64,000 nt of DNA, taken from Exiguobacterium sp. FSL W8-0210. GTDB taxonomy: Bacteria; Bacillota; Bacilli; Exiguobacteriales; Exiguobacteriaceae. The translations under genes and the position numbers were made by a program. Below, one piece after another: positions 1-64,000 of the stretch. The notes under the pieces are model-generated. The model searched no databases. It was not told the DNA's origin and saw only the letters and a list, made by a program, of their open reading frames with translations. Position 1 is the stretch's first letter, and each line of letters starts with the position of its first letter. The stretch spans positions 3,017,001 through 3,081,000 of the forward strand of contig NZ_JBBOUK010000001.1 of NCBI RefSeq assembly GCF_038006045.1, read 5' to 3'.

Positions 1-1
1 G

Positions 2-2545
2 TTGGATAGTGCTATTGTTGGCTCCTCTAATTTATCAAAGTCGGCTTTAACACACGGTATGGAATGGAACATTCGTATACCTTCTACACCCGTCACAACA
101 TTAGTCACTCAAGCGAAAAGCTTGTTTGAACAGCTTTGGAACAGCCACGAAGCGACTGTATGTACAGAAGAATTATTACTTCAATACGAACAGTACCAAC
201 AAGAAACACCACCTATAAAATCATTTTCTATCCGCGATACAATTGCCGAACCCGCTGTCGATTACACCGTTATTGAACCAAACCTCATGCAGATTCCGGC
301 TTTAGAAGAACTGGATCGTTTGCGCGAGCGAAAAGAAACAAAAGCAATGGTCATTGCGGCAACAGGAACGGGGAAAACGTACTTAGCAGCATTTGATGTT
401 CGTCAAGCTCAGGCTAAAAAAGTGTTATTTGTTGCACATCGCGGAAAATTGCTATCACAAGCTGAGCATACATTTAGACAAGTTTTTTCAAATGAAAGTT
501 ATACATTTGGTAGATATTCAGGATCACAACAAATTCAAGATGCACAATTTACCTTCGCTACCGTTCAAACACTCTCAAAAGAGGTTCATCTTAATCAATT
601 TTTAAAGGATACGTTTGACTACATCATCATTGATGAATTCCATCATGCTTCATCTGCTTCTTACCAAAACATTCTTAACTATTTTAAGCCCCAATTTTTG
701 CTTGGCGTAACGGCAACACCAGAACGAATGGATGGTCAAAATATCTTTCAGCTTGTTGACTATAATGTTGCTTACGAAGTACGTCTGTATGATGCCTTAG
801 CACAAGATTTACTTTCACCATTCCATTATTTTGGGATTCAAGATGATGAATCGATTGATTATTCTCTTATTCCTCAACAAAACGGATTTTATGTAGAACA
901 AGATCTTGTTGTTGCACTCGAACGATCAACACGAACAGATTATATTGTTGAAATGATTCGTAAATTTGGGTTCAGTGGTAATCAGGCTGTTGGACTAGGA
1001 TTCTGCGTCAATATTAATCATGCAGAGTTTATGGAGCAGGAATTTAAACGACATCAGATTGAAGCAATGGCTGTTACAAGTAAACAGTCCGAAGATGAAC
1101 GCGAAGAGGCCATTCGCCGACTAGAGGACGATCAAGATCCACTGCAATATATTTTTACAGTTGACTTGTTTAACGAAGGCGTCGATATTCCAAAAGTCAA
1201 TCTAATGCTATTTTTACGTCCAACGGAGTCTCCTACTATTTTTATTCAACAATTGGGGAGAGGCTTACGTAAACATAGCTCAAAAGAATTTGTTACGATT
1301 TTAGATTTTATCGGAAATAGCCAAAAGGCTTTTGTTGCACCGCTTGTGTTGTCTGGTCAACAATCGTTTCATTCTATTGATCGTTATAAAATTGCTACTG
1401 CTGTAAAACAGCATTTTCCGATTTTACCGGAAGGATCTTTAGCCATTCTAGATTCAATTACAGAAAGATTTATTATTGAACAAATGAAAAAAATAGAGTT
1501 TTCAGCTAGCAAACAGCTCCGTGAAAGTTATCAAAGGCTGACACGCATGATCGGAAATCCTCCGAGTTTAAATGATTTAGTTACGCATAAAGACGCACCA
1601 GCTATTGAAAGTATTGTTCAGCAATGGAGAAGTACATTACGTCTTAAACAACTTGAAAAACATGCTACCGACGAAGAACTACGTTTATTGCTCGATGACA
1701 CTACACGCAAAATTGTGGAACAGCTCGAAGGACTATTCCCAATTCGTGAGCCCTTCAGCTTACTGATTTTAAAACATTTACTGCATCATCCTTCTGCTTC
1801 AGTTCAAGATATTGAACAAGAAGTTTTCAAAGAATTCGCCTTATCGACGAATCACTCTTTCTCAAAGCGACCTATTATTCATCATCTTTTTAAACGCTGG
1901 TCTACTGCGTTTAAAAATGATCGTATTCAATTGCTAGATGCTGTATCAAAAGAGCGCTATCGCTTTTCAAATACAGTCGGCCAAGCACTTCAACAATCAA
2001 CTGAATTACGTTCATATATGATACATTTTATCCAAGCAGGTCTACTTGCATTTCATCAACTACCAGATCGAATCAACTGGTTGATCGAAGACCAGGCGTT
2101 TCTATTACATCAAACATACAATCGTTCTGTTATCCAACGTCTTCTTTGTTCACCAAGTCAGGAAGGTTCTTGGCGTGAGGGCGTAGCTCAAGCTGGTGAC
2201 GACTACATTTTATTCGTGAATTTACACAAAGATGAAGCCATTGATGAGCAACTAAAATATAACGATTATTTCTTAGATCAATATCGTTTCCACTGGCAGT
2301 CTCAAAGTAATGCAACTGCTACAGGTAAAGCGGGTACTTTATATCAAAACCATGAGAGCGAAGGAATTCGTATTCATTTGTTTATGCGTAAAGCAGATAA
2401 AGAACAAGGAAAAACGCTACCGTTCACATACTTTGGCCAGTTAAAGCATCTTCAAAGTACAGGTTCTAAACCGATTAGTGTGACTTGGTCACTTCATTCT
2501 CCACTATCAATTGAACTGTTTAAGGAGTGGCAAACTCTTTCTTAA
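2..2545 (+). CDS. PLD-like nuclease / SF2 DEAD-DEAH helicase / DUF3427 protein, 5'-truncated by window edge
   Basis: 847 residues are visible and the true start lies left of the window. The first ~30 residues (VGSSNLSKSAL, then N and E) match the C-terminal half of a phospholipase-D-type nuclease site. An SF2 helicase core follows: Walker A AATGTGKT at about 119-126, DEFHH (motif II) at 211-215, TATP (motif III) at 237-240 and QQLGRGLRK (motif VI) at 416-424. The last ~300 residues resemble DUF3427. Such PLD-helicase-DUF3427 proteins are predicted DNA-processing or defence enzymes; the exact role here is unknown. Base composition is clearly more AT-rich than the genes right of 4.7 kb, which suggests acquisition. 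It overlaps the convergent Nudix gene by 26 bp. Confidence 0.85.
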   Translation: MDSAIVGSSNLSKSALTHGMEWNIRIPSTPVTTLVTQAKSLFEQLWNSHEATVCTEELLLQYEQYQQETPPIKSFSIRDTIAEPAVDYTVIEPNLMQIPALEELDRLRERKETKAMVIAATGTGKTYLAAFDVRQAQAKKVLFVAHRGKLLSQAEHTFRQVFSNESYTFGRYSGSQQIQDAQFTFATVQTLSKEVHLNQFLKDTFDYIIIDEFHHASSASYQNILNYFKPQFLLGVTATPERMDGQNIFQLVDYNVAYEVRLYDALAQDLLSPFHYFGIQDDESIDYSLIPQQNGFYVEQDLVVALERSTRTDYIVEMIRKFGFSGNQAVGLGFCVNINHAEFMEQEFKRHQIEAMAVTSKQSEDEREEAIRRLEDDQDPLQYIFTVDLFNEGVDIPKVNLMLFLRPTESPTIFIQQLGRGLRKHSSKEFVTILDFIGNSQKAFVAPLVLSGQQSFHSIDRYKIATAVKQHFPILPEGSLAILDSITERFIIEQMKKIEFSASKQLRESYQRLTRMIGNPPSLNDLVTHKDAPAIESIVQQWRSTLRLKQLEKHATDEELRLLLDDTTRKIVEQLEGLFPIREPFSLLILKHLLHHPSASVQDIEQEVFKEFALSTNHSFSKRPIIHHLFKRWSTAFKNDRIQLLDAVSKERYRFSNTVGQALQQSTELRSYMIHFIQAGLLAFHQLPDRINWLIEDQAFLLHQTYNRSVIQRLLCSPSQEGSWREGVAQAGDDYILFVNLHKDEAIDEQLKYNDYFLDQYRFHWQSQSNATATGKAGTLYQNHESEGIRIHLFMRKADKEQGKTLPFTYFGQLKHLQSTGSKPISVTWSLHSPLSIELFKEWQTLS

Positions 2546-2924
2546 TGTACTCAACTGCAGGAATATCAGCAGGAGCCCATTCAAGCTGATCAAGGTCTGA
2601 AACAGATACCCAGCGAAGCTCTGCATGTTCTACGGCAATCGGTTCTCCTGTTACGATTTCAGCTTCAAACGTATGCAATGTAACAATAATAGCATCGTAC
2701 TCGTACGTCGTTTTTTCAATTGGTTGTTTGACCTTAATATTACATTTTAATTCTTCATTGATCTCGCGAACTAAAGACTGTGAAGGCGTTTCATGTAGCT
2801 CAATTTTCCCACCAGGAAACTCCCATAAGTTGGGCAATGACATTTGGCTACTACGAAGTGCACACAATATTTCATTATGATCGTTGCGAATGACAGCCCC
2901 TACGACTTGAACATGTTTTTTCAT
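2520..2924 (-). CDS. MutT-type Nudix hydrolase (8-oxo-dGTP diphosphatase-like)
   Basis: 134 residues, a complete Nudix domain. The Nudix box is intact: GG at the start of the box, then REINEEL, so the metal-binding glutamates are present. Small single-domain proteins of this kind sanitise oxidised nucleotides such as 8-oxo-dGTP; the substrate here is inferred from the MutT-like size and sequence. The gene is convergent with, and its 3' end overlaps, the DUF3427 helicase gene. Both share the AT-rich composition of this patch. The overlap suggests the two genes were inherited as a unit. The spacing to the IS left end is only about 85 bp. Confidence 0.85.
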   Translation of the reverse strand: MKKHVQVVGAVIRNDHNEILCALRSSQMSLPNLWEFPGGKIELHETPSQSLVREINEELKCNIKVKQPIEKTTYEYDAIIVTLHTFEAEIVTGEPIAVEHAELRWVSVSDLDQLEWAPADIPAVEYIKKEFATP

Positions 2925-3075
2925 TTTTTATGTTTCACTCCAAATCATTATAGATTTTTCAGTTCTCTGCTTATCATAACAAAAACCGTTATTCCTTTGA
3001 CTTATGATATGCTCCCCAAAAAGTAGACAGTTGAAATAACAAAAACTGTTTACTTTTTTGAAGGGAGCTTTTTCT

Positions 3076-3753
3076 ATGACTACATCTAAGTTTTCGTCAG
3101 ATGAAAAACTAAGAATCATTAAGATGTGTGAAGACGGAATCGACTCGATCAAATCGATTGCCTCGCTCTTCGAGCTTTCAGTCAGCACCTTAAATAGATG
3201 GAGGATAAAATATCGTACGGGCGGCTCCATAGCACTTCGTAATCGAACAGAGTGGACGCGTTATCCGGAAGAACTGAAGATGGAGGCTATACGTGCAGTA
3301 CTCGACCAAAAGGAATCGCTTATTAGCGCTACGGCACGGTTTGATATCTCGGATAAAGGTCTACTTGCGAAGTGGATAGAGAAGTATACTAGTCATAGTA
3401 CTAAAGGGAAACCATTGAAGGAGCGATCCATTATGACTAGAGGTAGAACCACCACATTCGAAGAACGTGTTCAGGCAGTTATGGACTGTATACAAAGCGG
3501 AAAAGACTATCAACGCATCATGGAGACCCATCGGGTCTCATACCAACAAATCTATAGTTGGGTAAGAAAGTTCGAGAAGGACGGAATCGACGCACTGATG
3601 GACCGTCGCGGGCGTCAGAAGCCAGTAGAAGAATTGACGGATGAAGAACGTTTGGCGTTAGAGCTGAAACGACTCGAGCGAGAAAATGAGCGTCTACGCA
3701 TGGAGAATGATTTCTTAAAAAAGTTAGAGGAGATCGAGAGGAGGTCACGTTAA
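3076..3753 (+). CDS. IS3-family transposase OrfA (DNA-binding subunit)
   Basis: 225 residues from ATG 3076, preceded by GAAGGGAG; an upstream TTG at 3058 is less likely. Two helix-turn-helix segments are visible, one near residues 10-60 and a second in the region after 120. A C-terminal heptad-rich leucine zipper (ELKRLERENERLRMENDFLK) follows, as usual for OrfA. OrfA is longer than the ~100-170 residues of most IS3 elements because of the duplicated HTH. The sequence A AAA AAG at 3717-3723 is in the zero-frame phase for -1 slippage into OrfB. Confidence 0.92.
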   Translation: MTTSKFSSDEKLRIIKMCEDGIDSIKSIASLFELSVSTLNRWRIKYRTGGSIALRNRTEWTRYPEELKMEAIRAVLDQKESLISATARFDISDKGLLAKWIEKYTSHSTKGKPLKERSIMTRGRTTTFEERVQAVMDCIQSGKDYQRIMETHRVSYQQIYSWVRKFEKDGIDALMDRRGRQKPVEELTDEERLALELKRLERENERLRMENDFLKKLEEIERRSR

Positions 3754-4637
3754 GTCAAATTCGTCTTCAAGATAAATATGAAGCCATCCAATCATCGGTA
3801 GAGCAATTTGGTTACCCGATCATCGCCCTATGTCACCTCGCTGGTGTCTCGCGCGCTGCCTACTACAAGTGGTTACGCCGGATTGGCATACCGCAGACAC
3901 GTGAAACGGAGAACATGAAAATCATCGAAGAGATGAACGAGATCCACCTTGCGGTGAACGGAATTTATGGCTACCGACGGATGACATTGAACCTGAAACG
4001 CCGTTTCGGAAGAAACGTCAACGCGAAGCGTGTCCGTCGTCTGATGCATATCGCCGGTATTCATTGCGTCATACGCCGGAAACGTCCTTTGTATATTCGT
4101 AATCGCCCTCAACAGACCGCAGAGAACATTCTGAACCGTGATTTCAACGCGGCAGGACCGAACCAAAAATGGGTGACGGATGTCACGGAACTGAAGTACG
4201 GCGCCTCTCAGAAGGCATATTTGAGCGCCATACTAGACCTATATGATGGATCCATCCGTGCCTTCGTTCTTGGGCACTCCAATAATAATCAGCTCGTGTT
4301 CGATACTCTCGAACTCGCCCTACAGGGCGCACCGGGAAGTCGTCCCTTGCTTCATAGTGATCGAGGATTTCAATATACGTCTCATGCGTTTCGTCATATG
4401 ACACGCGTGGCAGGCATTACACAAAGCATGTCTCGGGTTGGAAGATGTATTGATAACGGACCGATGGAGTCTTTTTGGGGAGCGTTGAAGTGCGAAAGTT
4501 ATTATCTACATAAGTTTGTGGAGTTCGACGAACTCCGACTCGCAATCCAGAAATATATTCACTTCTATAATGAAGAACGGTACCAACAACGGTTAAACGG
4601 CTTGGCTCCGTTAGAATACAGAGCTCAAGCCGTTTAA
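3723..4637 (+). CDS. IS3-family transposase OrfB (DDE catalytic part), made by -1 frameshift
   Basis: The OrfB frame is open from before 3723 and has no good ATG or RBS until 3915. The first ATG would remove part of the conserved N-terminal HTH_21 region (EAIQSSVEQFGYPI onward). Production as an OrfAB fusion after slippage at 3717-3723 is therefore likely. The rve integrase core is complete: first Asp in WVTDVTELK, second Asp in LHSDRGFQYTS, Glu in NGPMESFWGALK. The C-terminal YNEERYQQRLNGLAPLEYR motif typical of the family is also present. Confidence 0.93.
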   Translation, partial: VRGDREEVTLSQIRLQDKYEAIQSSVEQFGYPIIALCHLAGVSRAAYYKWLRRIGIPQTRETENMKIIEEMNEIHLAVNGIYGYRRMTLNLKRRFGRNVNAKRVRRLMHIAGIHCVIRRKRPLYIRNRPQQTAENILNRDFNAAGPNQKWVTDVTELKYGASQKAYLSAILDLYDGSIRAFVLGHSNNNQLVFDTLELALQGAPGSRPLLHSDRGFQYTSHAFRHMTRVAGITQSMSRVGRCIDNGPMESFWGALKCESYYLHKFVEFDELRLAIQKYIHFYNEERYQQRLNGLAPLEYRAQAV

Positions 4638-4714
4638 GAGATTTTTATTATTTGTCCTGTCTACTTGACAGGGAGCAGTTCATTATGCAAAGAATAGCGG
4701 TTTTATTATATCCA

Positions 4715-4768
4715 GTTATCCACATGTGGATAACCCCATTTATGGTATACTTATGGCACTTATCCACA
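4715..4768. promoter_or_regulatory. Cluster of three perfect DnaA boxes
   Basis: TTATCCACA occurs at 4716-4724. Its inverted copy TGTGGATAA abuts it at 4725-4733, making the 20-bp perfect palindrome 4715-4734. A third TTATCCACA lies at 4760-4768. All three match the consensus exactly. They sit between the IS right end and the RBS of the downstream rRNA methyltransferase. They could control that gene or titrate DnaA. No dnaA/dnaN genes are nearby, so this is not evidence of oriC. Confidence 0.75.
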
Positions 4769-4789
4769 AGTAGAAATGAGGAAACTAAC

Positions 4790-5974
4790 ATGTCTCGTGA
4801 ACTTTATCCGATTGTCGTCAAACCAAAATGGATTGAATCGATTCGAAGCGGGTATCCCGCCTTACGCAAGGAAATGTTCGAAGCTTTGCACCATGTCAAA
4901 GAGGCAGGCGGACTGCTTCATCTGATGACAGAACATAAAGAATACCTCGCGACCGGTTATTTTGGCAAGCAGGAAAAAGGTGTCGGTTGGACTCTCTCAA
5001 TGGACGAGCAAGAAGCGATTGATGTCGCCTTCTTCAAACAACTTTTTGAAAAAGCGTTAGACAAACGAAATGAATTTTTTGAAGAGTATTCAGAAGCCTT
5101 CCGTATCTTTAACGGTGCAGGAGATGGTATTGGTGGTTTGACGATTGACTGTTATGATCATCATTACCTCATTACATTCGAAAATGAAGGCATCTATACA
5201 TTCCGCCCACTGATTCTTGAAGCTCTTGAATCACTACTGAATTATAGAAGCATTTATGAAAAACGAGACTTCCTCGTCGATCTTCAACCGGTCAAAGGCG
5301 ACGACTTTTTGAAGGGCGAACGAGGCGATTTTCCTGAAGTCGCACAAGAATATGGCGTGTTGTATGAATATGACTTGGATGCTGGTATGCGGACTGGTTT
5401 TGACATTGCCCAACGTGAACTTCGCCGAATCCTTCTCGATTCCGTCGAACGAAAGACCGTACTTAACCTCTTTTCCGATACAGGAACGTTAACGGTAGCT
5501 GTTCTTTATGGTGAAGCTGCTCGAACGACAAGCGTTGATTTCTCGACACGTAGTCGAAATAAGACAAAAGATAATCTAATGTTGAACAGTTTTACTCCCG
5601 AAAAACAGAAGATTTTAGTTCAGGATGCGTTCGACTACATCGAACAAGCGGATAAGAAGACTCGTTTTGACGTCGTCTTGTTCCATCCACCCGTACAAGT
5701 CAATACACGGACACGTCAGTTTCGGACGGAACAGGATCTCGCCCTTTGGATCCAAAAAGTCATTCATCTGACGAATCGTGGAGGACTGCTTGCGATTACG
5801 ACAGATAGTCCTGCTCTTGATGCATCACAATTGAAAAAAGCTGTCGAGCAAGCATTCAACAAGTTGCGTCAAAAATTCGAAGTCGTGTGGGAGCAACCGG
5901 AGCAGAAAGATTTCCCGACTCCTCCTTCCATGCCACAACTCGCTCCAAAAAGCATTCTTGTTCGCCGTAAATGA
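4790..5974 (+). CDS. Class I SAM-dependent rRNA methyltransferase, RlmI/YwbD-like
   Basis: 394 residues from ATG 4790, which follows GAGGAAAC; the frame stays open upstream, but that sequence reads through the DnaA boxes and is unlikely to be translated. An N-terminal PUA-like RNA-binding region is followed by a Rossmann methyltransferase domain. Motif I reads LNLFSDTGTLTVA, and a FHPPVQ motif stands where the family normally has a DPP-type motif. The family methylates a cytosine C5 in 23S rRNA (RlmI in E. coli); target identity here is inferred. Monocistronic, ending at a bidirectional terminator. Confidence 0.8.
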   Translation: MSRELYPIVVKPKWIESIRSGYPALRKEMFEALHHVKEAGGLLHLMTEHKEYLATGYFGKQEKGVGWTLSMDEQEAIDVAFFKQLFEKALDKRNEFFEEYSEAFRIFNGAGDGIGGLTIDCYDHHYLITFENEGIYTFRPLILEALESLLNYRSIYEKRDFLVDLQPVKGDDFLKGERGDFPEVAQEYGVLYEYDLDAGMRTGFDIAQRELRRILLDSVERKTVLNLFSDTGTLTVAVLYGEAARTTSVDFSTRSRNKTKDNLMLNSFTPEKQKILVQDAFDYIEQADKKTRFDVVLFHPPVQVNTRTRQFRTEQDLALWIQKVIHLTNRGGLLAITTDSPALDASQLKKAVEQAFNKLRQKFEVVWEQPEQKDFPTPPSMPQLAPKSILVRRK

Positions 5975-5984
5975 TCTGTTATCT

Positions 5985-6025
5985 AAAAAATCCGCTACCG
6001 AATTTTTCAGTAGCGGATTTTTTTA
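5985..6025. terminator. Bidirectional rho-independent terminator
   Basis: Stem TCCGCTAC (5991-5998) pairs with GTAGCGGA (6010-6017). A-run before and T-run after allow it to end both flanking convergent genes. Confidence 0.9.
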
Positions 6026-6059
6026 TATTTTTAACAGGAAATGTAAAATGAATGGAGAA

Positions 6060-7058
6060 TCATTTTTTAGGGGTTGGATATACACTCACTTTACCAAAGT
6101 GTGATGTTTGATCAAATCGTTGATAGAGATCGTTTAATGCATCGCGTTCATAAGGAATCTGCTCTTCAATCCGAATCTCGAGGACACCCTCTTCCACTAA
6201 ATGAACGAGTTCTGATAAGTGACGTTGCTGTTGTTTCATCTCATCTACTTTTCCTTTCAGCAACGGAAGCGCGACGAACACAGCTTCAAGTGACAAAGCT
6301 TTACTATGCATCATCGTTAAATCTTGTGTCGTCCGTGTCGCGATCGAAATGATACGTCCCCGTTCTTTAGCGAGTATGAACGATTCTTGTAAATGGTCAC
6401 CGCCGACTGTATCAATGACGACGTCGAATCCGTCCAGATCCAGTCGGTTTAGCAACGCTTCAGCCGATTCTTCCTTGTACCGATGAACGCGGATCCCTTT
6501 TGCTTCTAGCCAAGCTGCCTTCTCGTCAGAAGAGGCGCTCGCTGTGACGTCACATCCATAATGACGAGCAAGTTGTACGGTAAGATGTCCTACTCCACCC
6601 GTTCCACCTGCTACATATACACGGATGCCTGGGGTAATCGCGATTCGCTCTTTTAAAATTTCCATCGCCGTCAACCCAATCACCGGTAAACAACCAGCAA
6701 CCTCAGCCGAGACCCCTTCCGGTCGTAAGACTGCCATCTGTTCAGGTACAAGCATTTCTTCCGCTAGCGCACCGGCACGTGTTCCAAGTCCGCCACCGAA
6801 TGCGACGATGCGATCGCCGATAGAAAAAGACGTCACACCCTCGCCGATTTCAATGACTTTCCCCGTTACATCGCCCTGGAGAATTCCAGTCGTCGAAGCC
6901 GCCGCCACATGTCCGAAGAACATCTTCGTATCAAGTGGATTGATGCTCGACCCCTCGATTTGAACCCGTAATTCGTGTTTCCCCGCTTTTTCAGGTGTGA
7001 CGTCTTTTTCTGTCAGTGATGCGTCTTTTCCATACTGATCGACTACGAATGCTCTCAT
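6060..7058 (-). CDS. Zinc-independent MDR-family NADPH:quinone oxidoreductase-like protein
   Basis: 332 residues from ATG 7058, preceded by AGGGGGA; an upstream in-frame ATG at 7079 would encode part of that RBS. A GroES-like N-terminal domain (SSINPLDTK, GDVTGKVIEIGEGV) is followed by a Rossmann domain with the nucleotide loop AGGTGGVGHLTVQLA. The catalytic and structural zinc cysteines of alcohol dehydrogenases are absent, placing it with quinone oxidoreductases. It probably reduces quinones or enals with NADPH in the cytosol. Monocistronic and convergent with the gene to its left. Confidence 0.85.
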   Translation of the reverse strand: MRAFVVDQYGKDASLTEKDVTPEKAGKHELRVQIEGSSINPLDTKMFFGHVAAASTTGILQGDVTGKVIEIGEGVTSFSIGDRIVAFGGGLGTRAGALAEEMLVPEQMAVLRPEGVSAEVAGCLPVIGLTAMEILKERIAITPGIRVYVAGGTGGVGHLTVQLARHYGCDVTASASSDEKAAWLEAKGIRVHRYKEESAEALLNRLDLDGFDVVIDTVGGDHLQESFILAKERGRIISIATRTTQDLTMMHSKALSLEAVFVALPLLKGKVDEMKQQQRHLSELVHLVEEGVLEIRIEEQIPYERDALNDLYQRFDQTSHFGKVSVYPTPKK

Positions 7059-7167
7059 GAAGAATTCCCCCTTTTTCATTATTAGTCTATCATGATTCAG
7101 AATTCTCTCACATTAGTCGTTCATGCTATGATGAAGGTATCTTATGACGAGAAGGGACGTTTTTGAT

Positions 7168-8403
7168 TTGAAACAAGAATTGATTGATCGTCTAACTACA
7201 TACGTGAAAGTCGATACACAGTCGAACTATGAGAGTACAACTGTTCCAACAACTGAAGGGCAATGGACACTGGCTCGTTTGCTCGTAGAAGAATTAAAGA
7301 CAATTGGCATGGAAGAGGTCACGGTCGATGACAATGGTTATGTCATGGCTACGTTACCCGCTAATACAGATGCAGACATTCCGACAATTGGTTTCCTTGC
7401 TCACCTTGATACGGCAACGGACTTTACAGGTACGAATGTCCGTCCGCAACTCGTGGAAGCATATGACGGAAATCCCATCACGTTAAGTGAAGTACCGTCC
7501 GTCATCCTGTCTCCAACTGATTTTCCGGCACTACACAACTATGTTGGTCATACCTTAATGACAACGGATGGTACGACATTACTCGGTGCCGATAATAAAG
7601 CCGGAATCGCAGAAATCATGACAGCCATGCATCATCTGATTTCACATCCAGAAATCAAGCATGGTCGCATTCGTGTTGCCTTCACACCAGATGAAGAGAT
7701 TGGTCGTGGACCACATCACTTCAATGTCGAAGCATTCGATGCCACGTATGCTTATACGGTCGACGGCGGTCCGCTTGGTGAACTCGAATACGAAAGCTTT
7801 AATGCGGCTGCGGCCAAAATCGTCTTCCATGGAACGAATGTCCATCCAGGAACAGCAAAAGATAAGATGGTCAATTCGCAGAAACATGCGATGGCATTCC
7901 ACGATCGTCTTCCTGGAGAAGAGTCTCCTGAATTCACGGATGGTTTCGAAGGATTCTTCCACTTAATTTCGTTTGACGGTTCTGTCGAAAAAACGACACT
8001 CGACTACATCATTCGTGATTTTGATCGTGAGGCATTCGAAGGACGGAAACACTTCTTATCTGCCCTTGTCGATGAGTGGAACAAAAAGTATGGCGCAGGT
8101 AGTGTGGAAATCGATTTACACGATCAGTACTACAATATGCGCGAAAAAATCGAACCCCACATGCACATCATTGATATCGCTCATGCAGCGATGGAGTCGC
8201 TTGACATCACACCGATCATTAAGCCGATCCGTGGTGGAACGGATGGATCACAACTTTCATACATGGGTCTTCCGACACCGAACATCTTTACTGGTGGCGA
8301 GAACTACCACGGCAAGTTTGAATTCATTTCGGTCGATAATATGGTCAAAGCAACACAAGTCATCATTGCCATCGCTCAAGGATTTGAACAAGCTTCGCGC
8401 TAA
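7168..8403 (+). CDS. pepT: Peptidase T (tripeptide aminopeptidase)
   Basis: 411 residues from TTG 7168, with GAGAAGGGA 9 nt upstream; this matches the ~410-residue length of known PepT. An ATG at 7144 with GAAGG upstream is a possible alternative start (419 aa). M20 metallopeptidase: zinc ligands and catalytic residues lie in [37 protein letters not shown] and the C-terminal [12 protein letters not shown]. The family removes N-terminal residues from tripeptides in the cytoplasm using two Zn ions. Monocistronic, closed by a perfect hairpin. Confidence 0.95.
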
Positions 8404-8405
8404 TC

Positions 8406-8442
8406 AAAAAGCAGATTCTCAGCGCTGAGAATCTGCTTTTTT
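8406..8442. terminator. Terminator after pepT, probably bidirectional
   Basis: Perfect palindrome with arms GCAGATTCTCAGC and GCTGAGAATCTGC (8411-8436), A-run before and T-run after. Confidence 0.92.
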
Positions 8443-8491
8443 CACGTCTACCGTTGTGGTCTTTAAGCGGTTTATCTTAGACATATTTCAA

Positions 8492-9361
8492 TTAGTTTTT
8501 TTCTTGTGTCGTACCGTCAGGAATCGGTAGTTGAACCATACTCCCTGATCCACTGACGAGTGGTGATTTCCCGTCCCACTTCTTGACAGCTTCGTATTGA
8601 ATCATTTCTTTCGTCAACGTCTTCTGTAATTCTTTTTGTGCTTTTGCCAACCCTTGAGCTTCGATCAAACGCGCATCGGCTGCTCCTTTTGCTTCTACGC
8701 GAAGACGTTCTGCCTCTGCTTTAGCGATTTCAAGATCCGTTTTCTTTTTATCGAGTTCCTGCGACGCTTTGACACGCGCATCGATTGCTTCCTGTGTCTT
8801 TTCATCTGGTTTTGGTGCACCGAGTGCGACATCCTCGATGATGAAACCGATATCCTTGACGTCTTCTGCAAACTGCGTCTGAATGCTCGTCGAGACGTTT
8901 CCTGATTTTTCACCGAACAGTTCAAGGACGGTAACTTTCGAGATTTGCTCACGCGACGCATCATAGAGTCGTTGTTTCAAGTAACCTTTGGCAATCTCAT
9001 CGATTTCGATCGGTCCGAACTTGTTGAAGACTTTCGTCACCTTATCCGGTGAGACGGAGAAGCTGTATGTAAAGTCAACGACGATGTTCTTTCCATCCTT
9101 GGTTGCAAGTGTCATGTTCTCAAGCGACTTCGTCTGTGTCCGGATCGGATACTCCGTCACCCGCGTGATTGGTGAAACGACATGCCAGCCTTGTGATAAC
9201 GTCTCATCTTTGACACCGCTTGACGGGGTATAAACGACACCAACTTGTCCGGGTTCGATTTGTTCGACGACGAACGGCGTTGTAGCCAGCAGGGCTAATA
9301 CAAGTACACCGGCGATGATCATCGATGGACGAATTTTTTTCTTCGGTTTGATTTCTCTCAT
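8492..9361 (-). CDS. SPFH/prohibitin-domain membrane protein
   Basis: 289 residues. Basic N-terminus (REIKPKKKIRP), one membrane helix at about 14-32, then an SPFH/prohibitin domain (EQIEPGQVGVVYTPSSGV and on). A long Lys/Glu/Ala-rich coiled coil covers ~195-255 and the tail is polar. Prohibitin-like proteins oligomerise on the membrane and scaffold or modulate proteases; the specific partner is unknown. Its ATG overlaps the TGA of the upstream 34-residue ORF (ATGA), and its RBS (AAAGGAGA) lies inside that ORF, so translation is probably coupled. Confidence 0.85.
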   Translation of the reverse strand: MREIKPKKKIRPSMIIAGVLVLALLATTPFVVEQIEPGQVGVVYTPSSGVKDETLSQGWHVVSPITRVTEYPIRTQTKSLENMTLATKDGKNIVVDFTYSFSVSPDKVTKVFNKFGPIEIDEIAKGYLKQRLYDASREQISKVTVLELFGEKSGNVSTSIQTQFAEDVKDIGFIIEDVALGAPKPDEKTQEAIDARVKASQELDKKKTDLEIAKAEAERLRVEAKGAADARLIEAQGLAKAQKELQKTLTKEMIQYEAVKKWDGKSPLVSGSGSMVQLPIPDGTTQEKN

Positions 9362-9462
9362 TCTGAATCTCCTTTATCAATCTTTTCTTGGATATAGCGA
9401 TAGAGTTCCATGCCAAGCAAAACGATGAGGGCGAAAAACAATAACGTGAAAAAGATGGCCAT
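9358..9462 (-). CDS. 34-residue membrane microprotein upstream of the SPFH gene
   Basis: ATG at 9462 is preceded by a very strong GAGGAGGGG. The product begins MAIFFTLLFFALIVLLGMEL, a single hydrophobic helix at residues 2-17, followed by a charged tail YRYIQEKIDKGDSE. The stop TGA overlaps the start of the SPFH gene by the ATGA tetranucleotide. The strong RBS, coupling and clean membrane topology argue for a real gene. Function unknown; a small accessory subunit of the SPFH assembly is the obvious guess. Confidence 0.75.
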   Translation of the reverse strand: MAIFFTLLFFALIVLLGMELYRYIQEKIDKGDSE

Positions 9463-9624
9463 CTAACCCCTCCTCTAGCGAATTCCTTACTTTCTTCTAC
9501 GCATCCATCTGGAAAATGTTTCATTATTTTAAATGTCCGGTTGCTTATTTTTAATTTCTGTCCTAATATGGAAAGAACTTTGCCTGCTCTACGACAGATC
9601 ATGATTTGTGGTACACTCGAATGA

Positions 9625-11283
<1,659 letters not shown>

Positions 11284-11286
11284 TTT

Positions 11287-11323
11287 TAAAAGAGACCGGA
11301 ACTGTCGTTTCGGTCTCTTTTTT
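11287..11323 (+). terminator. Terminator between ABC-F and Nudix genes
   Basis: Stem AGAGACCG (11291-11298) with CGGTCTCT (11311-11318), followed by T6. The Nudix RBS AAGGAGGA starts just after it. Confidence 0.85.
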
Positions 11324-11348
11324 GAACACGTTGAAGGAGGAATGCGAT

Positions 11349-11729
11349 ATGCGACATCGCGTATGCGCTGCGTTGATTGAAGAGCAACAGATTCTAATGG
11401 TCGAGTTACATACCCCTTCCCGGACATTTTGGACGTTACCCGGCGGAGGTGTCGAGAACGGTGAAACTAAAGAGCATGCCGTCGTGCGAGAAGTGTTAGA
11501 AGAAACGCATCTTCACGTCACGGTCGAACGGAAACTTTACGAGATTTCAATGGATCAAGGAACAGAGACATGTTTTCTCGTTCGCCGTGTCTTAGATAGT
11601 CCTGAACCTCGACTCGGGATCGATCCTGAACTATCGCTTGATCAACAAGAATTACGAGCTGTTCGGTTTCGACCATTAAAGGAGCTTCAAGATGATTCAC
11701 AGATTTCTCGTTTGCGTCGACTATCGTAA
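11349..11729 (+). CDS. Nudix hydrolase
   Basis: 126 residues from ATG 11349, with AAGGAGGA just upstream; the open frame back to 11280 runs through a terminator and is not the start. Nudix box present: GGGVENGETKEHAVVREVLEETHL, with G, E and REVLEE residues in register. It hydrolyses an unidentified nucleoside diphosphate derivative. It follows the ABC-F terminator and is probably transcribed by read-through or a weak local promoter. Confidence 0.82.
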   Translation: MRHRVCAALIEEQQILMVELHTPSRTFWTLPGGGVENGETKEHAVVREVLEETHLHVTVERKLYEISMDQGTETCFLVRRVLDSPEPRLGIDPELSLDQQELRAVRFRPLKELQDDSQISRLRRLS

Positions 11730-11955
11730 CGATATAATCTTTGGATTAAATGAAAATTTAATAACCGTATTTATACTTAAAAATAGTAGTCGGTAACTAA
11801 GCTTTTTGATAATCCAAAATCGCTCGATCCAGCGATAGAAAACGAGAACGTTATCAAGGTGTCGACTGCCTATCCGTTTTACCGAGTGGTCACAAATCGT
11901 ATACGAATCGATAAGATATGAAAAAACGGATTTTCAGGCGCGGGAATCCGTTTTT
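11730..11955. other. Intergenic region with a hairpin only
   Basis: 226 bp of AT-rich DNA between convergent genes. Apart from the hairpin at 11921-11956, no gene, repeat or clear regulatory motif was seen. Confidence 0.6.
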
Positions 11956-11956
11956 T
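11921..11956 (-). terminator. Terminator for the SRPBCC gene, probably bidirectional
   Basis: AAAAAACGGATT (11921-11932) pairs with AATCCGTTTTTT (11945-11956). It abuts the stop codon of the minus-strand gene. Confidence 0.85.
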
Positions 11957-12423
11957 CATGCATTGTTCTTCTTTTGTTTCGCTGCCTCTTCTTCGACACG
12001 TTGCAACAAGGCCTGAACAATTTTCTCGTTTTCTCGTTCGCCACCGAGTGACAAGAGACTTTTCCCAACGAAGTTTGCCCCTTCATTTTTTCCTGTATAA
12101 ATCAACAGACAACGAGCGTGTCCAAGTGGTTTGAGCGTAAACGTCATCTCAATCTTAAATATTTTAGCTAACGTGAATCCAATCGTATTTTGTTTAAAGT
12201 CCGGCTCATTCGTATAGGCTAAATCGGTCACGATGTAGGTTTCGAGTCGGTTGCCCTGCATGTACGTTTGACGATACGTCGAACCGACGACACCCGGTTT
12301 TCGTTCAATCACCTCATGCTGGACGACGTTTGGAATCAAACGCTGCAATCGCGTGTGATCAAACAAGTGCCATGCTTCCTCAATCGGGATATCGAGCTGT
12401 CGTTCTTCTCTCCACGTAATCAT
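11956..12423 (-). CDS. SRPBCC/START-fold family protein (polyketide-cyclase-like)
   Basis: 155 residues from ATG 12423, preceded by AAGGGGGCGG. The N-terminus WREERQLDIPIEEAWHLFDHTRL is the typical first strand and helices of the SRPBCC fold, and the long C-terminal helix (ENEKIVQALLQRVEEEAAKQKK) closes the ligand cavity. These proteins bind small hydrophobic ligands; no ligand can be inferred. It lies 77 bp downstream of the ATP-grasp gene on the same strand. No hairpin was noted between, so co-transcription with that operon is possible but unproven. Confidence 0.75.
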   Translation of the reverse strand: MITWREERQLDIPIEEAWHLFDHTRLQRLIPNVVQHEVIERKPGVVGSTYRQTYMQGNRLETYIVTDLAYTNEPDFKQNTIGFTLAKIFKIEMTFTLKPLGHARCLLIYTGKNEGANFVGKSLLSLGGERENEKIVQALLQRVEEEAAKQKKNNA

Positions 12424-12499
12424 AGATCCGCCCCCTTTTCTATAGAAATACCCTGTCATCCGGTCTTGTAACGTCCGGTGACAGGGCGGGAGCAGATTC

Positions 12500-13447
12500 T
12501 TATTTTACTGTGCTTGTTTCAAGGGCTGCACCGAGGAACTTCGCTAGTTCGAGCATGCCGTAGCGTCCTGCAGCTGCCTCGGCATCCGAATTATAGTTCG
12601 TATTCGTATTGACGTCATACGTATAGATCGTACCTGACGCATCCTTAATGAACTCGATGCCTGCGACCGCGATTTGGTTCGCTTGGAGGAATGCTTCATA
12701 CTTTTGGATGATCGGGTCATCGAAGCCTTCAACGATTTGGAACTTCATCGGTGTTTGTGGCGCTTCTTCACCAACTGGGCAGAACAAGTCGTCGATCACA
12801 CATGCATCCGCTGGGCAAAGCTCAAAACCTTCTGATGTATCGACTCGAACCGCGTAGACCAACTTTCCACCTACGAACTCACAACGTGTGATGTACGGTT
12901 CTGGTGCTTGAATATACTCTTGAATCAACGTGATGCCATCGACTGGTTCGTCGAATGTCGGACCGTCGAGATAAGCTTCAAGTGCTTCAATCGAATGGAA
13001 TAACTGGACGCCGAGACCTTTCCCTGCACGGTTGTGTTTCGTGATGAATGACGAAACACCGATCTCTTTTGCTGCTTGTACGATTTGATCGCGTCCGACG
13101 GCAGCCGTCGTCTTCGGTACACGAATCCCAGCCTTCCGCAACGCCGTGTATTGATTGACTTTGCTGACTTCAAGACGAAGCGCACGCGTTCCGTTAAAGA
13201 CGGTCCGGTCATGCTCTTCTAACCAAGCGAGGACCCCTTCCGTCAACTCCGGCGCGTAACGATGCCCCCGCGTATGCGAAGACGCACTCATACGACTGTA
13301 AAAGACACCTTCTGGCGGCAGTTCATCTAACGGTACGATTCCTTCATTTAAGTGCCACTGCTCGTACGGCAACTTGAGTTCTTCGAGACGTTTGATGAGA
13401 TGATCCGTCCATTCTTGGTTTTCGTGGAGAATATGAATTTTCGTCAT
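12500..13447 (-). CDS. ATP-grasp ligase, RimK-like
   Basis: 315 residues. The ATP-grasp fold is recognisable from the phosphate-binding loop ITKHNRAGKGLGVQLF, the adenine-region segment TLIQEYIQAPEPYITRCEF, and the metal-binding pair in GIEFI and YDVNTNTNYN near the C-terminus. Family members join a carboxylate, activated as acyl phosphate, to an amine or thiol. The substrate is unknown. Its ATG overlaps the stop of the upstream monooxygenase by 4 bp, so both are made together and both lie behind a SAM-I riboswitch. That ties it to sulfur or methionine metabolism by context only. Confidence 0.8.
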   Translation of the reverse strand: MTKIHILHENQEWTDHLIKRLEELKLPYEQWHLNEGIVPLDELPPEGVFYSRMSASSHTRGHRYAPELTEGVLAWLEEHDRTVFNGTRALRLEVSKVNQYTALRKAGIRVPKTTAAVGRDQIVQAAKEIGVSSFITKHNRAGKGLGVQLFHSIEALEAYLDGPTFDEPVDGITLIQEYIQAPEPYITRCEFVGGKLVYAVRVDTSEGFELCPADACVIDDLFCPVGEEAPQTPMKFQIVEGFDDPIIQKYEAFLQANQIAVAGIEFIKDASGTIYTYDVNTNTNYNSDAEAAAGRYGMLELAKFLGAALETSTVK

Positions 13448-14502
13448 GATTGTTGACCTACCTTTCGTTTCGCTTCGACCAGTGGCATTACGTCACAAGC
13501 AAAGCGTTCCATTTCTTCAAGTTGTGGTGAGAATTGTAACAAGAGTAACGTGACACCAACGGCTTCGAACGCTAGAATCCGTTCGGCAATCTGTTCTGGT
13601 GTTCCGATCAAGTTCGGTCGCAGACCACGGTTCGAAACGGAATAATCATTTCGCTCGACCTGTTGTTCCAGTTGCGATTTACTGATGAAATCTTGATAAC
13701 CGGCATAACCGGCGCTGTCTTCCTTGACGTCCGTGATGCGTTGCCACTCAAGAAGCGCTTCTTCTTCCGTATCCCGACAAATGATGTAGGCAGCAAGACC
13801 GAAGCTCTCAAGCGGTGCGTGTCCCGTCGCTTCCCGGCGTATTTTCATGTCATTGATTTTATGAGCTACTTCTTCAACAGTGCCTCCATGCATGACGTAG
13901 GCATCACAATGTTCGACGATCGTCCGTTTTCCGGCTTCACTTTCTCCACCAGCGTAGAGCTTAATTCCCGGACGCTGGACAGGTTTCGGATGGAGTTCTG
14001 CCTGTTCGATCGTGTAGTGATGACCGAAGAAGCTGTACGGTGACGCATCTGCCCATAGTCCTTTCATGACCGTGACGAACTCTTCCGTCCGGGCATAGCG
14101 CTCATCATGTGCAGTAAAAATACCGTTGTATTGTTTTGCTTCTTCTGCCCACCAGGCTGAGACGACATTGAGCGTAAATCGCCCTCCACTCAACTGATCG
14201 ATGTTTGCCGCCATCTTCGCCGTCGTCGCTGGATTATGGAACCCGGGACGAACCGCTGTCATGATCTCAAGGCGTTCTGTTGTTGCAGCAATCGCCGCTG
14301 CCGTTGTCCATGCCTCAAGACTCGGTTCCTTGATGCCTTTGATATCGTTCAAGTTCAATTCCGCAATCAACGTCGTCGAGAAGCCGATGCGTTCAGCTGT
14401 TTGTGCGACTTGTTTCGCATAATCGAATGTTGCTGGCATCTGTTCATCCTCGACGTTACGTAGCCATCCCCCAAAAATCGGTAACCAAAAACCATACTCC
14501 AC
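13444..14502 (-). CDS. LLM-class flavin-dependent monooxygenase, SfnG/SsuD-like
   Basis: 352 residues from GTG 14502, with AAGGGGGA 7 nt before it. Bacterial luciferase-like TIM barrel: EYGFWLPIFGGW, AATTERLEIMTAVRPGFHNPATTAKMAANID, and the diagnostic C-terminal NLIGTPEQIAERI. The sequence most resembles dimethyl-sulfone monooxygenase SfnG and alkanesulfonate monooxygenases, which use FMNH2 to release sulfite or sulfinate. A C-S cleaving role is therefore likely; the substrate is inference. First gene of an operon controlled by the SAM-I riboswitch at 14580-14681, so it should be switched on when SAM is low. No flavin reductase gene is adjacent. Confidence 0.85.
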   Translation of the reverse strand: MEYGFWLPIFGGWLRNVEDEQMPATFDYAKQVAQTAERIGFSTTLIAELNLNDIKGIKEPSLEAWTTAAAIAATTERLEIMTAVRPGFHNPATTAKMAANIDQLSGGRFTLNVVSAWWAEEAKQYNGIFTAHDERYARTEEFVTVMKGLWADASPYSFFGHHYTIEQAELHPKPVQRPGIKLYAGGESEAGKRTIVEHCDAYVMHGGTVEEVAHKINDMKIRREATGHAPLESFGLAAYIICRDTEEEALLEWQRITDVKEDSAGYAGYQDFISKSQLEQQVERNDYSVSNRGLRPNLIGTPEQIAERILAFEAVGVTLLLLQFSPQLEEMERFACDVMPLVEAKRKVGQQS

Positions 14503-14521
14503 TCCATCGTCCCCCTTATGA

Positions 14522-14557
14522 TAAAAAAAACGCTCTTTTCGAAGTTCGAAAAGAGCG
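14522..14557 (-). terminator. Expression-platform terminator of SAM-I riboswitch
   Basis: Perfect stem CGCTCTTTTCGAA / TTCGAAAAGAGCG (14531-14557), followed on the minus strand by a long U-run, between the aptamer and the GTG start of the monooxygenase. Confidence 0.92.
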
Positions 14558-14579
14558 ACGGTATCTTGTCCTGTCCGCT

Positions 14580-14681
14580 CTTATCTTCAGAAGGTATCCC
14601 TTCCTGGAAGTAGCACCTTCCGCCATAGCGGCGGGGTTGCTGAAGTGTCTTCGGGCCAGTCCCTCGACTTCTCTAGATAAG
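14580..14681 (-). promoter_or_regulatory. SAM-I (S-box) riboswitch aptamer
   Basis: On the minus strand the RNA reads CTTATCTAGAGAAG, then GAGGGACTGGCCC, a CAGCAACCCC segment, GGTGCTACTTCC, and closes with GAAGATAAG. These are the conserved S-box blocks, including the kink-turn region and the P1 pair CTTATC/GATAAG. With the downstream terminator it should act as an OFF switch when SAM is abundant. Confidence 0.95.
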
Positions 14682-14760
14682 ATGTATTGCATTCATCGTA
14701 CAGAATTCATTGAACTAAAGCAACCATTAAACCGTCTTTTCCTATCGGATTTATCCCTAA

Positions 14761-14788
14761 AGAAAAATCCCGACGTGATGTCGGGATT
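14761..14788 (-). terminator. Terminator of the DUF975-like gene
   Basis: Stem AATCCCGAC / GTCGGGATT at 14766-14788, with a U-run on the minus strand, just past the stop at 14794. Confidence 0.85.
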
Positions 14789-14793
14789 CGGAA

Positions 14794-15432
14794 TTAGTAT
14801 GGTGCGACGAAATCTGATGTCTGCTCTGGCGCTTGCTCCCCACGAATACGATCGTAGAATTTGGCAAGCGTGACACTGAAGTATGGTCCGACCCATAGGA
14901 CAGCAAGACCAAGCGTAACAATGACAAGCAACGCCCAACCGATAAACGATAAGAAGAGCAAGAATGCTTCCATCTTGTGTCCATCCATGAGTTGCCGTGA
15001 GCGTGTGATGGCCTCGAGAATACCGATCGATGGTTCATCCCGAAGGATGTAGAACGTCAACAAGTAAGAGAATGACTTGATGATACCAGGGATGATTAAG
15101 AGTAACGTCCAGAGCGCGATAAAGATGAACTGAACAATGGCCAGCCCCACCACTTTCAGGAACATACCATATGGCTCAAACAAATCCGTCACTTTCGTTT
15201 CTTCGCCACGAGCAATCGACATGGCAATCCATGTCCAACCGACTCCTACTGGAATCAATAAAATCGACACCAATGATACAACGAGATCTATACTACTAGA
15301 CGGCTCATCGATATCCGATCCAAATAAATTAGGAACACCCTGAATAATACTAAACAGCAGAAAAGCTAGGACTGCAAATCCCCAACGACCGCTGAGCGAC
15401 TCCTTCGCTGCTTTCTTTAATTGAGATGACAT
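14794..15432 (-). CDS. DUF975-like integral membrane protein
   Basis: 212 residues from ATG 15432, preceded by AAGGAGG; the longer frame start at 15465 lacks an RBS. The N-terminus SSQLKKAAKESLSGRW is typical of the family. About five membrane helices are visible, including a GWTWIAMSIARGEE loop and the FLLFLSFIGWALLVIVTLGLAVLW pair. The cytoplasmic segment LEAITRSRQLMDGHKMEAF is conserved in this family. Function unknown. Monocistronic with its own terminator. Confidence 0.75.
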   Translation of the reverse strand: MSSQLKKAAKESLSGRWGFAVLAFLLFSIIQGVPNLFGSDIDEPSSSIDLVVSLVSILLIPVGVGWTWIAMSIARGEETKVTDLFEPYGMFLKVVGLAIVQFIFIALWTLLLIIPGIIKSFSYLLTFYILRDEPSIGILEAITRSRQLMDGHKMEAFLLFLSFIGWALLVIVTLGLAVLWVGPYFSVTLAKFYDRIRGEQAPEQTSDFVAPY

Positions 15433-15625
15433 GAGTAAGGTCCTCCTTGAAAAATAAGTTCTCACCTTACTCTACGGCTTAAAATTTCTAATGTTTCACT
15501 CTTTTTTCAATAATTTCCCGTCTCGTTGCTGGTTGAGCCAAGCACGCTCAAGTTGTCGTCCACATGTTAGAACGAACGTTGAACATCGAAGCGCTTCATC
15601 GCAAACGAAATGTCATGTTTTTCGT

Positions 15626-16411
15626 CTATGTACGCTGATATATCTCCACAGCCGGATCCTGACGCTTGTATTTCGCGACGATGACGATCAAAACCGTGAT
15701 GATCACAAGCAGGAACCAAGAAGACAATTTTCCAAGATCAACGACTGCCCAGCCTCCTTCCTGATGCGGATAGACCCAGCCTTTAAAGAACGTCACGATG
15801 TTCTCCGCGATCCAAATGAAAAAGGCAATCAGTAAAAAGGATAGGACGAGCGGCATCCGGTAGATCGTCTGCTCGATCGTAAAATGAACCCATGACTTAT
15901 AGAAGACAAGGACGACGAGGACCATCAATAGCCAGCGTGCATCGAAGATCCAATGGTGGGTGAAGAAGTTGAGATAGACGAGACTGCCGACGCTGATCGC
16001 AAGCCAAGGCGGTGGAAATGCTGTGAAGCGTAAATGAAATCTTCGGAACGCTTGACAGACATAACTTGCGACACTTGCATACATGAATCCTGCATACAAG
16101 GGAACACCAGCCACTTTCGTTAGAGCCTGTTCCGGATAACTCCAAGACCCAACGTTCACCTTGAACAGTTCAAGTGCTAGACCAATCACGTGAAAGAGTA
16201 AGATCAGTTTGAACTCTTCCAGCGTTTCATAACGCGTGACAAGTAAGACGATTTGGACGAGAAGACACCATAGCAACAGGAGATCGTATCGCGCGATCGG
16301 TTCAGCAGGAAGATAACGTGAAAGAGCAAGCGCTGCGAAAATCATGACGGGAAAGACACAACAGATGGCTTCTATGTATGTAAAACGAATCAGGTGCCGG
16401 ATCGCTTTCAT
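15626..16411 (-). CDS. DUF817 (YoaT-like) membrane protein
   Basis: 261 residues with about eight predicted membrane helices. The segment LALELFKVNVGSWSYPEQALTKVAGVPLYAGFMYASVASYVCQA is the hallmark of the DUF817 family. No catalytic motif with a known role is evident and the function is unknown. It is divergent from the yczE-like gene, with a 153-bp promoter region between them. The downstream 160 bp to the next gene contain no clear hairpin. Confidence 0.82.
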   Translation of the reverse strand: MKAIRHLIRFTYIEAICCVFPVMIFAALALSRYLPAEPIARYDLLLLWCLLVQIVLLVTRYETLEEFKLILLFHVIGLALELFKVNVGSWSYPEQALTKVAGVPLYAGFMYASVASYVCQAFRRFHLRFTAFPPPWLAISVGSLVYLNFFTHHWIFDARWLLMVLVVLVFYKSWVHFTIEQTIYRMPLVLSFLLIAFFIWIAENIVTFFKGWVYPHQEGGWAVVDLGKLSSWFLLVIITVLIVIVAKYKRQDPAVEIYQRT

Positions 16412-16564
16412 CCTGTCATCTCCTTTTTTCTTCAGTATACGTTTCTCTTTCGACCTTCCCCTCCTTCTTAAGATGGAAAAAACGGAAAATTTCGTCTTTC
16501 TTCTTCTACTTTCCTCATGATACAGTTAACGAATCAATTATTTTTAAGAAATGAGGTGTTAGAC

Positions 16565-17230
16565 ATGACGCGTCATCGTGCTTCCTGGTTATTACGCGCT
16601 ACGTTAAAGTGGGGACTCTTCCTACTCGGTTTATTTTTACTCGCTCTCGGCTCATCGATGATGATCACGGCTGAACTCGGTGTCTCGACGTGGGATGTAT
16701 TACATCTTGGTCTCCAAAAGAAGACGCCGCTATCCGTCGGAACGATCATCTTGCTTGTCGGTCTATTACTCGTTTTCGTGAAGTACGCGTTAGACCGCGT
16801 CACACCGCAAATCGGAACGCTCGTCAACGCGATTTTCGTCGGTGTCTTCATGAATCTTGTTCTTGGTTCTCATCTCTTACCTTCTTTTGAGTCGATCTGG
16901 TTGAATACGCTCTGGCTGATTTTCGGTATCTTCATCATTGGGATGGGCGCTGGTCTGTATGTCGCTATTGGATACGGGGCCGGTCCACGTGATGGGTTGA
17001 CGCTGACACTTGCAGAGCGCTTCGGAACGTCAATTCGTCTGATGCGGACGATCATGGAAGTCACGGCATGCGGCATCGGTTGGTTGCTTGGAGGACCTGT
17101 TTTCTTCGGTACGATCCTCTCGATTTTCCTGATCGGACCGTTCCTGCAATTTTGGTTGTTCTATTTCCGCCGGATCATTGCAGCAATTGATGCAAAAGGA
17201 CTTCCAGCGTCTGAACGCCAAATTAGCTAA
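16565..17230 (+). CDS. YczE/YyaS-family membrane protein
   Basis: 221 residues from ATG 16565 (GAGGTG upstream); the frame is open from 16517 but without RBS. Five or six membrane helices. The conserved segments SSMMITAELGVSTWDVLHLGL and GAGLYVAIGYGAGPRDGLTLTL mark the YczE family. Members are uncharacterised integral membrane proteins; Bacillus YczE was linked to antibiotic production by genetics, which does not fix a function here. Terminated at 17243-17274. Confidence 0.8.
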   Translation: MTRHRASWLLRATLKWGLFLLGLFLLALGSSMMITAELGVSTWDVLHLGLQKKTPLSVGTIILLVGLLLVFVKYALDRVTPQIGTLVNAIFVGVFMNLVLGSHLLPSFESIWLNTLWLIFGIFIIGMGAGLYVAIGYGAGPRDGLTLTLAERFGTSIRLMRTIMEVTACGIGWLLGGPVFFGTILSIFLIGPFLQFWLFYFRRIIAAIDAKGLPASERQIS

Positions 17231-17242
17231 GTCGCCTGACTC

Positions 17243-17274
17243 GATATCATTCCGCGTGAATGATATCTTTTTTT
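17243..17274 (+). terminator. Terminator after yczE-like gene
   Basis: Stem GATATCATTC / GAATGATATC (17243-17267) followed by T7. Confidence 0.9.
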
Positions 17275-17336
17275 ATGTCAGAAGCAGATAAGTTGCGTCA
17301 TCAAAATAAACACGTTATATTCGTTTACATATCAAT

Positions 17337-17352
17337 CTTTGATACGTCAAAG
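17337..17352. promoter_or_regulatory. Candidate MarR operator
   Basis: Inverted repeat CTTTGA-TACG-TCAAAG in the leader of the MarR/nitroreductase operon, 33 bp before the start codon. Placement suits autoregulation; no binding evidence. Confidence 0.35.
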
Positions 17353-17384
17353 GTTTCTTCGAACGAAGGGAAGGATGTGATGGA

Positions 17385-17840
17385 TTGAGTATTTCCTGCA
17401 CCGAAAAAGGACGTTTGATCTATGCACTCGTCTCCGTCAATAAGACGATTGCTCAAAAATTCGATCTCTGTACGGATGGTTTCAGTCAGACGCGAATGGA
17501 CCTACTTGCTCAACTACAAGTCGATCAAACGATCAGTCAAAAAGAATTGCAAAAACGCGTCAATGTCGATCACGCGGCGGTGACCCGTCACCTCAAACAC
17601 CTGGAATCGACAGGGATGATTGCTCGCGAGCGTTCAGCCGCTGACAATCGGGTGATTCTTGTTTCCTTAACGGAACAAGGGGCGACGCGCATTGCACGAT
17701 TACGCGAACAAAAAGAGGAGTTCCTCGAGAACTTACTCGAAGGATTCTCTGCTGAAGAACAACGGACGTTAGCTGAGATGATTCAACGCATCGAAGCGAA
17801 CGCCGAAACATTACCTAAATTAAAAGAGGAGTCGCTTTAA
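17385..17840 (+). CDS. MarR-family transcriptional regulator
   Basis: 151 residues. The only usable start is TTG 17385, with GGAAGG about 11 nt upstream; the nearby ATG 17379 runs into a stop. Winged helix: SQKELQKRVNVDHAAVTRHLKHLESTGMIARERSAADNRVILVSLTEQG, with the recognition helix and the wing arginine typical of MarR. Two bp separate its stop from the first nitroreductase start, so it is the first gene of that operon and probably its redox- or drug-responsive repressor. Confidence 0.9.
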   Translation: MSISCTEKGRLIYALVSVNKTIAQKFDLCTDGFSQTRMDLLAQLQVDQTISQKELQKRVNVDHAAVTRHLKHLESTGMIARERSAADNRVILVSLTEQGATRIARLREQKEEFLENLLEGFSAEEQRTLAEMIQRIEANAETLPKLKEESL

Positions 17841-17841
17841 T

Positions 17842-18477
17842 ATGGCAACGCAAACTCAAACAGACTTCATGGAAATCGTCAAAGGACGCCGTTCGATTCG
17901 TAACTACGATACAGACGTGAAGATCTCAAAAGAAGAAATGACACAAATTCTTGAAGAAGCAACACTCGCACCTTCTTCTGTCAACATGCAACCATGGCGT
18001 TTCCTCGTCATCGATAGCGAAGAAGGCAAAGCGACACTTGCACCACTCGCGAAATTCAACCAAGTCCAAGTCGAAACATCTTCTGCTGTCATCGCCGTCT
18101 TCGGTGACATGAACGCTGTTGATCAACTCGAGAACATCTACGATACAGCTGTCGCAAAAGGGCTCATGCCACAAGAAGTACGCGATCGCCAAGTACCAGC
18201 GATCCAAGGGATGTACAGCAGCGTATCAGCAAACGACTTGAAAGACAGCATCTTGATTGACTCGGGTCTCGTCTCGATGCAATTGATGCTCGTCGCTCGT
18301 GCACACGGTTATGATACAAACCCAATCGGTGGTTACGAGAAAGATCAAATCGCGGAAGCATTCGGTCTTGAAAAAGAGCGCTATGTACCAGTCATGTTGC
18401 TATCGATTGGTAAAGCAGTTGACGCAGGATACCCATCGGTTCGCCTACCGATCAACGACATCGCAGACTGGAAATAA
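17842..18477 (+). CDS. Nitroreductase-family flavoprotein, copy 1
   Basis: 211 residues. FMN-binding signature KGRRSIRNYD near the N-terminus, the SSVNMQPWRFLVI segment, and GYDTNPIGGYEKDQIAEAFGL near the C-terminus are typical of the NfsB/YdgI-type fold. Such proteins reduce nitroaromatics, quinones or flavins with NAD(P)H. It follows the MarR gene by 1 bp, with an RBS (AGAGGAG) inside the MarR 3' end. The next gene is a close paralogue. Confidence 0.9.
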   Translation: MATQTQTDFMEIVKGRRSIRNYDTDVKISKEEMTQILEEATLAPSSVNMQPWRFLVIDSEEGKATLAPLAKFNQVQVETSSAVIAVFGDMNAVDQLENIYDTAVAKGLMPQEVRDRQVPAIQGMYSSVSANDLKDSILIDSGLVSMQLMLVARAHGYDTNPIGGYEKDQIAEAFGLEKERYVPVMLLSIGKAVDAGYPSVRLPINDIADWK

Positions 18478-18527
18478 GTTTTTCACACTATAAAAAAGAG
18501 AAAACACACAAGGGAGATTGAATAATT

Positions 18528-19163
18528 ATGACTACTCAAACAACAACGGACTTCATGGAAATCGTTAAAGGACGTCGCTCGATTCGTAACTACGACACGA
18601 ACGTAAAAATTTCAAAAGAAGAAATGACACAAATCCTTGAAGAAGCAACACTTGCTCCATCTTCAGTTAACATGCAACCATGGCGTTTCCTCGTCATCGA
18701 TAGCGAAGAAGGTAAAGCGACACTCGCACCACTCGCAAAATTCAACCAAGTTCAAGTCGAGACATCTTCTGCTGTCATCGCTGTCTTCGGTGACATGAAC
18801 GCGGTCGACAGCATCGAGACAATCTACGACATGGCTGTTGAAAAAGGTCTTATGCCACAAGAAGTACGTGATCGCCAAGTACCAGCCATCAAAGGTTTCT
18901 ACCGTCCAGAAGACGTTGAAACATTACGTGATAGCATCTTGATCGACTCAGGTCTCGTTTCAATGCAATTGATGCTCGTCGCTCGTGCACACGGTTACGA
19001 TACAAACCCAATCGGTGGTTACGAAAAAGACCAAATCGCAGAAGCATTCGGTCTTGAAAAAGAGCGTTACCTCCCAGTCATGTTGCTTTCAATCGGTAAA
19101 GCCGTGGACGCAGGATACCCATCGGTTCGTCTACCAATCGCTGACATCGCAGAGTGGAAATAA
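18528..19163 (+). CDS. Nitroreductase-family flavoprotein, copy 2 (tandem duplicate)
   Basis: 211 residues, nearly identical to the preceding gene except for a variable block around residues 95-130 (copy 1 GMYSSVSANDLKD, copy 2 GFYRPEDVETLRD). That block lies in the region expected to line the substrate channel, so the copies may differ in specificity. RBS AGGGAG precedes ATG 18528 and the 50-bp spacer has no terminator. It is probably co-transcribed with MarR and copy 1. A strong hairpin follows. Confidence 0.9.
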   Translation: MTTQTTTDFMEIVKGRRSIRNYDTNVKISKEEMTQILEEATLAPSSVNMQPWRFLVIDSEEGKATLAPLAKFNQVQVETSSAVIAVFGDMNAVDSIETIYDMAVEKGLMPQEVRDRQVPAIKGFYRPEDVETLRDSILIDSGLVSMQLMLVARAHGYDTNPIGGYEKDQIAEAFGLEKERYLPVMLLSIGKAVDAGYPSVRLPIADIAEWK

Positions 19164-19178
19164 GCGATCTCACTCAGT

Positions 19179-19210
19179 CCGGATTCCTTTCATAGGAATC
19201 CGGCTTTTTT
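19179..19210 (+). terminator. Terminator of the MarR-nitroreductase operon
   Basis: Stem CCGGATTCCT / AGGAATCCGG (19179-19203) with T6. Confidence 0.92.
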
Positions 19211-19239
19211 ATATACTCAAAGAAAAGGAGGCGTCAGTA

Positions 19240-20556
19240 ATGTATGATGTGACGATTATCGGAGCCGGTGTGGCAGGAATTTTCCTCGCCCATCAGCTTG
19301 TTGAAGACGGGCAACGCGTCTTACTGCTCGATGCCGGAAAACCAATCCGTGAACGAACGACAGAAGATGCGTATCTTGGATTCGCAGGGCTTGGCAAATC
19401 AGAAGGAAAGTTCAATTATGCGACAGGATTCGGCGGGGAACTCGTCTCAAAAATCGGTGAAGAGACGACACGACGACTGTTCCAAGAAGTCGATGATCTT
19501 TTATGTACATATGGTGGAGGTACAGTTGAGACCTACTCGACGCATTCCTCTACTGTAGCGTCTCGTGCCCGTCGCGCCGGTCTACATTCGGTCGAGACGA
19601 CCGTCCGTCATTTAGGCACAGTACGGACAGCTGCTGTCTTCACGGCGTTTGAGGACGCCTTATTACCACGTCTCGATGCCCGGTTCGAAACGACAATCGA
19701 GCAGATCACGAAATCAGAGCCGTTTACGATCAAAACAGCGGACGAGATCTTCGTCAGTCAACGGATTGTGTTCGCGACAGGTCGTTCAGGTGCAGACTTT
19801 ACGTTGCAAAAGTTAGCGACGCTTGGTGTCACCCCACAGCGGACTCGACTTGATCTCGGGGTGCGAATCGAGACGGATGAGGCGCTATTTCGGACATTGT
19901 TACAGGAGACGTTCGAGACGAAGCTCGGTTACGACTCGCCTTACGGTCAAGCCGTCACCTATTGCATGAATCCGCGCGGACGGATCATCCGCAAATATCA
20001 AGAAGGACTCGTCATGCCGGACGGCCAAAACGTCCACGAGACGGCAGATGGCTCGACGAATCTGAACTTTACACTATTTCTCCCGCGTTATTTTTCGACG
20101 CTAGCGAAAGCGAATGCGTATGCCGCACGCATCATTGGCGGAATCAACCAAGGTGGTGATCGCATCCTCGTTCAGCGACTCAGTGATTTCCGAGCATCGC
20201 GAGCGACGGCAAACGATCAACTGAGTCGTAACACCATTGTCCCTTCCCTAACCGCGTCCCCCGGTAATTTGCATGCAGAAGTGCCTACAGAAGACCTGCT
20301 CGTCTTAGAAGGGTTTTTAGAGCGCCTTGAGCAACTCCTTGAAGTGGAACTTCCGGGAGATACGTTGCTTTACGGATTAGATGGCAAGTTTTACGCACCG
20401 ATGCTTGAGACGTCAGAGACGTTTGAGACGACATGTCCCGGTGTCTATGCGATCGGGGATTGTTCCGGTGCCACACACTCGCTTGCCCAAGCAGCTGCTA
20501 GCGGACTCCATCTTGGACATGCCTTGACGCAAAACAGCCGGTCCCTCTTCGCTTAA
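19240..20556 (+). CDS. NAD(P)/FAD-dependent oxidoreductase (COG2509-like dehydrogenase)
   Basis: 438 residues from ATG 19240, with AAAAGGAGG upstream. The FAD-binding GXGXXG is IIGAGVAGIFLAHQL at the N-terminus. IVFATGRSGADF and, near the C-terminus, GVYAIGDCSGATHSLAQAAASG close the FAD site. The layout matches uncharacterised dehydrogenases annotated as FAD-dependent dehydrogenase. Substrate unknown. It lies downstream of the nitroreductase terminator, so it has its own or a read-through transcript. Confidence 0.8.
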   Translation: MYDVTIIGAGVAGIFLAHQLVEDGQRVLLLDAGKPIRERTTEDAYLGFAGLGKSEGKFNYATGFGGELVSKIGEETTRRLFQEVDDLLCTYGGGTVETYSTHSSTVASRARRAGLHSVETTVRHLGTVRTAAVFTAFEDALLPRLDARFETTIEQITKSEPFTIKTADEIFVSQRIVFATGRSGADFTLQKLATLGVTPQRTRLDLGVRIETDEALFRTLLQETFETKLGYDSPYGQAVTYCMNPRGRIIRKYQEGLVMPDGQNVHETADGSTNLNFTLFLPRYFSTLAKANAYAARIIGGINQGGDRILVQRLSDFRASRATANDQLSRNTIVPSLTASPGNLHAEVPTEDLLVLEGFLERLEQLLEVELPGDTLLYGLDGKFYAPMLETSETFETTCPGVYAIGDCSGATHSLAQAAASGLHLGHALTQNSRSLFA

Positions 20557-20573
20557 GCGGAGAATGACCGGCT
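20536..20573. terminator. Hairpin between convergent genes, probable terminator
   Basis: Outer stem GCCGGTC / GACCGGC, overlapping the stop codon of the FAD protein gene; the U-tract is short, hence moderate confidence. Confidence 0.5.
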
Positions 20574-20577
20574 TGTC

Positions 20578-22014
20578 TTATTTCTTGAATGCTTCGTACA
20601 CTTTCAATTGTTTCCCTTTGACCTTCGTCGTCTTCATCGCCCGGAGGACAAGCGGACCTTTCCCGTTGAGGATATCGACATACGTCAACGTATCCTGAAT
20701 CGAGATGATGCCGATGTCGTCTGCTGTGACGCCTTCAATCTTCGCAATCGTTCCAACGAAGTCGACGGCACGGAGTTTTTTCTTCTTCCCACCGTTAAAG
20801 AACAATTTCATGATGTCCGCATCAAGCTGTTCCGTTTTCGAAGAACGCGTATCTTCCGTCGCCATTTTCTCTTCGAATGCATCCGCTGTTCGCATCAAGT
20901 CCTTTTCCGTTGGTGCTTGGCGACGTGTCAGTTTCCCGTGATACTGCTCGATTTCCTTTAGGCGACGTTCGTCTGCCGGTGTGACGAGACTGATTGCTTG
21001 TCCGGCTGCTCCTGCCCGCCCCGTCCGACCGGTCCGGTGAACGTAGCTTTCTCGTTCGACAGGGAGATCATACTGGATGACGTGCGTGATGTTCTCGATA
21101 TCGATGCCGCGTGCTGCGACATCTGTTGCGACAAGAATTCGGAACTTCCCTGCACGGAAGGCTTTCATCGCATCGAGTCGATCGTCTTGTTCCATCCCAC
21201 CGTGAATTGCTTCAACTGGATAGTCATGGGCGCGTAGACCATTCGCGACGAAATCAACGTGTTCTTTCGTCCGACAGAAGATCATGCAACGATCCGGGTT
21301 TTCAGCGACGAGGACATCTTTTAAAATGGCGAACTTCGTCTTGTCCGTCACCGGAATATAACTATGCGTAATCGTTGAGACGACGGTCTCGCCCGCTTCG
21401 ATTCGTTTTGGTGCCTCCATGTAACGATCACTCAACTGTTCGATGTCTTCTGGGAAGGTCGCAGAGAACAACAGTGTCATCCGCTCCTTCGGTAACTCGG
21501 ACAAGATGGCATCGACTTGATCGAGGAAGCCCATGTTCAGCATTTCGTCCGCTTCATCTAAAACGACGTAACGGATTTTCTCAAGCGATAGCGTGCCCCG
21601 CTCGATATGATCGCGTACACGTCCCGGTGTACCGACGACGACGTGTGTCTTTTGTTTGAGTTCCGTGACTTGTCCACGGAACGGTTGCTTGCCGAAGACG
21701 GCCGTCGCTTTGATCCGCTTATAGCGTCCGATGTTCATGATGTCTTCTTTGACCTGCAAGGCCAGCTCACGTGTTGGCGTCAAGACTAAGACTTGTGGTT
21801 TGTTTTCTTCCCACTCGACGAGTTCACAAAGGGGGATTGCGAAGGAAGCCGTCTTCCCACTTCCTGTCCGTGATTTGACGATGACGTCTTTTCCGGATAA
21901 TACGACGGGGATGACCGATTGTTGGACTTCGGTTGGTGTCGTGTAACCGAGTTGCTCGATCGAATCGAGAATCGGTGTGCTTAAGTTAAAATCATTGAAT
22001 CGTGTACGTGTCAT
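20578..22014 (-). CDS. dbpA: DEAD-box RNA helicase DbpA (YxiN type)
   Basis: 478 residues. All DEAD-box motifs are present: Q motif region [18 protein letters not shown] (I), PTRELA (Ia), DEAD (II), SAT (III), and HRTGRTGR (VI). The C-terminal ~75 residues ([36 protein letters not shown] and on) match the YxiN/DbpA domain that binds hairpin 92 of 23S rRNA. The protein assists assembly of the 50S subunit. It follows rlmN on the same strand, with a hairpin between the two. Confidence 0.95.
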
Positions 22015-22036
22015 AGAATGTCCTCATTTCTTATCG

Positions 22037-22069
22037 TAAAAAAAGCTTCCCACCGAAACGATGAGAAGC
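22037..22069 (-). terminator. Terminator between rlmN and dbpA
   Basis: Imperfect stem GCTTC.../...GAAGC (about 22045-22069) followed on the minus strand by U7. Confidence 0.7.
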
Positions 22070-22077
22070 CCAACGAA

Positions 22078-23151
22078 TTATTTGGATGCTACTTTATCTT
22101 TTTTGATTTGCTTACTACGTAATTGACCACATGCCGCATCGATGTCTGTTCCGTGCTCGAGACGAACACCACAGTTCAAGCCGTTCTTTTTCAACGTATC
22201 GTAGAACGTCGTGATATCTTCAGACGTACTGCGCTGATATTGACCGTGCTCATCGACTGGATTGTACGGAATCAAGTTGACATACGTCAGGTGACGTTTG
22301 TCTTCGAACAGTTTTGCTAGTTCGACTGCGTGTTCTTTTTGGTCGTTGACGCCACGAAGCAAGATGTACTCGATCGTGATTTTACGGTTCGTCGTTTGAA
22401 CGTAATAATCGATCGCTGGCATCAATTTCTCAAGCGGGATCGCCCGGTTGATTTTCATGATTTGCGTACGCAATTCATTGTTTGGTGCGTGAAGCGAGAT
22501 GGCTAAGTTGACTTGGAGTTTCAAGTCAGCGAACTTGTAGATCTTGTCTGCCAAACCACTTGTTGAAACCGTGATGTGACGTGCACCGATCGCAAGACCA
22601 TTGTGGTCCTTGATGACGTTCAAGAAGTCAACCATGTTGTCGAAGTTATCGAACGGTTCACCGATACCCATGACGACGACGTGGCTGACACGTTCTTCGT
22701 TACCGACTGCATCGAGGTGATGTTGGACGTTCATGATTTGCTCAACGATTTCGCCTGCTGACAAGTCGCGGCTCTTCTTGATCAGACCACTTGCACAGAA
22801 GCTACAGCCGATGTTACAGCCGACCTGTGTCGTAACACAGACAGAAAGACCGTACTTATGACGCATCAGAACCGTTTCAATCAAGTTGCCATCATATAAT
22901 TTGAAAAGGAACTTGATTGTTCCGTCTGCTGATTCTTGCTTGACCGCTTCTGTCATCGAGTCAATCGTAAAACTCTGATCTAACAACTCAAGGCAATCCT
23001 TGTTGACATTCGTCATTTCCGCGAAAGTCGTGACACGTTTACGGTAGAGCCAATCCCATACTTGTTTGGCACGGAATGGTTTGTGCCCTTGATTCGATAA
23101 CCATTCTGTCATCTGCTCAAGCGTTAATCCATAAATGGATGGTTTATTCAT
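22078..23151 (-). CDS. rlmN: Dual-specificity RNA methyltransferase RlmN
   Basis: 357 residues from ATG 23151 (GAGGT upstream); an ATG at 23166 overlaps the RBS and is less likely. Radical-SAM cluster motif CNIGCSFC is present. So are [20 protein letters not shown], and the C-terminal [19 protein letters not shown], whose cysteine serves as the methyl-transfer residue. RlmN methylates C2 of A2503 in 23S rRNA and A37 in some tRNAs, using two SAM per turnover. Monocistronic or loosely linked to dbpA. Confidence 0.96.
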
Positions 23152-23275
23152 TTCGAAAGACCTCATTTCTTTTTCCAGAACTACAACATTCCTTTATCTT
23201 AGTAAAAATCAGCGCGTGACGCAACGTTCAAATCCTAAATGTTCACTTTCTGTAAAGTTTTTGCGCCACTTTCGA

Positions 23276-24082
23276 TCAAATCGACAGACTCCGACGTCCG
23301 AATTGAACGACTGCTCCAGTCAAGAACACGAGACAGAGGACAAGTAAAAGAATGGAATGAAGAAGAAAATGATTCGTTCCTTCTAGTAATTGCGTCGTAT
23401 TGAATAAGGAGAAGACGGATAGATAACGGAGCCACTCCGTCTTGTCACTTAGCTCCGACAGAATCGTCAAGACGATCGATAGAACCAGCACACTACCGGC
23501 AAGCGAAAAAGCACGACGTTCTTCGTCAAATAACGTCGCAACGAATAACGTAAAGGCGCCGATCGCCAAGAGTAACAATAGCGCATTGAGCTGAATCCGC
23601 CATAAGATGACGTCATTGATCGAAATATCTGTCATCCACCAGTCGGATACCATCAAGACAAGTCCATTCAGTCCTACGAGAACCATACTTGCGATACCCA
23701 TGACGATCGCGACAGCAAACGTATACGCATTCCGGGTGATCGGGGCTGCGAGATAGACGATCAGCTCTCCGTTGTCGATCGGTCGCGCAACGAGGCGCGC
23801 TGCTAATGAGAGCAAGAATAGACTCGCAATGACTTGAAAGATCAATCCATAATAGTTCCCTCCGAGCAGATCCAGTACATTATCGAATCCCGTCACCTTA
23901 TCGTATTGAAATGCTTTTAAGACTTCTGGAGGTAACGCTTCTAGTTTTGTTTCTAGTAAACCAGTCTTCATCATCGATGGATAAAGCAACGCAAGCATCA
24001 ATAAGTAGAGACTCGTTCCAATCGCATAAGCAAGCATGGGCTTTCTGACCTGCTTGAATAAAGAGCGGATCAACAATATCAC
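23276..24082 (-). CDS. ABC-2-type transporter permease
   Basis: 268 residues with six membrane helices in the ABC-2 pattern: one N-terminal helix (LAYAIGTSLYLLMLALLY), an outer loop, then five helices, with LVARPIDNGELIVYLAAPITRNAY as the conserved cytoplasmic segment. It forms an exporter with the ATPase encoded immediately upstream; the start overlaps that gene by 4 bp. Substrate unknown, possibly a peptide or lipid. Last gene of a three-gene operon. Confidence 0.85.
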   Translation of the reverse strand: MILLIRSLFKQVRKPMLAYAIGTSLYLLMLALLYPSMMKTGLLETKLEALPPEVLKAFQYDKVTGFDNVLDLLGGNYYGLIFQVIASLFLLSLAARLVARPIDNGELIVYLAAPITRNAYTFAVAIVMGIASMVLVGLNGLVLMVSDWWMTDISINDVILWRIQLNALLLLLAIGAFTLFVATLFDEERRAFSLAGSVLVLSIVLTILSELSDKTEWLRYLSVFSLFNTTQLLEGTNHFLLHSILLLVLCLVFLTGAVVQFGRRSLSI

Positions 24083-24963
24083 GACGATTCCTCCTCTCCA
24101 TAATAATGCAAGAAGACCTGTTCTAAATCATCTGCTGACGGACGAATCAGCCGTACATCGTACTGGGTTAAATAAGCGATCGCCTGATTCAAGCTCAGCG
24201 TCTCATCCGTTTGAAAACTGACTTCCAGCCGCTTCGGTTCAACACCGACTTGCATCGCGAACTGTGCTGCTTCCACCTCCGTTCGGAAGACGATCGTATA
24301 CGTCTTTCGACTCGATCGAACCAACTCATGAATATCCGATTCGACGATGATGCGCCCTGCTTTGATTAAAGCCGCTCGATCGCACGATTTTTCCATCTCC
24401 GGAAAGTGGTGTGAACTCATCAGAATCGCTTTTCCAGCATGCTTCTCCTGTTCGATCCACTCTAAAAAACGCTCTTGCATCAAAGGATCAAGTCCACTGG
24501 TTGGCTCATCAAGTAGATAGACCGGTGCATCTTTCATGAAGCAACCGACAAGTGCCAGTTTTTGCTTCATCCCTTTTGACATCTTGCGGATTTTCGTCTT
24601 CGTCTCAAAAGGAAATCGTTTCAACAACAGTTGTCGCCGTGCCGGATTGCTACCGTGTAGTCGTTGCATCAAATCCAGCATGTCTGCTCCCGTCATGTCT
24701 CCAGGTAAACTAATCTCCCCCGGCAAATAACCGACCAACTGCTTCACCTCTTTACTTTGCTTCCAGCAATCAAAACCACCGATCGTCGCCCTTCCATCGT
24801 CCGCAACCATTAGTCCCATCAAATGTCGGAGTGTCGTTGATTTTCCAGATCCGTTTGGTCCGATGAAACCGAATATCGTACCCGGATCAACTGTAAAACT
24901 GACATCGAATATTCCACGCCCCGGCGCAAATTCCTTCGTCACATGCTCCAAACGGATCATCAT
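24079..24963 (-). CDS. ABC transporter ATP-binding protein
   Basis: 294 residues (ATG 24963 or 24960; GGGAGGT upstream favours the second). Walker A GPNGSGKST, signature MSKGMKQKLAL, Walker B VYLLDEPTSGLD and an H-loop in MSSHHFPEMEKSCD. The C-terminal ~80 residues form the extra domain common in ABC-2 exporters. It energises the permease encoded just downstream. The methyltransferase stop is only 9 bp upstream. Confidence 0.92.
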   Translation of the reverse strand: MMIRLEHVTKEFAPGRGIFDVSFTVDPGTIFGFIGPNGSGKSTTLRHLMGLMVADDGRATIGGFDCWKQSKEVKQLVGYLPGEISLPGDMTGADMLDLMQRLHGSNPARRQLLLKRFPFETKTKIRKMSKGMKQKLALVGCFMKDAPVYLLDEPTSGLDPLMQERFLEWIEQEKHAGKAILMSSHHFPEMEKSCDRAALIKAGRIIVESDIHELVRSSRKTYTIVFRTEVEAAQFAMQVGVEPKRLEVSFQTDETLSLNQAIAYLTQYDVRLIRPSADDLEQVFLHYYGEEESS

Positions 24964-24972
24964 CCGACCTCC

Positions 24973-25632
24973 CTATCTTTTATTTCTTTCCTCACTGTAT
25001 TCATACCCGTTTTGAAGCAGTTTGTTCGGATCAAAGCGATAGATGACGAACCTCTCGTCATGATTTTTTTCATAGAGGTCTCGTAATCGAATCTCATCGA
25101 TTTGCTCGAATACGGTATGGCGCTCCAGGTACTCCCGGTATTCATCGGTCGGGTAATACAAGATGAGATCAACCGAACGCGGGGAACGTTCGACCGAACT
25201 TAAAATGTGATCGATCACTTTCATGAAAATTTGTGAAGAGAATGGATTAAAGAAATAAAACTTATTCGCCTCATCCGGAATGGTATACTGCTCGGCATAC
25301 GTCTGTTCGAATCGCAAACTTCCGGAACGCCGCTTCCGTCGACTTTGGTATTTCGCCATATTCCGAAGTGCGTCCTCGTAAAATTGTCCATTCATCTCGA
25401 TTCCGATGACGGAACAGTCGAATCGGTCATGTAAGTAAAAGTTTAAACGCCCTTTCCCACACCCGAAATCGATGACAGTATCCTCTTTTTGAAACGGATA
25501 GGTTTCGCATAATTCGCCGAGTGCCGCATAAGGCGTCGGTTCATAGCGATTGTAGTGACTAAACACACCATAAAGGTGTTGCATCTCAATGGTCTCAATT
25601 CGTAATCGTTGATCATATTCCTGTTCATTCAT
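24973..25632 (-). CDS. Class I SAM-dependent methyltransferase
   Basis: 219 residues. Motif I is VIDFGCGKGRLNFYL, then CSVIGIEMN at motif II; FYFFNPFSS stands where many members have the substrate-proximal motif. No target domain is visible, so the substrate (small molecule or protein) is unknown. RBS AAGAAGGAAC precedes ATG 25632. It starts an operon with the ABC exporter genes, which raises the possibility that it modifies the exported molecule; that is inference. Confidence 0.8.
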   Translation of the reverse strand: MNEQEYDQRLRIETIEMQHLYGVFSHYNRYEPTPYAALGELCETYPFQKEDTVIDFGCGKGRLNFYLHDRFDCSVIGIEMNGQFYEDALRNMAKYQSRRKRRSGSLRFEQTYAEQYTIPDEANKFYFFNPFSSQIFMKVIDHILSSVERSPRSVDLILYYPTDEYREYLERHTVFEQIDEIRLRDLYEKNHDERFVIYRFDPNKLLQNGYEYSEERNKR

Positions 25633-25717
25633 CTCTTTTGTTCCTTCTTTCCGGTATTCTTTCCCTCATCGTACTATACTGAAGAAGTACGTTACTCGTT
25701 TTTTGAAAGGGGATTTT

Positions 25718-26041
25718 ATGATGATCGTCGTTACGAACCGGATTAAAGTCAAAAAGGGGATGGCTGCAGCTCTCGCTCCTCGTTTTACGCGTCCAAGTGG
25801 ACTTGATACGATGGACGGATTCATCCGTGTTGAGGTCTTATTGACGCAAAACATCGAAGAACACGATGAAATGAACGTCAACATGTACTGGGAAGATATG
25901 AAGAGTTTTCAAGCGTGGCGGGAAAGTGACGATTTCAAAGCGTCACATAGTCGACCTGCGAGTAGTGAGGCAGGAGAATCGCCAATGCTCGGCAGCGAGA
26001 TTCTGACATATGAAGTCGCTTCGGTCAAAGAACGCGCATGA
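25718..26041 (+). CDS. Antibiotic-biosynthesis-monooxygenase-fold protein, HmoA/IsdG-like
   Basis: 107 residues from ATG 25718, with AAAGGGGA upstream. The fold signature is clear: MIVVTNRIKVKKG, GFIRVEVLL, MYWEDMKSFQAWRESDDFKASHS. HmoA/IsdG enzymes degrade heme to release iron, using Asn, Trp and His residues; a Trp in YWED and a His in ASHS are visible here. Heme degradation is likely but is inferred from similarity. Short, monocistronic, with its own terminator. Confidence 0.78.
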   Translation: MMIVVTNRIKVKKGMAAALAPRFTRPSGLDTMDGFIRVEVLLTQNIEEHDEMNVNMYWEDMKSFQAWRESDDFKASHSRPASSEAGESPMLGSEILTYEVASVKERA

Positions 26042-26046
26042 TGCAC

Positions 26047-26074
26047 GAAAAGGACTCGTATCGAGTCCTTTTTT
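26047..26074 (+). terminator. Terminator after HmoA-like gene
   Basis: Stem AAGGACTCG / CGAGTCCTT (26050-26070) with T-run. Confidence 0.9.
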
Positions 26075-26165
26075 ATATACCTATATACAAATAGTGAAAG
26101 GGTCGAATTATCACAAATGGTATTATTTGTTATCATAGTGCCATTACAGAGAGAGAGGGTCCTTC

Positions 26166-26903
26166 ATGAATTCATTAACTATATTTGAACAAGCCATTCG
26201 TAGCTTACCTGACGATCGTACGTTACGACGTGATGAATTATGGACGGACGATTTTTTATTGCAACAGGAGAACGAGCTGACCGTCTATTACTCTCCGATT
26301 GGCGAATACGTCAATACTGAAGCAAAAGTCGTCATCATCGGGATCACACCAGGTTTTGAACAGATGCGAATCGCTTTCGAAGAAGCGACAGATGCCCTTC
26401 ACCATGGTGTTTCATTAGAAGAGACGGCACGCCTCGTCAAATATACAGCAAGCTTTGCCGGAACGATGCGACGTAACCTCGTCCAGATGCTCGATACACT
26501 TGAACTTCCAGCATTGCTCGGAATCGAGACGACGGCTAGCTTATTTCATCAACACCAGGAATTGTTACATCCGACGTCACTGTTAAAGCAACCCGTCTTT
26601 TATCGCGAAAAAAATTACTCGGGTCATCAACCGAAGATCAATCGTAGCCCTTTATTGAGGCACTACGCGGAAGAACACTTCGTCGCTGAGATCAATCAGT
26701 TACAAAAAACAGCGTTATTAATTCCACTCGGTCGGGTCGTCGAGACGCAAGTCCGTGGATTGATTCATGATGGACGAATCGAACAGCATCAGCTTCTTTC
26801 CGGATTCCCCCACCCATCTGGCGCGAACGGTCATCGAAAAAAACAATTCGAGGAAAACCAAGCCTATTTGATGAAACAGCTCATTCAACATTTTGCTGAA
26901 TAA
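26166..26903 (+). CDS. Uracil-DNA glycosylase-superfamily-like protein
   Basis: 245 residues. VVIIGITPGFEQ resembles UDG motif 1 (GxxPG), and LSGFPHPSGAN near the C-terminus resembles the HPS loop that contacts DNA in that superfamily. There is no Fe-S cysteine set as in family 4/5 UDGs, so it is probably a divergent member. An enzymatic function is not proven. RBS AGAGAGAGGG upstream. It stands alone before the lysine riboswitch. Confidence 0.65.
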   Translation: MNSLTIFEQAIRSLPDDRTLRRDELWTDDFLLQQENELTVYYSPIGEYVNTEAKVVIIGITPGFEQMRIAFEEATDALHHGVSLEETARLVKYTASFAGTMRRNLVQMLDTLELPALLGIETTASLFHQHQELLHPTSLLKQPVFYREKNYSGHQPKINRSPLLRHYAEEHFVAEINQLQKTALLIPLGRVVETQVRGLIHDGRIEQHQLLSGFPHPSGANGHRKKQFEENQAYLMKQLIQHFAE

Positions 26904-26993
26904 ACAACTTTATCTTAAATTATCAGAATATATGGTTGAATCGCTTCTGAAATACATGATAAAGTGTCCATAAGAACAGAATATGACTATTCT

Positions 26994-27172
26994 ATCGATG
27001 AGGTAGAGGCGCGATTTCAATCAGTACTTGGTCCGAGGATGACAACGAAGACGACTACAGGAAAGGTGACATCGCCGAAATGACAGTATGTGTCTAGCAT
27101 ATCGTCGTTGGTCGATTCGGGAAACACCCGATCGATTGCCATACATAACAGTTGTATGGAGCGCTCCAATTC
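26994..27172 (+). promoter_or_regulatory. Lysine riboswitch (L-box) aptamer
   Basis: Characteristic blocks in order: GATGAGGTAGAGGCGCGA, AGTA, GAGGAT, GAAAGG, ATCGCCGAA, and a long 3' arm ending near GGAGCGCTCC. These match the five-way-junction lysine riboswitch. A strong terminator follows at 27192-27233, so lysine should repress the NhaC-family gene. The 380-bp stretch 26904-27284 holds no gene of its own. Confidence 0.93.
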
Positions 27173-27191
27173 GGCTAAGAAAGACGCATCC

Positions 27192-27233
27192 AGCGAGGGT
27201 GTCGGCTTTGTTGCCGGTGCCCTTGCTTTTTTT
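27192..27233 (+). terminator. Expression-platform terminator of lysine riboswitch
   Basis: 15-bp stem (27192-27206 with 27212-27226), including G-U pairs, followed by T7. Confidence 0.9.
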
Positions 27234-27284
27234 GTGCCGCGGGGTCTCATCTTTAAGCCATTTTTAAAGAGGAGGATATTTTTC

Positions 27285-28868
27285 ATGGTCAACTATTCAG
27301 ATTCCATTATTGCCCTTGTACCTGCTTTACTAGCTATCTTATTAGCCATCTTTACGCGAAAGGTCGTTCTTTCGTTAGGTGTCGGCATTCTCGTCGGTGC
27401 CCTGTTACTCCACCGTTTTAACCCGATCGATACGGTAACCTATCTCGGCAAGAACATCTTCAGTCTCTTTTGGGCAGACGGTGCCTTGAACGAGTGGAAC
27501 GTCTTATTGCTTGTCTTCTTGTTATTGCTCGGCGTCCTTTCCACGCTCATTCAGACATCAGGTGGCGCTCGTGCCTTCGGTGAATGGGCTTCTACTCACG
27601 TCAAGACAGCGCGTGGTGCACGCTTAGTTGCCTTCGGACTCGGTATCTTGATTTTCATCGATGATTACTTCAACAGTCTCGCTGTCGGCAACGTCAGTCG
27701 TCCGTTAACGGATCGCCGTGGTGTCTCACGTGCGAAGCTTGCCTATTTAATTGACTCAACGGCTGCGCCTGTTTGTGTCATCAGTCCGCTTTCGAGTTGG
27801 GGCGCATTCATCATCTCCATCATCGCCGGTATCTTAACGACGCACTCGATTACGGATTACTCAGCGTTTAGTGCTTTCATGATGATCGTTCCAATGAACT
27901 TCTATGCGATTTTTGCGTTACTTTTAACACTTTACATCGCTTACTCTGGCGTCTCTGTCGGACCGATGAAACAACATGAACACCGTGCCGCGAAAGGTGA
28001 ACTTTTTGATGCGTCAAAAGGAACACCGATGGGGATGGCAAAAGAGGTCAACGAACATACGAACGGAAAAGTACGGGATCTCGTCGTTCCAATCGTCGTT
28101 CTCGTCATTGCTACGATCAGTGCGTTACTCGGAACAGGTGCTCAGGCACTTGCAGCCGACAATCGCCCGTTTACTTTAATTGGAGCATTTGAGGCAACAG
28201 ACGTCACACGTTCACTCGTCGCAGGTGTCGTCATCAGTTTAATCGTTGCTTTCCTGATGCTGATCGGACGGAAAATTCCGGGCCGCGATTACCGTGCAAG
28301 CATCGTTGCTGGTATGCGTTCGATGTGGCCAGCAGTCGTGATTCTGTTATTTGCTTGGACGATCATTGCTGTTATCGGTGATATGAAAACAGGCGATTAT
28401 CTCGCAAGCTTCATCAGCAACTCGATTTCTGCTTCGTACTTGCCGTTCTTATTATTCTTGATTGCCGGCTTGATGGCATTCTCGACAGGAACAAGTTGGG
28501 GCACATTCGGGATCATGTTGCCAATCGGTGCGGATCTCGTCATGGCTGTCGATGCTTCACTCTTGTTACCGACGCTTGCTGCTGTTCTTGCTGGATCTGT
28601 CTTCGGTGACCATTGTTCACCGATTTCCGATACGACGATCCTCAGTTCGACAGGGGCTGGATCCCATCATATCGATCACGTTACGACACAATTACCGTAT
28701 GCGCTAGTCGGTGCCGTCACTGCGGCAGTCGGTTATTTAGTCATCGGTTTCACGGAGTCTTCGGTCTTCGGTTTCATCGGAGCTCTTGTCACATTCGTAC
28801 TCTTTGTCGTCGTCTTGAACGTTCTCTCGAAAAAAGGCGAAACCGCTTCGGATTTACAAACGGATTGA
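27285..28868 (+). CDS. NhaC-family Na+/H+ antiporter-type transporter, predicted lysine transporter
   Basis: 527 residues from ATG 27285 (GAGGAGGA upstream); longer versions of the frame run back through the riboswitch and are spurious. About 11-13 membrane helices; FIDDYFNSLAVGNVSRPL and GSVFGDHCSPISDTTILSSTGAG are NhaC-superfamily signatures. Control by a lysine riboswitch indicates that the cargo or the need for it is lysine, as proposed for the LysW group of NhaC proteins. Direction (uptake is likelier, since the switch represses at high lysine) is inferred. Ends at a perfect hairpin. Confidence 0.87.
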   Translation: MVNYSDSIIALVPALLAILLAIFTRKVVLSLGVGILVGALLLHRFNPIDTVTYLGKNIFSLFWADGALNEWNVLLLVFLLLLGVLSTLIQTSGGARAFGEWASTHVKTARGARLVAFGLGILIFIDDYFNSLAVGNVSRPLTDRRGVSRAKLAYLIDSTAAPVCVISPLSSWGAFIISIIAGILTTHSITDYSAFSAFMMIVPMNFYAIFALLLTLYIAYSGVSVGPMKQHEHRAAKGELFDASKGTPMGMAKEVNEHTNGKVRDLVVPIVVLVIATISALLGTGAQALAADNRPFTLIGAFEATDVTRSLVAGVVISLIVAFLMLIGRKIPGRDYRASIVAGMRSMWPAVVILLFAWTIIAVIGDMKTGDYLASFISNSISASYLPFLLFLIAGLMAFSTGTSWGTFGIMLPIGADLVMAVDASLLLPTLAAVLAGSVFGDHCSPISDTTILSSTGAGSHHIDHVTTQLPYALVGAVTAAVGYLVIGFTESSVFGFIGALVTFVLFVVVLNVLSKKGETASDLQTD

Positions 28869-28882
28869 TGAAACACTTTACG

Positions 28883-28920
28883 AAAAAAGGCATTGGATGC
28901 GCGCATCCAATGCCTTTTTT
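28883..28920. terminator. Bidirectional terminator between NhaC-family gene and htpG
   Basis: Perfect 38-bp palindrome centred at 28901/28902, A-run and T-run on either side. Confidence 0.93.
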
Positions 28921-28933
28921 ATATCTATTCGTT

Positions 28934-30802
28934 TCACACCATCAATAAACACACATCATTCGCGAACGCTACTGGATCCTCGAGTGGGAGTCCTTCGACA
29001 AGCAATGCTTGTTGATACATTAGTTTTGTATAGCGCTCGAATTTTGAACGATCGTTTTGATACGCCGTTTCAAGAGACTCGAACACTGCGTGTGACGGAT
29101 TCAATTCAAGAATCTTGACCGCTTCTACCCCTTCATTATTCGGCATCGCCTTCAGAATTTTCTCCATCTCGATCGAGACAGCGCCGTCCGTCGCAAAGCA
29201 GACAGGATGCGATTTTAGACGTGTTGAGGCTTTGACTTCCTTGACTTGCCCACTTAGCACTTCCTGCATGGCTTGGAACATCTCTGCTTGTGCGTCCGTC
29301 GTCTCCGCTTCCTCCGCTTCAATCCCTAAATCGCTACTCGTGACCGACTTGAACGTCTTCTCGTTGTACGTCACGAGCATCTGGATCGCGAACTCATCGA
29401 TCTCTTCCGTGAAGTACAAGATATCATACCCTTTATCACGGACGAGCTCGGATTGTGGTAATTTATCCAGACGATTCGTACTCTCACCAGCGGCGTAGTA
29501 AATATGTGCCTGATCTTCCGGCATCGCTGCGACGTATTCTGCGAGTGTGATCAACTTCTTTTCCTTCGCCGAGTAGAAGAGGACCAGATCCTGCACCTGT
29601 TCTTTATGCATGCCATAATCATTATACATACCGAACTTCAGCTGGCGTCCGAACGCTTGATAGAATGTTTCGTACTTCGTGCGATCCTCGCGCAGGAGGG
29701 CTTCGAGTTGTGTCTTGATCTTACTTTGGATATTTTTCGCGATCAATTTCAATTGACGATCGTGTTGCAGTAACTCGCGCGAGATGTTGAGCGATAAGTC
29801 TTCCGAGTCAACCATCCCTTTGACGAAACTGAAGTGATCCGGCAACAAGTCGCTGCATTTTTCCATGATCAAGACACCGTTGGCATAGAGTTCAAGACCC
29901 TTTTCAAATTCCTTCGAATAATAATCGTACGGTGCCTGCTCTGGAATGAATAAGATCGATTGATAACGAACAGCACCGTCGACACTGATATGAATGTGTT
30001 TCGCTGGTGTGTCGAAACCATAACGCTTCTCTTGGTAGAAGTTCGTATAGTCCTCGTCTGTCAATTCCCGTTTGTTCTTCCGCCAGATCGGCACCATGCT
30101 GTTGATCGTCTTGACGACTTCGACCTCTTCCGTCTCGTCACTGCCTTCGATCGGCTGACGTTCGAGTTCCTTCATCTCGATCGGATAACGAATGAAATCT
30201 GAATATTTTTTGATGATACTGCGCAAACGATACGTCTCGAGGTATTCGTCATACGATTCTTCTTCCTCGTTCGCCTTGATGTGGAGTGTAATCTCCGTTC
30301 CGACGGTTTCCTTGTCGACTTCCTCGATCGTATAACCTTCGACACCACGCGATTCCCATTTATAAGCGACTGCACTGCCGAACGGTTTCGTAACGACAGT
30401 GACGACGTCTGCGACCATGAAGGCAGAATAGAATCCGACACCGAATTGTCCGATGATATCATGACCATCTTGTGCTTCATTCTCTGCCTTGAAGGCAAGC
30501 GATCCACTTTTTGCGATCGTACCGAGATTCTCTTCTAGTTCTTCCTTCGTCATTCCGATTCCCGTATCACGAATGATGAGTTGACGCGCTTCTTTATTTG
30601 GTTCGATCGTAATTTTGTAGTGTTCCTTTTCGAACGAAATCGTCTCGTCCGTCAATGCTTTGTAGTACATCTTATCCATGGCGTCACTTGCATTCGAGAT
30701 CAATTCGCGCAGGAAAATCTCCTTATGCGTATAGATGGAATGAATCATCATCTCCAGCAATCGTTTTGATTCCGCCTTAAATTGTTTCGTTTCCATGCTC
30801 AT
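28934..30802 (-). CDS. htpG: Molecular chaperone HtpG (Hsp90)
   Basis: 622 residues, usual length. N-terminal GHKL ATPase: [14 protein letters not shown] (N box), [13 protein letters not shown] (G1), [11 protein letters not shown] (G2), GTEITLH. The middle domain carries YYFT-type contacts and the catalytic-loop arginine region [11 protein letters not shown] shorter C-terminal dimerisation domain follows. Start ATG 30802 has GGGGAGGC upstream. Control is by a sigma-A promoter with a perfect CIRCE in the leader, so it should belong to the HrcA regulon, unlike Bacillus subtilis htpG. Confidence 0.97.
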
Positions 30803-30817
30803 TCTGCCTCCCCTTTT

Positions 30818-30844
30818 TTAGCACTCATTCATATAGAGTGCTAA
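30818..30844 (-). promoter_or_regulatory. CIRCE element (HrcA operator) upstream of htpG
   Basis: TTAGCACTC at 30818-30826, a 9-bp spacer, GAGTGCTAA at 30836-30844: an exact match to the consensus CIRCE, 16 bp from the htpG start codon. Confidence 0.96.
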
Positions 30845-30854
30845 TTCATCTCCT

Positions 30855-30883
30855 ATTATTAGGGAGTTCGAAATATCTGTCAA
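30855..30883 (-). promoter_or_regulatory. Sigma-A promoter of htpG
   Basis: On the minus strand TTGACA (30883-30878), 17-bp spacer, AATAAT (30860-30855). Transcription would start just upstream of CIRCE. Confidence 0.75.
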
Positions 30884-31749
30884 TCTCCTTTTTCACTGTG
30901 TGTCGTGACTTTTTCAAGGACAATCATTCCGATTTGACGTAAGTGTTCTGCTGACCCGTAGGTGCCATGGCTAACGCCGTTTTCATCCTTTCGATTACCG
31001 AGACCGATGAACTGCTCACTCGGTTTGAAGTGGAGTCCGACGACGGGTACCTGAAATCGTGACGAGAAGCCAACTTGAAAAATCGCGTCTGGATAATCCG
31101 TTGGTCGATAGGTTGTCCAATCGATATCTGGTTCGAGCTTCGCAAATCGTTCCGTGTGCTCCTTACCGAGCAGGATGATCCCTTTTATCGAAAACAGTTC
31201 AAGCAGGCGTAACAAAAATGTCTGACCGAATGGACTATCTTCCAACACGCTGCGTTCTTTGATCGCTCCCATGTAGTGGTGTGTCGGAAACGGGAAAAAG
31301 TCCAAATGAATGACTGGATCAAGCGTCTTTTCGTAAAACGACGCACCCAATCCGTTCAAGAATCCTTCAAGCTTACCGCCACCCGGTCGACCGAACCATG
31401 TCCGGTAAATGTTCGGTTGTTTGAAATAATCATTGAAGCGCCGGATTGAATCTGTCAGCGTCTCCTCCTGGAGATAATCCTCCCATGACATCGACTTCGG
31501 ACGAATAAAGAGCGGACCGGTCTCGTCGAATCGTAATGCGCCCGTCCGGTCTAAAAACTGCGTTCGGGATGGGTTCGTCGCGATCGTCACCCAACTGCTA
31601 CGCGTCGCATCACCAAACCAAAGGACAGGTGTCGTTTGATCAATCAGTTGATCTGCGAACGCACTTTTCTCGAGCGTCATTTGATACTCGACAGCTTCCT
31701 GTAATAATTTTTTGGCAAGTTGCCATTGATCGGATGTCAGCGTTCTCAT
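30880..31749 (-). CDS. Conserved protein of unknown function (possible UDG-like fold)
   Basis: 289 residues, soluble, no signal peptide. I do not recognise the family with certainty. WVTIATNPSRTQFLD near residue 50 and VVGLHFKPSEQFIGLGN near 240 are reminiscent of the P-loop-like and HPS segments of the uracil-DNA-glycosylase superfamily, but this is weak. It ends within the htpG promoter and is followed on the minus strand by htpG, without a terminator. Divergent from the SDR gene. Confidence 0.6.
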   Translation of the reverse strand: MRTLTSDQWQLAKKLLQEAVEYQMTLEKSAFADQLIDQTTPVLWFGDATRSSWVTIATNPSRTQFLDRTGALRFDETGPLFIRPKSMSWEDYLQEETLTDSIRRFNDYFKQPNIYRTWFGRPGGGKLEGFLNGLGASFYEKTLDPVIHLDFFPFPTHHYMGAIKERSVLEDSPFGQTFLLRLLELFSIKGIILLGKEHTERFAKLEPDIDWTTYRPTDYPDAIFQVGFSSRFQVPVVGLHFKPSEQFIGLGNRKDENGVSHGTYGSAEHLRQIGMIVLEKVTTHSEKGD

Positions 31750-31884
31750 CTCCCTTTTTACAGCGATTATGCTGTTGTAGATGTACCCCTTATCTTCTAT
31801 TACTAGACGCGTCGATGGGTTTAACCTCCATTTCTCCGGGAATGTTTCATAAGGTGAACGATACGACTTAGGAGGGGTTTAGCA

Positions 31885-32715
31885 ATGGGTAGACTGGATC
31901 AAAAAATAGCTGTCATTACCGGCTCGGCAACAGGGATTGGACAAGCGACTGCGCTTGTATTCGCAGAACAAGGAGCAACGGTCGTTTGTGCCGATGTCTC
32001 ACTTGAAAAAGCACAACAAACAGTAGAACAGATTACACAACAAGGCGGGAAAGCGGAAGCCGTCCATGTTGACGTCTCAGACGTCGAGAGTGTTGAGCAA
32101 CTTGCGAAGCATGTCAAAGAGACGTACGGTACGGTCGACGTCCTCTTCAACAATGCCGGAATCGATGAACAAGGTGGGAAAGTCCACGAGTATCCAATCG
32201 ATCTCTTCGACCGGATCATCGCTGTCGATTTACGCGGTACATTCCTCGTCAGTAAATTCTTGATTCCACTCATGCTGGATAACGGTGGTTCGATCATCAA
32301 TACGTCATCGATGTCGGGTCGCGCAGCTGACTTGAACCGGTCTGGTTATAACGCGGCGAAAGGCGGGATCGCGAACTTCACTCGCGCGATGGCAATCGAT
32401 TACGCGCGTCATGGCATTCGTGTCAATTCGTTATCGCCAGGAACGATTGAAACACCACTCATCGATACACTCGTCGGTGAAAAAGAAAAAGAACAAGGCA
32501 AACAGTTCCGCGATGCGAACGCCTGGATCACACCACTCGGTCGACTCGGTAAACCACGCGAGATGGCAACGGTCGCCCTCTTCCTTGCTTCTGACGACAG
32601 CTCGTATGTCACAGGTGAGGACATCACGGCGGATGGCGGCATCATGGCTTATACATGGCCGGGAGAGATGTTAATCGATTCGAAGTGGAAAGACGAAGCA
32701 GAAAAAAGTGAATGA
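31885..32715 (+). CDS. Short-chain dehydrogenase/reductase (SDR)
   Basis: 276 residues. NAD(P) motif TGSATGIG, NNAG, catalytic Ser in TSSMSG, and Y-x-x-x-K in YNAAKGG; the C-terminal SPGTIETPL segment is typical of classical SDRs. The Asp in VCADVS after strand 2 favours NAD over NADP. Substrate unknown. RBS AGGAGGGG precedes ATG 31885. Monocistronic. Confidence 0.88.
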   Translation: MGRLDQKIAVITGSATGIGQATALVFAEQGATVVCADVSLEKAQQTVEQITQQGGKAEAVHVDVSDVESVEQLAKHVKETYGTVDVLFNNAGIDEQGGKVHEYPIDLFDRIIAVDLRGTFLVSKFLIPLMLDNGGSIINTSSMSGRAADLNRSGYNAAKGGIANFTRAMAIDYARHGIRVNSLSPGTIETPLIDTLVGEKEKEQGKQFRDANAWITPLGRLGKPREMATVALFLASDDSSYVTGEDITADGGIMAYTWPGEMLIDSKWKDEAEKSE

Positions 32716-32855
32716 GCAATGCGCGGTGTAACCCTTTGGTTGCACCGCTTTTCTTTTACCTCAAGACGTTCAGTACCGCAAATTATTTTCTGAATTAGGT
32801 TACCTCCCTGAAGTATTTTTATCAGGGTATAGGACAGGTAAAGGGGGAAAAAATC

Positions 32856-34058
32856 ATGCAAACAGCGATTGCTTACTTACAACAGTGTCTTCAAATTCCA
32901 AGCGTCAATCCGATGGACGGAGAAGAAGCCGTCGCACGTTACGTATACGATGTACTGGTCGACCATCAGATCTCGACAGAATGGATCGAAGTCTCACCTA
33001 AACGGATTTGTCTCGTCGCGACCGTTCCTGCGAGTGAAGAGGTTTCACGTCCTGCCGTCCTCGGTCTATCTGGTCATCTCGATACGGTTCCAGTTCAAGA
33101 AGACGGCTGGACGAAAGATCCATATGGTGGCGAAATCGAAGACGGCCGCATCTATGGTCGTGGGGCTTCTGATATGAAATCCGGTGTCATGGCAATGGTG
33201 CAAGCACTGATTCAATATAGAGAACGTCAAGAACGACCAAACACTATCAAACTTCTGATTACATCCGATGAGGAGAATGGAATGACGGGTGCTCGTCATT
33301 TGACCGAACAAGGACACGCGGATGATTTAGACGCTTTACTGATCACAGAACCAACAAGCGGAATGATCGGTTATGCACAAAAAGGGGTCGTTGGGATCGA
33401 AGTGACATGTCGTGGGAAAAGTGCACACAGCTCTGCCCCTCAACTCGGACGTAATGCGATCGATGACGTCTATCGCGTCATCCAGGAAGTGAAGTCGGAA
33501 CGCTTCTCGATTACAGCGAATCATCATCCGGCGCTTGGTCCGGTCGTCGCGTCAATCACATCCATAAAAGGAGGCGAAGGACCGAACGTCGTTCCGAGTC
33601 AGGCTTCCTTTTATATGGATATCCGGACGATTCCCGGGTTCGGTCGAGCGGACGTTCTTGCTGCCTTTACAGCTATCGAGCGTCGTCTTGTAGCAGAAGA
33701 TTCCGAGTTTGATATGAACGTGACCGTCATCAAGGATATTCCTTCTTGTGAAACCGATGAACAGGCGCCTTTCTTGCAACAGGTCGCGGATACGATGGAG
33801 CAGGTTAGCGGCGTGACACCACGAAAAATCGCTATTCCAGGTGGAACGGATGGTGCGATGTTCAGCCAAGCGAAAAAGTCATTTCCAATCGCAATCGCTT
33901 CATTCCATGATTTCCGTCTCGCACACCAAGTGGATGAATCGATTCCGTTATCCGAATATGAAAAAACGATTGCGTTTTGCTTCAACTTGATCAACACACC
34001 ATTACATCAATCGCTCCCATCACATAAAAAAAAGAAGGAACGACATTCGATATTGTAA
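32856..34058 (+). CDS. M20-family metallopeptidase (ArgE/DapE/CPG2-like)
   Basis: 400 residues. Zinc and catalytic residues: LSGHLDTVP, GRGASDMKSG, TSDEENGMTGA, LITEPT, and the His near the C-terminus in FHDFRLAHQVDE. These enzymes hydrolyse amide bonds of N-acyl amino acids or dipeptides; the specific substrate cannot be called. RBS AAGGGGG. The last ~12 residues, KKKKERHSIL included, are encoded by the 5' arm and loop of the terminator, with the stop in the loop. The tail may be dispensable. Confidence 0.82.
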   Translation: MQTAIAYLQQCLQIPSVNPMDGEEAVARYVYDVLVDHQISTEWIEVSPKRICLVATVPASEEVSRPAVLGLSGHLDTVPVQEDGWTKDPYGGEIEDGRIYGRGASDMKSGVMAMVQALIQYRERQERPNTIKLLITSDEENGMTGARHLTEQGHADDLDALLITEPTSGMIGYAQKGVVGIEVTCRGKSAHSSAPQLGRNAIDDVYRVIQEVKSERFSITANHHPALGPVVASITSIKGGEGPNVVPSQASFYMDIRTIPGFGRADVLAAFTAIERRLVAEDSEFDMNVTVIKDIPSCETDEQAPFLQQVADTMEQVSGVTPRKIAIPGGTDGAMFSQAKKSFPIAIASFHDFRLAHQVDESIPLSEYEKTIAFCFNLINTPLHQSLPSHKKKKERHSIL

Positions 34059-34080
34059 CCGAATGTCGTCCCTTCTTTTT
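34032..34080 (+). terminator. Terminator overlapping the 3' end of the M20 gene
   Basis: Arms 34032-34049 and 34060-34077 (AAGAAGGAACGACATTCG with one mismatch), T-run after; the TAA stop at 34056-34058 lies in the loop. Confidence 0.88.
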
Positions 34081-34105
34081 GTGTTAGCGCCTTTCATCAG
34101 CTGAT

Positions 34106-34453
34106 TCAGTAGACGCCAAGTTGTGCTAACGCCTCACTTAAATAACTTTGATCACTGCGAAACTGGTGACTCGTTTGTCCGTCAGACCAACTGATGAAGA
34201 CACGACCAAGTCGGTCATAGCGTAAGCGGAGACGAATTACTCCCTGCTCGAATACGACTTCACCGTGTAACGACTCATGGACGTGAGCAAAGTTACGGAT
34301 GAACGCATCATATTGATTGAATGTAACTGAAAACTGGTGTTCACTATTCCGCCCTACCATCTGAATCGTTAGTTCTTCTTGCGTTGGATGTACGTGTAAG
34401 ATTTCCCATAGTACACTGCTTTCTTCTCCTCGAAACACGATACGATGCTTCAT
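34106..34453 (-). CDS. Small protein of unknown function
   Basis: 115 residues from ATG 34453, with GAGGTGG upstream. Soluble, beta-rich (alternating hydrophobic pattern in HRIVFRGEESSVLWEILHV and VIRLRLRYDRLGRVFISWSDG), probably a small beta-sandwich, with no recognised catalytic motif. Divergent from the DUF1801 gene; shared 85-bp promoter region. I do not recognise the family. Confidence 0.55.
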   Translation of the reverse strand: MKHRIVFRGEESSVLWEILHVHPTQEELTIQMVGRNSEHQFSVTFNQYDAFIRNFAHVHESLHGEVVFEQGVIRLRLRYDRLGRVFISWSDGQTSHQFRSDQSYLSEALAQLGVY

Positions 34454-34538
34454 TCGATTTCCACCTCTGAGCCACAGGATATTTACTAGTACTTCTCGAA
34501 AGTAACCCATATCTTCTTCATCCGAAAGGAGTCTGCTT

Positions 34539-34961
34539 ATGCCTGATACGCCAAAGACAGGTCCTACCGAACAGTCCGTTGATGCCTTTCTGGCACAAGT
34601 CGAACCGCCGCAACGTCAAGATGGTATCACACTACGTCAGTTCTTCGAAGATGTCACGGGATATGAAGCCGTCCTTTGGGGTTCATCCTTGATTGGTTTT
34701 GGTTCCTACCATTACCGCTACGCCTCCGGCCGCGAGGGCGACAGCTTTTATGTCGGCTTTTCTCCGCGGAAGACGAACCTCGTCCTTTATCTCGCGCTTG
34801 GTGAAGACGCAGTCTCAGAACGACTGCTTGCCAGTCTCGGTACGTATCGACGCGGTAAGTCCTGCATCTACGTCAAACGACTGACTGACATCGACTTAGG
34901 CATACTTCGGGAAATGATCGAGCACTCGATCCGCACGTTAAAAACCATGTACCCCTCTTGA
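34539..34961 (+). CDS. DUF1801 (YdhG-like) domain protein
   Basis: 140 residues. VDAFLAQVEPPQRQDGITLRQFFEDVTGYEAVLWGSSLIGFGSYHYRYASGREGD is the conserved first half of DUF1801, followed by a YVGFSPRKTNLVLYL strand pair and KSCIYVKRLTDID. The family is structurally known but functionally unassigned. RBS AAAGGAG. Ends 13 bp before the IS1182-type left end, so the gene's own terminator may have been displaced. Confidence 0.8.
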   Translation: MPDTPKTGPTEQSVDAFLAQVEPPQRQDGITLRQFFEDVTGYEAVLWGSSLIGFGSYHYRYASGREGDSFYVGFSPRKTNLVLYLALGEDAVSERLLASLGTYRRGKSCIYVKRLTDIDLGILREMIEHSIRTLKTMYPS

Positions 34962-34974
34962 TTTCAATCAAAAA

Positions 34975-36811
34975 CGAGGCTGGGACATAACTAGCTGAAT
35001 TTAACGAGAAGAAGGAATTGCCATCACTCAGGATGTGCAATTCCTTCTTTTTTCATTGTCTCGCGTCAAGTTGCCCTTCGGGCAACGCTTTGGATGAGCC
35101 ATTTTCTTAAATTTACGGCCATGAGGATGAAGCCGAGCTCACGCTTCACCTTCGCTTTTCCTCTCACAGAAAAGCGAGTGAAACTCAAATTAGCCTTCAG
35201 ATATCCAAAAACTGGTTCCACGTCTATCTTCCGTTTCGCATAGAGGGATCCTGTTTTTTGATCTGAAAGCCATTTTTTCATCTGTTCTTTTTGTTCTTCC
35301 CATGAAGTGTTTATGTGTACCTGTCGGTGACGACCCTCTTTGGCCTTGGTACAACGGGAGCGAAACGGGCAGCCATCACACCCTTCGCTTTCATACACCT
35401 TGAAATCACGCGTGAATCCGTACCGATCTGTTCTCTTGGACATGTAACGGAATGTTACGTCCTGTCCATTAGGGCACACAAAACGATCCGACCTTTCATC
35501 ATAAGACCAGTTTACTGTGTTAAATGGATCATTGCGCCATTTTCGAGACTTTTCTTTTTCGAACATCGTATAAGGGATGAGTGGAATGCGCCCTCGGCGC
35601 ATCAGAATATCCTGATAATTCTCCTGACTCCCATAGCCGGCATCCGCAACGATATGCGGTGGTAGTGGTAAATATGAGCTGATCTCATCTAAAAAGGGGA
35701 GTAACGTCCGGGCATCCGTCGGATTCGGATAAATATCATAAGCGAGTGTGTACTGTCCTTCGGTCGCGATTTGAACGTTATAGCCTGGCTTGAGTTGTCC
35801 ATTTTGCATATGATCTTCCTTCATTCGCATGAACGTCGCGTCTGTGTCTGTTTTCGAATAGCTGTTCCGTCCAGCGAGCGTCCTCTTTTGGAGGGCGTAT
35901 CTCTGTTTCCGCTCGATGAAATCTGTAATCTCCTTTCGAAGGAGACGTGGTTCCTTCCGTTCAGAACGTAGACGTTTTCTTTCTTGAGTATCCGAACTCG
36001 CCTCGATTTTTTGGTTGATGGAAGCGATATGTGCGTCTAAAGCTTCACCCATGTGTTCGAGTTCTGAGAGAGTGAGCTCGTCCGGGCTTTCTCGTTCAAT
36101 TTCCGGTAGGATGTCTTGTTCGACGAGGTTGTCATAGATACGATTCGATTTGTCCACGAGAGACGAACTATGACGTTCGATCGATTTCCGCCAAACAAAG
36201 GTGTATCGGTTCGCATTCGCCTCTAGCTTTGTACCATCGATAAAGATGGCTTCTTCATTGATTTCTCCCATCTCGACGAGATGGCAACGGAAGGTAACGA
36301 AGGCTTGCTTCAAGATTGGAGTGACTGCGGGATGCACTCGAAAACGGTTGATGGTACGATAGCTCGGCGCATTCCCTTGCGCTAGCCACATCATCCGCAG
36401 ACTATCGGATAGTAATCCTTCAATCTTCCGACCGGAGAAGACCGACTGTGTGTAGGCACATAAAATGATTTTCATCATCATCCGCGGATGATAAGCAGGG
36501 CATCCCGTCGTCCGCATGAAAGGATCGAAAACATCATCCGGAATGGATTCGACGAGATGATGGACAGCGAACGCGATATCATTTTCTTGAAGACGAACTT
36601 CTAAATCTAAGGGCAGAACCAGCTGGTTCATGTTATAATCTTTAAACATAAGGGCACCTCCGATGGTTATAGTTTAGTCACTTTAACTTTATCAGAGGTT
36701 GTCCTTATTTGTTTATTCAGAATCGGTTTTTCGTCATAGAACAAGGCCCTCGAAACGACTACACGTTTCGAGGACCTTTCGTTTGTGAAACTGAGTTATG
36801 TCCCAGCCTCG
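34975..36811 (-). mobile_element. IS1182-family insertion sequence, ~1.84 kb
   Basis: Terminal inverted repeats CGAGGCTGGGACATAACT at 34975-34992 and, inverted, 36794-36811, an exact 18-bp match. It carries one full-length transposase on the minus strand. A hairpin with T-run near 35012-35054 blocks transcription entering from the left, and another hairpin (36749-36775) precedes the transposase. No clear target duplication; the family often lacks one. It sits in a gap between convergent genes, a frequent target, and looks intact. Confidence 0.92.
35066..36649 (-). CDS. IS1182-family transposase
   Basis: 527 residues from ATG 36649, preceded by GGAGGTG. N-terminal DUF772-type DNA-binding region: HPRMMMKIILCAYTQSVFSGRKIEGLL and GNAPSYRTINRFRV. 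The catalytic RNase H-like core includes IFIDGTKLEANANRYTF (first Asp), VADAGYGSQENYQD (second Asp) and, near the end, VEPVFGYLKANLSFTRFSVRG (Glu). A four-cysteine cluster (YESEGCDGCPFRSRCTK) is present, as in the family. No frameshift or stop. Confidence 0.94.
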   Translation of the reverse strand: MFKDYNMNQLVLPLDLEVRLQENDIAFAVHHLVESIPDDVFDPFMRTTGCPAYHPRMMMKIILCAYTQSVFSGRKIEGLLSDSLRMMWLAQGNAPSYRTINRFRVHPAVTPILKQAFVTFRCHLVEMGEINEEAIFIDGTKLEANANRYTFVWRKSIERHSSSLVDKSNRIYDNLVEQDILPEIERESPDELTLSELEHMGEALDAHIASINQKIEASSDTQERKRLRSERKEPRLLRKEITDFIERKQRYALQKRTLAGRNSYSKTDTDATFMRMKEDHMQNGQLKPGYNVQIATEGQYTLAYDIYPNPTDARTLLPFLDEISSYLPLPPHIVADAGYGSQENYQDILMRRGRIPLIPYTMFEKEKSRKWRNDPFNTVNWSYDERSDRFVCPNGQDVTFRYMSKRTDRYGFTRDFKVYESEGCDGCPFRSRCTKAKEGRHRQVHINTSWEEQKEQMKKWLSDQKTGSLYAKRKIDVEPVFGYLKANLSFTRFSVRGKAKVKRELGFILMAVNLRKWLIQSVARRAT

Positions 36812-36824
36812 TCTTGTTATCGAA

Positions 36825-37421
36825 TTAATGTCCGCCTTCCGTCCGATCGATATGGCGAATGTGTTTGAGATTGACCCCGATGATGATGACGGATAAGAGG
36901 ACGAAGCCACTTCCGACATAAAACGGTAGATTTGCGTTGAAGATTTCAGCCAATTTACCGGCCATGAATGGCGCAATGGCTGCCCCGAGAAAACGTAGGA
37001 AACTGTATGCCGCAGATGCTGTCGAACGTTCGACAGGTGCTGCATCCATGACAGCTGTCGTGATGAGCGTCCAGATGCTGTCAGCTTGTGAAGCAAAACC
37101 AGCAACGGTTGCGATGACGGCGATTCCGAGCATTAACGTTCCTTTTTGACCAATCCGTGATGAGATCGCGCCTGTAATCAACATCGCGAATGCCATGACG
37201 GCGTTATAACTTGTAAATAAGAGCGTTACTTCACTTTTTGATGCTTCTAAATTCTCGGCAATCGTCGGTAAGACGGGATTGACGAGCCCCATTCCCATGA
37301 ATGCTGTGATACTGGCGAAAAAGACTGCCCAGACAGCAACCGGTTGATGGAATAATCCATGTTTGCTTTCTGTTAATACCGTTTCCGGCTCAAGCGTCGT
37401 TGTTTTTTCAGCAAGTGCCAT
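36825..37421 (-). pseudogene. MFS transporter with an apparent internal deletion
   Basis: 198 residues in an open frame, but MFS exporters are about 400. Residues 1-116 look like TM1-TM3 with the motif-A-like loop GAISSRIGQKG. From TTAVMDAAPVERSTASAAYSFLRFLGAAIAPFMAGKLAE on it looks like the C-terminal helices (about TM10-12) of the same family, joined at SIWTLI-TTAVM. About 200 central residues seem missing in frame. RBS AGAAGGGA precedes ATG 37421. Second gene after the CBS gene, adjacent to the IS1182 right end (14 bp). A truncated but expressed five-helix protein cannot be excluded. Confidence 0.7.
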
Positions 37422-37447
37422 AGTGTCCCTTCTTTCTATTGAATGTG

Positions 37448-37903
37448 TTACATGAACTGTTTAAACGAATGGCGGATGACGTCGCCTCGACTAATGATCC
37501 CAACAAGACGTCCTGCTTTCAGAATCGGAAGCTTTTTAATCCGTTTTGCGCCGAGCGTTGCTGCAATCTCTTCCATTTCTGTGTCAGCGTCCGCAGTTAC
37601 GACTTTCCGGCGTGCCAGTTCCATGACAGGTCGATTCAAAATATGACGAATCCGATCTTCATAATCTTCTTCGTCTCCTTTGATGACATCTACATATAAG
37701 AATGTATCGACGATGATGTCCTTGTGTTTTCCGATCGCGCGCATGATATCTCCGTCACTGATATACCCGACTACCTCTTGCTCAGCATTAATGACAGGTA
37801 CGCCGCTAATACCAGATTGAATGAATCGTTCGATGACCGTCCGAATCAGATCTGTATCGTTTACTGTGATGACCTCTTGTTTCATCGACTCATAAGCTTT
37901 CAT
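37448..37903 (-). CDS. Tandem CBS-domain protein
   Basis: 151 residues from ATG 37903, with AAAGGAGA upstream. Two CBS motifs: VITVNDTDLIRTVIERFIQSGISGVPVINAEQEVVGYISDGDIM and VVTADADTEMEEIAATLGAKRIKKLPILKAGRLVGIISRGDVI. CBS pairs bind adenine nucleotides and regulate partner proteins; no enzymatic domain is attached. It starts the operon with the MFS gene and is divergent from the MarR gene, whose two palindromic operators cover the shared promoter. Confidence 0.88.
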   Translation of the reverse strand: MKAYESMKQEVITVNDTDLIRTVIERFIQSGISGVPVINAEQEVVGYISDGDIMRAIGKHKDIIVDTFLYVDVIKGDEEDYEDRIRHILNRPVMELARRKVVTADADTEMEEIAATLGAKRIKKLPILKAGRLVGIISRGDVIRHSFKQFM

Positions 37904-37942
37904 CTGAATTCTCCTTTGTCGTTCATTTCTCATATGAAAAAG

Positions 37943-37986
37943 TTGTATGATACAATTAAAAGAACAAAAATGATTGTATAATACAA
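37943..37986. promoter_or_regulatory. Two MarR-type operators between CBS-MFS and marR
   Basis: TTGTATGATACAA at 37943-37955 and TTGTATAATACAA at 37974-37986. Both are perfect 13-mer palindromes TTGTATNATACAA, centres 31 bp apart (about three helical turns). They lie between divergent transcription units, one of which encodes a MarR protein. Confidence 0.78.
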
Positions 37987-38026
37987 CTACAACTCTGTCA
38001 AGCCTCCTGCTTTTCGCATTGACAGC

Positions 38027-38035
38027 TTATCCACA
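38027..38035 (+). promoter_or_regulatory. Single perfect DnaA box
   Basis: TTATCCACA in the leader of the MarR gene, 51 bp before its start. A lone box may be chance; noted because the three-box cluster occurs at 4.7 kb. Confidence 0.35.
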
Positions 38036-38085
38036 TTGGGTAATCATGAGGGACAGAGAGATTTTTTTGAAAGGGGAGATACCCG

Positions 38086-38508
38086 ATGTCTCAACAATCA
38101 CTCGAAACCATTGAACTCGAGTTAGCGATCCTGATCCGGCGCTTGACGACAGCGACGGCAGACAATCGTAATTTGGATCGTGCTTCCTACCTCTTACTGC
38201 GACAACTAGCGGATTCCGGCAACGTCGGTGTCAAAACACTTGCCCGTGAACTCCAGCTTGATGTCTCGACCGTCAGTCGCCAAGCTGCAGCGCTCGATCA
38301 AAAGCAACTCGTGGAAAAAGTAAAAGATCCGACAGATGGTCGTGCCTTCTTCTATCATATTACGGATAAAGGACAAGAAGAGCTCACGATTTACCGGACA
38401 GCACGTCTCGCGAGCATCGAACGTCTCCTGACGGATTGGCCATCGGACGATGCTGAAGATTTTGGACGTCTGTTGCAACAATTCAACCGTGCCTTGCGCG
38501 AGCGTTAA
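38086..38508 (+). CDS. MarR-family transcriptional regulator
   Basis: 140 residues, RBS AAAGGGGAG. Winged helix: VGVKTLARELQLDVSTVSRQAAALDQKQLVEKVKDPTDGRAFFYHITDKGQEEL, with the conserved DPTDGR wing. It probably represses itself and the divergent CBS-MFS operon through the two TTGTATNATACAA sites. Inducer unknown; such pairs commonly respond to drugs or phenolic compounds. Followed by a strong hairpin. Confidence 0.92.
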   Translation: MSQQSLETIELELAILIRRLTTATADNRNLDRASYLLLRQLADSGNVGVKTLARELQLDVSTVSRQAAALDQKQLVEKVKDPTDGRAFFYHITDKGQEELTIYRTARLASIERLLTDWPSDDAEDFGRLLQQFNRALRER

Positions 38509-38530
38509 CGAAATTACACCATTTATAGGA

Positions 38531-38567
38531 ACGGAGGCGAAATCAATCGATTTCGCCTCCGTTTTTT
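38531..38567 (+). terminator. Terminator after marR
   Basis: 14-bp perfect stem (38531-38544 / 38549-38562), AATC loop, T6 tail. Confidence 0.92.
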
Positions 38568-38576
38568 CGTCATTAT

Positions 38577-39512
38577 TCATGATGTATGAGTAACCTGACA
38601 AACTGAACGAATTTGTGCGATGTGTTCGGGTGACGTTCGGCAACAACCACCGATCAATCGTGCCCCTGCCTCATACCATGTCTTCGCGACGGTTTGGAAC
38701 GATGTACACTGATTCGTACCTGACCACGTTTTTGCGACCGGATCATAGACCTCACCGGAGTTTGGATAGACGATGATTGGCACATCCGTCAACGCCTTGA
38801 GGTGACGGATAAAGTCGGTCGCGTAAGATGCCGGAAAACAATTTGCACCGATTGCTGCGAGCTGTGGATGTTGCCCAATTGTCTCGATGCACGTCGCAAG
38901 TGCCGTTCCTTCACTAATGTGCGTCGCATCTTGAAGCGAAAACGTCAGCCAAGCGGACACTTCCGGATACGTTTCGAGAATCCGGAACAACACGACAGCT
39001 TCCTCGAGCGACGGAATCGTCTCGAATGCTAGCAGATCAGCCCCCGCTTCAATCAACGCTTCGATCCGTGGCCTGTGGAAGGCTTCTAGCACATCCACTG
39101 ACACCCCATAATGACCGCGATACTCAGAACCATCTGCTAAGTAGGCACCATAAGGACCCACTGATCCCGCGATCAATGCGTCACTCTTCCCGATACGCGT
39201 GCGTGCGCTTTGCGCCAAGGTGACCGTTTGTCGAATCAGCGCCTGTGCTTCCTCTGTCGTGATATGACGTTGCTTGAAGCCTTCGATACTTGCTTGATAG
39301 CTTGAAGTGATGGCGACATCAGAACCTATTTCAAAGTAATCACGATGGACACGCTCGATCTGTTCCGGTGCTTCGATCAAGAGACGTGCTGACCAAAGCG
39401 GGTCGTTCAGATCGAATCCCTTCTGTTCAAGTTCGGTTGCAAGGGCACCATCTAAAATGAGAAAGGGAACTTCCTGTAATCGTTGATCAACTGGATTTTT
39501 GATTCGGTACAT
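38577..39512 (-). CDS. mmuM: Homocysteine S-methyltransferase
   Basis: 311 residues from ATG 39512, with CGGAGTG upstream, overlapping the end of mmuP by 26 bp. [26 protein letters not shown] at the N-terminus, [18 protein letters not shown], and zinc ligands in GANCFP and [15 protein letters not shown]. It transfers a methyl group from S-methylmethionine (or S-adenosylmethionine) to homocysteine, giving methionine. Second gene of the SAM-riboswitch operon with the cognate permease. Confidence 0.94.
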
Positions 39513-40890
39513 CTTCAACACTCCGTTTCTGAGAAGAATTCGTGAACGCATGAACGACATAACAGATCACGATGAATGGAATACCACAGTACAAGGCAAT
39601 TCGTTGTGTCGGATCAAATCCGATACCAATCAGAGAAATCAAACAAACGACGAAAGCGGCGATCGGTACGAATGGAAAGAGTGGTGTGCGATAGACCAAT
39701 TCGTCGACCGTATGCCCTTCACGAAGAAATTTCTTCCGGAAGCGATACTGGGCCACACTGATACTCATCCAAACGACGACGACAGCAAGACCGGAAATCG
39801 AGACGAGCGCGATATAGACACTCCCTGCTGCATAGATGCTAGACAGCAAGGCAAGTCCTCCGCCAAGCATGCTGAATAATACGGCTCGAAGTGGAACCCC
39901 ACTTGGCGTCACCTGGGCGAAGAAGCGTGGAATCATGCGTTCGTTCGCAAGCGACCAGAGCATCCGAGAGGCGGCGTAAAGTCCAGAATTCGCTGCCGAC
40001 AAGATCGCTGTCAAAATGACGAAGTTCATCACGTCTGCTGCGTAGGGAATTCCGATTCGTTCGAACACGGCGACGAACGGATTTTCGAGTACACCTTTCC
40101 CATCCGTTGGCAATAAGACGGCTAATACGATGATCGTACCGACGAAGAAGAGGACGAGTCGCAAAATCGTCGTTCGGATCGCAAGCGGAATCGTCCGTTT
40201 CGGATCGACTGCTTCACCCGCCGCGACACCGATTAGTTCCGTTCCCGAGTAAGCAAAGTTCACGGCAAGCATCGTCATGAAGATGACGAAAGCGCCATTT
40301 GGAAACAACCCGCCTTCGGTTAACGAAGAAAAGAATGGAGCCGGGCTACCATCTTGCAGTGGAATAAAGCCGACGATCGCTCCCGCACCGAGTAAAATGA
40401 AAGCAATGATTGTCACGACCTTAATGGCGGAAAACCAAAACTCGACTTCAGCGAACACGCGAACCTTCAAGACGTTGATACCAAGGATCATCGCAGCGAA
40501 CAATGCGCTGAACACCCATACAGGAATCGACGGGAACCAACGTTGCATTAAAATGCCTGCTGCCGTGAATTCTGAACCAAGGGCGACCGTCCATGTCAGC
40601 CAGTAGAGCCAGGCCACTGTATAACCGGTGCCGGGTCCGATGTACTTCGTTGCGTACTTATGGAATGATCCGGTTTCCGGCATGTGCACGGCGAGTTCAC
40701 CGAGACTTAACATGACTAAGTAAACGACGACGGCCCCAATCAAATACGATAAAATCGTTCCGACACGTCCTGCTTGTTCCAACGTATAACCTGTACTTAA
40801 AAATAATCCGGTTCCAATGACACCACCTAACGACAGCATGATCAGATGACGTGATTCCATCTTGCGTCGAAATGCTCCGCTCGTTTTCAT
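39487..40890 (-). CDS. mmuP: S-methylmethionine permease
   Basis: 467 residues, APC-superfamily amino acid permease with 12 helices. [55 protein letters not shown], and [33 protein letters not shown] agree closely with E. coli MmuP from memory. RBS AAGGAGG. It imports plant-derived S-methylmethionine, which MmuM (next gene, overlapping) converts to methionine. Preceded by a SAM-I riboswitch with terminator. Confidence 0.93.
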
Positions 40891-40924
40891 GAATCCATTT
40901 CCTCCTTATTCCACCTATTTCAAA

Positions 40925-40950
40925 CAAAAAACGCATCCTCACGGATGCGT
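40925..40950 (-). terminator. Expression-platform terminator of mmuPM riboswitch
   Basis: Stem ACGCATCC / GGATGCGT (40931-40950) followed on the minus strand by U6. Confidence 0.88.
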
Positions 40951-40969
40951 CGGTCGACAATTCGGAAAT

Positions 40970-41067
40970 CTTATCGATCGGGTGCAGCACCCGCAGGAAT
41001 TAGCACAGTATCTTTCGACCTGTTGCTGAGGTTTCATAGGGCCAGTCCCTCCACCTCTCTGGATAAG
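40970..41067 (-). promoter_or_regulatory. SAM-I (S-box) riboswitch upstream of mmuPM
   Basis: Minus-strand blocks: CTTATCCAGAGAGGTGGAGG, GACTGGCCC, ATGAAACCTCAGCAAC, GTGCTAATTCC, closing GATAAG. P1 CTTATC/GATAAG and all S-box cores are present. It should reduce mmuPM transcription when SAM is high. Confidence 0.96.
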
Positions 41068-41105
41068 TATGTAATTGTTCCTAACCATATCAGAATGCAG
41101 ATAAT

Positions 41106-42023
41106 TCAGTCAACAGGCATTTCCCGATTTTTTTGATAGATCCATAAATTAGATTCAATCAGTTGAAGATGACGTGAAGAGCGTGTTTCGAGCAAAGTAC
41201 TAAAGAAATGTTTCACTTCGACGGGCTGACCCTTTTCCATGTCCCGTAACATCGATGATTTCATCGTGTCTTCCATTGCATGCATCTGCTTCAGCAAGAC
41301 CGCTTCTACATCGTCATTAAAGACTGCGCCTTGTTCTTCCATCGCTCGCTTCGCTTCCTTCATGACGTCTTGAATCATCTGATGACCAATTGGGTCCTTG
41401 CGAATTGGACCGATGGCAGAGCGAAATAGTGTCGTCACGCCCGCAAATGTCGAAATGAAGAGGTACTTTTGCCACATGTCATCCATGATATGCATCGAGT
41501 ACGCCATCGGTGCCTTCGCTTTCGCAAAACGTGTTGCAATCTCCTCTAAACGCGCTGTTGGTTTACCGGTTCGTGAACCAAACAATAGCCGATGCGACGA
41601 GCTTGTCTGTACAATACGCCCTTCTGCATCAAGCGTCGATTCAATGAAGCAAAGTCCGCCCAGTACTCGATCTTCTCCGAAGACTTCTGTTAACCGTCGT
41701 ATATGCTGCATGCCGTTCAACAAAGGAATGATGTACGTCTCGCTCGAAACAAATGGCGCAAGATCCTGTAGGACATCATCCAAGTGATAGGCTTTCGTCG
41801 AAAGTAAGACGACATCAAATGTGTGATTCAGTCGCATGTCTCGTGTCACTAACTGAGGCGTGATCATAACATCACCATGAGGACTAGTGATCTGTAACCC
41901 TGTCTTTTGTAATTGTTCATAGCGCTTCGGACGAACAAGGAATGTCACCTGTTCCCCTTGCTCAGCAAGACGTCCCCCGAAATAACCTCCAACTGCTCCG
42001 GCACCTACGACTAAAACATGCAT
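41106..42023 (-). CDS. panE: 2-dehydropantoate 2-reductase (ketopantoate reductase)
   Basis: 305 residues from ATG 42023: AAGGAGG lies 8 nt upstream, while the first ATG at 42029 is only 2 nt from it. The N-terminal NADP motif is LVVGAGAVGGYFGGRLA. LLSTKAYHLDDVL, LLNGMQHIRRL and the C-terminal SSMLRDMEKGQPVEV match ApbA/PanE proteins; the catalytic Lys is in WQKYLFI. It reduces ketopantoate to pantoate in coenzyme A synthesis. Some paralogues use other 2-oxoacids, and no panBCD genes are adjacent. Confidence 0.82.
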   Translation of the reverse strand: MHVLVVGAGAVGGYFGGRLAEQGEQVTFLVRPKRYEQLQKTGLQITSPHGDVMITPQLVTRDMRLNHTFDVVLLSTKAYHLDDVLQDLAPFVSSETYIIPLLNGMQHIRRLTEVFGEDRVLGGLCFIESTLDAEGRIVQTSSSHRLLFGSRTGKPTARLEEIATRFAKAKAPMAYSMHIMDDMWQKYLFISTFAGVTTLFRSAIGPIRKDPIGHQMIQDVMKEAKRAMEEQGAVFNDDVEAVLLKQMHAMEDTMKSSMLRDMEKGQPVEVKHFFSTLLETRSSRHLQLIESNLWIYQKNREMPVD

Positions 42024-42126
42024 ATGCATTACCTCCTTTTTAACTAATCGATTCGTTACTTACTCCTTCACCCTAACATATCGGAAACCATTTTCCTGAT
42101 TCCTGCTTGAATCACTAAAATGTAAG

Positions 42127-42140
42127 TTAAGCGTTTGCAT
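42127..42140 (+). promoter_or_regulatory. Candidate cre site (CcpA) overlapping the gnt -35
   Basis: GTTAAGCGTTTGCA matches 11 of 14 positions of the cre consensus (TGWAANCGNTNWCA), and overlaps the -35 box. Catabolite repression of gnt operons is established in Bacillus; here it is inferred. Confidence 0.5.
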
Positions 42141-42179
42141 TTTAGAAAAAAACGTTTATACTAACTTGTATACAAGTAT
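42135..42179 (+). promoter_or_regulatory. gnt promoter and GntR operator
   Basis: -35 TTGCAT (42135-42140), 16-bp spacer, -10 TATACT (42157-42162). The palindrome ACTTGTATACAAGT (42164-42177) is the core of the Bacillus GntR operator ATACTTGTATACAAGTAT and lies just downstream of -10, over the start point. Confidence 0.88.
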
Positions 42180-42205
42180 ACTCACTTTAGAAATCAGGTG
42201 ATTCC

Positions 42206-42922
42206 ATGTCAGAACTGTTATACCCCTTGAAGTGGTTAGCAAAAGCTTCCGCTGGAGATCGTGTCGCACACGAGCTACGGATGCGCATCATTTCAGGAAA
42301 GATTGAAAGCGGTACCATTTTATCCGAAAACAAATTAGCCTCTGATTTTTCAGTCAGTCGCTCGCCCGTCCGTGATGCGTTAAAGGTCCTTGCATCCGAA
42401 CAATTGATTCGTCTCGAACGAATGGGAGCGGTCGTCGTCGGTTTGTCTGAGCGCGACATTCAGGAAATCTATGATGTCCGGCTACTCATTGAAACGTTCG
42501 TCTTCGAACGACTCGTCAAAATCGAACGGGCAGAACTCGTCCGTGAACTCAGTAAAATTCTCGAAATGATGAAAGTTGCTATCAAATACAAGGATGCCGA
42601 TGAATTCTCCTTCCAGGACGTACTGTTTCATGAAACGATCATCCGCTCGATCGATCATGGGTATGTCAGCATGATTTGGCAAAATCTCAAACCAGTCATG
42701 GAAAGTTTCATCCTCCTATCAATGCGGGTACGATTCGAGGAAGACATCGAAGACTTTGAACGCATCCTCGCGAACCATGCCTTGTATATCGAAGCGATCG
42801 AGACAGGAGATCGTGAACGGATGGTTGCTTCCTTACATCAGAACTTTGATGATGTTCAGGAAGTCGAAGATCTCTGGAAAACGCAACAAATGATGTCGAA
42901 AGGAGTCGATTCACATGACTGA
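42206..42922 (+). CDS. gntR: GntR-family repressor of gluconate operon
   Basis: 238 residues. N-terminal winged helix GTILSENKLASDFSVSRSPVRDALKVLASEQLIRLERMGAVVV, then an all-helical FCD ligand domain. It is the first gene of an operon identical in order to Bacillus gntRKPZ, with the matching operator upstream, so it is autoregulated and released by gluconate (established for B. subtilis, inferred here). Its end overlaps gntK by 8 bp. Confidence 0.93.
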   Translation: MSELLYPLKWLAKASAGDRVAHELRMRIISGKIESGTILSENKLASDFSVSRSPVRDALKVLASEQLIRLERMGAVVVGLSERDIQEIYDVRLLIETFVFERLVKIERAELVRELSKILEMMKVAIKYKDADEFSFQDVLFHETIIRSIDHGYVSMIWQNLKPVMESFILLSMRVRFEEDIEDFERILANHALYIEAIETGDRERMVASLHQNFDDVQEVEDLWKTQQMMSKGVDSHD

Positions 42923-44456
42923 ATACATGTTAGGCGTCGATATCGGAACGACGAGTACGAAAGCAGTCTTATTTACGACAAAAGGAGAGGTCATCGGACA
43001 AACGAACGTCGGTTACCCACTCCACACACCGAACCGTTCGACGGCGGAACAGGATCCGGAAGAAATTTTTGATGCCGTACTCGAATCCATCCGATTGATC
43101 ACAAAACGTCATCCGAGCATGCCACCGAAGTTCGTCGCGTTCAGTAGTGCCATGCACAGTTTGATTGCGATGGACGCACAACATCAACCGTTGACTGCCT
43201 GCATCACATGGGCGGACAGTCGGAGTGAAGCATGGTCGAACAAGATTAAGGAACAATATGGTCTCTCGATCTATCACCGGACCGGGACACCGATTCATCC
43301 GATGTCACCGCTTAGCAAAATCAGTTGGCTCGTCGAAGATCGTCCGGAGCTCCACGCTCAAACGAAAAAGTATGTCGGGATCAAGGAGTTCGTGTTCCAA
43401 AGACTGTTCGGAACATATGTCATCGACCACTCTCTCGCTTCAGCAACTGGTCTCTTTAATATTCATGAATTAGGTTGGGATACGGGCGCACTGCATGTCG
43501 CGGGTATCGATGCAAGCTATTTATCGGAACCCGTACCGACAACGACGTCATGTACCGGACTTAATACTGATTACGCACGACAAATGGGACTATCCGTCGA
43601 TACGCCGTTCTTAGTCGGTGCCAGTGATGGTGTCCTCTCCAATTTAGGTGTCAACGCGATTCGCAAAGGGGAAATCGCGATCACGATCGGAACGAGCGGT
43701 GCCATCCGAACGATCATTAATCGTCCACAGACCGATGAAAAAGGACGAACGTTCTGTTACGCACTGACCGAGGACCACTGGGTCATCGGCGGCCCCGTCA
43801 ATAACGGAGGAATGGTCTTACGGTGGATTCGTGACGAACTCGCTTCAGCAGAAGTCGAGACAGCAAAACGCCTCGGCATCGATCCGTATGCTGTCCTGAC
43901 GAAGATTGCCGAACGCGTCCGCCCAGGATCCGACGGATTATTGTTCCACCCTTACCTGTCCGGTGAACGAGCGCCGCTCTGGAATCCGGATGTCAGCGGT
44001 TCGTTCTTCGGTTTAACGCTTTCGCATAAAAAAGAGCATATGATCCGGGCAGCACTAGAAGGCGTCATCTACAATCTTTATACCGTCTTCCTCGCACTCG
44101 TCGAGTGTATGGACGGTCCTGTGACACGGATTCAGGCAACGGGTGGGTTTGCCCGGTCCGAAGTCTGGCGCCAAATGATGGCGGACATCTTTGAATCGGA
44201 AGTCGTCATTCCGGAAAGTTTTGAAAGTTCATGTCTCGGTGCTTGTATTCTCGGATTGTATGCGACGGGGGAAGTCGATTCGTTCGAAATCGTCTCCGAG
44301 ATGATCGGGGAAACGCATCGTCATGTACCAAATGAAGAAGCGATGCATGAATATCGTCAGCTCTTACCAATTTTCATTAGCTTGGCTCGAACATTGTCTG
44401 AGGATCATAAACGAATCGCTACGTATCAACGGAGCTTGATTCAAGAAGAAAACTAA
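42915..44456 (+). CDS. gntK: Gluconokinase (FGGY family)
   Basis: 513 residues. FGGY-kinase signatures: MLGVDIGTTSTKAVLF (phosphate-1), FVAFSSAMHSLIAMD, TWADSRS, VGASDGVLSNLG, AITIGTSGAIR, and ATGGFARSEVWRQMMADIF (adenosine site). It phosphorylates D-gluconate to 6-phosphogluconate with ATP, feeding gntZ. RBS (AAAGGAG) is within gntR and the genes overlap, indicating coupling. Confidence 0.95.
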   Translation: MTEYMLGVDIGTTSTKAVLFTTKGEVIGQTNVGYPLHTPNRSTAEQDPEEIFDAVLESIRLITKRHPSMPPKFVAFSSAMHSLIAMDAQHQPLTACITWADSRSEAWSNKIKEQYGLSIYHRTGTPIHPMSPLSKISWLVEDRPELHAQTKKYVGIKEFVFQRLFGTYVIDHSLASATGLFNIHELGWDTGALHVAGIDASYLSEPVPTTTSCTGLNTDYARQMGLSVDTPFLVGASDGVLSNLGVNAIRKGEIAITIGTSGAIRTIINRPQTDEKGRTFCYALTEDHWVIGGPVNNGGMVLRWIRDELASAEVETAKRLGIDPYAVLTKIAERVRPGSDGLLFHPYLSGERAPLWNPDVSGSFFGLTLSHKKEHMIRAALEGVIYNLYTVFLALVECMDGPVTRIQATGGFARSEVWRQMMADIFESEVVIPESFESSCLGACILGLYATGEVDSFEIVSEMIGETHRHVPNEEAMHEYRQLLPIFISLARTLSEDHKRIATYQRSLIQEEN

Positions 44457-44480
44457 CTTAATCTTTTGGGGGAAGTCATC

Positions 44481-45827
44481 ATGCCTTTAGTCATCGTAGG
44501 AATTGGGATCGTCGCGTTGCTCGTTCTCATCATGGGGTTGAAATTAAATACGTTCGTCTCACTCATCATCGTTTCCTTTGGCGTTGCACTACTACTCGGC
44601 ATGCCGCTCGATCAGATCGTCAAAACGATCGAAGCTGGTATCGGAGGAACGCTTGGTCACTTGGCACTGATCTTTGGTCTTGGTGCCATGCTTGGAAAGC
44701 TGATCGCTGACGCCGGGGGGGCGCAGCGAATCGCCATGACGCTTGTCGCTCGATTCGGGGAAAAGAACATCCAGTGGGCAGTCGTCGTCGCTTCATTCAT
44801 CATCGGGATCGCCCTCTTCTTCGAAGTCGGACTCGTCCTGTTGATTCCAATCGTCTTTGCGATTTCACGTCAGCTCCGCGTCTCGATCCTGTATCTCGGG
44901 ATCCCGATGGTCGCAGCCCTGTCTGTCACGCACGGCTTCTTACCACCTCACCCGGGTCCGACCGTCATCGCTGGGGAATATAAAGCCAATATCGGGGAAG
45001 TCTTATTGTATGGTTTCATCGTTGCTGTTCCGACGGTCATCATTGCCGGTCCTATCTTTACGAAAATCGCCAAACGACTCGTTCCTGAATCGTTTACACG
45101 GACAGGAAATATCGCGTCACTCGGGGAACAAAAAGAATTTGATTTAGACGAGACACCAGGCTTCGGCATCAGTGTCTTCACGGCGATGCTACCGGTTCTT
45201 TTGATGTCGGTCGCAACGATCTTCACGCTCTTACAAGAAACACTCGGTTGGGGTGAAAATAGTGTCATCTCGGCGATTGAATTCATCGGGAACGCTTCAA
45301 CGGCGATGTTGATTTCATTACTCGTCGCGGTCTACACGATGGGGATCGCGCGTCAGATTCCGATGCAAACGGTCATGGAATCTTGTACGACGGCGATTGC
45401 TCAAATCGGGATGATGCTATTGATCATCGGCGGTGGCGGTGCCTTCAAACAAGTCTTGATTGACGGTGGTGTTGGGACGTTCGTCGCACAATTATTTGAA
45501 GGATCAGCGTTATCTCCGATTCTACTCGCTTGGTTGATCGCTGCGATTCTCCGGATCTCACTCGGTTCCGCGACAGTCGCTGCTTTATCAACGGCAGGTC
45601 TCGTCATTCCGTTACTGGAGCAATCCGACGTCAACTTAGCGCTCGTCGTTCTCGCGACTGGTGCAGGTAGTCTGATCGCTTCACACGTCAATGATGCAGG
45701 ATTCTGGATGTTTAAAGAGTATTTCGGATTATCATTAAAAGAAACGTTTGCGACATGGACTGTGCTTGAGACGATCATTTCCGTTTGTGGACTTGGGTTC
45801 GTTCTTCTCCTCAGCCTCGTCGTCTAA
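44481..45827 (+). CDS. gntP: Gluconate permease (GntP family)
   Basis: 448 residues from ATG 44481 (GGGGGAAG upstream). Twelve to fourteen helices. HLALIFGLGAMLGKLIADAGGAQRIA, LGIPMVAALSVTHGFLPPHPGPTVIA and VLATGAGSLIASHVNDAGFWMFKEYF are diagnostic of the GntP family. It imports gluconate by proton symport. Third gene of the gnt operon, 24 bp after gntK. Confidence 0.95.
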   Translation: MPLVIVGIGIVALLVLIMGLKLNTFVSLIIVSFGVALLLGMPLDQIVKTIEAGIGGTLGHLALIFGLGAMLGKLIADAGGAQRIAMTLVARFGEKNIQWAVVVASFIIGIALFFEVGLVLLIPIVFAISRQLRVSILYLGIPMVAALSVTHGFLPPHPGPTVIAGEYKANIGEVLLYGFIVAVPTVIIAGPIFTKIAKRLVPESFTRTGNIASLGEQKEFDLDETPGFGISVFTAMLPVLLMSVATIFTLLQETLGWGENSVISAIEFIGNASTAMLISLLVAVYTMGIARQIPMQTVMESCTTAIAQIGMMLLIIGGGGAFKQVLIDGGVGTFVAQLFEGSALSPILLAWLIAAILRISLGSATVAALSTAGLVIPLLEQSDVNLALVVLATGAGSLIASHVNDAGFWMFKEYFGLSLKETFATWTVLETIISVCGLGFVLLLSLVV

Positions 45828-45847
45828 GAAAAGGAGTCGTTCTACTT

Positions 45848-47248
45848 ATGCAACATTCTATCGGAGTCATCGGGCTTGGCGTCATGGGACGCAACCTGGC
45901 ACTGAATATGGCGAGTCATCAAGAAGAAGTCGCCATCTATAACTACACACGTGATTTAACGGACGATCTCGTCGCACATGATGAGGGACTACCTCTTCAT
46001 CCGTACTATGACATTGAAGCATTCGTTCAATCACTCGCTCGCCCACGTAAAATCTTCATGATGGTCACGGCTGGTAGCGCGATTGATTCGGTCATCGAAT
46101 CGTTGCTTCCACATCTCGAAACAGGCGATATCATCATGGATGGTGGGAACTCTCACTTCCTCGATACAGAGCGTCGTTTCGACGAGTTACAACGCCACGG
46201 GATCGAATACATCGGCGTCGGTGTATCGGGTGGTGAAGTCGGTGCGCGGACCGGTCCTGCGATCATGCCGGGTGGATCGAAAGCAGCTTATGAACATGTC
46301 GCACCGATCTTGACGAAGATCGCTGCTCACGTCGAAGGAGATCCATGTTGTGTTTATATTGGTCCGAAAGGCGCTGGTCACTTCGTCAAAATGGTCCATA
46401 ACGGCATCGAGTATGCGGACATGCAACTGATTGCTGAAGCGTATAGCTTCCTCCGTTTCCGTCTTGGACTCGACGTCACGGAAGTCGCGGACATCTTCGC
46501 TGAATGGAACGAAGGTGAACTGAAAAGTTACTTGATTGAGATCACAGCGGATATCCTCCGAAAAACGGATGACGAGACAGGGCAACCGTTGATTGATGTC
46601 ATTCTCGATCAAGCCGGTCAAAAAGGAACTGGAAAATGGACGAGCCTGCAAGCCATTGATAATGGGATCGCCTCTTCGATCATTACAGAAGCCCTGTTCG
46701 CGCGTTACCTTTCAGCTATCAAAGAAGAACGCGTCGCAGCGTCTGCTGTCCTAAAGGGACCAGAAGACTTGTCAACGCTTGAGCGAGACGCGTGGGTCGA
46801 ACGGATTCGTCAAGCGCTTTATATGGGGAAAGTTGCCGCATACGCGCAAGGCTTCACCCAGTACCGAACGTCGTCTGAGTTGTATGACTGGAACTTACGC
46901 CTCGAGGAGATCGCCTTGATCTTCCGTGGTGGATGTATCATCCGGGCCGACTTCTTGAACGTCATCAGTGAAGCATTCAAAAATGATGCGAACCTCTCGA
47001 ACTTGATGCTCGCCCCGTTCTTCGCTGAGAAAGTACAGGCGTATCAAGAATCGTTACGTCACGTCGTTTCCGAGGGTGCATTATCTGGTTTTGCACTCCC
47101 ATCTCTATCGACGTCACTGACGTATTACGATAGCTACCGGACAGCGAATTCGAATGCCAACATGTTGCAAGCACAACGCGATTATTTCGGTGCTCACACG
47201 TATGCTCGGACAGACCGCGAAGGGATCTTCCACACGGACTGGCAATAA
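45848..47248 (+). CDS. gntZ: 6-phosphogluconate dehydrogenase, decarboxylating
   Basis: 466 residues from ATG 45848 (AAAGGAG upstream); the frame is open from 45785 within gntP. NAD(P) motif GVIGLGVMGRNLALNMA, VTAGSAIDSVIESLLPHLETGDIIMDGGNSHF, and catalytic GAGHFVKMVHNGIEYADMQLIAEAY with Lys and Glu. It converts 6-phosphogluconate to ribulose-5-phosphate, CO2 and NAD(P)H. Last gene of gntRKPZ; a strong hairpin follows. Confidence 0.96.
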   Translation: MQHSIGVIGLGVMGRNLALNMASHQEEVAIYNYTRDLTDDLVAHDEGLPLHPYYDIEAFVQSLARPRKIFMMVTAGSAIDSVIESLLPHLETGDIIMDGGNSHFLDTERRFDELQRHGIEYIGVGVSGGEVGARTGPAIMPGGSKAAYEHVAPILTKIAAHVEGDPCCVYIGPKGAGHFVKMVHNGIEYADMQLIAEAYSFLRFRLGLDVTEVADIFAEWNEGELKSYLIEITADILRKTDDETGQPLIDVILDQAGQKGTGKWTSLQAIDNGIASSIITEALFARYLSAIKEERVAASAVLKGPEDLSTLERDAWVERIRQALYMGKVAAYAQGFTQYRTSSELYDWNLRLEEIALIFRGGCIIRADFLNVISEAFKNDANLSNLMLAPFFAEKVQAYQESLRHVVSEGALSGFALPSLSTSLTYYDSYRTANSNANMLQAQRDYFGAHTYARTDREGIFHTDWQ

Positions 47249-47259
47249 AGAATACAGCT

Positions 47260-47301
47260 CCCGACTCCTGTTTCATTTAGGAGTCGGGATTTCTTTTTTT
47301 G
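47260..47301 (+). terminator. Terminator of gntRKPZ
   Basis: Stem CCCGACTCCT / AGGAGTCGGG (47260-47288) and T-run. Confidence 0.92.
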
Positions 47302-47343
47302 TTCACACAATCTTTCCTGAAATAAGAAATTGCCGATTATACC

Positions 47344-47396
47344 TTGACAAAAGTGTTGGTCTATATGAAATTAGTATTAGATTAGAATTATTCTAG
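47344..47396 (+). promoter_or_regulatory. ahpC promoter region with PerR-like box
   Basis: TTGACA at 47344-47349; no -10 with standard spacing stands out. TTAGAATTATTCTAG at 47382-47396 is a near-palindrome matching 12 of 15 positions of the Per box TTATAATTATTATAA. Peroxide control of ahpCF by PerR is established in Bacillus. Confidence 0.6.
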
Positions 47397-47469
47397 TGTG
47401 ATAAATACAGATTCCTTGTATGCACTAGAACAGATTCTAAAAATAGAACCCTTGAGGAGGATTTTTATC

Positions 47470-48033
47470 ATGTCTTTAATCGGAAGTGAAGTAAAACCAT
47501 TCAGTGCATCAGCATTCCACAACGGAGAATTCGTTGACCTAACGGATGCCAACCTTCGCGGTAAATGGAGTGTCGTATGTTTCTACCCTGCAGACTTTAC
47601 ATTCGTTTGCCCGACAGAACTCGAAGATCTCCAAAACCAATACGCAACACTCAAAGCGCTTGACGTTGAAGTTTACTCTGTTTCAACAGATACGCATTTC
47701 ACACATAAAGCATGGCACGAAACGTCAGAAACAATCGGTAAAATCGAGTACGTCATGATCGGCGACCCATCACACGTCATCTCACGTAACTTCGAAGTCT
47801 TGAACGAACAAGATGGTCTTGCTGACCGCGGTACGTTCATCATCGACCCAGACGGCGTCATCCAAACAGTTGAGATCAACGCAGGCGGCATCGGTCGTGA
47901 TGCGAGCACGCTCGTCAACAAAATCAAAGCAGCACAATATGTACGTAACAATCCAGGCGAAGTCTGCCCAGCGAAATGGGAAGAAGGCTCTGCAACACTC
48001 ACACCAAGCCTTGACCTCGTCGGAAAAATTTAA
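47470..48033 (+). CDS. ahpC: Alkyl hydroperoxide reductase subunit C (peroxiredoxin)
   Basis: 187 residues from ATG 47470 (GAGGAGGA upstream). Typical 2-Cys peroxiredoxin: peroxidatic Cys in [14 protein letters not shown] and resolving Cys in [13 protein letters not shown]. It reduces H2O2 and organic peroxides in the cytosol and is re-reduced by AhpF, encoded 14 bp downstream. The codon usage looks optimised, as expected for an abundant protein. Confidence 0.97.
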
Positions 48034-48047
48034 GGAGCGGATTCGCG

Positions 48048-49577
48048 ATGGCTTTAGCACCAGACATTAAAGCACAACTCGCGCAATACCTCGAGCTTCT
48101 CGAAGGCGATCTCGTCCTAGCGGTTAGCGCTGGGACAGACGCCGTCTCGCTTGAGATGAGCGCACTCGTCGAAGAGATCGCAAGCATGACACCACGCATC
48201 TCCGTCGAGCAGGCAAGCCTTCCCCGGACACCAAGTTTCACAGTCAACCGTGTCGGTGAGACAAGCGGCATCACGTTCGCGGGAATCCCACTCGGTCATG
48301 AGTTCACGTCCCTCGTTCTCGCACTGCTCCAAGTCAGCGGTCGAGCACCGAAGGTCGATGCGGACGTCATCAAGCAGATTCAAGGCATTCAAGAAACGTA
48401 CCACTTCGAGTCGTACATCAGCTTGAGCTGCCACAACTGCCCAGATGTCGTACAAGCATTGAACGTCATGAGCGTCCTCAACCCGAACATCAGTCACACG
48501 ATGATTGATGGCGCGGCATTTAAGGAAGAAGTCGAACAAAAAGAGATCATGGCTGTTCCGACGGTCTTCGTCAACGGCGAAGCGTTTGGTAACGGACGGA
48601 TGTCACTTGAAGAAATCTTGGCGAAGCTTGGCACAGGTGCCGATGCTTCTGATTTCGCTGATAAAGATCCATACGATGTCCTCGTCGTCGGTGGTGGTCC
48701 AGCTGGATCGAGTGCTGCCATCTATGCAGCCCGTAAAGGCATCCGGACAGGAATCGTCGCAGAACGCTTCGGTGGACAAGTCATGGATACGATGAGCATT
48801 GAGAACTTCATCAGCATGAAGTACACGGAAGGACCAAAACTCGTCGCAAGTCTTGAGGAGCACGTCAAGGAATATGGCATCGACGTCATGAACCTGCAAC
48901 GGGCAACGCGCCTTGAGAAGAAGGACCTCCTTGAGCTTGAGCTCGAGAACGGTGCCGTCTTGAAAACGAAGAGTTTGATCCTTTCAACAGGTGCACGCTG
49001 GCGTAACGTTGGTGTCCCAGGCGAACTCGAATTCAAGAACAAAGGCGTCGCCTACTGCCCACACTGTGATGGTCCGTTGTTCGAAGGAAAACGTGTCGCA
49101 GTCATCGGTGGCGGAAACTCAGGAATCGAAGCAGCCATCGATCTCGCAGGAATCGTCAAGCATGTCACAGTCCTTGAGTTCGCACCGGAATTAAAAGCAG
49201 ACGCTGTTCTTCAAGAACGCCTCGCTTCTCTTCCGAACGTCACGGTCGTCGTCAACGCACAGACGAAGGAAATCACAGGAACGGACAAAGTAAACGGTAT
49301 CACGTACATGGAGCGCGAAACGAACGTCGAGCGTCACATTGAGCTCGAAGGCGTCTTCGTCCAGATCGGTCTCGTACCGAACACGGACTGGCTCGGTGAA
49401 ACAGTGAACCGTAACAAGTTCGGTGAAGTCCAAGTCGATCGCCACGGCGCAACGAACGTACCAGGCGTTTTCGCTGCAGGAGACTGCACAGATAGCGCGT
49501 ATAAACAGATCATCATCTCGATGGGATCTGGTGCAACAGCTGCACTCGGTGCTTTCGATCACTTGATCCGGAATTAA
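48048..49577 (+). CDS. ahpF: Alkyl hydroperoxide reductase subunit F
   Basis: 509 residues, usual length. An N-terminal double-thioredoxin-fold domain with CxxC in SLSCHNCPDVVQ passes electrons to AhpC. The thioredoxin-reductase-like part follows: FAD motif VVGGGPAGSSAAIYAARKG, redox CPHCDGP, NAD motif AVIGGGNSGIEAAIDLAG, and GVFAAGDCTDSAYKQI. It oxidises NADH to reduce AhpC. RBS AAGGAG; operon with ahpC. Confidence 0.97.
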   Translation: MALAPDIKAQLAQYLELLEGDLVLAVSAGTDAVSLEMSALVEEIASMTPRISVEQASLPRTPSFTVNRVGETSGITFAGIPLGHEFTSLVLALLQVSGRAPKVDADVIKQIQGIQETYHFESYISLSCHNCPDVVQALNVMSVLNPNISHTMIDGAAFKEEVEQKEIMAVPTVFVNGEAFGNGRMSLEEILAKLGTGADASDFADKDPYDVLVVGGGPAGSSAAIYAARKGIRTGIVAERFGGQVMDTMSIENFISMKYTEGPKLVASLEEHVKEYGIDVMNLQRATRLEKKDLLELELENGAVLKTKSLILSTGARWRNVGVPGELEFKNKGVAYCPHCDGPLFEGKRVAVIGGGNSGIEAAIDLAGIVKHVTVLEFAPELKADAVLQERLASLPNVTVVVNAQTKEITGTDKVNGITYMERETNVERHIELEGVFVQIGLVPNTDWLGETVNRNKFGEVQVDRHGATNVPGVFAAGDCTDSAYKQIIISMGSGATAALGAFDHLIRN

Positions 49578-49581
49578 TGAA

Positions 49582-49615
49582 AAAGAGCGGAACTCAAACG
49601 AGTTTCGCTCTTTTT
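49582..49615 (+). terminator. Terminator of ahpCF
   Basis: Stem AGAGCGGAACT / AGTTTCGCTCT (one G-U pair) with T5. Confidence 0.88.
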
Positions 49616-49620
49616 CTGCC

Positions 49621-50190
49621 TCAATAGTAGATTTCACCGTACCATGAACAATGATATTCTTTCGTGATGTGATGTCTTGTTAAGATGCCTTGCTTCGCGT
49701 ATGTACCACTGACCGTTACGACCATCGTTTGCAAAGCATCGATTGGAGTACCGGAGAATCCGGTTTGCGTCCACTTTCCACCATCGATCGCAAGAGACGT
49801 CATCGAAAAGACATCGGATAATCGTTGGCGTTTACTCTGTTCCAAGAGTTCCGTCTCGAAATTTCCGATGATCCGGACATCGTTTCCACGTTCCGTACGT
49901 TCAAGCGTTCGTTCACTATCCCACTCTAAGCTCGTTTGGACACGTAGCGGCTTCAACCGTTCGAGTGCCCGTTCTTGAAAACGTTCCGGCGAAACCCAGT
50001 CCTCGTCTGCGAATTGATTTGCTGCAAGCAACGTGACGTCCGCATTTTCATGTGTCCGATTTATGTTTTCCACGATTTTTTCATATGCTGCGTAATAACG
50101 TTGGTGTTGTGTCGTCTGGTCCTTTGCCTCCGATGTGACTGATGACAATGAAGCGAATAAAAAAACAGCTGTCGCAATCTGATATTTCAC
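49621..50190 (-). CDS. Predicted secreted protein of unknown function
   Basis: 189 residues from GTG 50190, with GGAGGGG 7 nt upstream; longer versions of the frame lack an RBS. The product starts with KYQIATAVFLFASLSSVTSEAKDQ, a signal peptide with likely cleavage after SEA. No lipobox cysteine, so it is probably released or periplasm-facing. The mature part is polar, with a beta-rich C-terminal half (MVVTVSGTYAKQGILTRHHITKEYHCSWYGEIYY). Family not recognised. Convergent with ahpF. Confidence 0.6.
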   Translation of the reverse strand: MKYQIATAVFLFASLSSVTSEAKDQTTQHQRYYAAYEKIVENINRTHENADVTLLAANQFADEDWVSPERFQERALERLKPLRVQTSLEWDSERTLERTERGNDVRIIGNFETELLEQSKRQRLSDVFSMTSLAIDGGKWTQTGFSGTPIDALQTMVVTVSGTYAKQGILTRHHITKEYHCSWYGEIYY

Positions 50191-50392
50191 TGACTTCCCC
50201 TCCCTTTCGCTGTTCATTGTACGAAAAAAACGAGGAATAGATTCGAAAACGACAACCGTTTTATGGATTTTTTCATTCAAGAGTGTATCAATAGATCGTA
50301 CTCTTATGGAATTAAGAACAGATCAAGATTTGTATTCAAAACTGACCCCTATAAATAATTCAAAGTTGACACTTTTGACTAGTTCAGTCATC

Positions 50393-50423
50393 TGATAGAT
50401 TGAAGATATCTTAAAATCTATCA
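50393..50423 (+). promoter_or_regulatory. Inverted repeat in the leader of the ECF S gene
   Basis: Arms TGATAGATT (50393-50401) and AATCTATCA (50415-50423) enclose the palindrome AAGATATCTT (50403-50412). A TTGACA lies upstream at 50365-50370. Probably an operator; regulator unknown. Confidence 0.5.
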
Positions 50424-50440
50424 TAAAGAAGGTTAGCCAC

Positions 50441-50983
50441 ATGCAAAAAGCAGCACCGTATTCTAGCACTCGTACCCGCCAGCTCGTCATCACTGCGATG
50501 TCAATCGCACTTGTTCTTGTTGCGACACTATTCATCAATATCAAACTACCGATCGCTTCAAGCGGCGGTCTCGTTCATATGGGAACAGCGATGCTCTTTC
50601 TCATCGCGATTTTATTCGGTCCACGAACAGCACTGATTGCCGGAGCAATCGGTATGGGATTATTTGATCTGATCAGTGGATGGACACTCTGGGCTCCATT
50701 TACAATCGTAGCTCGAGGACTCCAAGGATATATTGTCGGGCGTATCGCCTGGTCTTCGCGATACAAAGGAGACAACCCTGGCTTAAATATTTTTGCAATG
50801 ATTGTTTCTGCTCCTGTCATGCTTGCTGTTTACTATGTTTGTGAAGGTATTCTTTACAGCAACTGGGTCGCACCAGTCGCTTCAATTCCAGGAAACATCA
50901 CACAAAACGTCGTCGGAATCCTCGTTGCGATTCCAGTCGGGATTGCACTGAAGAAAACGCGTTTCTTCCGTAACTTCCGCTAA
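50441..50983 (+). CDS. ECF transporter S component (substrate-binding membrane subunit)
   Basis: 180 residues, six membrane helices. The pattern GGLVHMGTAMLFLIAILFGPRTALIAGAIGMGLFDLISGWTLWAPFTIVARGLQGYIVGRI is typical of S components of energy-coupling-factor vitamin transporters. The shared EcfA/EcfT module is not in the window, as expected for group II systems. The vitamin cannot be told from sequence alone. RBS AGAAGG. Ends at a hairpin shared with mqo. Confidence 0.82.
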   Translation: MQKAAPYSSTRTRQLVITAMSIALVLVATLFINIKLPIASSGGLVHMGTAMLFLIAILFGPRTALIAGAIGMGLFDLISGWTLWAPFTIVARGLQGYIVGRIAWSSRYKGDNPGLNIFAMIVSAPVMLAVYYVCEGILYSNWVAPVASIPGNITQNVVGILVAIPVGIALKKTRFFRNFR

Positions 50984-50984
50984 A

Positions 50985-51027
50985 TCCAAAAAACCGTCCG
51001 GCTCCTCGTAGAGTCGGACGGTTTTCG
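50985..51027. terminator. Bidirectional terminator between ECF S gene and mqo
   Basis: Stem AAACCGTCCG / CGGACGGTTT (50991-51024) with A-run and T-run. Confidence 0.88.
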
Positions 51028-51028
51028 T

Positions 51029-52522
51029 TTAGCGAATCGGTTGACCTTGTTCGAGTTCGAGCGTTTTTGCTGTTTCGGCATGGATCTGTTCGAACAATTC
51101 CGGATGTTCAACGAGTGAGATCCCGTAAGACGGAATCATCTCCTTGATTTTTGCTTCCCACGTCGGTAGTTCGGACGGAAAACATTTCGCGAGTACTTCG
51201 AGCATGACCGGTACCGCTGTTGAGGCACCTGGAGACGCCCCGAGTAAGGCAGCGACAGATCCGTCGGCTGCACTGACGACTTCTGTTCCGAACTGGAGTG
51301 TCCCTTTTCCTTGTGGTGTATCCTTGATGACTTGGACACGTTGACCAGCGACGACGACATCCCAGTCTTCTGTCTTCGCATTCGGGATGAACTCTCGTAA
51401 TTCGTTCATCCGTTGTTCCGTCGACAAGAGGACTTGTTCGATCAGATACTTCGTCAATCCCATCTCTTTGGCTCCCGCAGCAAGCATCGTCAAGACGTTG
51501 TTCGGTTTAACGGACGCGATCAAATCAAGATTCGATCCTGTCTTAAGGAACTTCGGTGAGAAACCAGCAAACGGTCCGAAGAGAAGTGATTTCTTCCCAT
51601 CGATGTATCGTGTATCCAAGTGTGGTACTGACATCGGCGGTGCTCCGACTTTCGCTTTTCCGTAGACTTTCGCATGGTGCTGTTCGATGATCTCAGGATT
51701 TTTACAAACGAGGAATAAACCACTGACCGGGAAACCACCGATTTGCTTCGATTCCTCGATGCCTGTTTTTTGGAGCAACGGTAGACTACCGCCGCCACCT
51801 CCAATGAAGACGAACTGCGCCGTATGATGCTCGATCCGGTGATCGCGCTCATTCTTCACTTTGACTTCCCAACCCCCGTCAACACGCTTCAAATCCTCGA
51901 CACCATGCTGATAGTTGATCGCTACATCGTGTTGTGCGAGATATTCAAACAGGATTCGTGTCAACGCACCAAAGTTGACGTCCGTTCCTGAATCGATTTT
52001 TGTCGCAGCGATCGGCTCTGGTGACGTCCGACCGTTCATGATGAGTGGAATCCACTCGGCTAATTTCGCTGGATCCTCTGAATATTCCATTCCCGCAAAC
52101 AACGGATTCGCTGATAGCGCTTCCAATCGTTTTTTCAGGAATTCGACGTTTTCCGTTCCTTCAACCATACTCATATGTGGAATCGGCATGATGAATTCTT
52201 TCGGATTCGGCAAGACACCTTCCTTGACGAGATGCGACCAGAATTGACGTGACAGTTGGAACTGTTCGTTTACTTTGACCGCTTTACTGATATCGATCGA
52301 ACCATCGGCATTTTCCGTCGTATAGTTCAGTTCGCATAGTGCGGCGTGACCTGTTCCAGCATTGTTCCACTCGTTCGAGCTCTCTTCCCCGGCACTCGCG
52401 AGTTTCTCGAATACCTTGATGTTGATCTCAGGCGCGAGTTCTTTTAATAAGACCCCTAACGTCGCGCTCATGACTCCGGCACCAATTAAAATAACGTCTG
52501 TTTTTTTAGGCATACTGCTCAT
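51029..52522 (-). CDS. mqo: Malate:quinone oxidoreductase
   Basis: 497 residues, RBS GGAAGG. N-terminal FAD motif [63 protein letters not shown] and [19 protein letters not shown] are hallmark Mqo segments. A peripheral membrane flavoprotein that oxidises malate to oxaloacetate and passes electrons to the quinone pool, replacing or backing up NAD malate dehydrogenase. Monocistronic, with an inverted repeat near its promoter. Confidence 0.95.
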
Positions 52523-52560
52523 GATATCCTTCCTATCCCCGTTGATATTATGGACTACCT

Positions 52561-52608
52561 GTCATGAAAAACTTCCCCCTCATGACGACAACTTACCTTT
52601 CCATTATA
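52561..52608 (-). promoter_or_regulatory. mqo promoter -10 and candidate operator
   Basis: Minus-strand TATAAT at 52608-52603. Downstream inverted repeat GTCATGA (52561-52567) / TCATGAC (52580-52586), 12-bp spacer, lies where a repressor would block the start of transcription. Regulator unknown. Confidence 0.45.
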
Positions 52609-52766
52609 ACCCTATCATAGCTTGCACAGAAAGGAACTTCTTTTACATTCAGAAATGTGTAAAAGCGACGATTCAGGTAAGAAGATGTTCGTCAGCCGGC
52701 ACACAATCAGGCATGACTTTGACGAAAAACGGTAATCATATAACGAAAGTAAAAGGAGGAACACTC

Positions 52767-54296
52767 ATGGCGACACGCTGGATATTCGGCAATCAATTGA
52801 ATCACGATCTCCCTTTATTGAAGGAAGCAAACAAACAAGACGACGTCATCCTGATGGTCGAAGCGACCTCGCGCTCCAAGTGGAAGACGTACCATAAACA
52901 AAAGCTCGTCCTCGTCTTCTCAGCGATGCGACATTTTGCGGAAGAACTGCGCGAAAAAGGCTTCACCGTCGATTACCGGGAAGCCGATTCGTTCGATCAG
53001 GCATTCCAGGCGCACCGGAAAGATCATGATCCGGATCATGTATTCTATACGGCGATCACGGACGAACCGATGCGAAAGGCGATGCACAAGTGGCAAGACG
53101 CTTTACCGAAGAAAATCAAGGTCGAGGTCTGTTCCGACGTACCGTTATTTTTACTGACACAGGAAGAAGCGGTCGAAGCAATCGGCGACAAGCCCTACAA
53201 GATGGACCGTTTTTATCGCAAACTGCGCAAGGAACGAAACGTTCTCATGAACGGCTCTAAACCGATCGGTGGAAAGTGGTCGTTTGACGCCGAGAACCGG
53301 AAACCGGCGAAGTCCGGGACGACGTTTCCCGATCCCGTTCAGTTTCGCCCTGATCGCATCACAAAGGATGTCATCGACAAGGTCGAACGTGATTTTTCCA
53401 ATCATCCGGGAGCACTTGATTCCTTTCATTGGCCGGTCACGCGAAAGGAAGCGACGCGGGCTCTCCATCGCTTCATCGAAGAACGACTCGAGACGTTCGG
53501 GACATATCAAGACGCTATGCTGACCGGCGAAGATACGTTATCGCATTCGCTCTTATCAGCAGCAATCAATCTCGGTCTATTGACACCGGAAGAGGTCATT
53601 CGTCAAGTCGAGGCAGCCCTTGAAGATCAAGATGCTCCGCTCAATGCGGTCGAAGGTTTCATTCGGCAAATCCTCGGCTGGCGCGAGTACATGCGTGCCG
53701 TCTACCTAGCCGAGATGCCGGACTATGCTTCCGTCAATGCGCTACGGCATGAAGCGGATCTACCCGACTTTTTTGGGACCGGGAAAACGAACATGAACTG
53801 TGTCGCTGAATCGTTACGTCCCGTCGTCGAACATGCGCATAATCACCATATCCAACGCTTGATGGTGCTCGGAAACTTCGCTAATCTGTTTGCGATCTCG
53901 CCGCAACAGACAGCAGACTGGTTCAATGAGATGTACATCGATGCCTACGATTGGGTCGTCTTACCGAACGTCCTCGGGATGGCGCTTCATGCCGATGGGG
54001 GAACGTTATCGACCAAACCGTACATTGCTTCGGCGAATTACATCCATAAGATGAGTGATTATTGCAAGGGATGTCCGTTCCATCAAAAGGACATGCTCGG
54101 AGAGGACGCTTGTCCGTTTAACGCCTTGTACTGGGACTTCATCGACCGGCACGAAAAACGCTTCTCTGATAATCCGCGGATGTCGATGATGTATCGGCAA
54201 TGGGGAAAACGCGATGCGGACAGCAAACGCGATATTCGAAAGAAAGCGAAAGCACTTCGGAAACAACTACAGGATGGCGCCTTCGATACACCATAA
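52767..54296 (+). CDS. FeS-type bacterial cryptochrome/photolyase (PhrB/CryB-like)
   Basis: 509 residues from ATG 52767, preceded by AAAGGAGGA; the open frame reaches back to 52362 antisense to mqo, which is spurious. N-terminal DUF3-type Rossmann domain (TRWIFGNQLNHDLPLL) and C-terminal FAD domain with ILGWREYMRAVYL and QRLMVLGNFANLFAISPQQTADWFNEMYIDAYDWVVLPNVLGMALHADGG. Cysteines in MNCVAES, DYCKGCPFH and EDACPFNALYW provide the four ligands of the [4Fe-4S] cluster. Known relatives repair (6-4) photoproducts by light. Monocistronic. Confidence 0.92.
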   Translation: MATRWIFGNQLNHDLPLLKEANKQDDVILMVEATSRSKWKTYHKQKLVLVFSAMRHFAEELREKGFTVDYREADSFDQAFQAHRKDHDPDHVFYTAITDEPMRKAMHKWQDALPKKIKVEVCSDVPLFLLTQEEAVEAIGDKPYKMDRFYRKLRKERNVLMNGSKPIGGKWSFDAENRKPAKSGTTFPDPVQFRPDRITKDVIDKVERDFSNHPGALDSFHWPVTRKEATRALHRFIEERLETFGTYQDAMLTGEDTLSHSLLSAAINLGLLTPEEVIRQVEAALEDQDAPLNAVEGFIRQILGWREYMRAVYLAEMPDYASVNALRHEADLPDFFGTGKTNMNCVAESLRPVVEHAHNHHIQRLMVLGNFANLFAISPQQTADWFNEMYIDAYDWVVLPNVLGMALHADGGTLSTKPYIASANYIHKMSDYCKGCPFHQKDMLGEDACPFNALYWDFIDRHEKRFSDNPRMSMMYRQWGKRDADSKRDIRKKAKALRKQLQDGAFDTP

Positions 54297-54334
54297 AAAC
54301 AAGCCGCTCGGATTAAATCCGAGCGGCTTGTTTT
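54294..54334. terminator. Bidirectional terminator after photolyase gene
   Basis: Stem ACAAGCCGCTCGGA / TCCGAGCGGCTTGT with A-run and T-run. Confidence 0.9.
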
Positions 54335-55700
54335 AAGCACTTTTTTGATCGACTGCGTGTTGTTTCTTTTTCCGGAGGTGATACAGTCCGAATAGTCCGA
54401 GGAACCAGACCGGTGTCAGCAACAAGGCAGGACGTGTATCGTCAGCAAACAGCATGACGACGAGAATGACTGCAAACAATCCGAGCACGAGGTAATTGAC
54501 GAATGGTGTCAATGGTGCTTTGAATGTCGACGCCGCATGTAATTCCGGATTTTGTTTCTTGTACCGGAGATGACAGACGAGGATGACACCCCAGACCCAG
54601 ATGAAACAGATCGCACTGATCGTCGTGACGATACTGAACGCCTGTCCTGGTAACAGTTTACTGAGCAAGGCACCGACTGAGACGACGATCGTCGAGACGA
54701 ACAAGGCGTTTGCCGGAACATGGTTTTTGTTCAACTTCGAGAACTTGTTCGATGCTTGCTGTTGATTTCCCAGGTTATACAGAATCCGGCTCGTCGAGAA
54801 CATTCCGCTGTTACACGCAGAAGCAGCAGATGTCAGTACGACGAAGTTGATAATTCCTGCTGCGAGTGGAATCCCGATCAGACTAAATGTCTTGACGAAC
54901 GGACTTTCTGTCGCACTTAATCCTGTCCATGGGTTGATCATCAAGAGGACGAGTAAGGCACCGACATAGAAGAATAAGATCCGAAGCGGAATCTTATTGA
55001 TCGCGGACGGAATGTTCTTTTTCGGATCCGCTGTTTCTGCTGCGGATACCCCAACGAGCTCGACGCCGACATAGGCGAAGACGACCATTTGGAACGATAG
55101 CAGGAATCCAGAAATCCCGTTTGGCATCCATCCGCCATGTGACCAGAGGTTCGACACGGTCACGGGACCGGCGTCCGTTTTAAAACCGATTGCGAGCAAG
55201 ACGATTCCGACACCAATCAAGGCAAGGATCGTCACGACCTTGATCAAGGCGAACCAAAACTCGAGTTCACCGAACAATTTAACCGTTAATAAGTTAAAAC
55301 CAAGTAAAATCAAGAGAGCAAGAACGGCTGGAATCCATTGCGGGATATCAAACCAATACTTGACGTACAGACCGACGGCGATGATGTCCGCCATCGCTGT
55401 CATGATCCAACAGAACCAGTACGTCCAACCGGTCACGAATGCGGCACGTGGTCCGAGATAATCTTCTGCGATATCCGTGAGTGACTGATAACCTGCTTTT
55501 GACAATAACAATTCCCCAAGTGCACGCATGACGAAGAAGATTGCAATCCCGACGAGTAAGTAGGCAAAAATGATCGATGGTCCGGCGAGTTGGATCGCTT
55601 TACCTGATCCTAAAAACAAACCCGTTCCGATTGTTCCACCAATAGCAATCAACTGTACATGACGATTCGATAAATCCCGCTTTAATCCTTGCTGTTCCAA
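54333..55700 (-). CDS. CycA-like amino acid permease (glycine/alanine/D-serine type)
   Basis: 455 residues from TTG 55700, with AAGGAGGA 8 nt upstream; an ATG-initiated frame from 55805 runs through the riboswitch terminator and is spurious. APC permease with 12 helices. NRHVQLIAIGGTIGTGLFLGSGKAIQLAGPSIIFAY, GWTYWFCWIMTAMADI and NFVVLTSAASACNSGMFSTSRILY are close to E. coli CycA from memory. The glycine riboswitch in its leader supports glycine as substrate. Confidence 0.9.
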   Translation of the reverse strand: MEQQGLKRDLSNRHVQLIAIGGTIGTGLFLGSGKAIQLAGPSIIFAYLLVGIAIFFVMRALGELLLSKAGYQSLTDIAEDYLGPRAAFVTGWTYWFCWIMTAMADIIAVGLYVKYWFDIPQWIPAVLALLILLGFNLLTVKLFGELEFWFALIKVVTILALIGVGIVLLAIGFKTDAGPVTVSNLWSHGGWMPNGISGFLLSFQMVVFAYVGVELVGVSAAETADPKKNIPSAINKIPLRILFFYVGALLVLLMINPWTGLSATESPFVKTFSLIGIPLAAGIINFVVLTSAASACNSGMFSTSRILYNLGNQQQASNKFSKLNKNHVPANALFVSTIVVSVGALLSKLLPGQAFSIVTTISAICFIWVWGVILVCHLRYKKQNPELHAASTFKAPLTPFVNYLVLGLFAVILVVMLFADDTRPALLLTPVWFLGLFGLYHLRKKKQHAVDQKSA

Positions 55701-55759
55701 ACCTGAACTCCTCCTTGTGATGGTTTCTCTACGCTTCAGACCGTTCTGTCGGTCCTGAA

Positions 55760-55794
55760 AAAGAAAAAAAGAGACTGGACGAATGTCCAATCTC
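55760..55794 (-). terminator. Expression-platform terminator of glycine riboswitch
   Basis: Stem GAGACTGGAC / GTCCAATCTC (55771-55794), U-rich tract on the minus strand. Confidence 0.88.
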
Positions 55795-55861
55795 AACAAA
55801 ATCAAAGGAATAACCCATACACGCCACTACGACATTCCATGAATGCCCGTCGCTGCATGTG

Positions 55862-55932
55862 ATTACTCTTCTGTCCGTTTGCCTGAGATTGTGAACCCTT
55901 CGGCGCCGTGTCGACACGGTCTCTCCAGAAGC
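55862..55932 (-). promoter_or_regulatory. Glycine riboswitch, single aptamer
   Basis: Minus-strand blocks: CTGGAGAGACCGTG, CACGGCGCCGAAGGG, AATCTCAGGCAAACGGACAG, AAGAG. These are the conserved core of the gcvT-type glycine aptamer. No second complete aptamer is visible on either side (to 55795 or 56147), unlike the common tandem form. The rest of 55701-56147 holds no gene. Confidence 0.93.
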
Positions 55933-56147
55933 TGCTCCTGCCATAGTGTGACCCATGACAATCATAGCTTTCTCTTTATTTGATTATCCGATGCGTCGCT
56001 GCATCGATGAATTGTTTCTAATTCTAGTAATCTCGACAGCGTTTGTCAACGCCTTTTTCAAAATGATTTTTCAATCTATGAAAAGGACTTTACCATCTTT
56101 TCCAGAAATCATACAGCACCACTTGATCACGAAAGGATGAAACATTC

Positions 56148-56687
56148 ATGTCGACGATTTACTTGATTCGCCACTGTGAAACGACTGGTCAATCACCGGA
56201 AGCCCCGTTAACACCTCGTGGAGAAGAACAGGCGCAACGACTGTATACGCAGTTATTTGAGCTTCCGATCACACATCTTATTTCGAGTCCGTATCGCCGA
56301 GCGCTCGACTCGATTCAACCACTTGCGACTGCTCTGAAACTACCCGTTGCACAAGAAGATGACTTAAAAGAACGACGGTTAAGTGCCGTTCCACTTGACG
56401 ATTGGCAGGATCATCTTCGTCGAACGTTCATCGATCCAGACTATACGTGTCCTGGTGGTGAATCTAGCCGGATAGCAACTAAGCGCATCACGCGTGTCGT
56501 TGAAAAAGCATTGTAACAGTATGATGGTTCCATTCTCGTGACACATGGGAATTTGTTATCTTTATACTTGCATTCGATTGACCCTACTTTTGGATTCGAA
56601 GAAAGTTTACAGCTGAAGAATCCGGATATTTTTAAGGTGACACGTATTCAAGAACAAACAATCATCAAACACTTGGAAGCTTTTTGA
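56148..56687 (+). pseudogene. Histidine phosphatase (phosphoglycerate-mutase-like), interrupted by a nonsense codon
   Basis: The frame from ATG 56148 (GAAAGGA upstream) encodes TIYLIRHCETTGQSPEAPLTPRGEEQA, the RHG-type catalytic motif (RHC here), and SSPYRRALDSIQP. A TAA at 56514-56516 ends it after 122 residues. The same frame then continues to 56687 with QYDGSILVTHGNLLSLYLHS and a normal C-terminal end, giving the usual ~180 residues in total. The second catalytic His (THGN) lies after the stop, so the short product should be inactive. A single nonsense change explains it. Confidence 0.82.
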
Positions 56688-56865
56688 AAATCTATTCATT
56701 TTAGGCATACGACTTGATATAATCTATTCTTTTTACTTATGAAAAGCATAAGAACTATCTATTTTACTTCCCTTCAGAACGGCTTTATATTGAATGAATT
56801 GATAATAAAGTTAAGTAGTTTTCGATTCATGTATGAAGCGGAACTTCAGAAAAGAAGGGATTTTT

Positions 56866-58089
56866 ATGTCTACCACAAAAAAAGGCTATTTCATGATGAT
56901 CGTCCTCTGGTTCGCCTATGCGACCTTCGCCATGAACTGGGTCGCGGGTTCATCGTTGACGCCACAAATCACGGCGCATTTCTTCGGTAATCAGACCGTT
57001 GACCCTCTCATCTCACAACTCGTCAACTATTCGATTACGACGGCGCGTGTCTTCGCGAACATTCTTGCCGCGCTCATCTTGATGAAGCTCGGTCCGAAAA
57101 AAGCACCGTTGCTCGCACTGTTGTTCCTGATGATGTCGATCGTTGCCATCTACCTGCCGAACTACTGGGCGTATACGGTCGCTCGTATGGTCATGGGACT
57201 CGGTGGTTCAATGGTCATCGTCTACATGAACCCGGTCGTGACACGTTACGTCCAAGACCCGGCTGAAAAATTACGGATCAACGCCTTCAATACCGTCTCC
57301 TATAACGTCGGTGCATTCGTCGTGTCACTCTTGTTCACCTTGTTCGCTGATCAATTCGTCAGTGACTGGAAACTGACGTTGACGATCTTCGCGAGTCTGA
57401 CAGCGATTCTCTTCTTCGCATGGTGGATCGGTAGTGAGTCGTTCGAGTTGAACGATGCTCCGGACGCGGACGAAACGCCTTACGGTTACGGAGATTCTGT
57501 CCGCGATCCGTTCCTCTGGAAATATGCGGTTGCCTTCGGCGGTTTCTTGACGCTCTATATCTTATCGCTCGTTGGCTTGAAACCTGTGTTCGATACGTAT
57601 ACGCAGTTGAACGGTTCGCTCGTCAACCTGTTGGTCTCCGGTGCCGGAATCGTCGGTACGTTCGTCGGTCTGCGGATCGGTAACAAAGGGACACCTCGTA
57701 AACCGATTCTGTTGATCAGCGGGACGGTCATGATCGCGAGTTTCCTCGTCACCGTCTTGTTCGGAAACATCTCGCCAGTCGTTTCGTATGTCTTTGCGTT
57801 CATTTCCGGATTTGCGATGTACATCCAGTATCCGATCTTCATGAACTTGGCACACGAACGAAAAGGCATGACACCGCAAAAGATCACCGTTTTATTCGGC
57901 CTCTTCTGGGCAATCGCTTATGCGACGCAGACGATCTTTACGATCATTTGGAGTTACGCACTCGGCCACGCGGGATATACGGTCTCAATGATCGTCTTCT
58001 TCCTCTGCTGTTCTGTGTATCTGTTCTTCACGTTCTTCTTACCAGAAACAAAACCAAAACGGACGGATACACTTCAAAAATCCGCTTAA
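56866..58089 (+). CDS. Major facilitator superfamily transporter
   Basis: 407 residues from ATG 56866 (AGAAGGGA upstream). Twelve helices in two halves with a charged central loop (FELNDAPDADETPYGYGDSVRDP). A TM4-5 region with GLGGSMVIVYMNPVVTRYVQDPAEKLRINAFNTVSYNVGA is visible. Substrate unknown. It sits 178 bp after the phosphatase pseudogene in an AT-rich gap without other features. Ends at a strong hairpin. Confidence 0.85.
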   Translation: MSTTKKGYFMMIVLWFAYATFAMNWVAGSSLTPQITAHFFGNQTVDPLISQLVNYSITTARVFANILAALILMKLGPKKAPLLALLFLMMSIVAIYLPNYWAYTVARMVMGLGGSMVIVYMNPVVTRYVQDPAEKLRINAFNTVSYNVGAFVVSLLFTLFADQFVSDWKLTLTIFASLTAILFFAWWIGSESFELNDAPDADETPYGYGDSVRDPFLWKYAVAFGGFLTLYILSLVGLKPVFDTYTQLNGSLVNLLVSGAGIVGTFVGLRIGNKGTPRKPILLISGTVMIASFLVTVLFGNISPVVSYVFAFISGFAMYIQYPIFMNLAHERKGMTPQKITVLFGLFWAIAYATQTIFTIIWSYALGHAGYTVSMIVFFLCCSVYLFFTFFLPETKPKRTDTLQKSA

Positions 58090-58095
58090 TCAAGC

Positions 58096-58132
58096 AACAA
58101 GCCCTTCCGAATTACCGGAAGGGCTTGTTTTT
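58096..58132. terminator. Terminator between convergent MFS and Nudix genes
   Basis: 14-bp stem AACAAGCCCTTCCG / CGGAAGGGCTTGTT, T-run after; it runs up to the Nudix stop codon. Confidence 0.92.
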
Positions 58133-58652
58133 ATGTCTCGTTATGCGCGCCGTAACTATGGCGAAGGGCAAACAACAGTCGAATCAATGATTCATGATAA
58201 CCGATGAACCATCCTTCTTTGATCCCGTTAACGATGGCTTCTTCTGTCATCCAAGCAACGCGTTGGACTTCTTCTTCCTGCAACGTCAGCGTCGTCAAAT
58301 CCACTTCCTGCTCGACGAGATAATAATCATCAAAACCGATCTCAAACGGGATCGTCAGATGGGGACGGACACCTGTGAAATCGATATCGAGTCCAAGCTC
58401 TTCCGACAGTTCCCGTTGCGCTGCCATCTGACTCGTATCCCCGCTAATTGCACTGCCTCCGACCGTCAGATCCCACATGTTCGGCCAACCAGATTTGAAC
58501 GGTTGCCGTTGTTGGACGAGCATCTCTCCTTTGGCGTTAAAGACACAGACGTGAATCGTCATGTGATAATCGCCGGCTGTATGTGGCGTTCCCCGTGTCC
58601 AGAGCCGTCCTGTTTTCTTGCGATCTGCTGTGTATACGTCCCACTGTTCCAT
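58131..58652 (-). CDS. Nudix hydrolase (YfcD/IDI-like group)
   Basis: 173 residues. N-terminal EQWDVYTADRKKTGRLWTRGTPHTAGDYHMTIHVCVFN and a Nudix box with GGSAISGDTSQMAAQRELSEELGL (G, E, RELSEE in register). This arrangement is that of the YfcD/isopentenyl-diphosphate-isomerase-like Nudix group; true isomerase activity is not implied. Substrate unknown. Downstream of the LURP-one gene on the same strand, 17 bp apart, so probably co-transcribed. Confidence 0.83.
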   Translation of the reverse strand: MEQWDVYTADRKKTGRLWTRGTPHTAGDYHMTIHVCVFNAKGEMLVQQRQPFKSGWPNMWDLTVGGSAISGDTSQMAAQRELSEELGLDIDFTGVRPHLTIPFEIGFDDYYLVEQEVDLTTLTLQEEEVQRVAWMTEEAIVNGIKEGWFIGYHESLIRLLFALRHSYGAHNET

Positions 58653-58669
58653 CCTAAATCATGCCCCTT

Positions 58670-59164
58670 TTAATCAATGAAAGATGTAGAGTTCGAACTT
58701 TCCTCCGCCTTGACGCAATCGATCGCGACGACGAGGGCGATCAACAATTCTTCCATTGCTTCATCTTCGACTTCAATGATGTACTGATCGGTCCAAGAGA
58801 TCCATTTCTTCTGCACGCGACCAATCCGTTGCCCTTGTTGTAAGACCTCAAAATCAACATCCCACCAGTCGCCCGTCACTTCGAATTGATCCGAGTTGAT
58901 TGTATAGCGGTCCTTGAAGAACGTGAACTCTTTAATGATTTCAAACGATTGCCCTGCTGCTTCGACATAAAAGACCGGTCGGAAACTGAACGTCTTCTTC
59001 GTGATTTCCGCGACTTCCTCTCCATCTCGGTTCGTCACGCTGAACGACTTCGGAAGTTTCATAAAACTGCCCTCGATGTGATAGGCGTCGTGCCCTGCCT
59101 CGTCTTTAATCGAGAATCGTCCACGTAAACTAAACGCTTTTTCTTTCATATAGAGTGTATGCAT
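58670..59164 (-). CDS. LURP-one-related (YxjI-like) protein
   Basis: 164 residues, RBS AAAGGAGGAG. The N-terminus TLYMKEKAFSLRGRFSIKDEAGHDAYHIEGSFMKLPKSFSVTNRDGEEVAEI shows the repeating beta-hairpins of the LURP-one/tubby-like barrel, with a buried C-terminal helix (EELLIALVVAIDCV). Family function is not settled; a phospholipid-scramblase-like relation has been proposed for the fold. First gene before the Nudix gene. Confidence 0.82.
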   Translation of the reverse strand: MHTLYMKEKAFSLRGRFSIKDEAGHDAYHIEGSFMKLPKSFSVTNRDGEEVAEITKKTFSFRPVFYVEAAGQSFEIIKEFTFFKDRYTINSDQFEVTGDWWDVDFEVLQQGQRIGRVQKKWISWTDQYIIEVEDEAMEELLIALVVAIDCVKAEESSNSTSFID

Positions 59165-59394
59165 CCCGGTCTCCTCCTTTAGTGTATAGTCTCATTTACG
59201 CGATCACCGATGGAAAAGATTCAATATTTGGAAACTACCTCCGTCCAACTTTCTCTTATTTCCTTCATTCCCTCCTGCATCTAGTGAATCGCATCCCTTA
59301 CTTGCACTTTTTAGCCAGAGCGCTTAAAGTGTATAGTTGATGAAATTCTTTAACCACACATGTGCATTACCTTAAGGAAAGGGTTTAATATACT

Positions 59395-60390
59395 ATGAAA
59401 AAGAACTTTTGGCAGGACTTACCACGACCATTTTTCGTCTTAGCACCGATGGAAGACGTCACTGACGTTGTCTTCCGCCACGTCGTCGCAAAAGCGGCGC
59501 GTCCGGACGTGTTCTTCACGGAATTCACGAATACAGAAAGCTATTGTCATCCGAAAGGCAAACAGAGCGTTCGCGGACGTCTCGAGTTCACGGAGGATGA
59601 ACAACCCATGGTCGCTCACATTTGGGGCGACAAACCGGAATATTTCCGCGAAATGAGTATCGGTATGGCAGAGATGGGCTTTAGCGGGATCGACATCAAC
59701 ATGGGCTGCCCCGTCCATAACGTTGCAGTTAACGGAAAAGGCTCTGGCTTGATCAATCGTCCGGAAGTCGCGGCTGAACTGATCCAAGCGGCAAAAGCAG
59801 GCGGTCTCCCAGTCAGCGTCAAAACGCGTCTCGGGTACACGAAGGTCGAAGAATGGCACGATTGGTTGCGTCACATCCTCGAACAAGATATCGCGAACCT
59901 CTCGATTCACCTCCGGACACGTAAAGAGATGAGTGCCGTTCCAGCGCACTTCGAATTGATTCCGGAAATCAAGAAGTTACGCGATGAGATCGCACCACAG
60001 ACGTTACTGACGATCAACGGGGATATCAACGATCGCCAACACGGTCTTGAACTCGTCGAGAAATACGGTGTCGACGGTGTCATGATCGGTCGCGGGATTT
60101 TCCACAACCCGTTCGCGTTCGAAGTCGAGAAAAAAGAACATTCGAGCCAAGAACTCCTCGATTTGTTACGTCTGCAGCTCGATCTGCACGATCATTACTC
60201 GGCTCAATTCGAGCCCCGTCTCTTCAAACCATTACGCCGGTTCTTCAAGATTTACGTCCGCGGATTCCGCGGTGCGAGTGAACTGCGGGTCAAATTGATG
60301 GAGACGAACTCAACGGACGAAGTGCGTGCTTTACTCGACGCTTTCGTTGAAGAAGAAGGCATTCACGAGGTCAACTCGTTTTCAATCTAA
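59395..60390 (+). CDS. tRNA-dihydrouridine synthase (Dus family)
   Basis: 331 residues. FMN TIM barrel: [32 protein letters not shown] (catalytic Cys in NMGCP), [26 protein letters not shown] and [13 protein letters not shown]. The C-terminal helical RNA-binding domain is present. It reduces uridines in tRNA D-loops with NADPH. The subfamily (DusA/B/C or other) is not clear: the usual HxR-type motif is [22 protein letters not shown] is somewhat distant. Confidence 0.9.
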
Positions 60391-60394
60391 CAAC

Positions 60395-60431
60395 AAAGCA
60401 CGCCTCCTCGTTTTGAGGAAGCGTGCTTTTT
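60395..60431. terminator. Terminator between dus and the downstream convergent gene
   Basis: Stem AAGCACGCCTCCTC / GAGGAAGCGTGCTT (one mismatch) with T-run. Confidence 0.88.
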
Positions 60432-60435
60432 CGTG

Positions 60436-60948
60436 TCACCAGCGTTCGACGGTTTGCCGCGTATCTGCACACCATTGTTCAAAATCAGACCGATGCGTCA
60501 GCGATAGGAAACGTCGTTTGCCGAGTCGCCGATCGAGCCGTGCGATACCACGGATGAAAGGATGTGGATGAACGAGTGCTTGTTCAAACGCAAGATTCGG
60601 ATACTCTAACAAATCTTGTTGCATCTCATAGTTCTCTAGATACCCGTCTTGTTTGACTTGTCGTTCGATCTCAGCCGATAACGCATGCGACTGTTCCAAC
60701 CAGTCGGACTGCCATAGCGCTCCGTCTGGTTTTTCCGGTAACTGTGCAGCCCGTAACGCGTAACGCCGATCGACTTCCCGTTCGAAGCGAAAATCGTCTG
60801 CTCCAAGAATCTCTTCTCCGTCAAACGTCATCCAGACACGACTGGGGTTATCTTGAATCCGGTAGACAGTTGCGCGAAAAGCGATTCGTCCTTGTAACGA
60901 CGGGGCGAGCAGTTGCTCGACCCGCTTTTTGATGATGGAAAACTGCAC
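60436..60948 (-). CDS. Conserved protein of unknown function (SF0329-like)
   Basis: 170 residues, soluble, acidic. The N-terminus QFSIIKKRVEQLLAPSLQGRIAFRATVYR and the RFEREVDRRYALR helix recall uncharacterised SF0329-type proteins, from memory and with low certainty. No catalytic motif or membrane segment. Downstream of the GH3 gene on the same strand (31 bp), so possibly in the same transcript. Confidence 0.6.
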   Translation of the reverse strand: MQFSIIKKRVEQLLAPSLQGRIAFRATVYRIQDNPSRVWMTFDGEEILGADDFRFEREVDRRYALRAAQLPEKPDGALWQSDWLEQSHALSAEIERQVKQDGYLENYEMQQDLLEYPNLAFEQALVHPHPFIRGIARLDRRLGKRRFLSLTHRSDFEQWCADTRQTVERW

Positions 60949-60979
60949 GCAATCCGTCCTTTCCGTCCGGCTAATGTGA

Positions 60980-63739
60980 TTAGCCGTTCTTCATATGAAA
61001 CGATTCCGCAAGCGTGAATGTCAACTCTTTTAACTCCAGACCACCGAGTGCAAAGTAGAGTTTTAAATAGTTGTGTGGGTTGAAGACGAAGACGTCCTTC
61101 GTCTGGCTGACCCACTCGCCGTTCGTTCCGTTGAAGGTGAACGTCGCGACCGGCATGTTATTCGCAAACAATGTCACCGGCATTTGCGCCAGTTCGCCGG
61201 CATTCGAACATGCCGTCAACGTGACCTGGTACATTCCTGTCTCTTCCGCCGTGACAGCGAAGACGTGACTGCTGCCTGTCGTCGTCGTGACGTCCGTTAA
61301 CGGGAAGGCATCTCCACTGACGAGACGTTGGTGTGAGACGGTTTGATCTTCGAGCGTCTCTTCTTCGACCGGTGCCCCGAGGACCTCAATCGATGTTGCT
61401 GTTCCCATCACGCGGTCCATGACTGGTGAACGCAACAGGAACTGACAGATGTTCGCGGCACTGCGCAGTAACTCGGAACGTCGAAGTGTCCCGTCAGCGA
61501 GAGCCGTCAACGTATCATCCTCGAATGGATTCGTTCCTGGTTCACCGACGACCATGTAGAGATCGTTTTGCGAACGGACCATCGTCGCCGTTTGTTGACG
61601 GTTTGCTTCCAAACCTTCGGCGTTGATCTTCGCCCACCAGTCCGTCATGACGATTCCGTCAAAGCCCCATTCATCGCGCAAGATGCGTGTGTTCTGATCG
61701 TATAAGCCGGCAGTCCAGATGCCATTGACGGCACCGTACGTCGTCATGATCGAGTATGCTTTCCCTTCCTTAACTGCCATCTCGAACCCTTTCAAGTACA
61801 ACTCACGTAACGCCCGTTCTGATACGATCGAATCCAGATCATGCCGGTGGAACTCTTGGTTGTTGGCACTGAAGTGCTTCAACGTTCCCGTCACACCAAC
61901 CCGGTGCATCCCGTCGAGCTGTGCCACGGCCATTTTTCCAGTCAGATACGAATCTTCCGAGAAATACTCGAAGTTCCGTCCGTTGAGTGGATGACGGTGG
62001 AGGTTCATCCCGGGTCCAAGCAACGTATCAATCTCGTTCTTCCGTAACTCAAGACCTGTCATCTCAAATAGATCGGCAATCAACGTTGTGTTGAACGTCG
62101 AAGCAAGCAACGTCCCGTTCGGTAACGAGAAGGCTTTCGTTCCGATGTCCATCCGGATCCCGGACGGACCATCTGCACAACAGCCTGCTGGAATGCCAAG
62201 TGCTTCGAGTTCTGTCGTCACGCCACCAAAGGCGCCCGCCGTTCCCGGTGTAACGCGCGGTGAGTTCATCCCTTCCCCCCGGACGATTGCTGCGAGATCC
62301 GCATTCGTCAATTGATCGAGGAACGTCTCGAGCGTAACACGCTCTTCTTTGACGTCGCGTAACTTCCAACCGGCATCTTCCGTCTGCGTCCGGTCAACGG
62401 GACGTTCCTGTTGACGGCGTTGTTCCGGATCAATTGTCCGTAGTGGTGTTGTTTCATACGTCACCGTATATCCCGTTTCGGTCGCTTGCGGTTTGATGCG
62501 TTCAAACGCCGTCACCGGTGCCATGTTCTCCGTTAAGACGTCCGTGACGTCAAGCGTCTCGACGGAATGGCTTGCGACTGGAACCGCCGACCGGACGTCC
62601 GTTCCGAGATAAAGCTGATACGTGCCAGGTTCGATGACATAAGACGATTTATGCCCGGTGACACCACTATCGTCATAACTCGCGAACGAGGCGAACGGTA
62701 CGACGAGTGTGAGAGATTCTTGCTCGCCCGGTGCGAGTTCTTTTGTCTTGCCGAACGTCACGAGTTGACGCGTTGGGTTACCGAGTTGTCCTTGTGGTTT
62801 CTCGAGATAACCTTGTACGACTTCCTTCCCGCTCGTCTGACCGGTATTCGTCACTGTCGCTGTAATCGTCCAAGCATCAGCTGACGTCGTCACATCTGTC
62901 GCAAGGTTGAACGACGTATACGATAATCCATACCCGAACGGATACAAGACCACTTCCGGTGCGAACGTCTCGAAGTAACGGTACCCGACATAGATGTCTT
63001 CTTGATACAACGCGCGATCCGCATGACCGAAGTATGGTGTCGACGGATAATCATCGAGTGAACGAACGATCGTATCCGGTAGTTTCCCAGACGGCGAGAC
63101 GCGGCCGAGCAAAAGATCACTCAGTCCAGTTCCGCCTTCCATTCCTCCTTGCCACGCGTAGAGGACAGCACTTGGCGTCGTCTCTTCGACCCAGCGCATA
63201 TCGATGATATTCCCGACGTTCAAGACGACGACGGTCTGTTTGAAGTGTGTCGTCACGAGTCGGAGCATCTCCTGTTCCGTCTCCGTTAAAAAATAACTCC
63301 CTGGATCCGCTGTATTGTCGCGGTCTTCCCCAGCCGTACGACCAATCATGATCAAGGCAACATCGGAGTCAAGCGCTGCTTGCTGAACGAGTGTCGCGTC
63401 AAGCGGCATCTCTTCTTGCGACCACGGTTCGGCTGCCCAGCCTTCACCTTGTTCAAACGGATGGTCTTCAAGCCATGTCTCGTACGCCTTGAGGACGTCT
63501 GCATTCAGCGTCACGTCTTCGCGTAGCATATCGAGCGGACTGACGACGTTCGTAACGTTGACCATTCCGCCTGATCCTGTACCACTTTTATAGTAGTTGA
63601 ACTGATTACGTCCGAAGACAGCGACCGTCGATGCAGGTTGCAACGGGAGCACACCATCATTGTGTAAGAGGACCGCCCCTTCCGCGACGGTTTGTCGTGC
63701 GAGTTTTGTATAGGCTTGCCAATCGAGTGTGTATGTCAT
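60980..63739 (-). CDS. Glycoside hydrolase family 3 beta-glucosidase with reversed domain order
   Basis: 919 residues, RBS AAAGGTGG. Domain order is permuted. The GH3 C-terminal alpha/beta-sandwich comes first (about 1-290: EGAVLLHNDGVLPL, DVALIMIGRTAGEDRD, YPFGYGLSYTSF). An FN3-like module follows (~300-395). Then comes the GH3 N-terminal barrel (~470-770: CCADGPSGIRMD, TLLGPGMNLHRHPLNGRNFEYFSEDSYLTG, GTLKHFSANNQE, GFDGIVMTDWWAK with the nucleophile Asp). A beta-sandwich tail closes it (~790-919). No signal peptide, so probably cytosolic and acting on imported oligosaccharides. 17 bp after the hydrolase gene. Confidence 0.93.
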   Translation of the reverse strand: MTYTLDWQAYTKLARQTVAEGAVLLHNDGVLPLQPASTVAVFGRNQFNYYKSGTGSGGMVNVTNVVSPLDMLREDVTLNADVLKAYETWLEDHPFEQGEGWAAEPWSQEEMPLDATLVQQAALDSDVALIMIGRTAGEDRDNTADPGSYFLTETEQEMLRLVTTHFKQTVVVLNVGNIIDMRWVEETTPSAVLYAWQGGMEGGTGLSDLLLGRVSPSGKLPDTIVRSLDDYPSTPYFGHADRALYQEDIYVGYRYFETFAPEVVLYPFGYGLSYTSFNLATDVTTSADAWTITATVTNTGQTSGKEVVQGYLEKPQGQLGNPTRQLVTFGKTKELAPGEQESLTLVVPFASFASYDDSGVTGHKSSYVIEPGTYQLYLGTDVRSAVPVASHSVETLDVTDVLTENMAPVTAFERIKPQATETGYTVTYETTPLRTIDPEQRRQQERPVDRTQTEDAGWKLRDVKEERVTLETFLDQLTNADLAAIVRGEGMNSPRVTPGTAGAFGGVTTELEALGIPAGCCADGPSGIRMDIGTKAFSLPNGTLLASTFNTTLIADLFEMTGLELRKNEIDTLLGPGMNLHRHPLNGRNFEYFSEDSYLTGKMAVAQLDGMHRVGVTGTLKHFSANNQEFHRHDLDSIVSERALRELYLKGFEMAVKEGKAYSIMTTYGAVNGIWTAGLYDQNTRILRDEWGFDGIVMTDWWAKINAEGLEANRQQTATMVRSQNDLYMVVGEPGTNPFEDDTLTALADGTLRRSELLRSAANICQFLLRSPVMDRVMGTATSIEVLGAPVEEETLEDQTVSHQRLVSGDAFPLTDVTTTTGSSHVFAVTAEETGMYQVTLTACSNAGELAQMPVTLFANNMPVATFTFNGTNGEWVSQTKDVFVFNPHNYLKLYFALGGLELKELTFTLAESFHMKNG

Positions 63740-63755
63740 GCGTCATCCACCTTTG

Positions 63756-63998
63756 TTAGTTAGTTTGAGAAAAGAGTCGTTTTAAGTCCTTCGCGATTTC
63801 GTCTAAGCTGTCTTCGGCTTGCGGATACAGACCGAGTTTATCAAGAAAGGCATGTTCCATCCCGCGGTAGTGGAGATAACGGGTCTTGACGCCAGCGCGC
63901 GCGAGCTTTTTCGCGTACGCTTCTCCTTCGAGACGTAAGTAATCAAACTCTCCCGTAATGACGAGTGCCTCTGGTAGATCGTCGAGCGTCGCGAACAA
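63756..63998 (-). CDS. Alpha/beta hydrolase (esterase, HSL-like), 3' part only
   Basis: 80 residues are visible; the gene continues past the right edge. LPEALVITGEFDYLRLEGEAYAKKLARAGVKTRYLHYRGMEHAFLDKLG carries the catalytic Asp (GEFDYLRLEG) and His (MEHAF) of the alpha/beta-hydrolase-3 (GDXG lipase) family; the nucleophile Ser would be upstream. Its stop lies 17 bp before the GH3 start, so the two form an operon that may handle acetylated or esterified glycosides (inference). Confidence 0.82.
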   Translation of the reverse strand: MFATLDDLPEALVITGEFDYLRLEGEAYAKKLARAGVKTRYLHYRGMEHAFLDKLGLYPQAEDSLDEIAKDLKRLFSQTN

Positions 63999-64000
63999 CG

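Follow-up and report, generated by a model that had tools for sequence, protein, structure and literature searches.

A genus-wide DnaA-box element in Exiguobacterium, probably a DnaA-controlled promoter of an RlmI-like methyltransferase gene

What role could three perfect DnaA boxes play when they lie within 53 bp of one another, outside oriC and in the leader of a methyltransferase gene of Exiguobacterium sp. FSL W8-0210? The stretch of DNA analysed here (the window; 64 kb) covers positions 3,017,001-3,081,000 of a 3,112,010-bp contig that begins at dnaA. An earlier note on this DNA had proposed either a DnaA-titration locus or a DnaA-controlled promoter, a proposal that comparative evidence supports, with the promoter favoured. 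Judged from sequence comparison, the element is probably a DnaA-controlled promoter of the RlmI-like gene and at once an oriC-proximal DnaA-box cluster. Its parts are as follows:

4716-4724, forward strand: DnaA box 1, exact TTATCCACA, left half of a 20-bp palindrome (4715-4734), conserved in the genus
4725-4733, reverse strand: DnaA box 2, exact, abutting box 1 in inverted orientation; differs by one base in G006 and by another in G008 and G016
4743-4751, forward strand: putative extended -10 element TGGTATACT, TGnTATAMT in the genus, its offset from the palindrome identical in all 19 genomes
4760-4768, forward strand: DnaA box 3, exact, as in all 19 genomes, each time at 44 bp from box 1; predicted at about +1 to +10 of the transcript
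4778-4783, forward strand: Shine-Dalgarno-like GAGGAA, read in the sequence
4790-5974, forward strand: RlmI-like methyltransferase gene, 394 amino acids, with PUA_3 and Methyltrans_SAM domains above the Pfam cut-offs

The cluster thus spans 4716-4768 with a gap of 26 bp between boxes 2 and 3, and both the palindrome with its trailing third box and the placement in the leader of an RlmI-like gene are as first described. The element sits at contig position 3,021,716; with dnaA at the start of the contig, this places it some 90 kb left of that gene (2.9% of the chromosome). The earlier description 'away from any oriC genes' therefore holds in that none is adjacent, but not in that dnaA is just ~90 kb off; three exact boxes within 53 bp, outside oriC and at this distance from dnaA, make up an extra-oriC cluster. 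The distance was ~90-104 kb in six Exiguobacterium genomes, as estimated with the dnaA start inferred from the box pattern (G002 and G004) or the contig end taken as oriC (G001, G003 and G005). Close relatives in named records belonged to Exiguobacterium at 10 of 10 loci.

The DnaA protein of this genome matched the solved structure 8btg (646 bits), which we take to be B. subtilis DnaA, and the recognition part of domain IV is nearly identical, so the same 9-mer should be bound by Exiguobacterium DnaA. Nine more matches to the DnaA AAA+ family, several with equal scores, were found in the same genome (contig 1 at 149702, 169975, 2237531, 2432082, 2687368, 2689017 and 2695378; contig 2 at 114354 and 117535); these are probably repeated transposon-type ATPases of the IstB/DnaC kind and not second DnaA genes.

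Perfect boxes occur four times in the window (the fourth at 38027-38035), and 100 dinucleotide-preserving shuffles of the window gave 0.42 matches on average, none reaching four. The relaxed consensus TTWTNCACA matched eight times against a shuffle mean of 5.1, an unremarkable total reached by 13 of the 100 shuffles, so the signal lies in the clustering of perfect boxes. The genome-wide count of clusters, suggested in the earlier note as a check, gave 36 perfect boxes versus 10 for a reversed control pattern. By our grouping, 24 of the 36 fall into five clusters, two of which constitute oriC (eight boxes on its rpmH-dnaA side and five between dnaA and dnaN), the others being at rlmH/htrA (four), at a CshA-like DEAD-box helicase gene (four) and at the methyltransferase site (three); 12 are singletons. 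The rlmH gene was identified by a curated model. Equally tight triples are expected by chance at only ~1e-7 to 4e-6 per genome; the exact matches and the shuffle statistics agree with the original claim that three such boxes are unlikely to arise by chance. The box at 38027, singled out before as a further perfect box ahead of a MarR gene, is indeed exact, follows a TTGACA hexamer closely in the leader of a MarR-type gene and is common to three close relatives (G001-G003), where the sequence is 93-98% identical anyway; it is not distinguishable from background singletons and makes a weak signal, since the 12 singletons hardly exceed the 10 matches of the control. Between the RlmI-like and rlmH-type clusters of G004, no perfect box was found among those listed. 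The helicase leader (contig 1, 2996339-2996459; also L122, L124 and L126) is packed with DnaA boxes, flanked by a -10-like element on one side and the ribosome site on the other, and their spacing is kept in G001 and G004.

The product of the downstream gene combines a PUA-like domain (PF17785, 44.3 bits; cut-off 22.6) with a SAM-methyltransferase domain (PF10672, 54.3 bits; cut-off 27). It scored 110 bits against the curated RlmI equivalog NF011707 (cut-off 712) and 115 bits against the best curated model, NF033380 (cut-off 650). We therefore use the name RlmI-like only, the full identity of RlmI (23S rRNA C1962 methyltransferase) being rejected on the equivalog cut-off; the protein probably methylates rRNA.

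The earlier note had named absence of the boxes from relatives with the same gene order as a refutation, and the comparison did not bear this out. The element was found ahead of the RlmI-like gene in all 19 genomes of the genus, each of which encodes the methyltransferase at 54-98% protein identity to the window copy, and the palindrome (with up to two mismatches) occurred in one place only per genome, always directly ahead of this gene. In the aligned leaders, 25 of 27 box columns were invariant versus 9 of 26 in the spacer (19 genomes), the two variable box columns each reflecting a single-base difference, one confined to G006 and the other to G008 and G016, and the 44-bp spacing from palindrome to box 3 was the same in 19 of 19. 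Box bases shared with the window numbered 27/27 in G005 and G013 and 26/27 in G008 and G006; four-fold synonymous sites of the gene agreed at 42/103, 49/100, 42/103 and 34/98, respectively (35-49%). The straightforward reading of these alignments is that selection acts on the boxes and their spacing. An extra exact box lies 45-50 bp upstream in 8 of the 19 leaders.

Between boxes 2 and 3, TGnTATA(A/C)T was found at the same offset in all 19 genomes, and AATGAGG precedes the start codon in the leader alignment (with a single-base change in G006). No promoter was returned by a consensus scan that required a -35 element, and no -35 hexamer is recognisable at the site, so we infer the promoter and its start site from conservation. 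By usual promoter geometry transcription would start near 4758, and the inverted pair would therefore cover about -43 to -26 while box 3 would begin at about +1. The boxes thus flank the putative extended -10 element in fixed geometry in 19 of 19 genomes, overlapping the promoter as at DnaA-repressed promoters, and this layout suits a promoter predicted to be occluded by DnaA. The leader is non-coding, because the distance from box 3 to the start codon shifts by one base between clades (30 nt in six genomes, 29 nt in thirteen) and an in-frame stop lies between palindrome and start codon in 14 of the 19. A TTG-started 440-amino-acid frame in the window, which would place the boxes inside a longer coding frame, stays open in this genome and four others and was rejected on the change in spacer length and the in-frame stops.

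The -35 side would be covered by DnaA on the inverted pair and the start of the transcribed region by DnaA on box 3, which would block access to the extended -10 promoter and keep the gene repressed. Relief would come at times of low free DnaA, either through titration or shortly after duplication of the origin region. Lying ~90 kb from oriC, the three boxes would in addition sequester some DnaA at an early stage of the replication cycle. DnaA binding, repression and any effect on initiation are predicted from the layout, and DnaA could activate instead.

The strongest alternative is that the element serves primarily as a DnaA titration site for replication timing and that its location at a promoter is incidental, which we regard as unlikely. 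The distance of ~90-104 kb from oriC in six genomes fits such a role, as does B. subtilis, where, according to the portions of the literature available to us, a strain without the six extra-oriC clusters initiates early and one cluster reinserted at various places relieves this partly. A sink, however, needs no exact spacing around a -10 element, yet the spacing is kept in 19 of 19 genomes; the element holds only three of the 24 clustered perfect boxes; and ~10-fold DnaA overproduction caused no over-initiation in B. subtilis (PMC13220808, in the part accessible to us). The sister genus also speaks against it. Both the methyltransferase gene and the exact palindrome were missing from all 19 of its genomes, the search there covering the exact palindrome only. 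Single boxes were sought in four of these genomes, which carried oriC-like clusters plus others; those fetched from G187 lay by an ORF reading like RlmH, before a DegV-family gene, and between an HxlR regulator and an S66 peptidase gene, and a locus similar to the DegV-family cluster is present in G323. DnaA-box clusters thus appear to be gained and lost along with genes; this argues for gene control rather than a mere sink and suggests that clusters are tied to their gene, not only to chromosomal distance. Given the fixed geometry around a conserved -10 element and the joint absence of gene and palindrome from the sister genus, we favour DnaA control of the promoter, with titration as a likely secondary effect.

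It is far less probable that a regulator other than DnaA, with the same 9-mer specificity, binds here. A palindrome is typical of dimeric repressors, but the third box stands alone as one direct half, the oriC of this genome is built from the identical 9-mer (13 exact boxes), and other Bacilli have the same palindrome ahead of mnmE and in the dnaA-dnaN region.

The left flank brings in a still less credible reading, in which the palindrome would be retained as a target for recombination or insertion at the border of a hotspot that takes up defence genes. This flank was exchanged in three of the 10 relatives examined, all 10 of which kept the boxes and the methyltransferase gene. In seven, as in the window, it holds a NUDIX gene and a type IV restriction-like PLD-helicase gene; in G011 and G006 it holds a cytosine methylase along with other restriction-type genes, and in G018 another methylase and a restriction enzyme. 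Besides this difference in restriction-type genes, the similarity of G011 to its relatives begins just a few bases left of the palindrome, as a hotspot edge would have it. In a distant clade, however, leader similarity reaches further left, to the upstream box, and box 3 and the -10 element, on the unchanged side, are equally conserved. As to the flank itself, window positions 2-2924 (and L107, L110, L111 and L113) form a variable site for restriction-type genes, the type IV-like PLD-helicase gene is full length in G001 (L107), and in most of the relatives inspected the NUDIX gene matches the PADLOC candidate PDC-S07. A chance origin from common 9-mers, with ~10 perfect boxes per genome predicted by the reversed-pattern control, can be dismissed on the shuffles, that same control, fewer than 1e-5 expected triples per genome and 19 of 19 conservation across large synonymous divergence.

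The flank of the window copy is further marked by a mobile element:

3010-4677, forward strand: IS3-family insertion with two transposase frames, ends TGCTCCC/GGGAGCA, the second frame above the IS3 transposase cut-off

The site had been described as directly beside an IS end, which is true of this genome only. The comparison with relatives lacking the IS, another check named at the outset, found no IS end in the 18 other leaders (aligned over 160 bp) and the boxes in all of them; a link to the IS is unsupported, and a site created or carried by it is rejected. The uninterrupted insertion site was read in G001, G003 and G012, and the IS looks recent and incidental to the element. Its insertion interrupts a conserved terminator-like hairpin ahead of the methyltransferase gene (window 2970-3010 and 4678-4710), which folds strongly when unsplit in G001 (z -5.3), and transcription reading through into the element may therefore be altered in this strain.

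Across the class, the exact palindrome was detected in 43 of 398 sampled Bacilli genomes, 16 of the 43 in Exiguobacterium. At 20 palindrome loci of other genera no methyltransferase match was obtained among the six longest ORFs per locus; by our reading, seven of these loci lie ahead of mnmE, and no fewer than five belong to the dnaA-dnaN region. We then considered box pairs irrespective of this palindrome. In a first set of 71 genomes, inverted pairs were sought and all 54 loci outside Exiguobacterium fetched, of which 23 were oriC loci (22 tagged by BLAST, and L138, at a contig end after rnpA, counted by hand). The 31 left included tsaC (nine, one by similarity), tsaD (five), rlmH (three) and mnmE (one), i.e. 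18 of 31. A second set of 36 other genomes, hand-picked for variety, gave 61 loci with same-direction pairs, eight of them oriC, and 27 of the remaining 53 lay beside tsaD (11), rlmH (nine), tsaC (four) or mnmE (three), 'beside' meaning a tblastn match within the 3-kb locus; these 36 genomes were also part of the 398-genome search, and G166, G229 and G263 each had one locus viewed earlier. Where coordinates were read for tsaD loci, the cluster was on the 3' side (at a distance of ~0.9-1.1 kb in L245 and L222). With the reversed control pattern, hardly any pairs turned up in the two sets. Other or unidentified neighbours accounted for 13 of 31 and 26 of 53 loci, e.g. aspS, guaB, hpf, citrate synthase, transporters and repeated elements, the names guaB, lysS and a second aspS being our protein readings and not model matches. 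Because loci are shared among the genomes by descent, they do not count as independent, and we claim no P-value. A DnaA-box cluster lies ~80 and 570 bp from a ribosome hibernation factor gene (S30AE) in two other families of Bacilli (L165 and L232).

The tsaC, tsaD, rlmH and mnmE loci largely match those known in B. subtilis (ywlC, gcp, yydA, which we take to be rlmH, and trmE). Tentatively, the extra-oriC clusters of Bacilli may make up a regulon that changes slowly and centres on RNA modification and ribosome maturation, coupling the level or activity of DnaA to the quality of the translation apparatus while lineages swap the gene that carries the site; its members would be tsaC, tsaD, rlmH and mnmE and, in Exiguobacterium, the RlmI-like methyltransferase and the DEAD-box RNA helicase. 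We hold this to be possible rather than probable, since the theme is partly post hoc (it emerged once set one and the B. subtilis list had been seen), the genomes are related and close to half of the loci have neighbours that are unidentified or are not among these genes. Within such a regulon, Exiguobacterium would exemplify recruitment. In the genome of the window no perfect box lies within 30 kb of tsaC or tsaD, nor before mnmE, where one lies only inside the gene; with clusters missing at these genes and present at the RlmI-like gene and the helicase gene, the element looks like the lineage's own recruit. If the regulon exists, DnaA in Bacilli would be systematically linked to genes modifying tRNA and rRNA, and replication capacity thereby to translation capacity. 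No statement of RNA modification as a common theme of DnaA-box loci was found in the accessible portions of the open-licence literature, including PMC3814617, PMC4447404 and PMC8203912, and the main text of PMC4447404 contains no word beginning tRNA or rRNA. Among the matches listed from this literature, no paper title concerned Exiguobacterium DnaA boxes.

Among known systems, E. coli datA and DARS are likewise chromosomal DnaA-box loci outside oriC that tune DnaA, but what they change is the nucleotide state of DnaA, in the case of datA together with IHF (from the available parts of PMC5295017 and PMC13220808). B. subtilis has neither IHF nor datA/DARS loci (PMC13220808, as far as its accessible text goes), and nothing points to a mechanism of this type at the Exiguobacterium element. 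The mnmE palindrome of other Bacilli (e.g. L144, from G077) is the same 18-bp TTATCCACATGTGGATAA, directly before an RNA-modification gene, although the gene differs and L144 is without an exact third box. DnaA-repressed promoters of B. subtilis (ywlC, vpr, yyzF-yydD, trmE-noc and ywcI-sacT) similarly have boxes at a gene promoter, and several of the genes modify RNA; the gene in Exiguobacterium is another one and its repression only predicted.

The nearest counterparts are the six extra-oriC DnaA-box clusters of B. subtilis (Okumura et al. 2012, via the parts of PMC5295017 and PMC13220808 available to us), from which DnaA also regulates genes, as far as the same sources go. They share with the present element several boxes in a short non-oriC stretch on the oriC-near part of the chromosome, and this genome also carries a cluster at rlmH, one of the B. 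subtilis loci. They differ in density, with 4-11 predicted sites per 300 bp at the eight strongest regions, scored by matrix, versus three exact boxes here (Table 1 of PMC4447404), and the RlmI-like gene is not among the loci named in the portion of PMC4447404 at hand. Three compact extra-oriC clusters would make Exiguobacterium a simple system for telling titration from gene control. The RlmI-like gene appears to be a new gene with this kind of site and the element a lineage-specific member of the B. subtilis type of extra-oriC cluster, which adds a strongly conserved, probable DnaA target beyond the Bacillus model.
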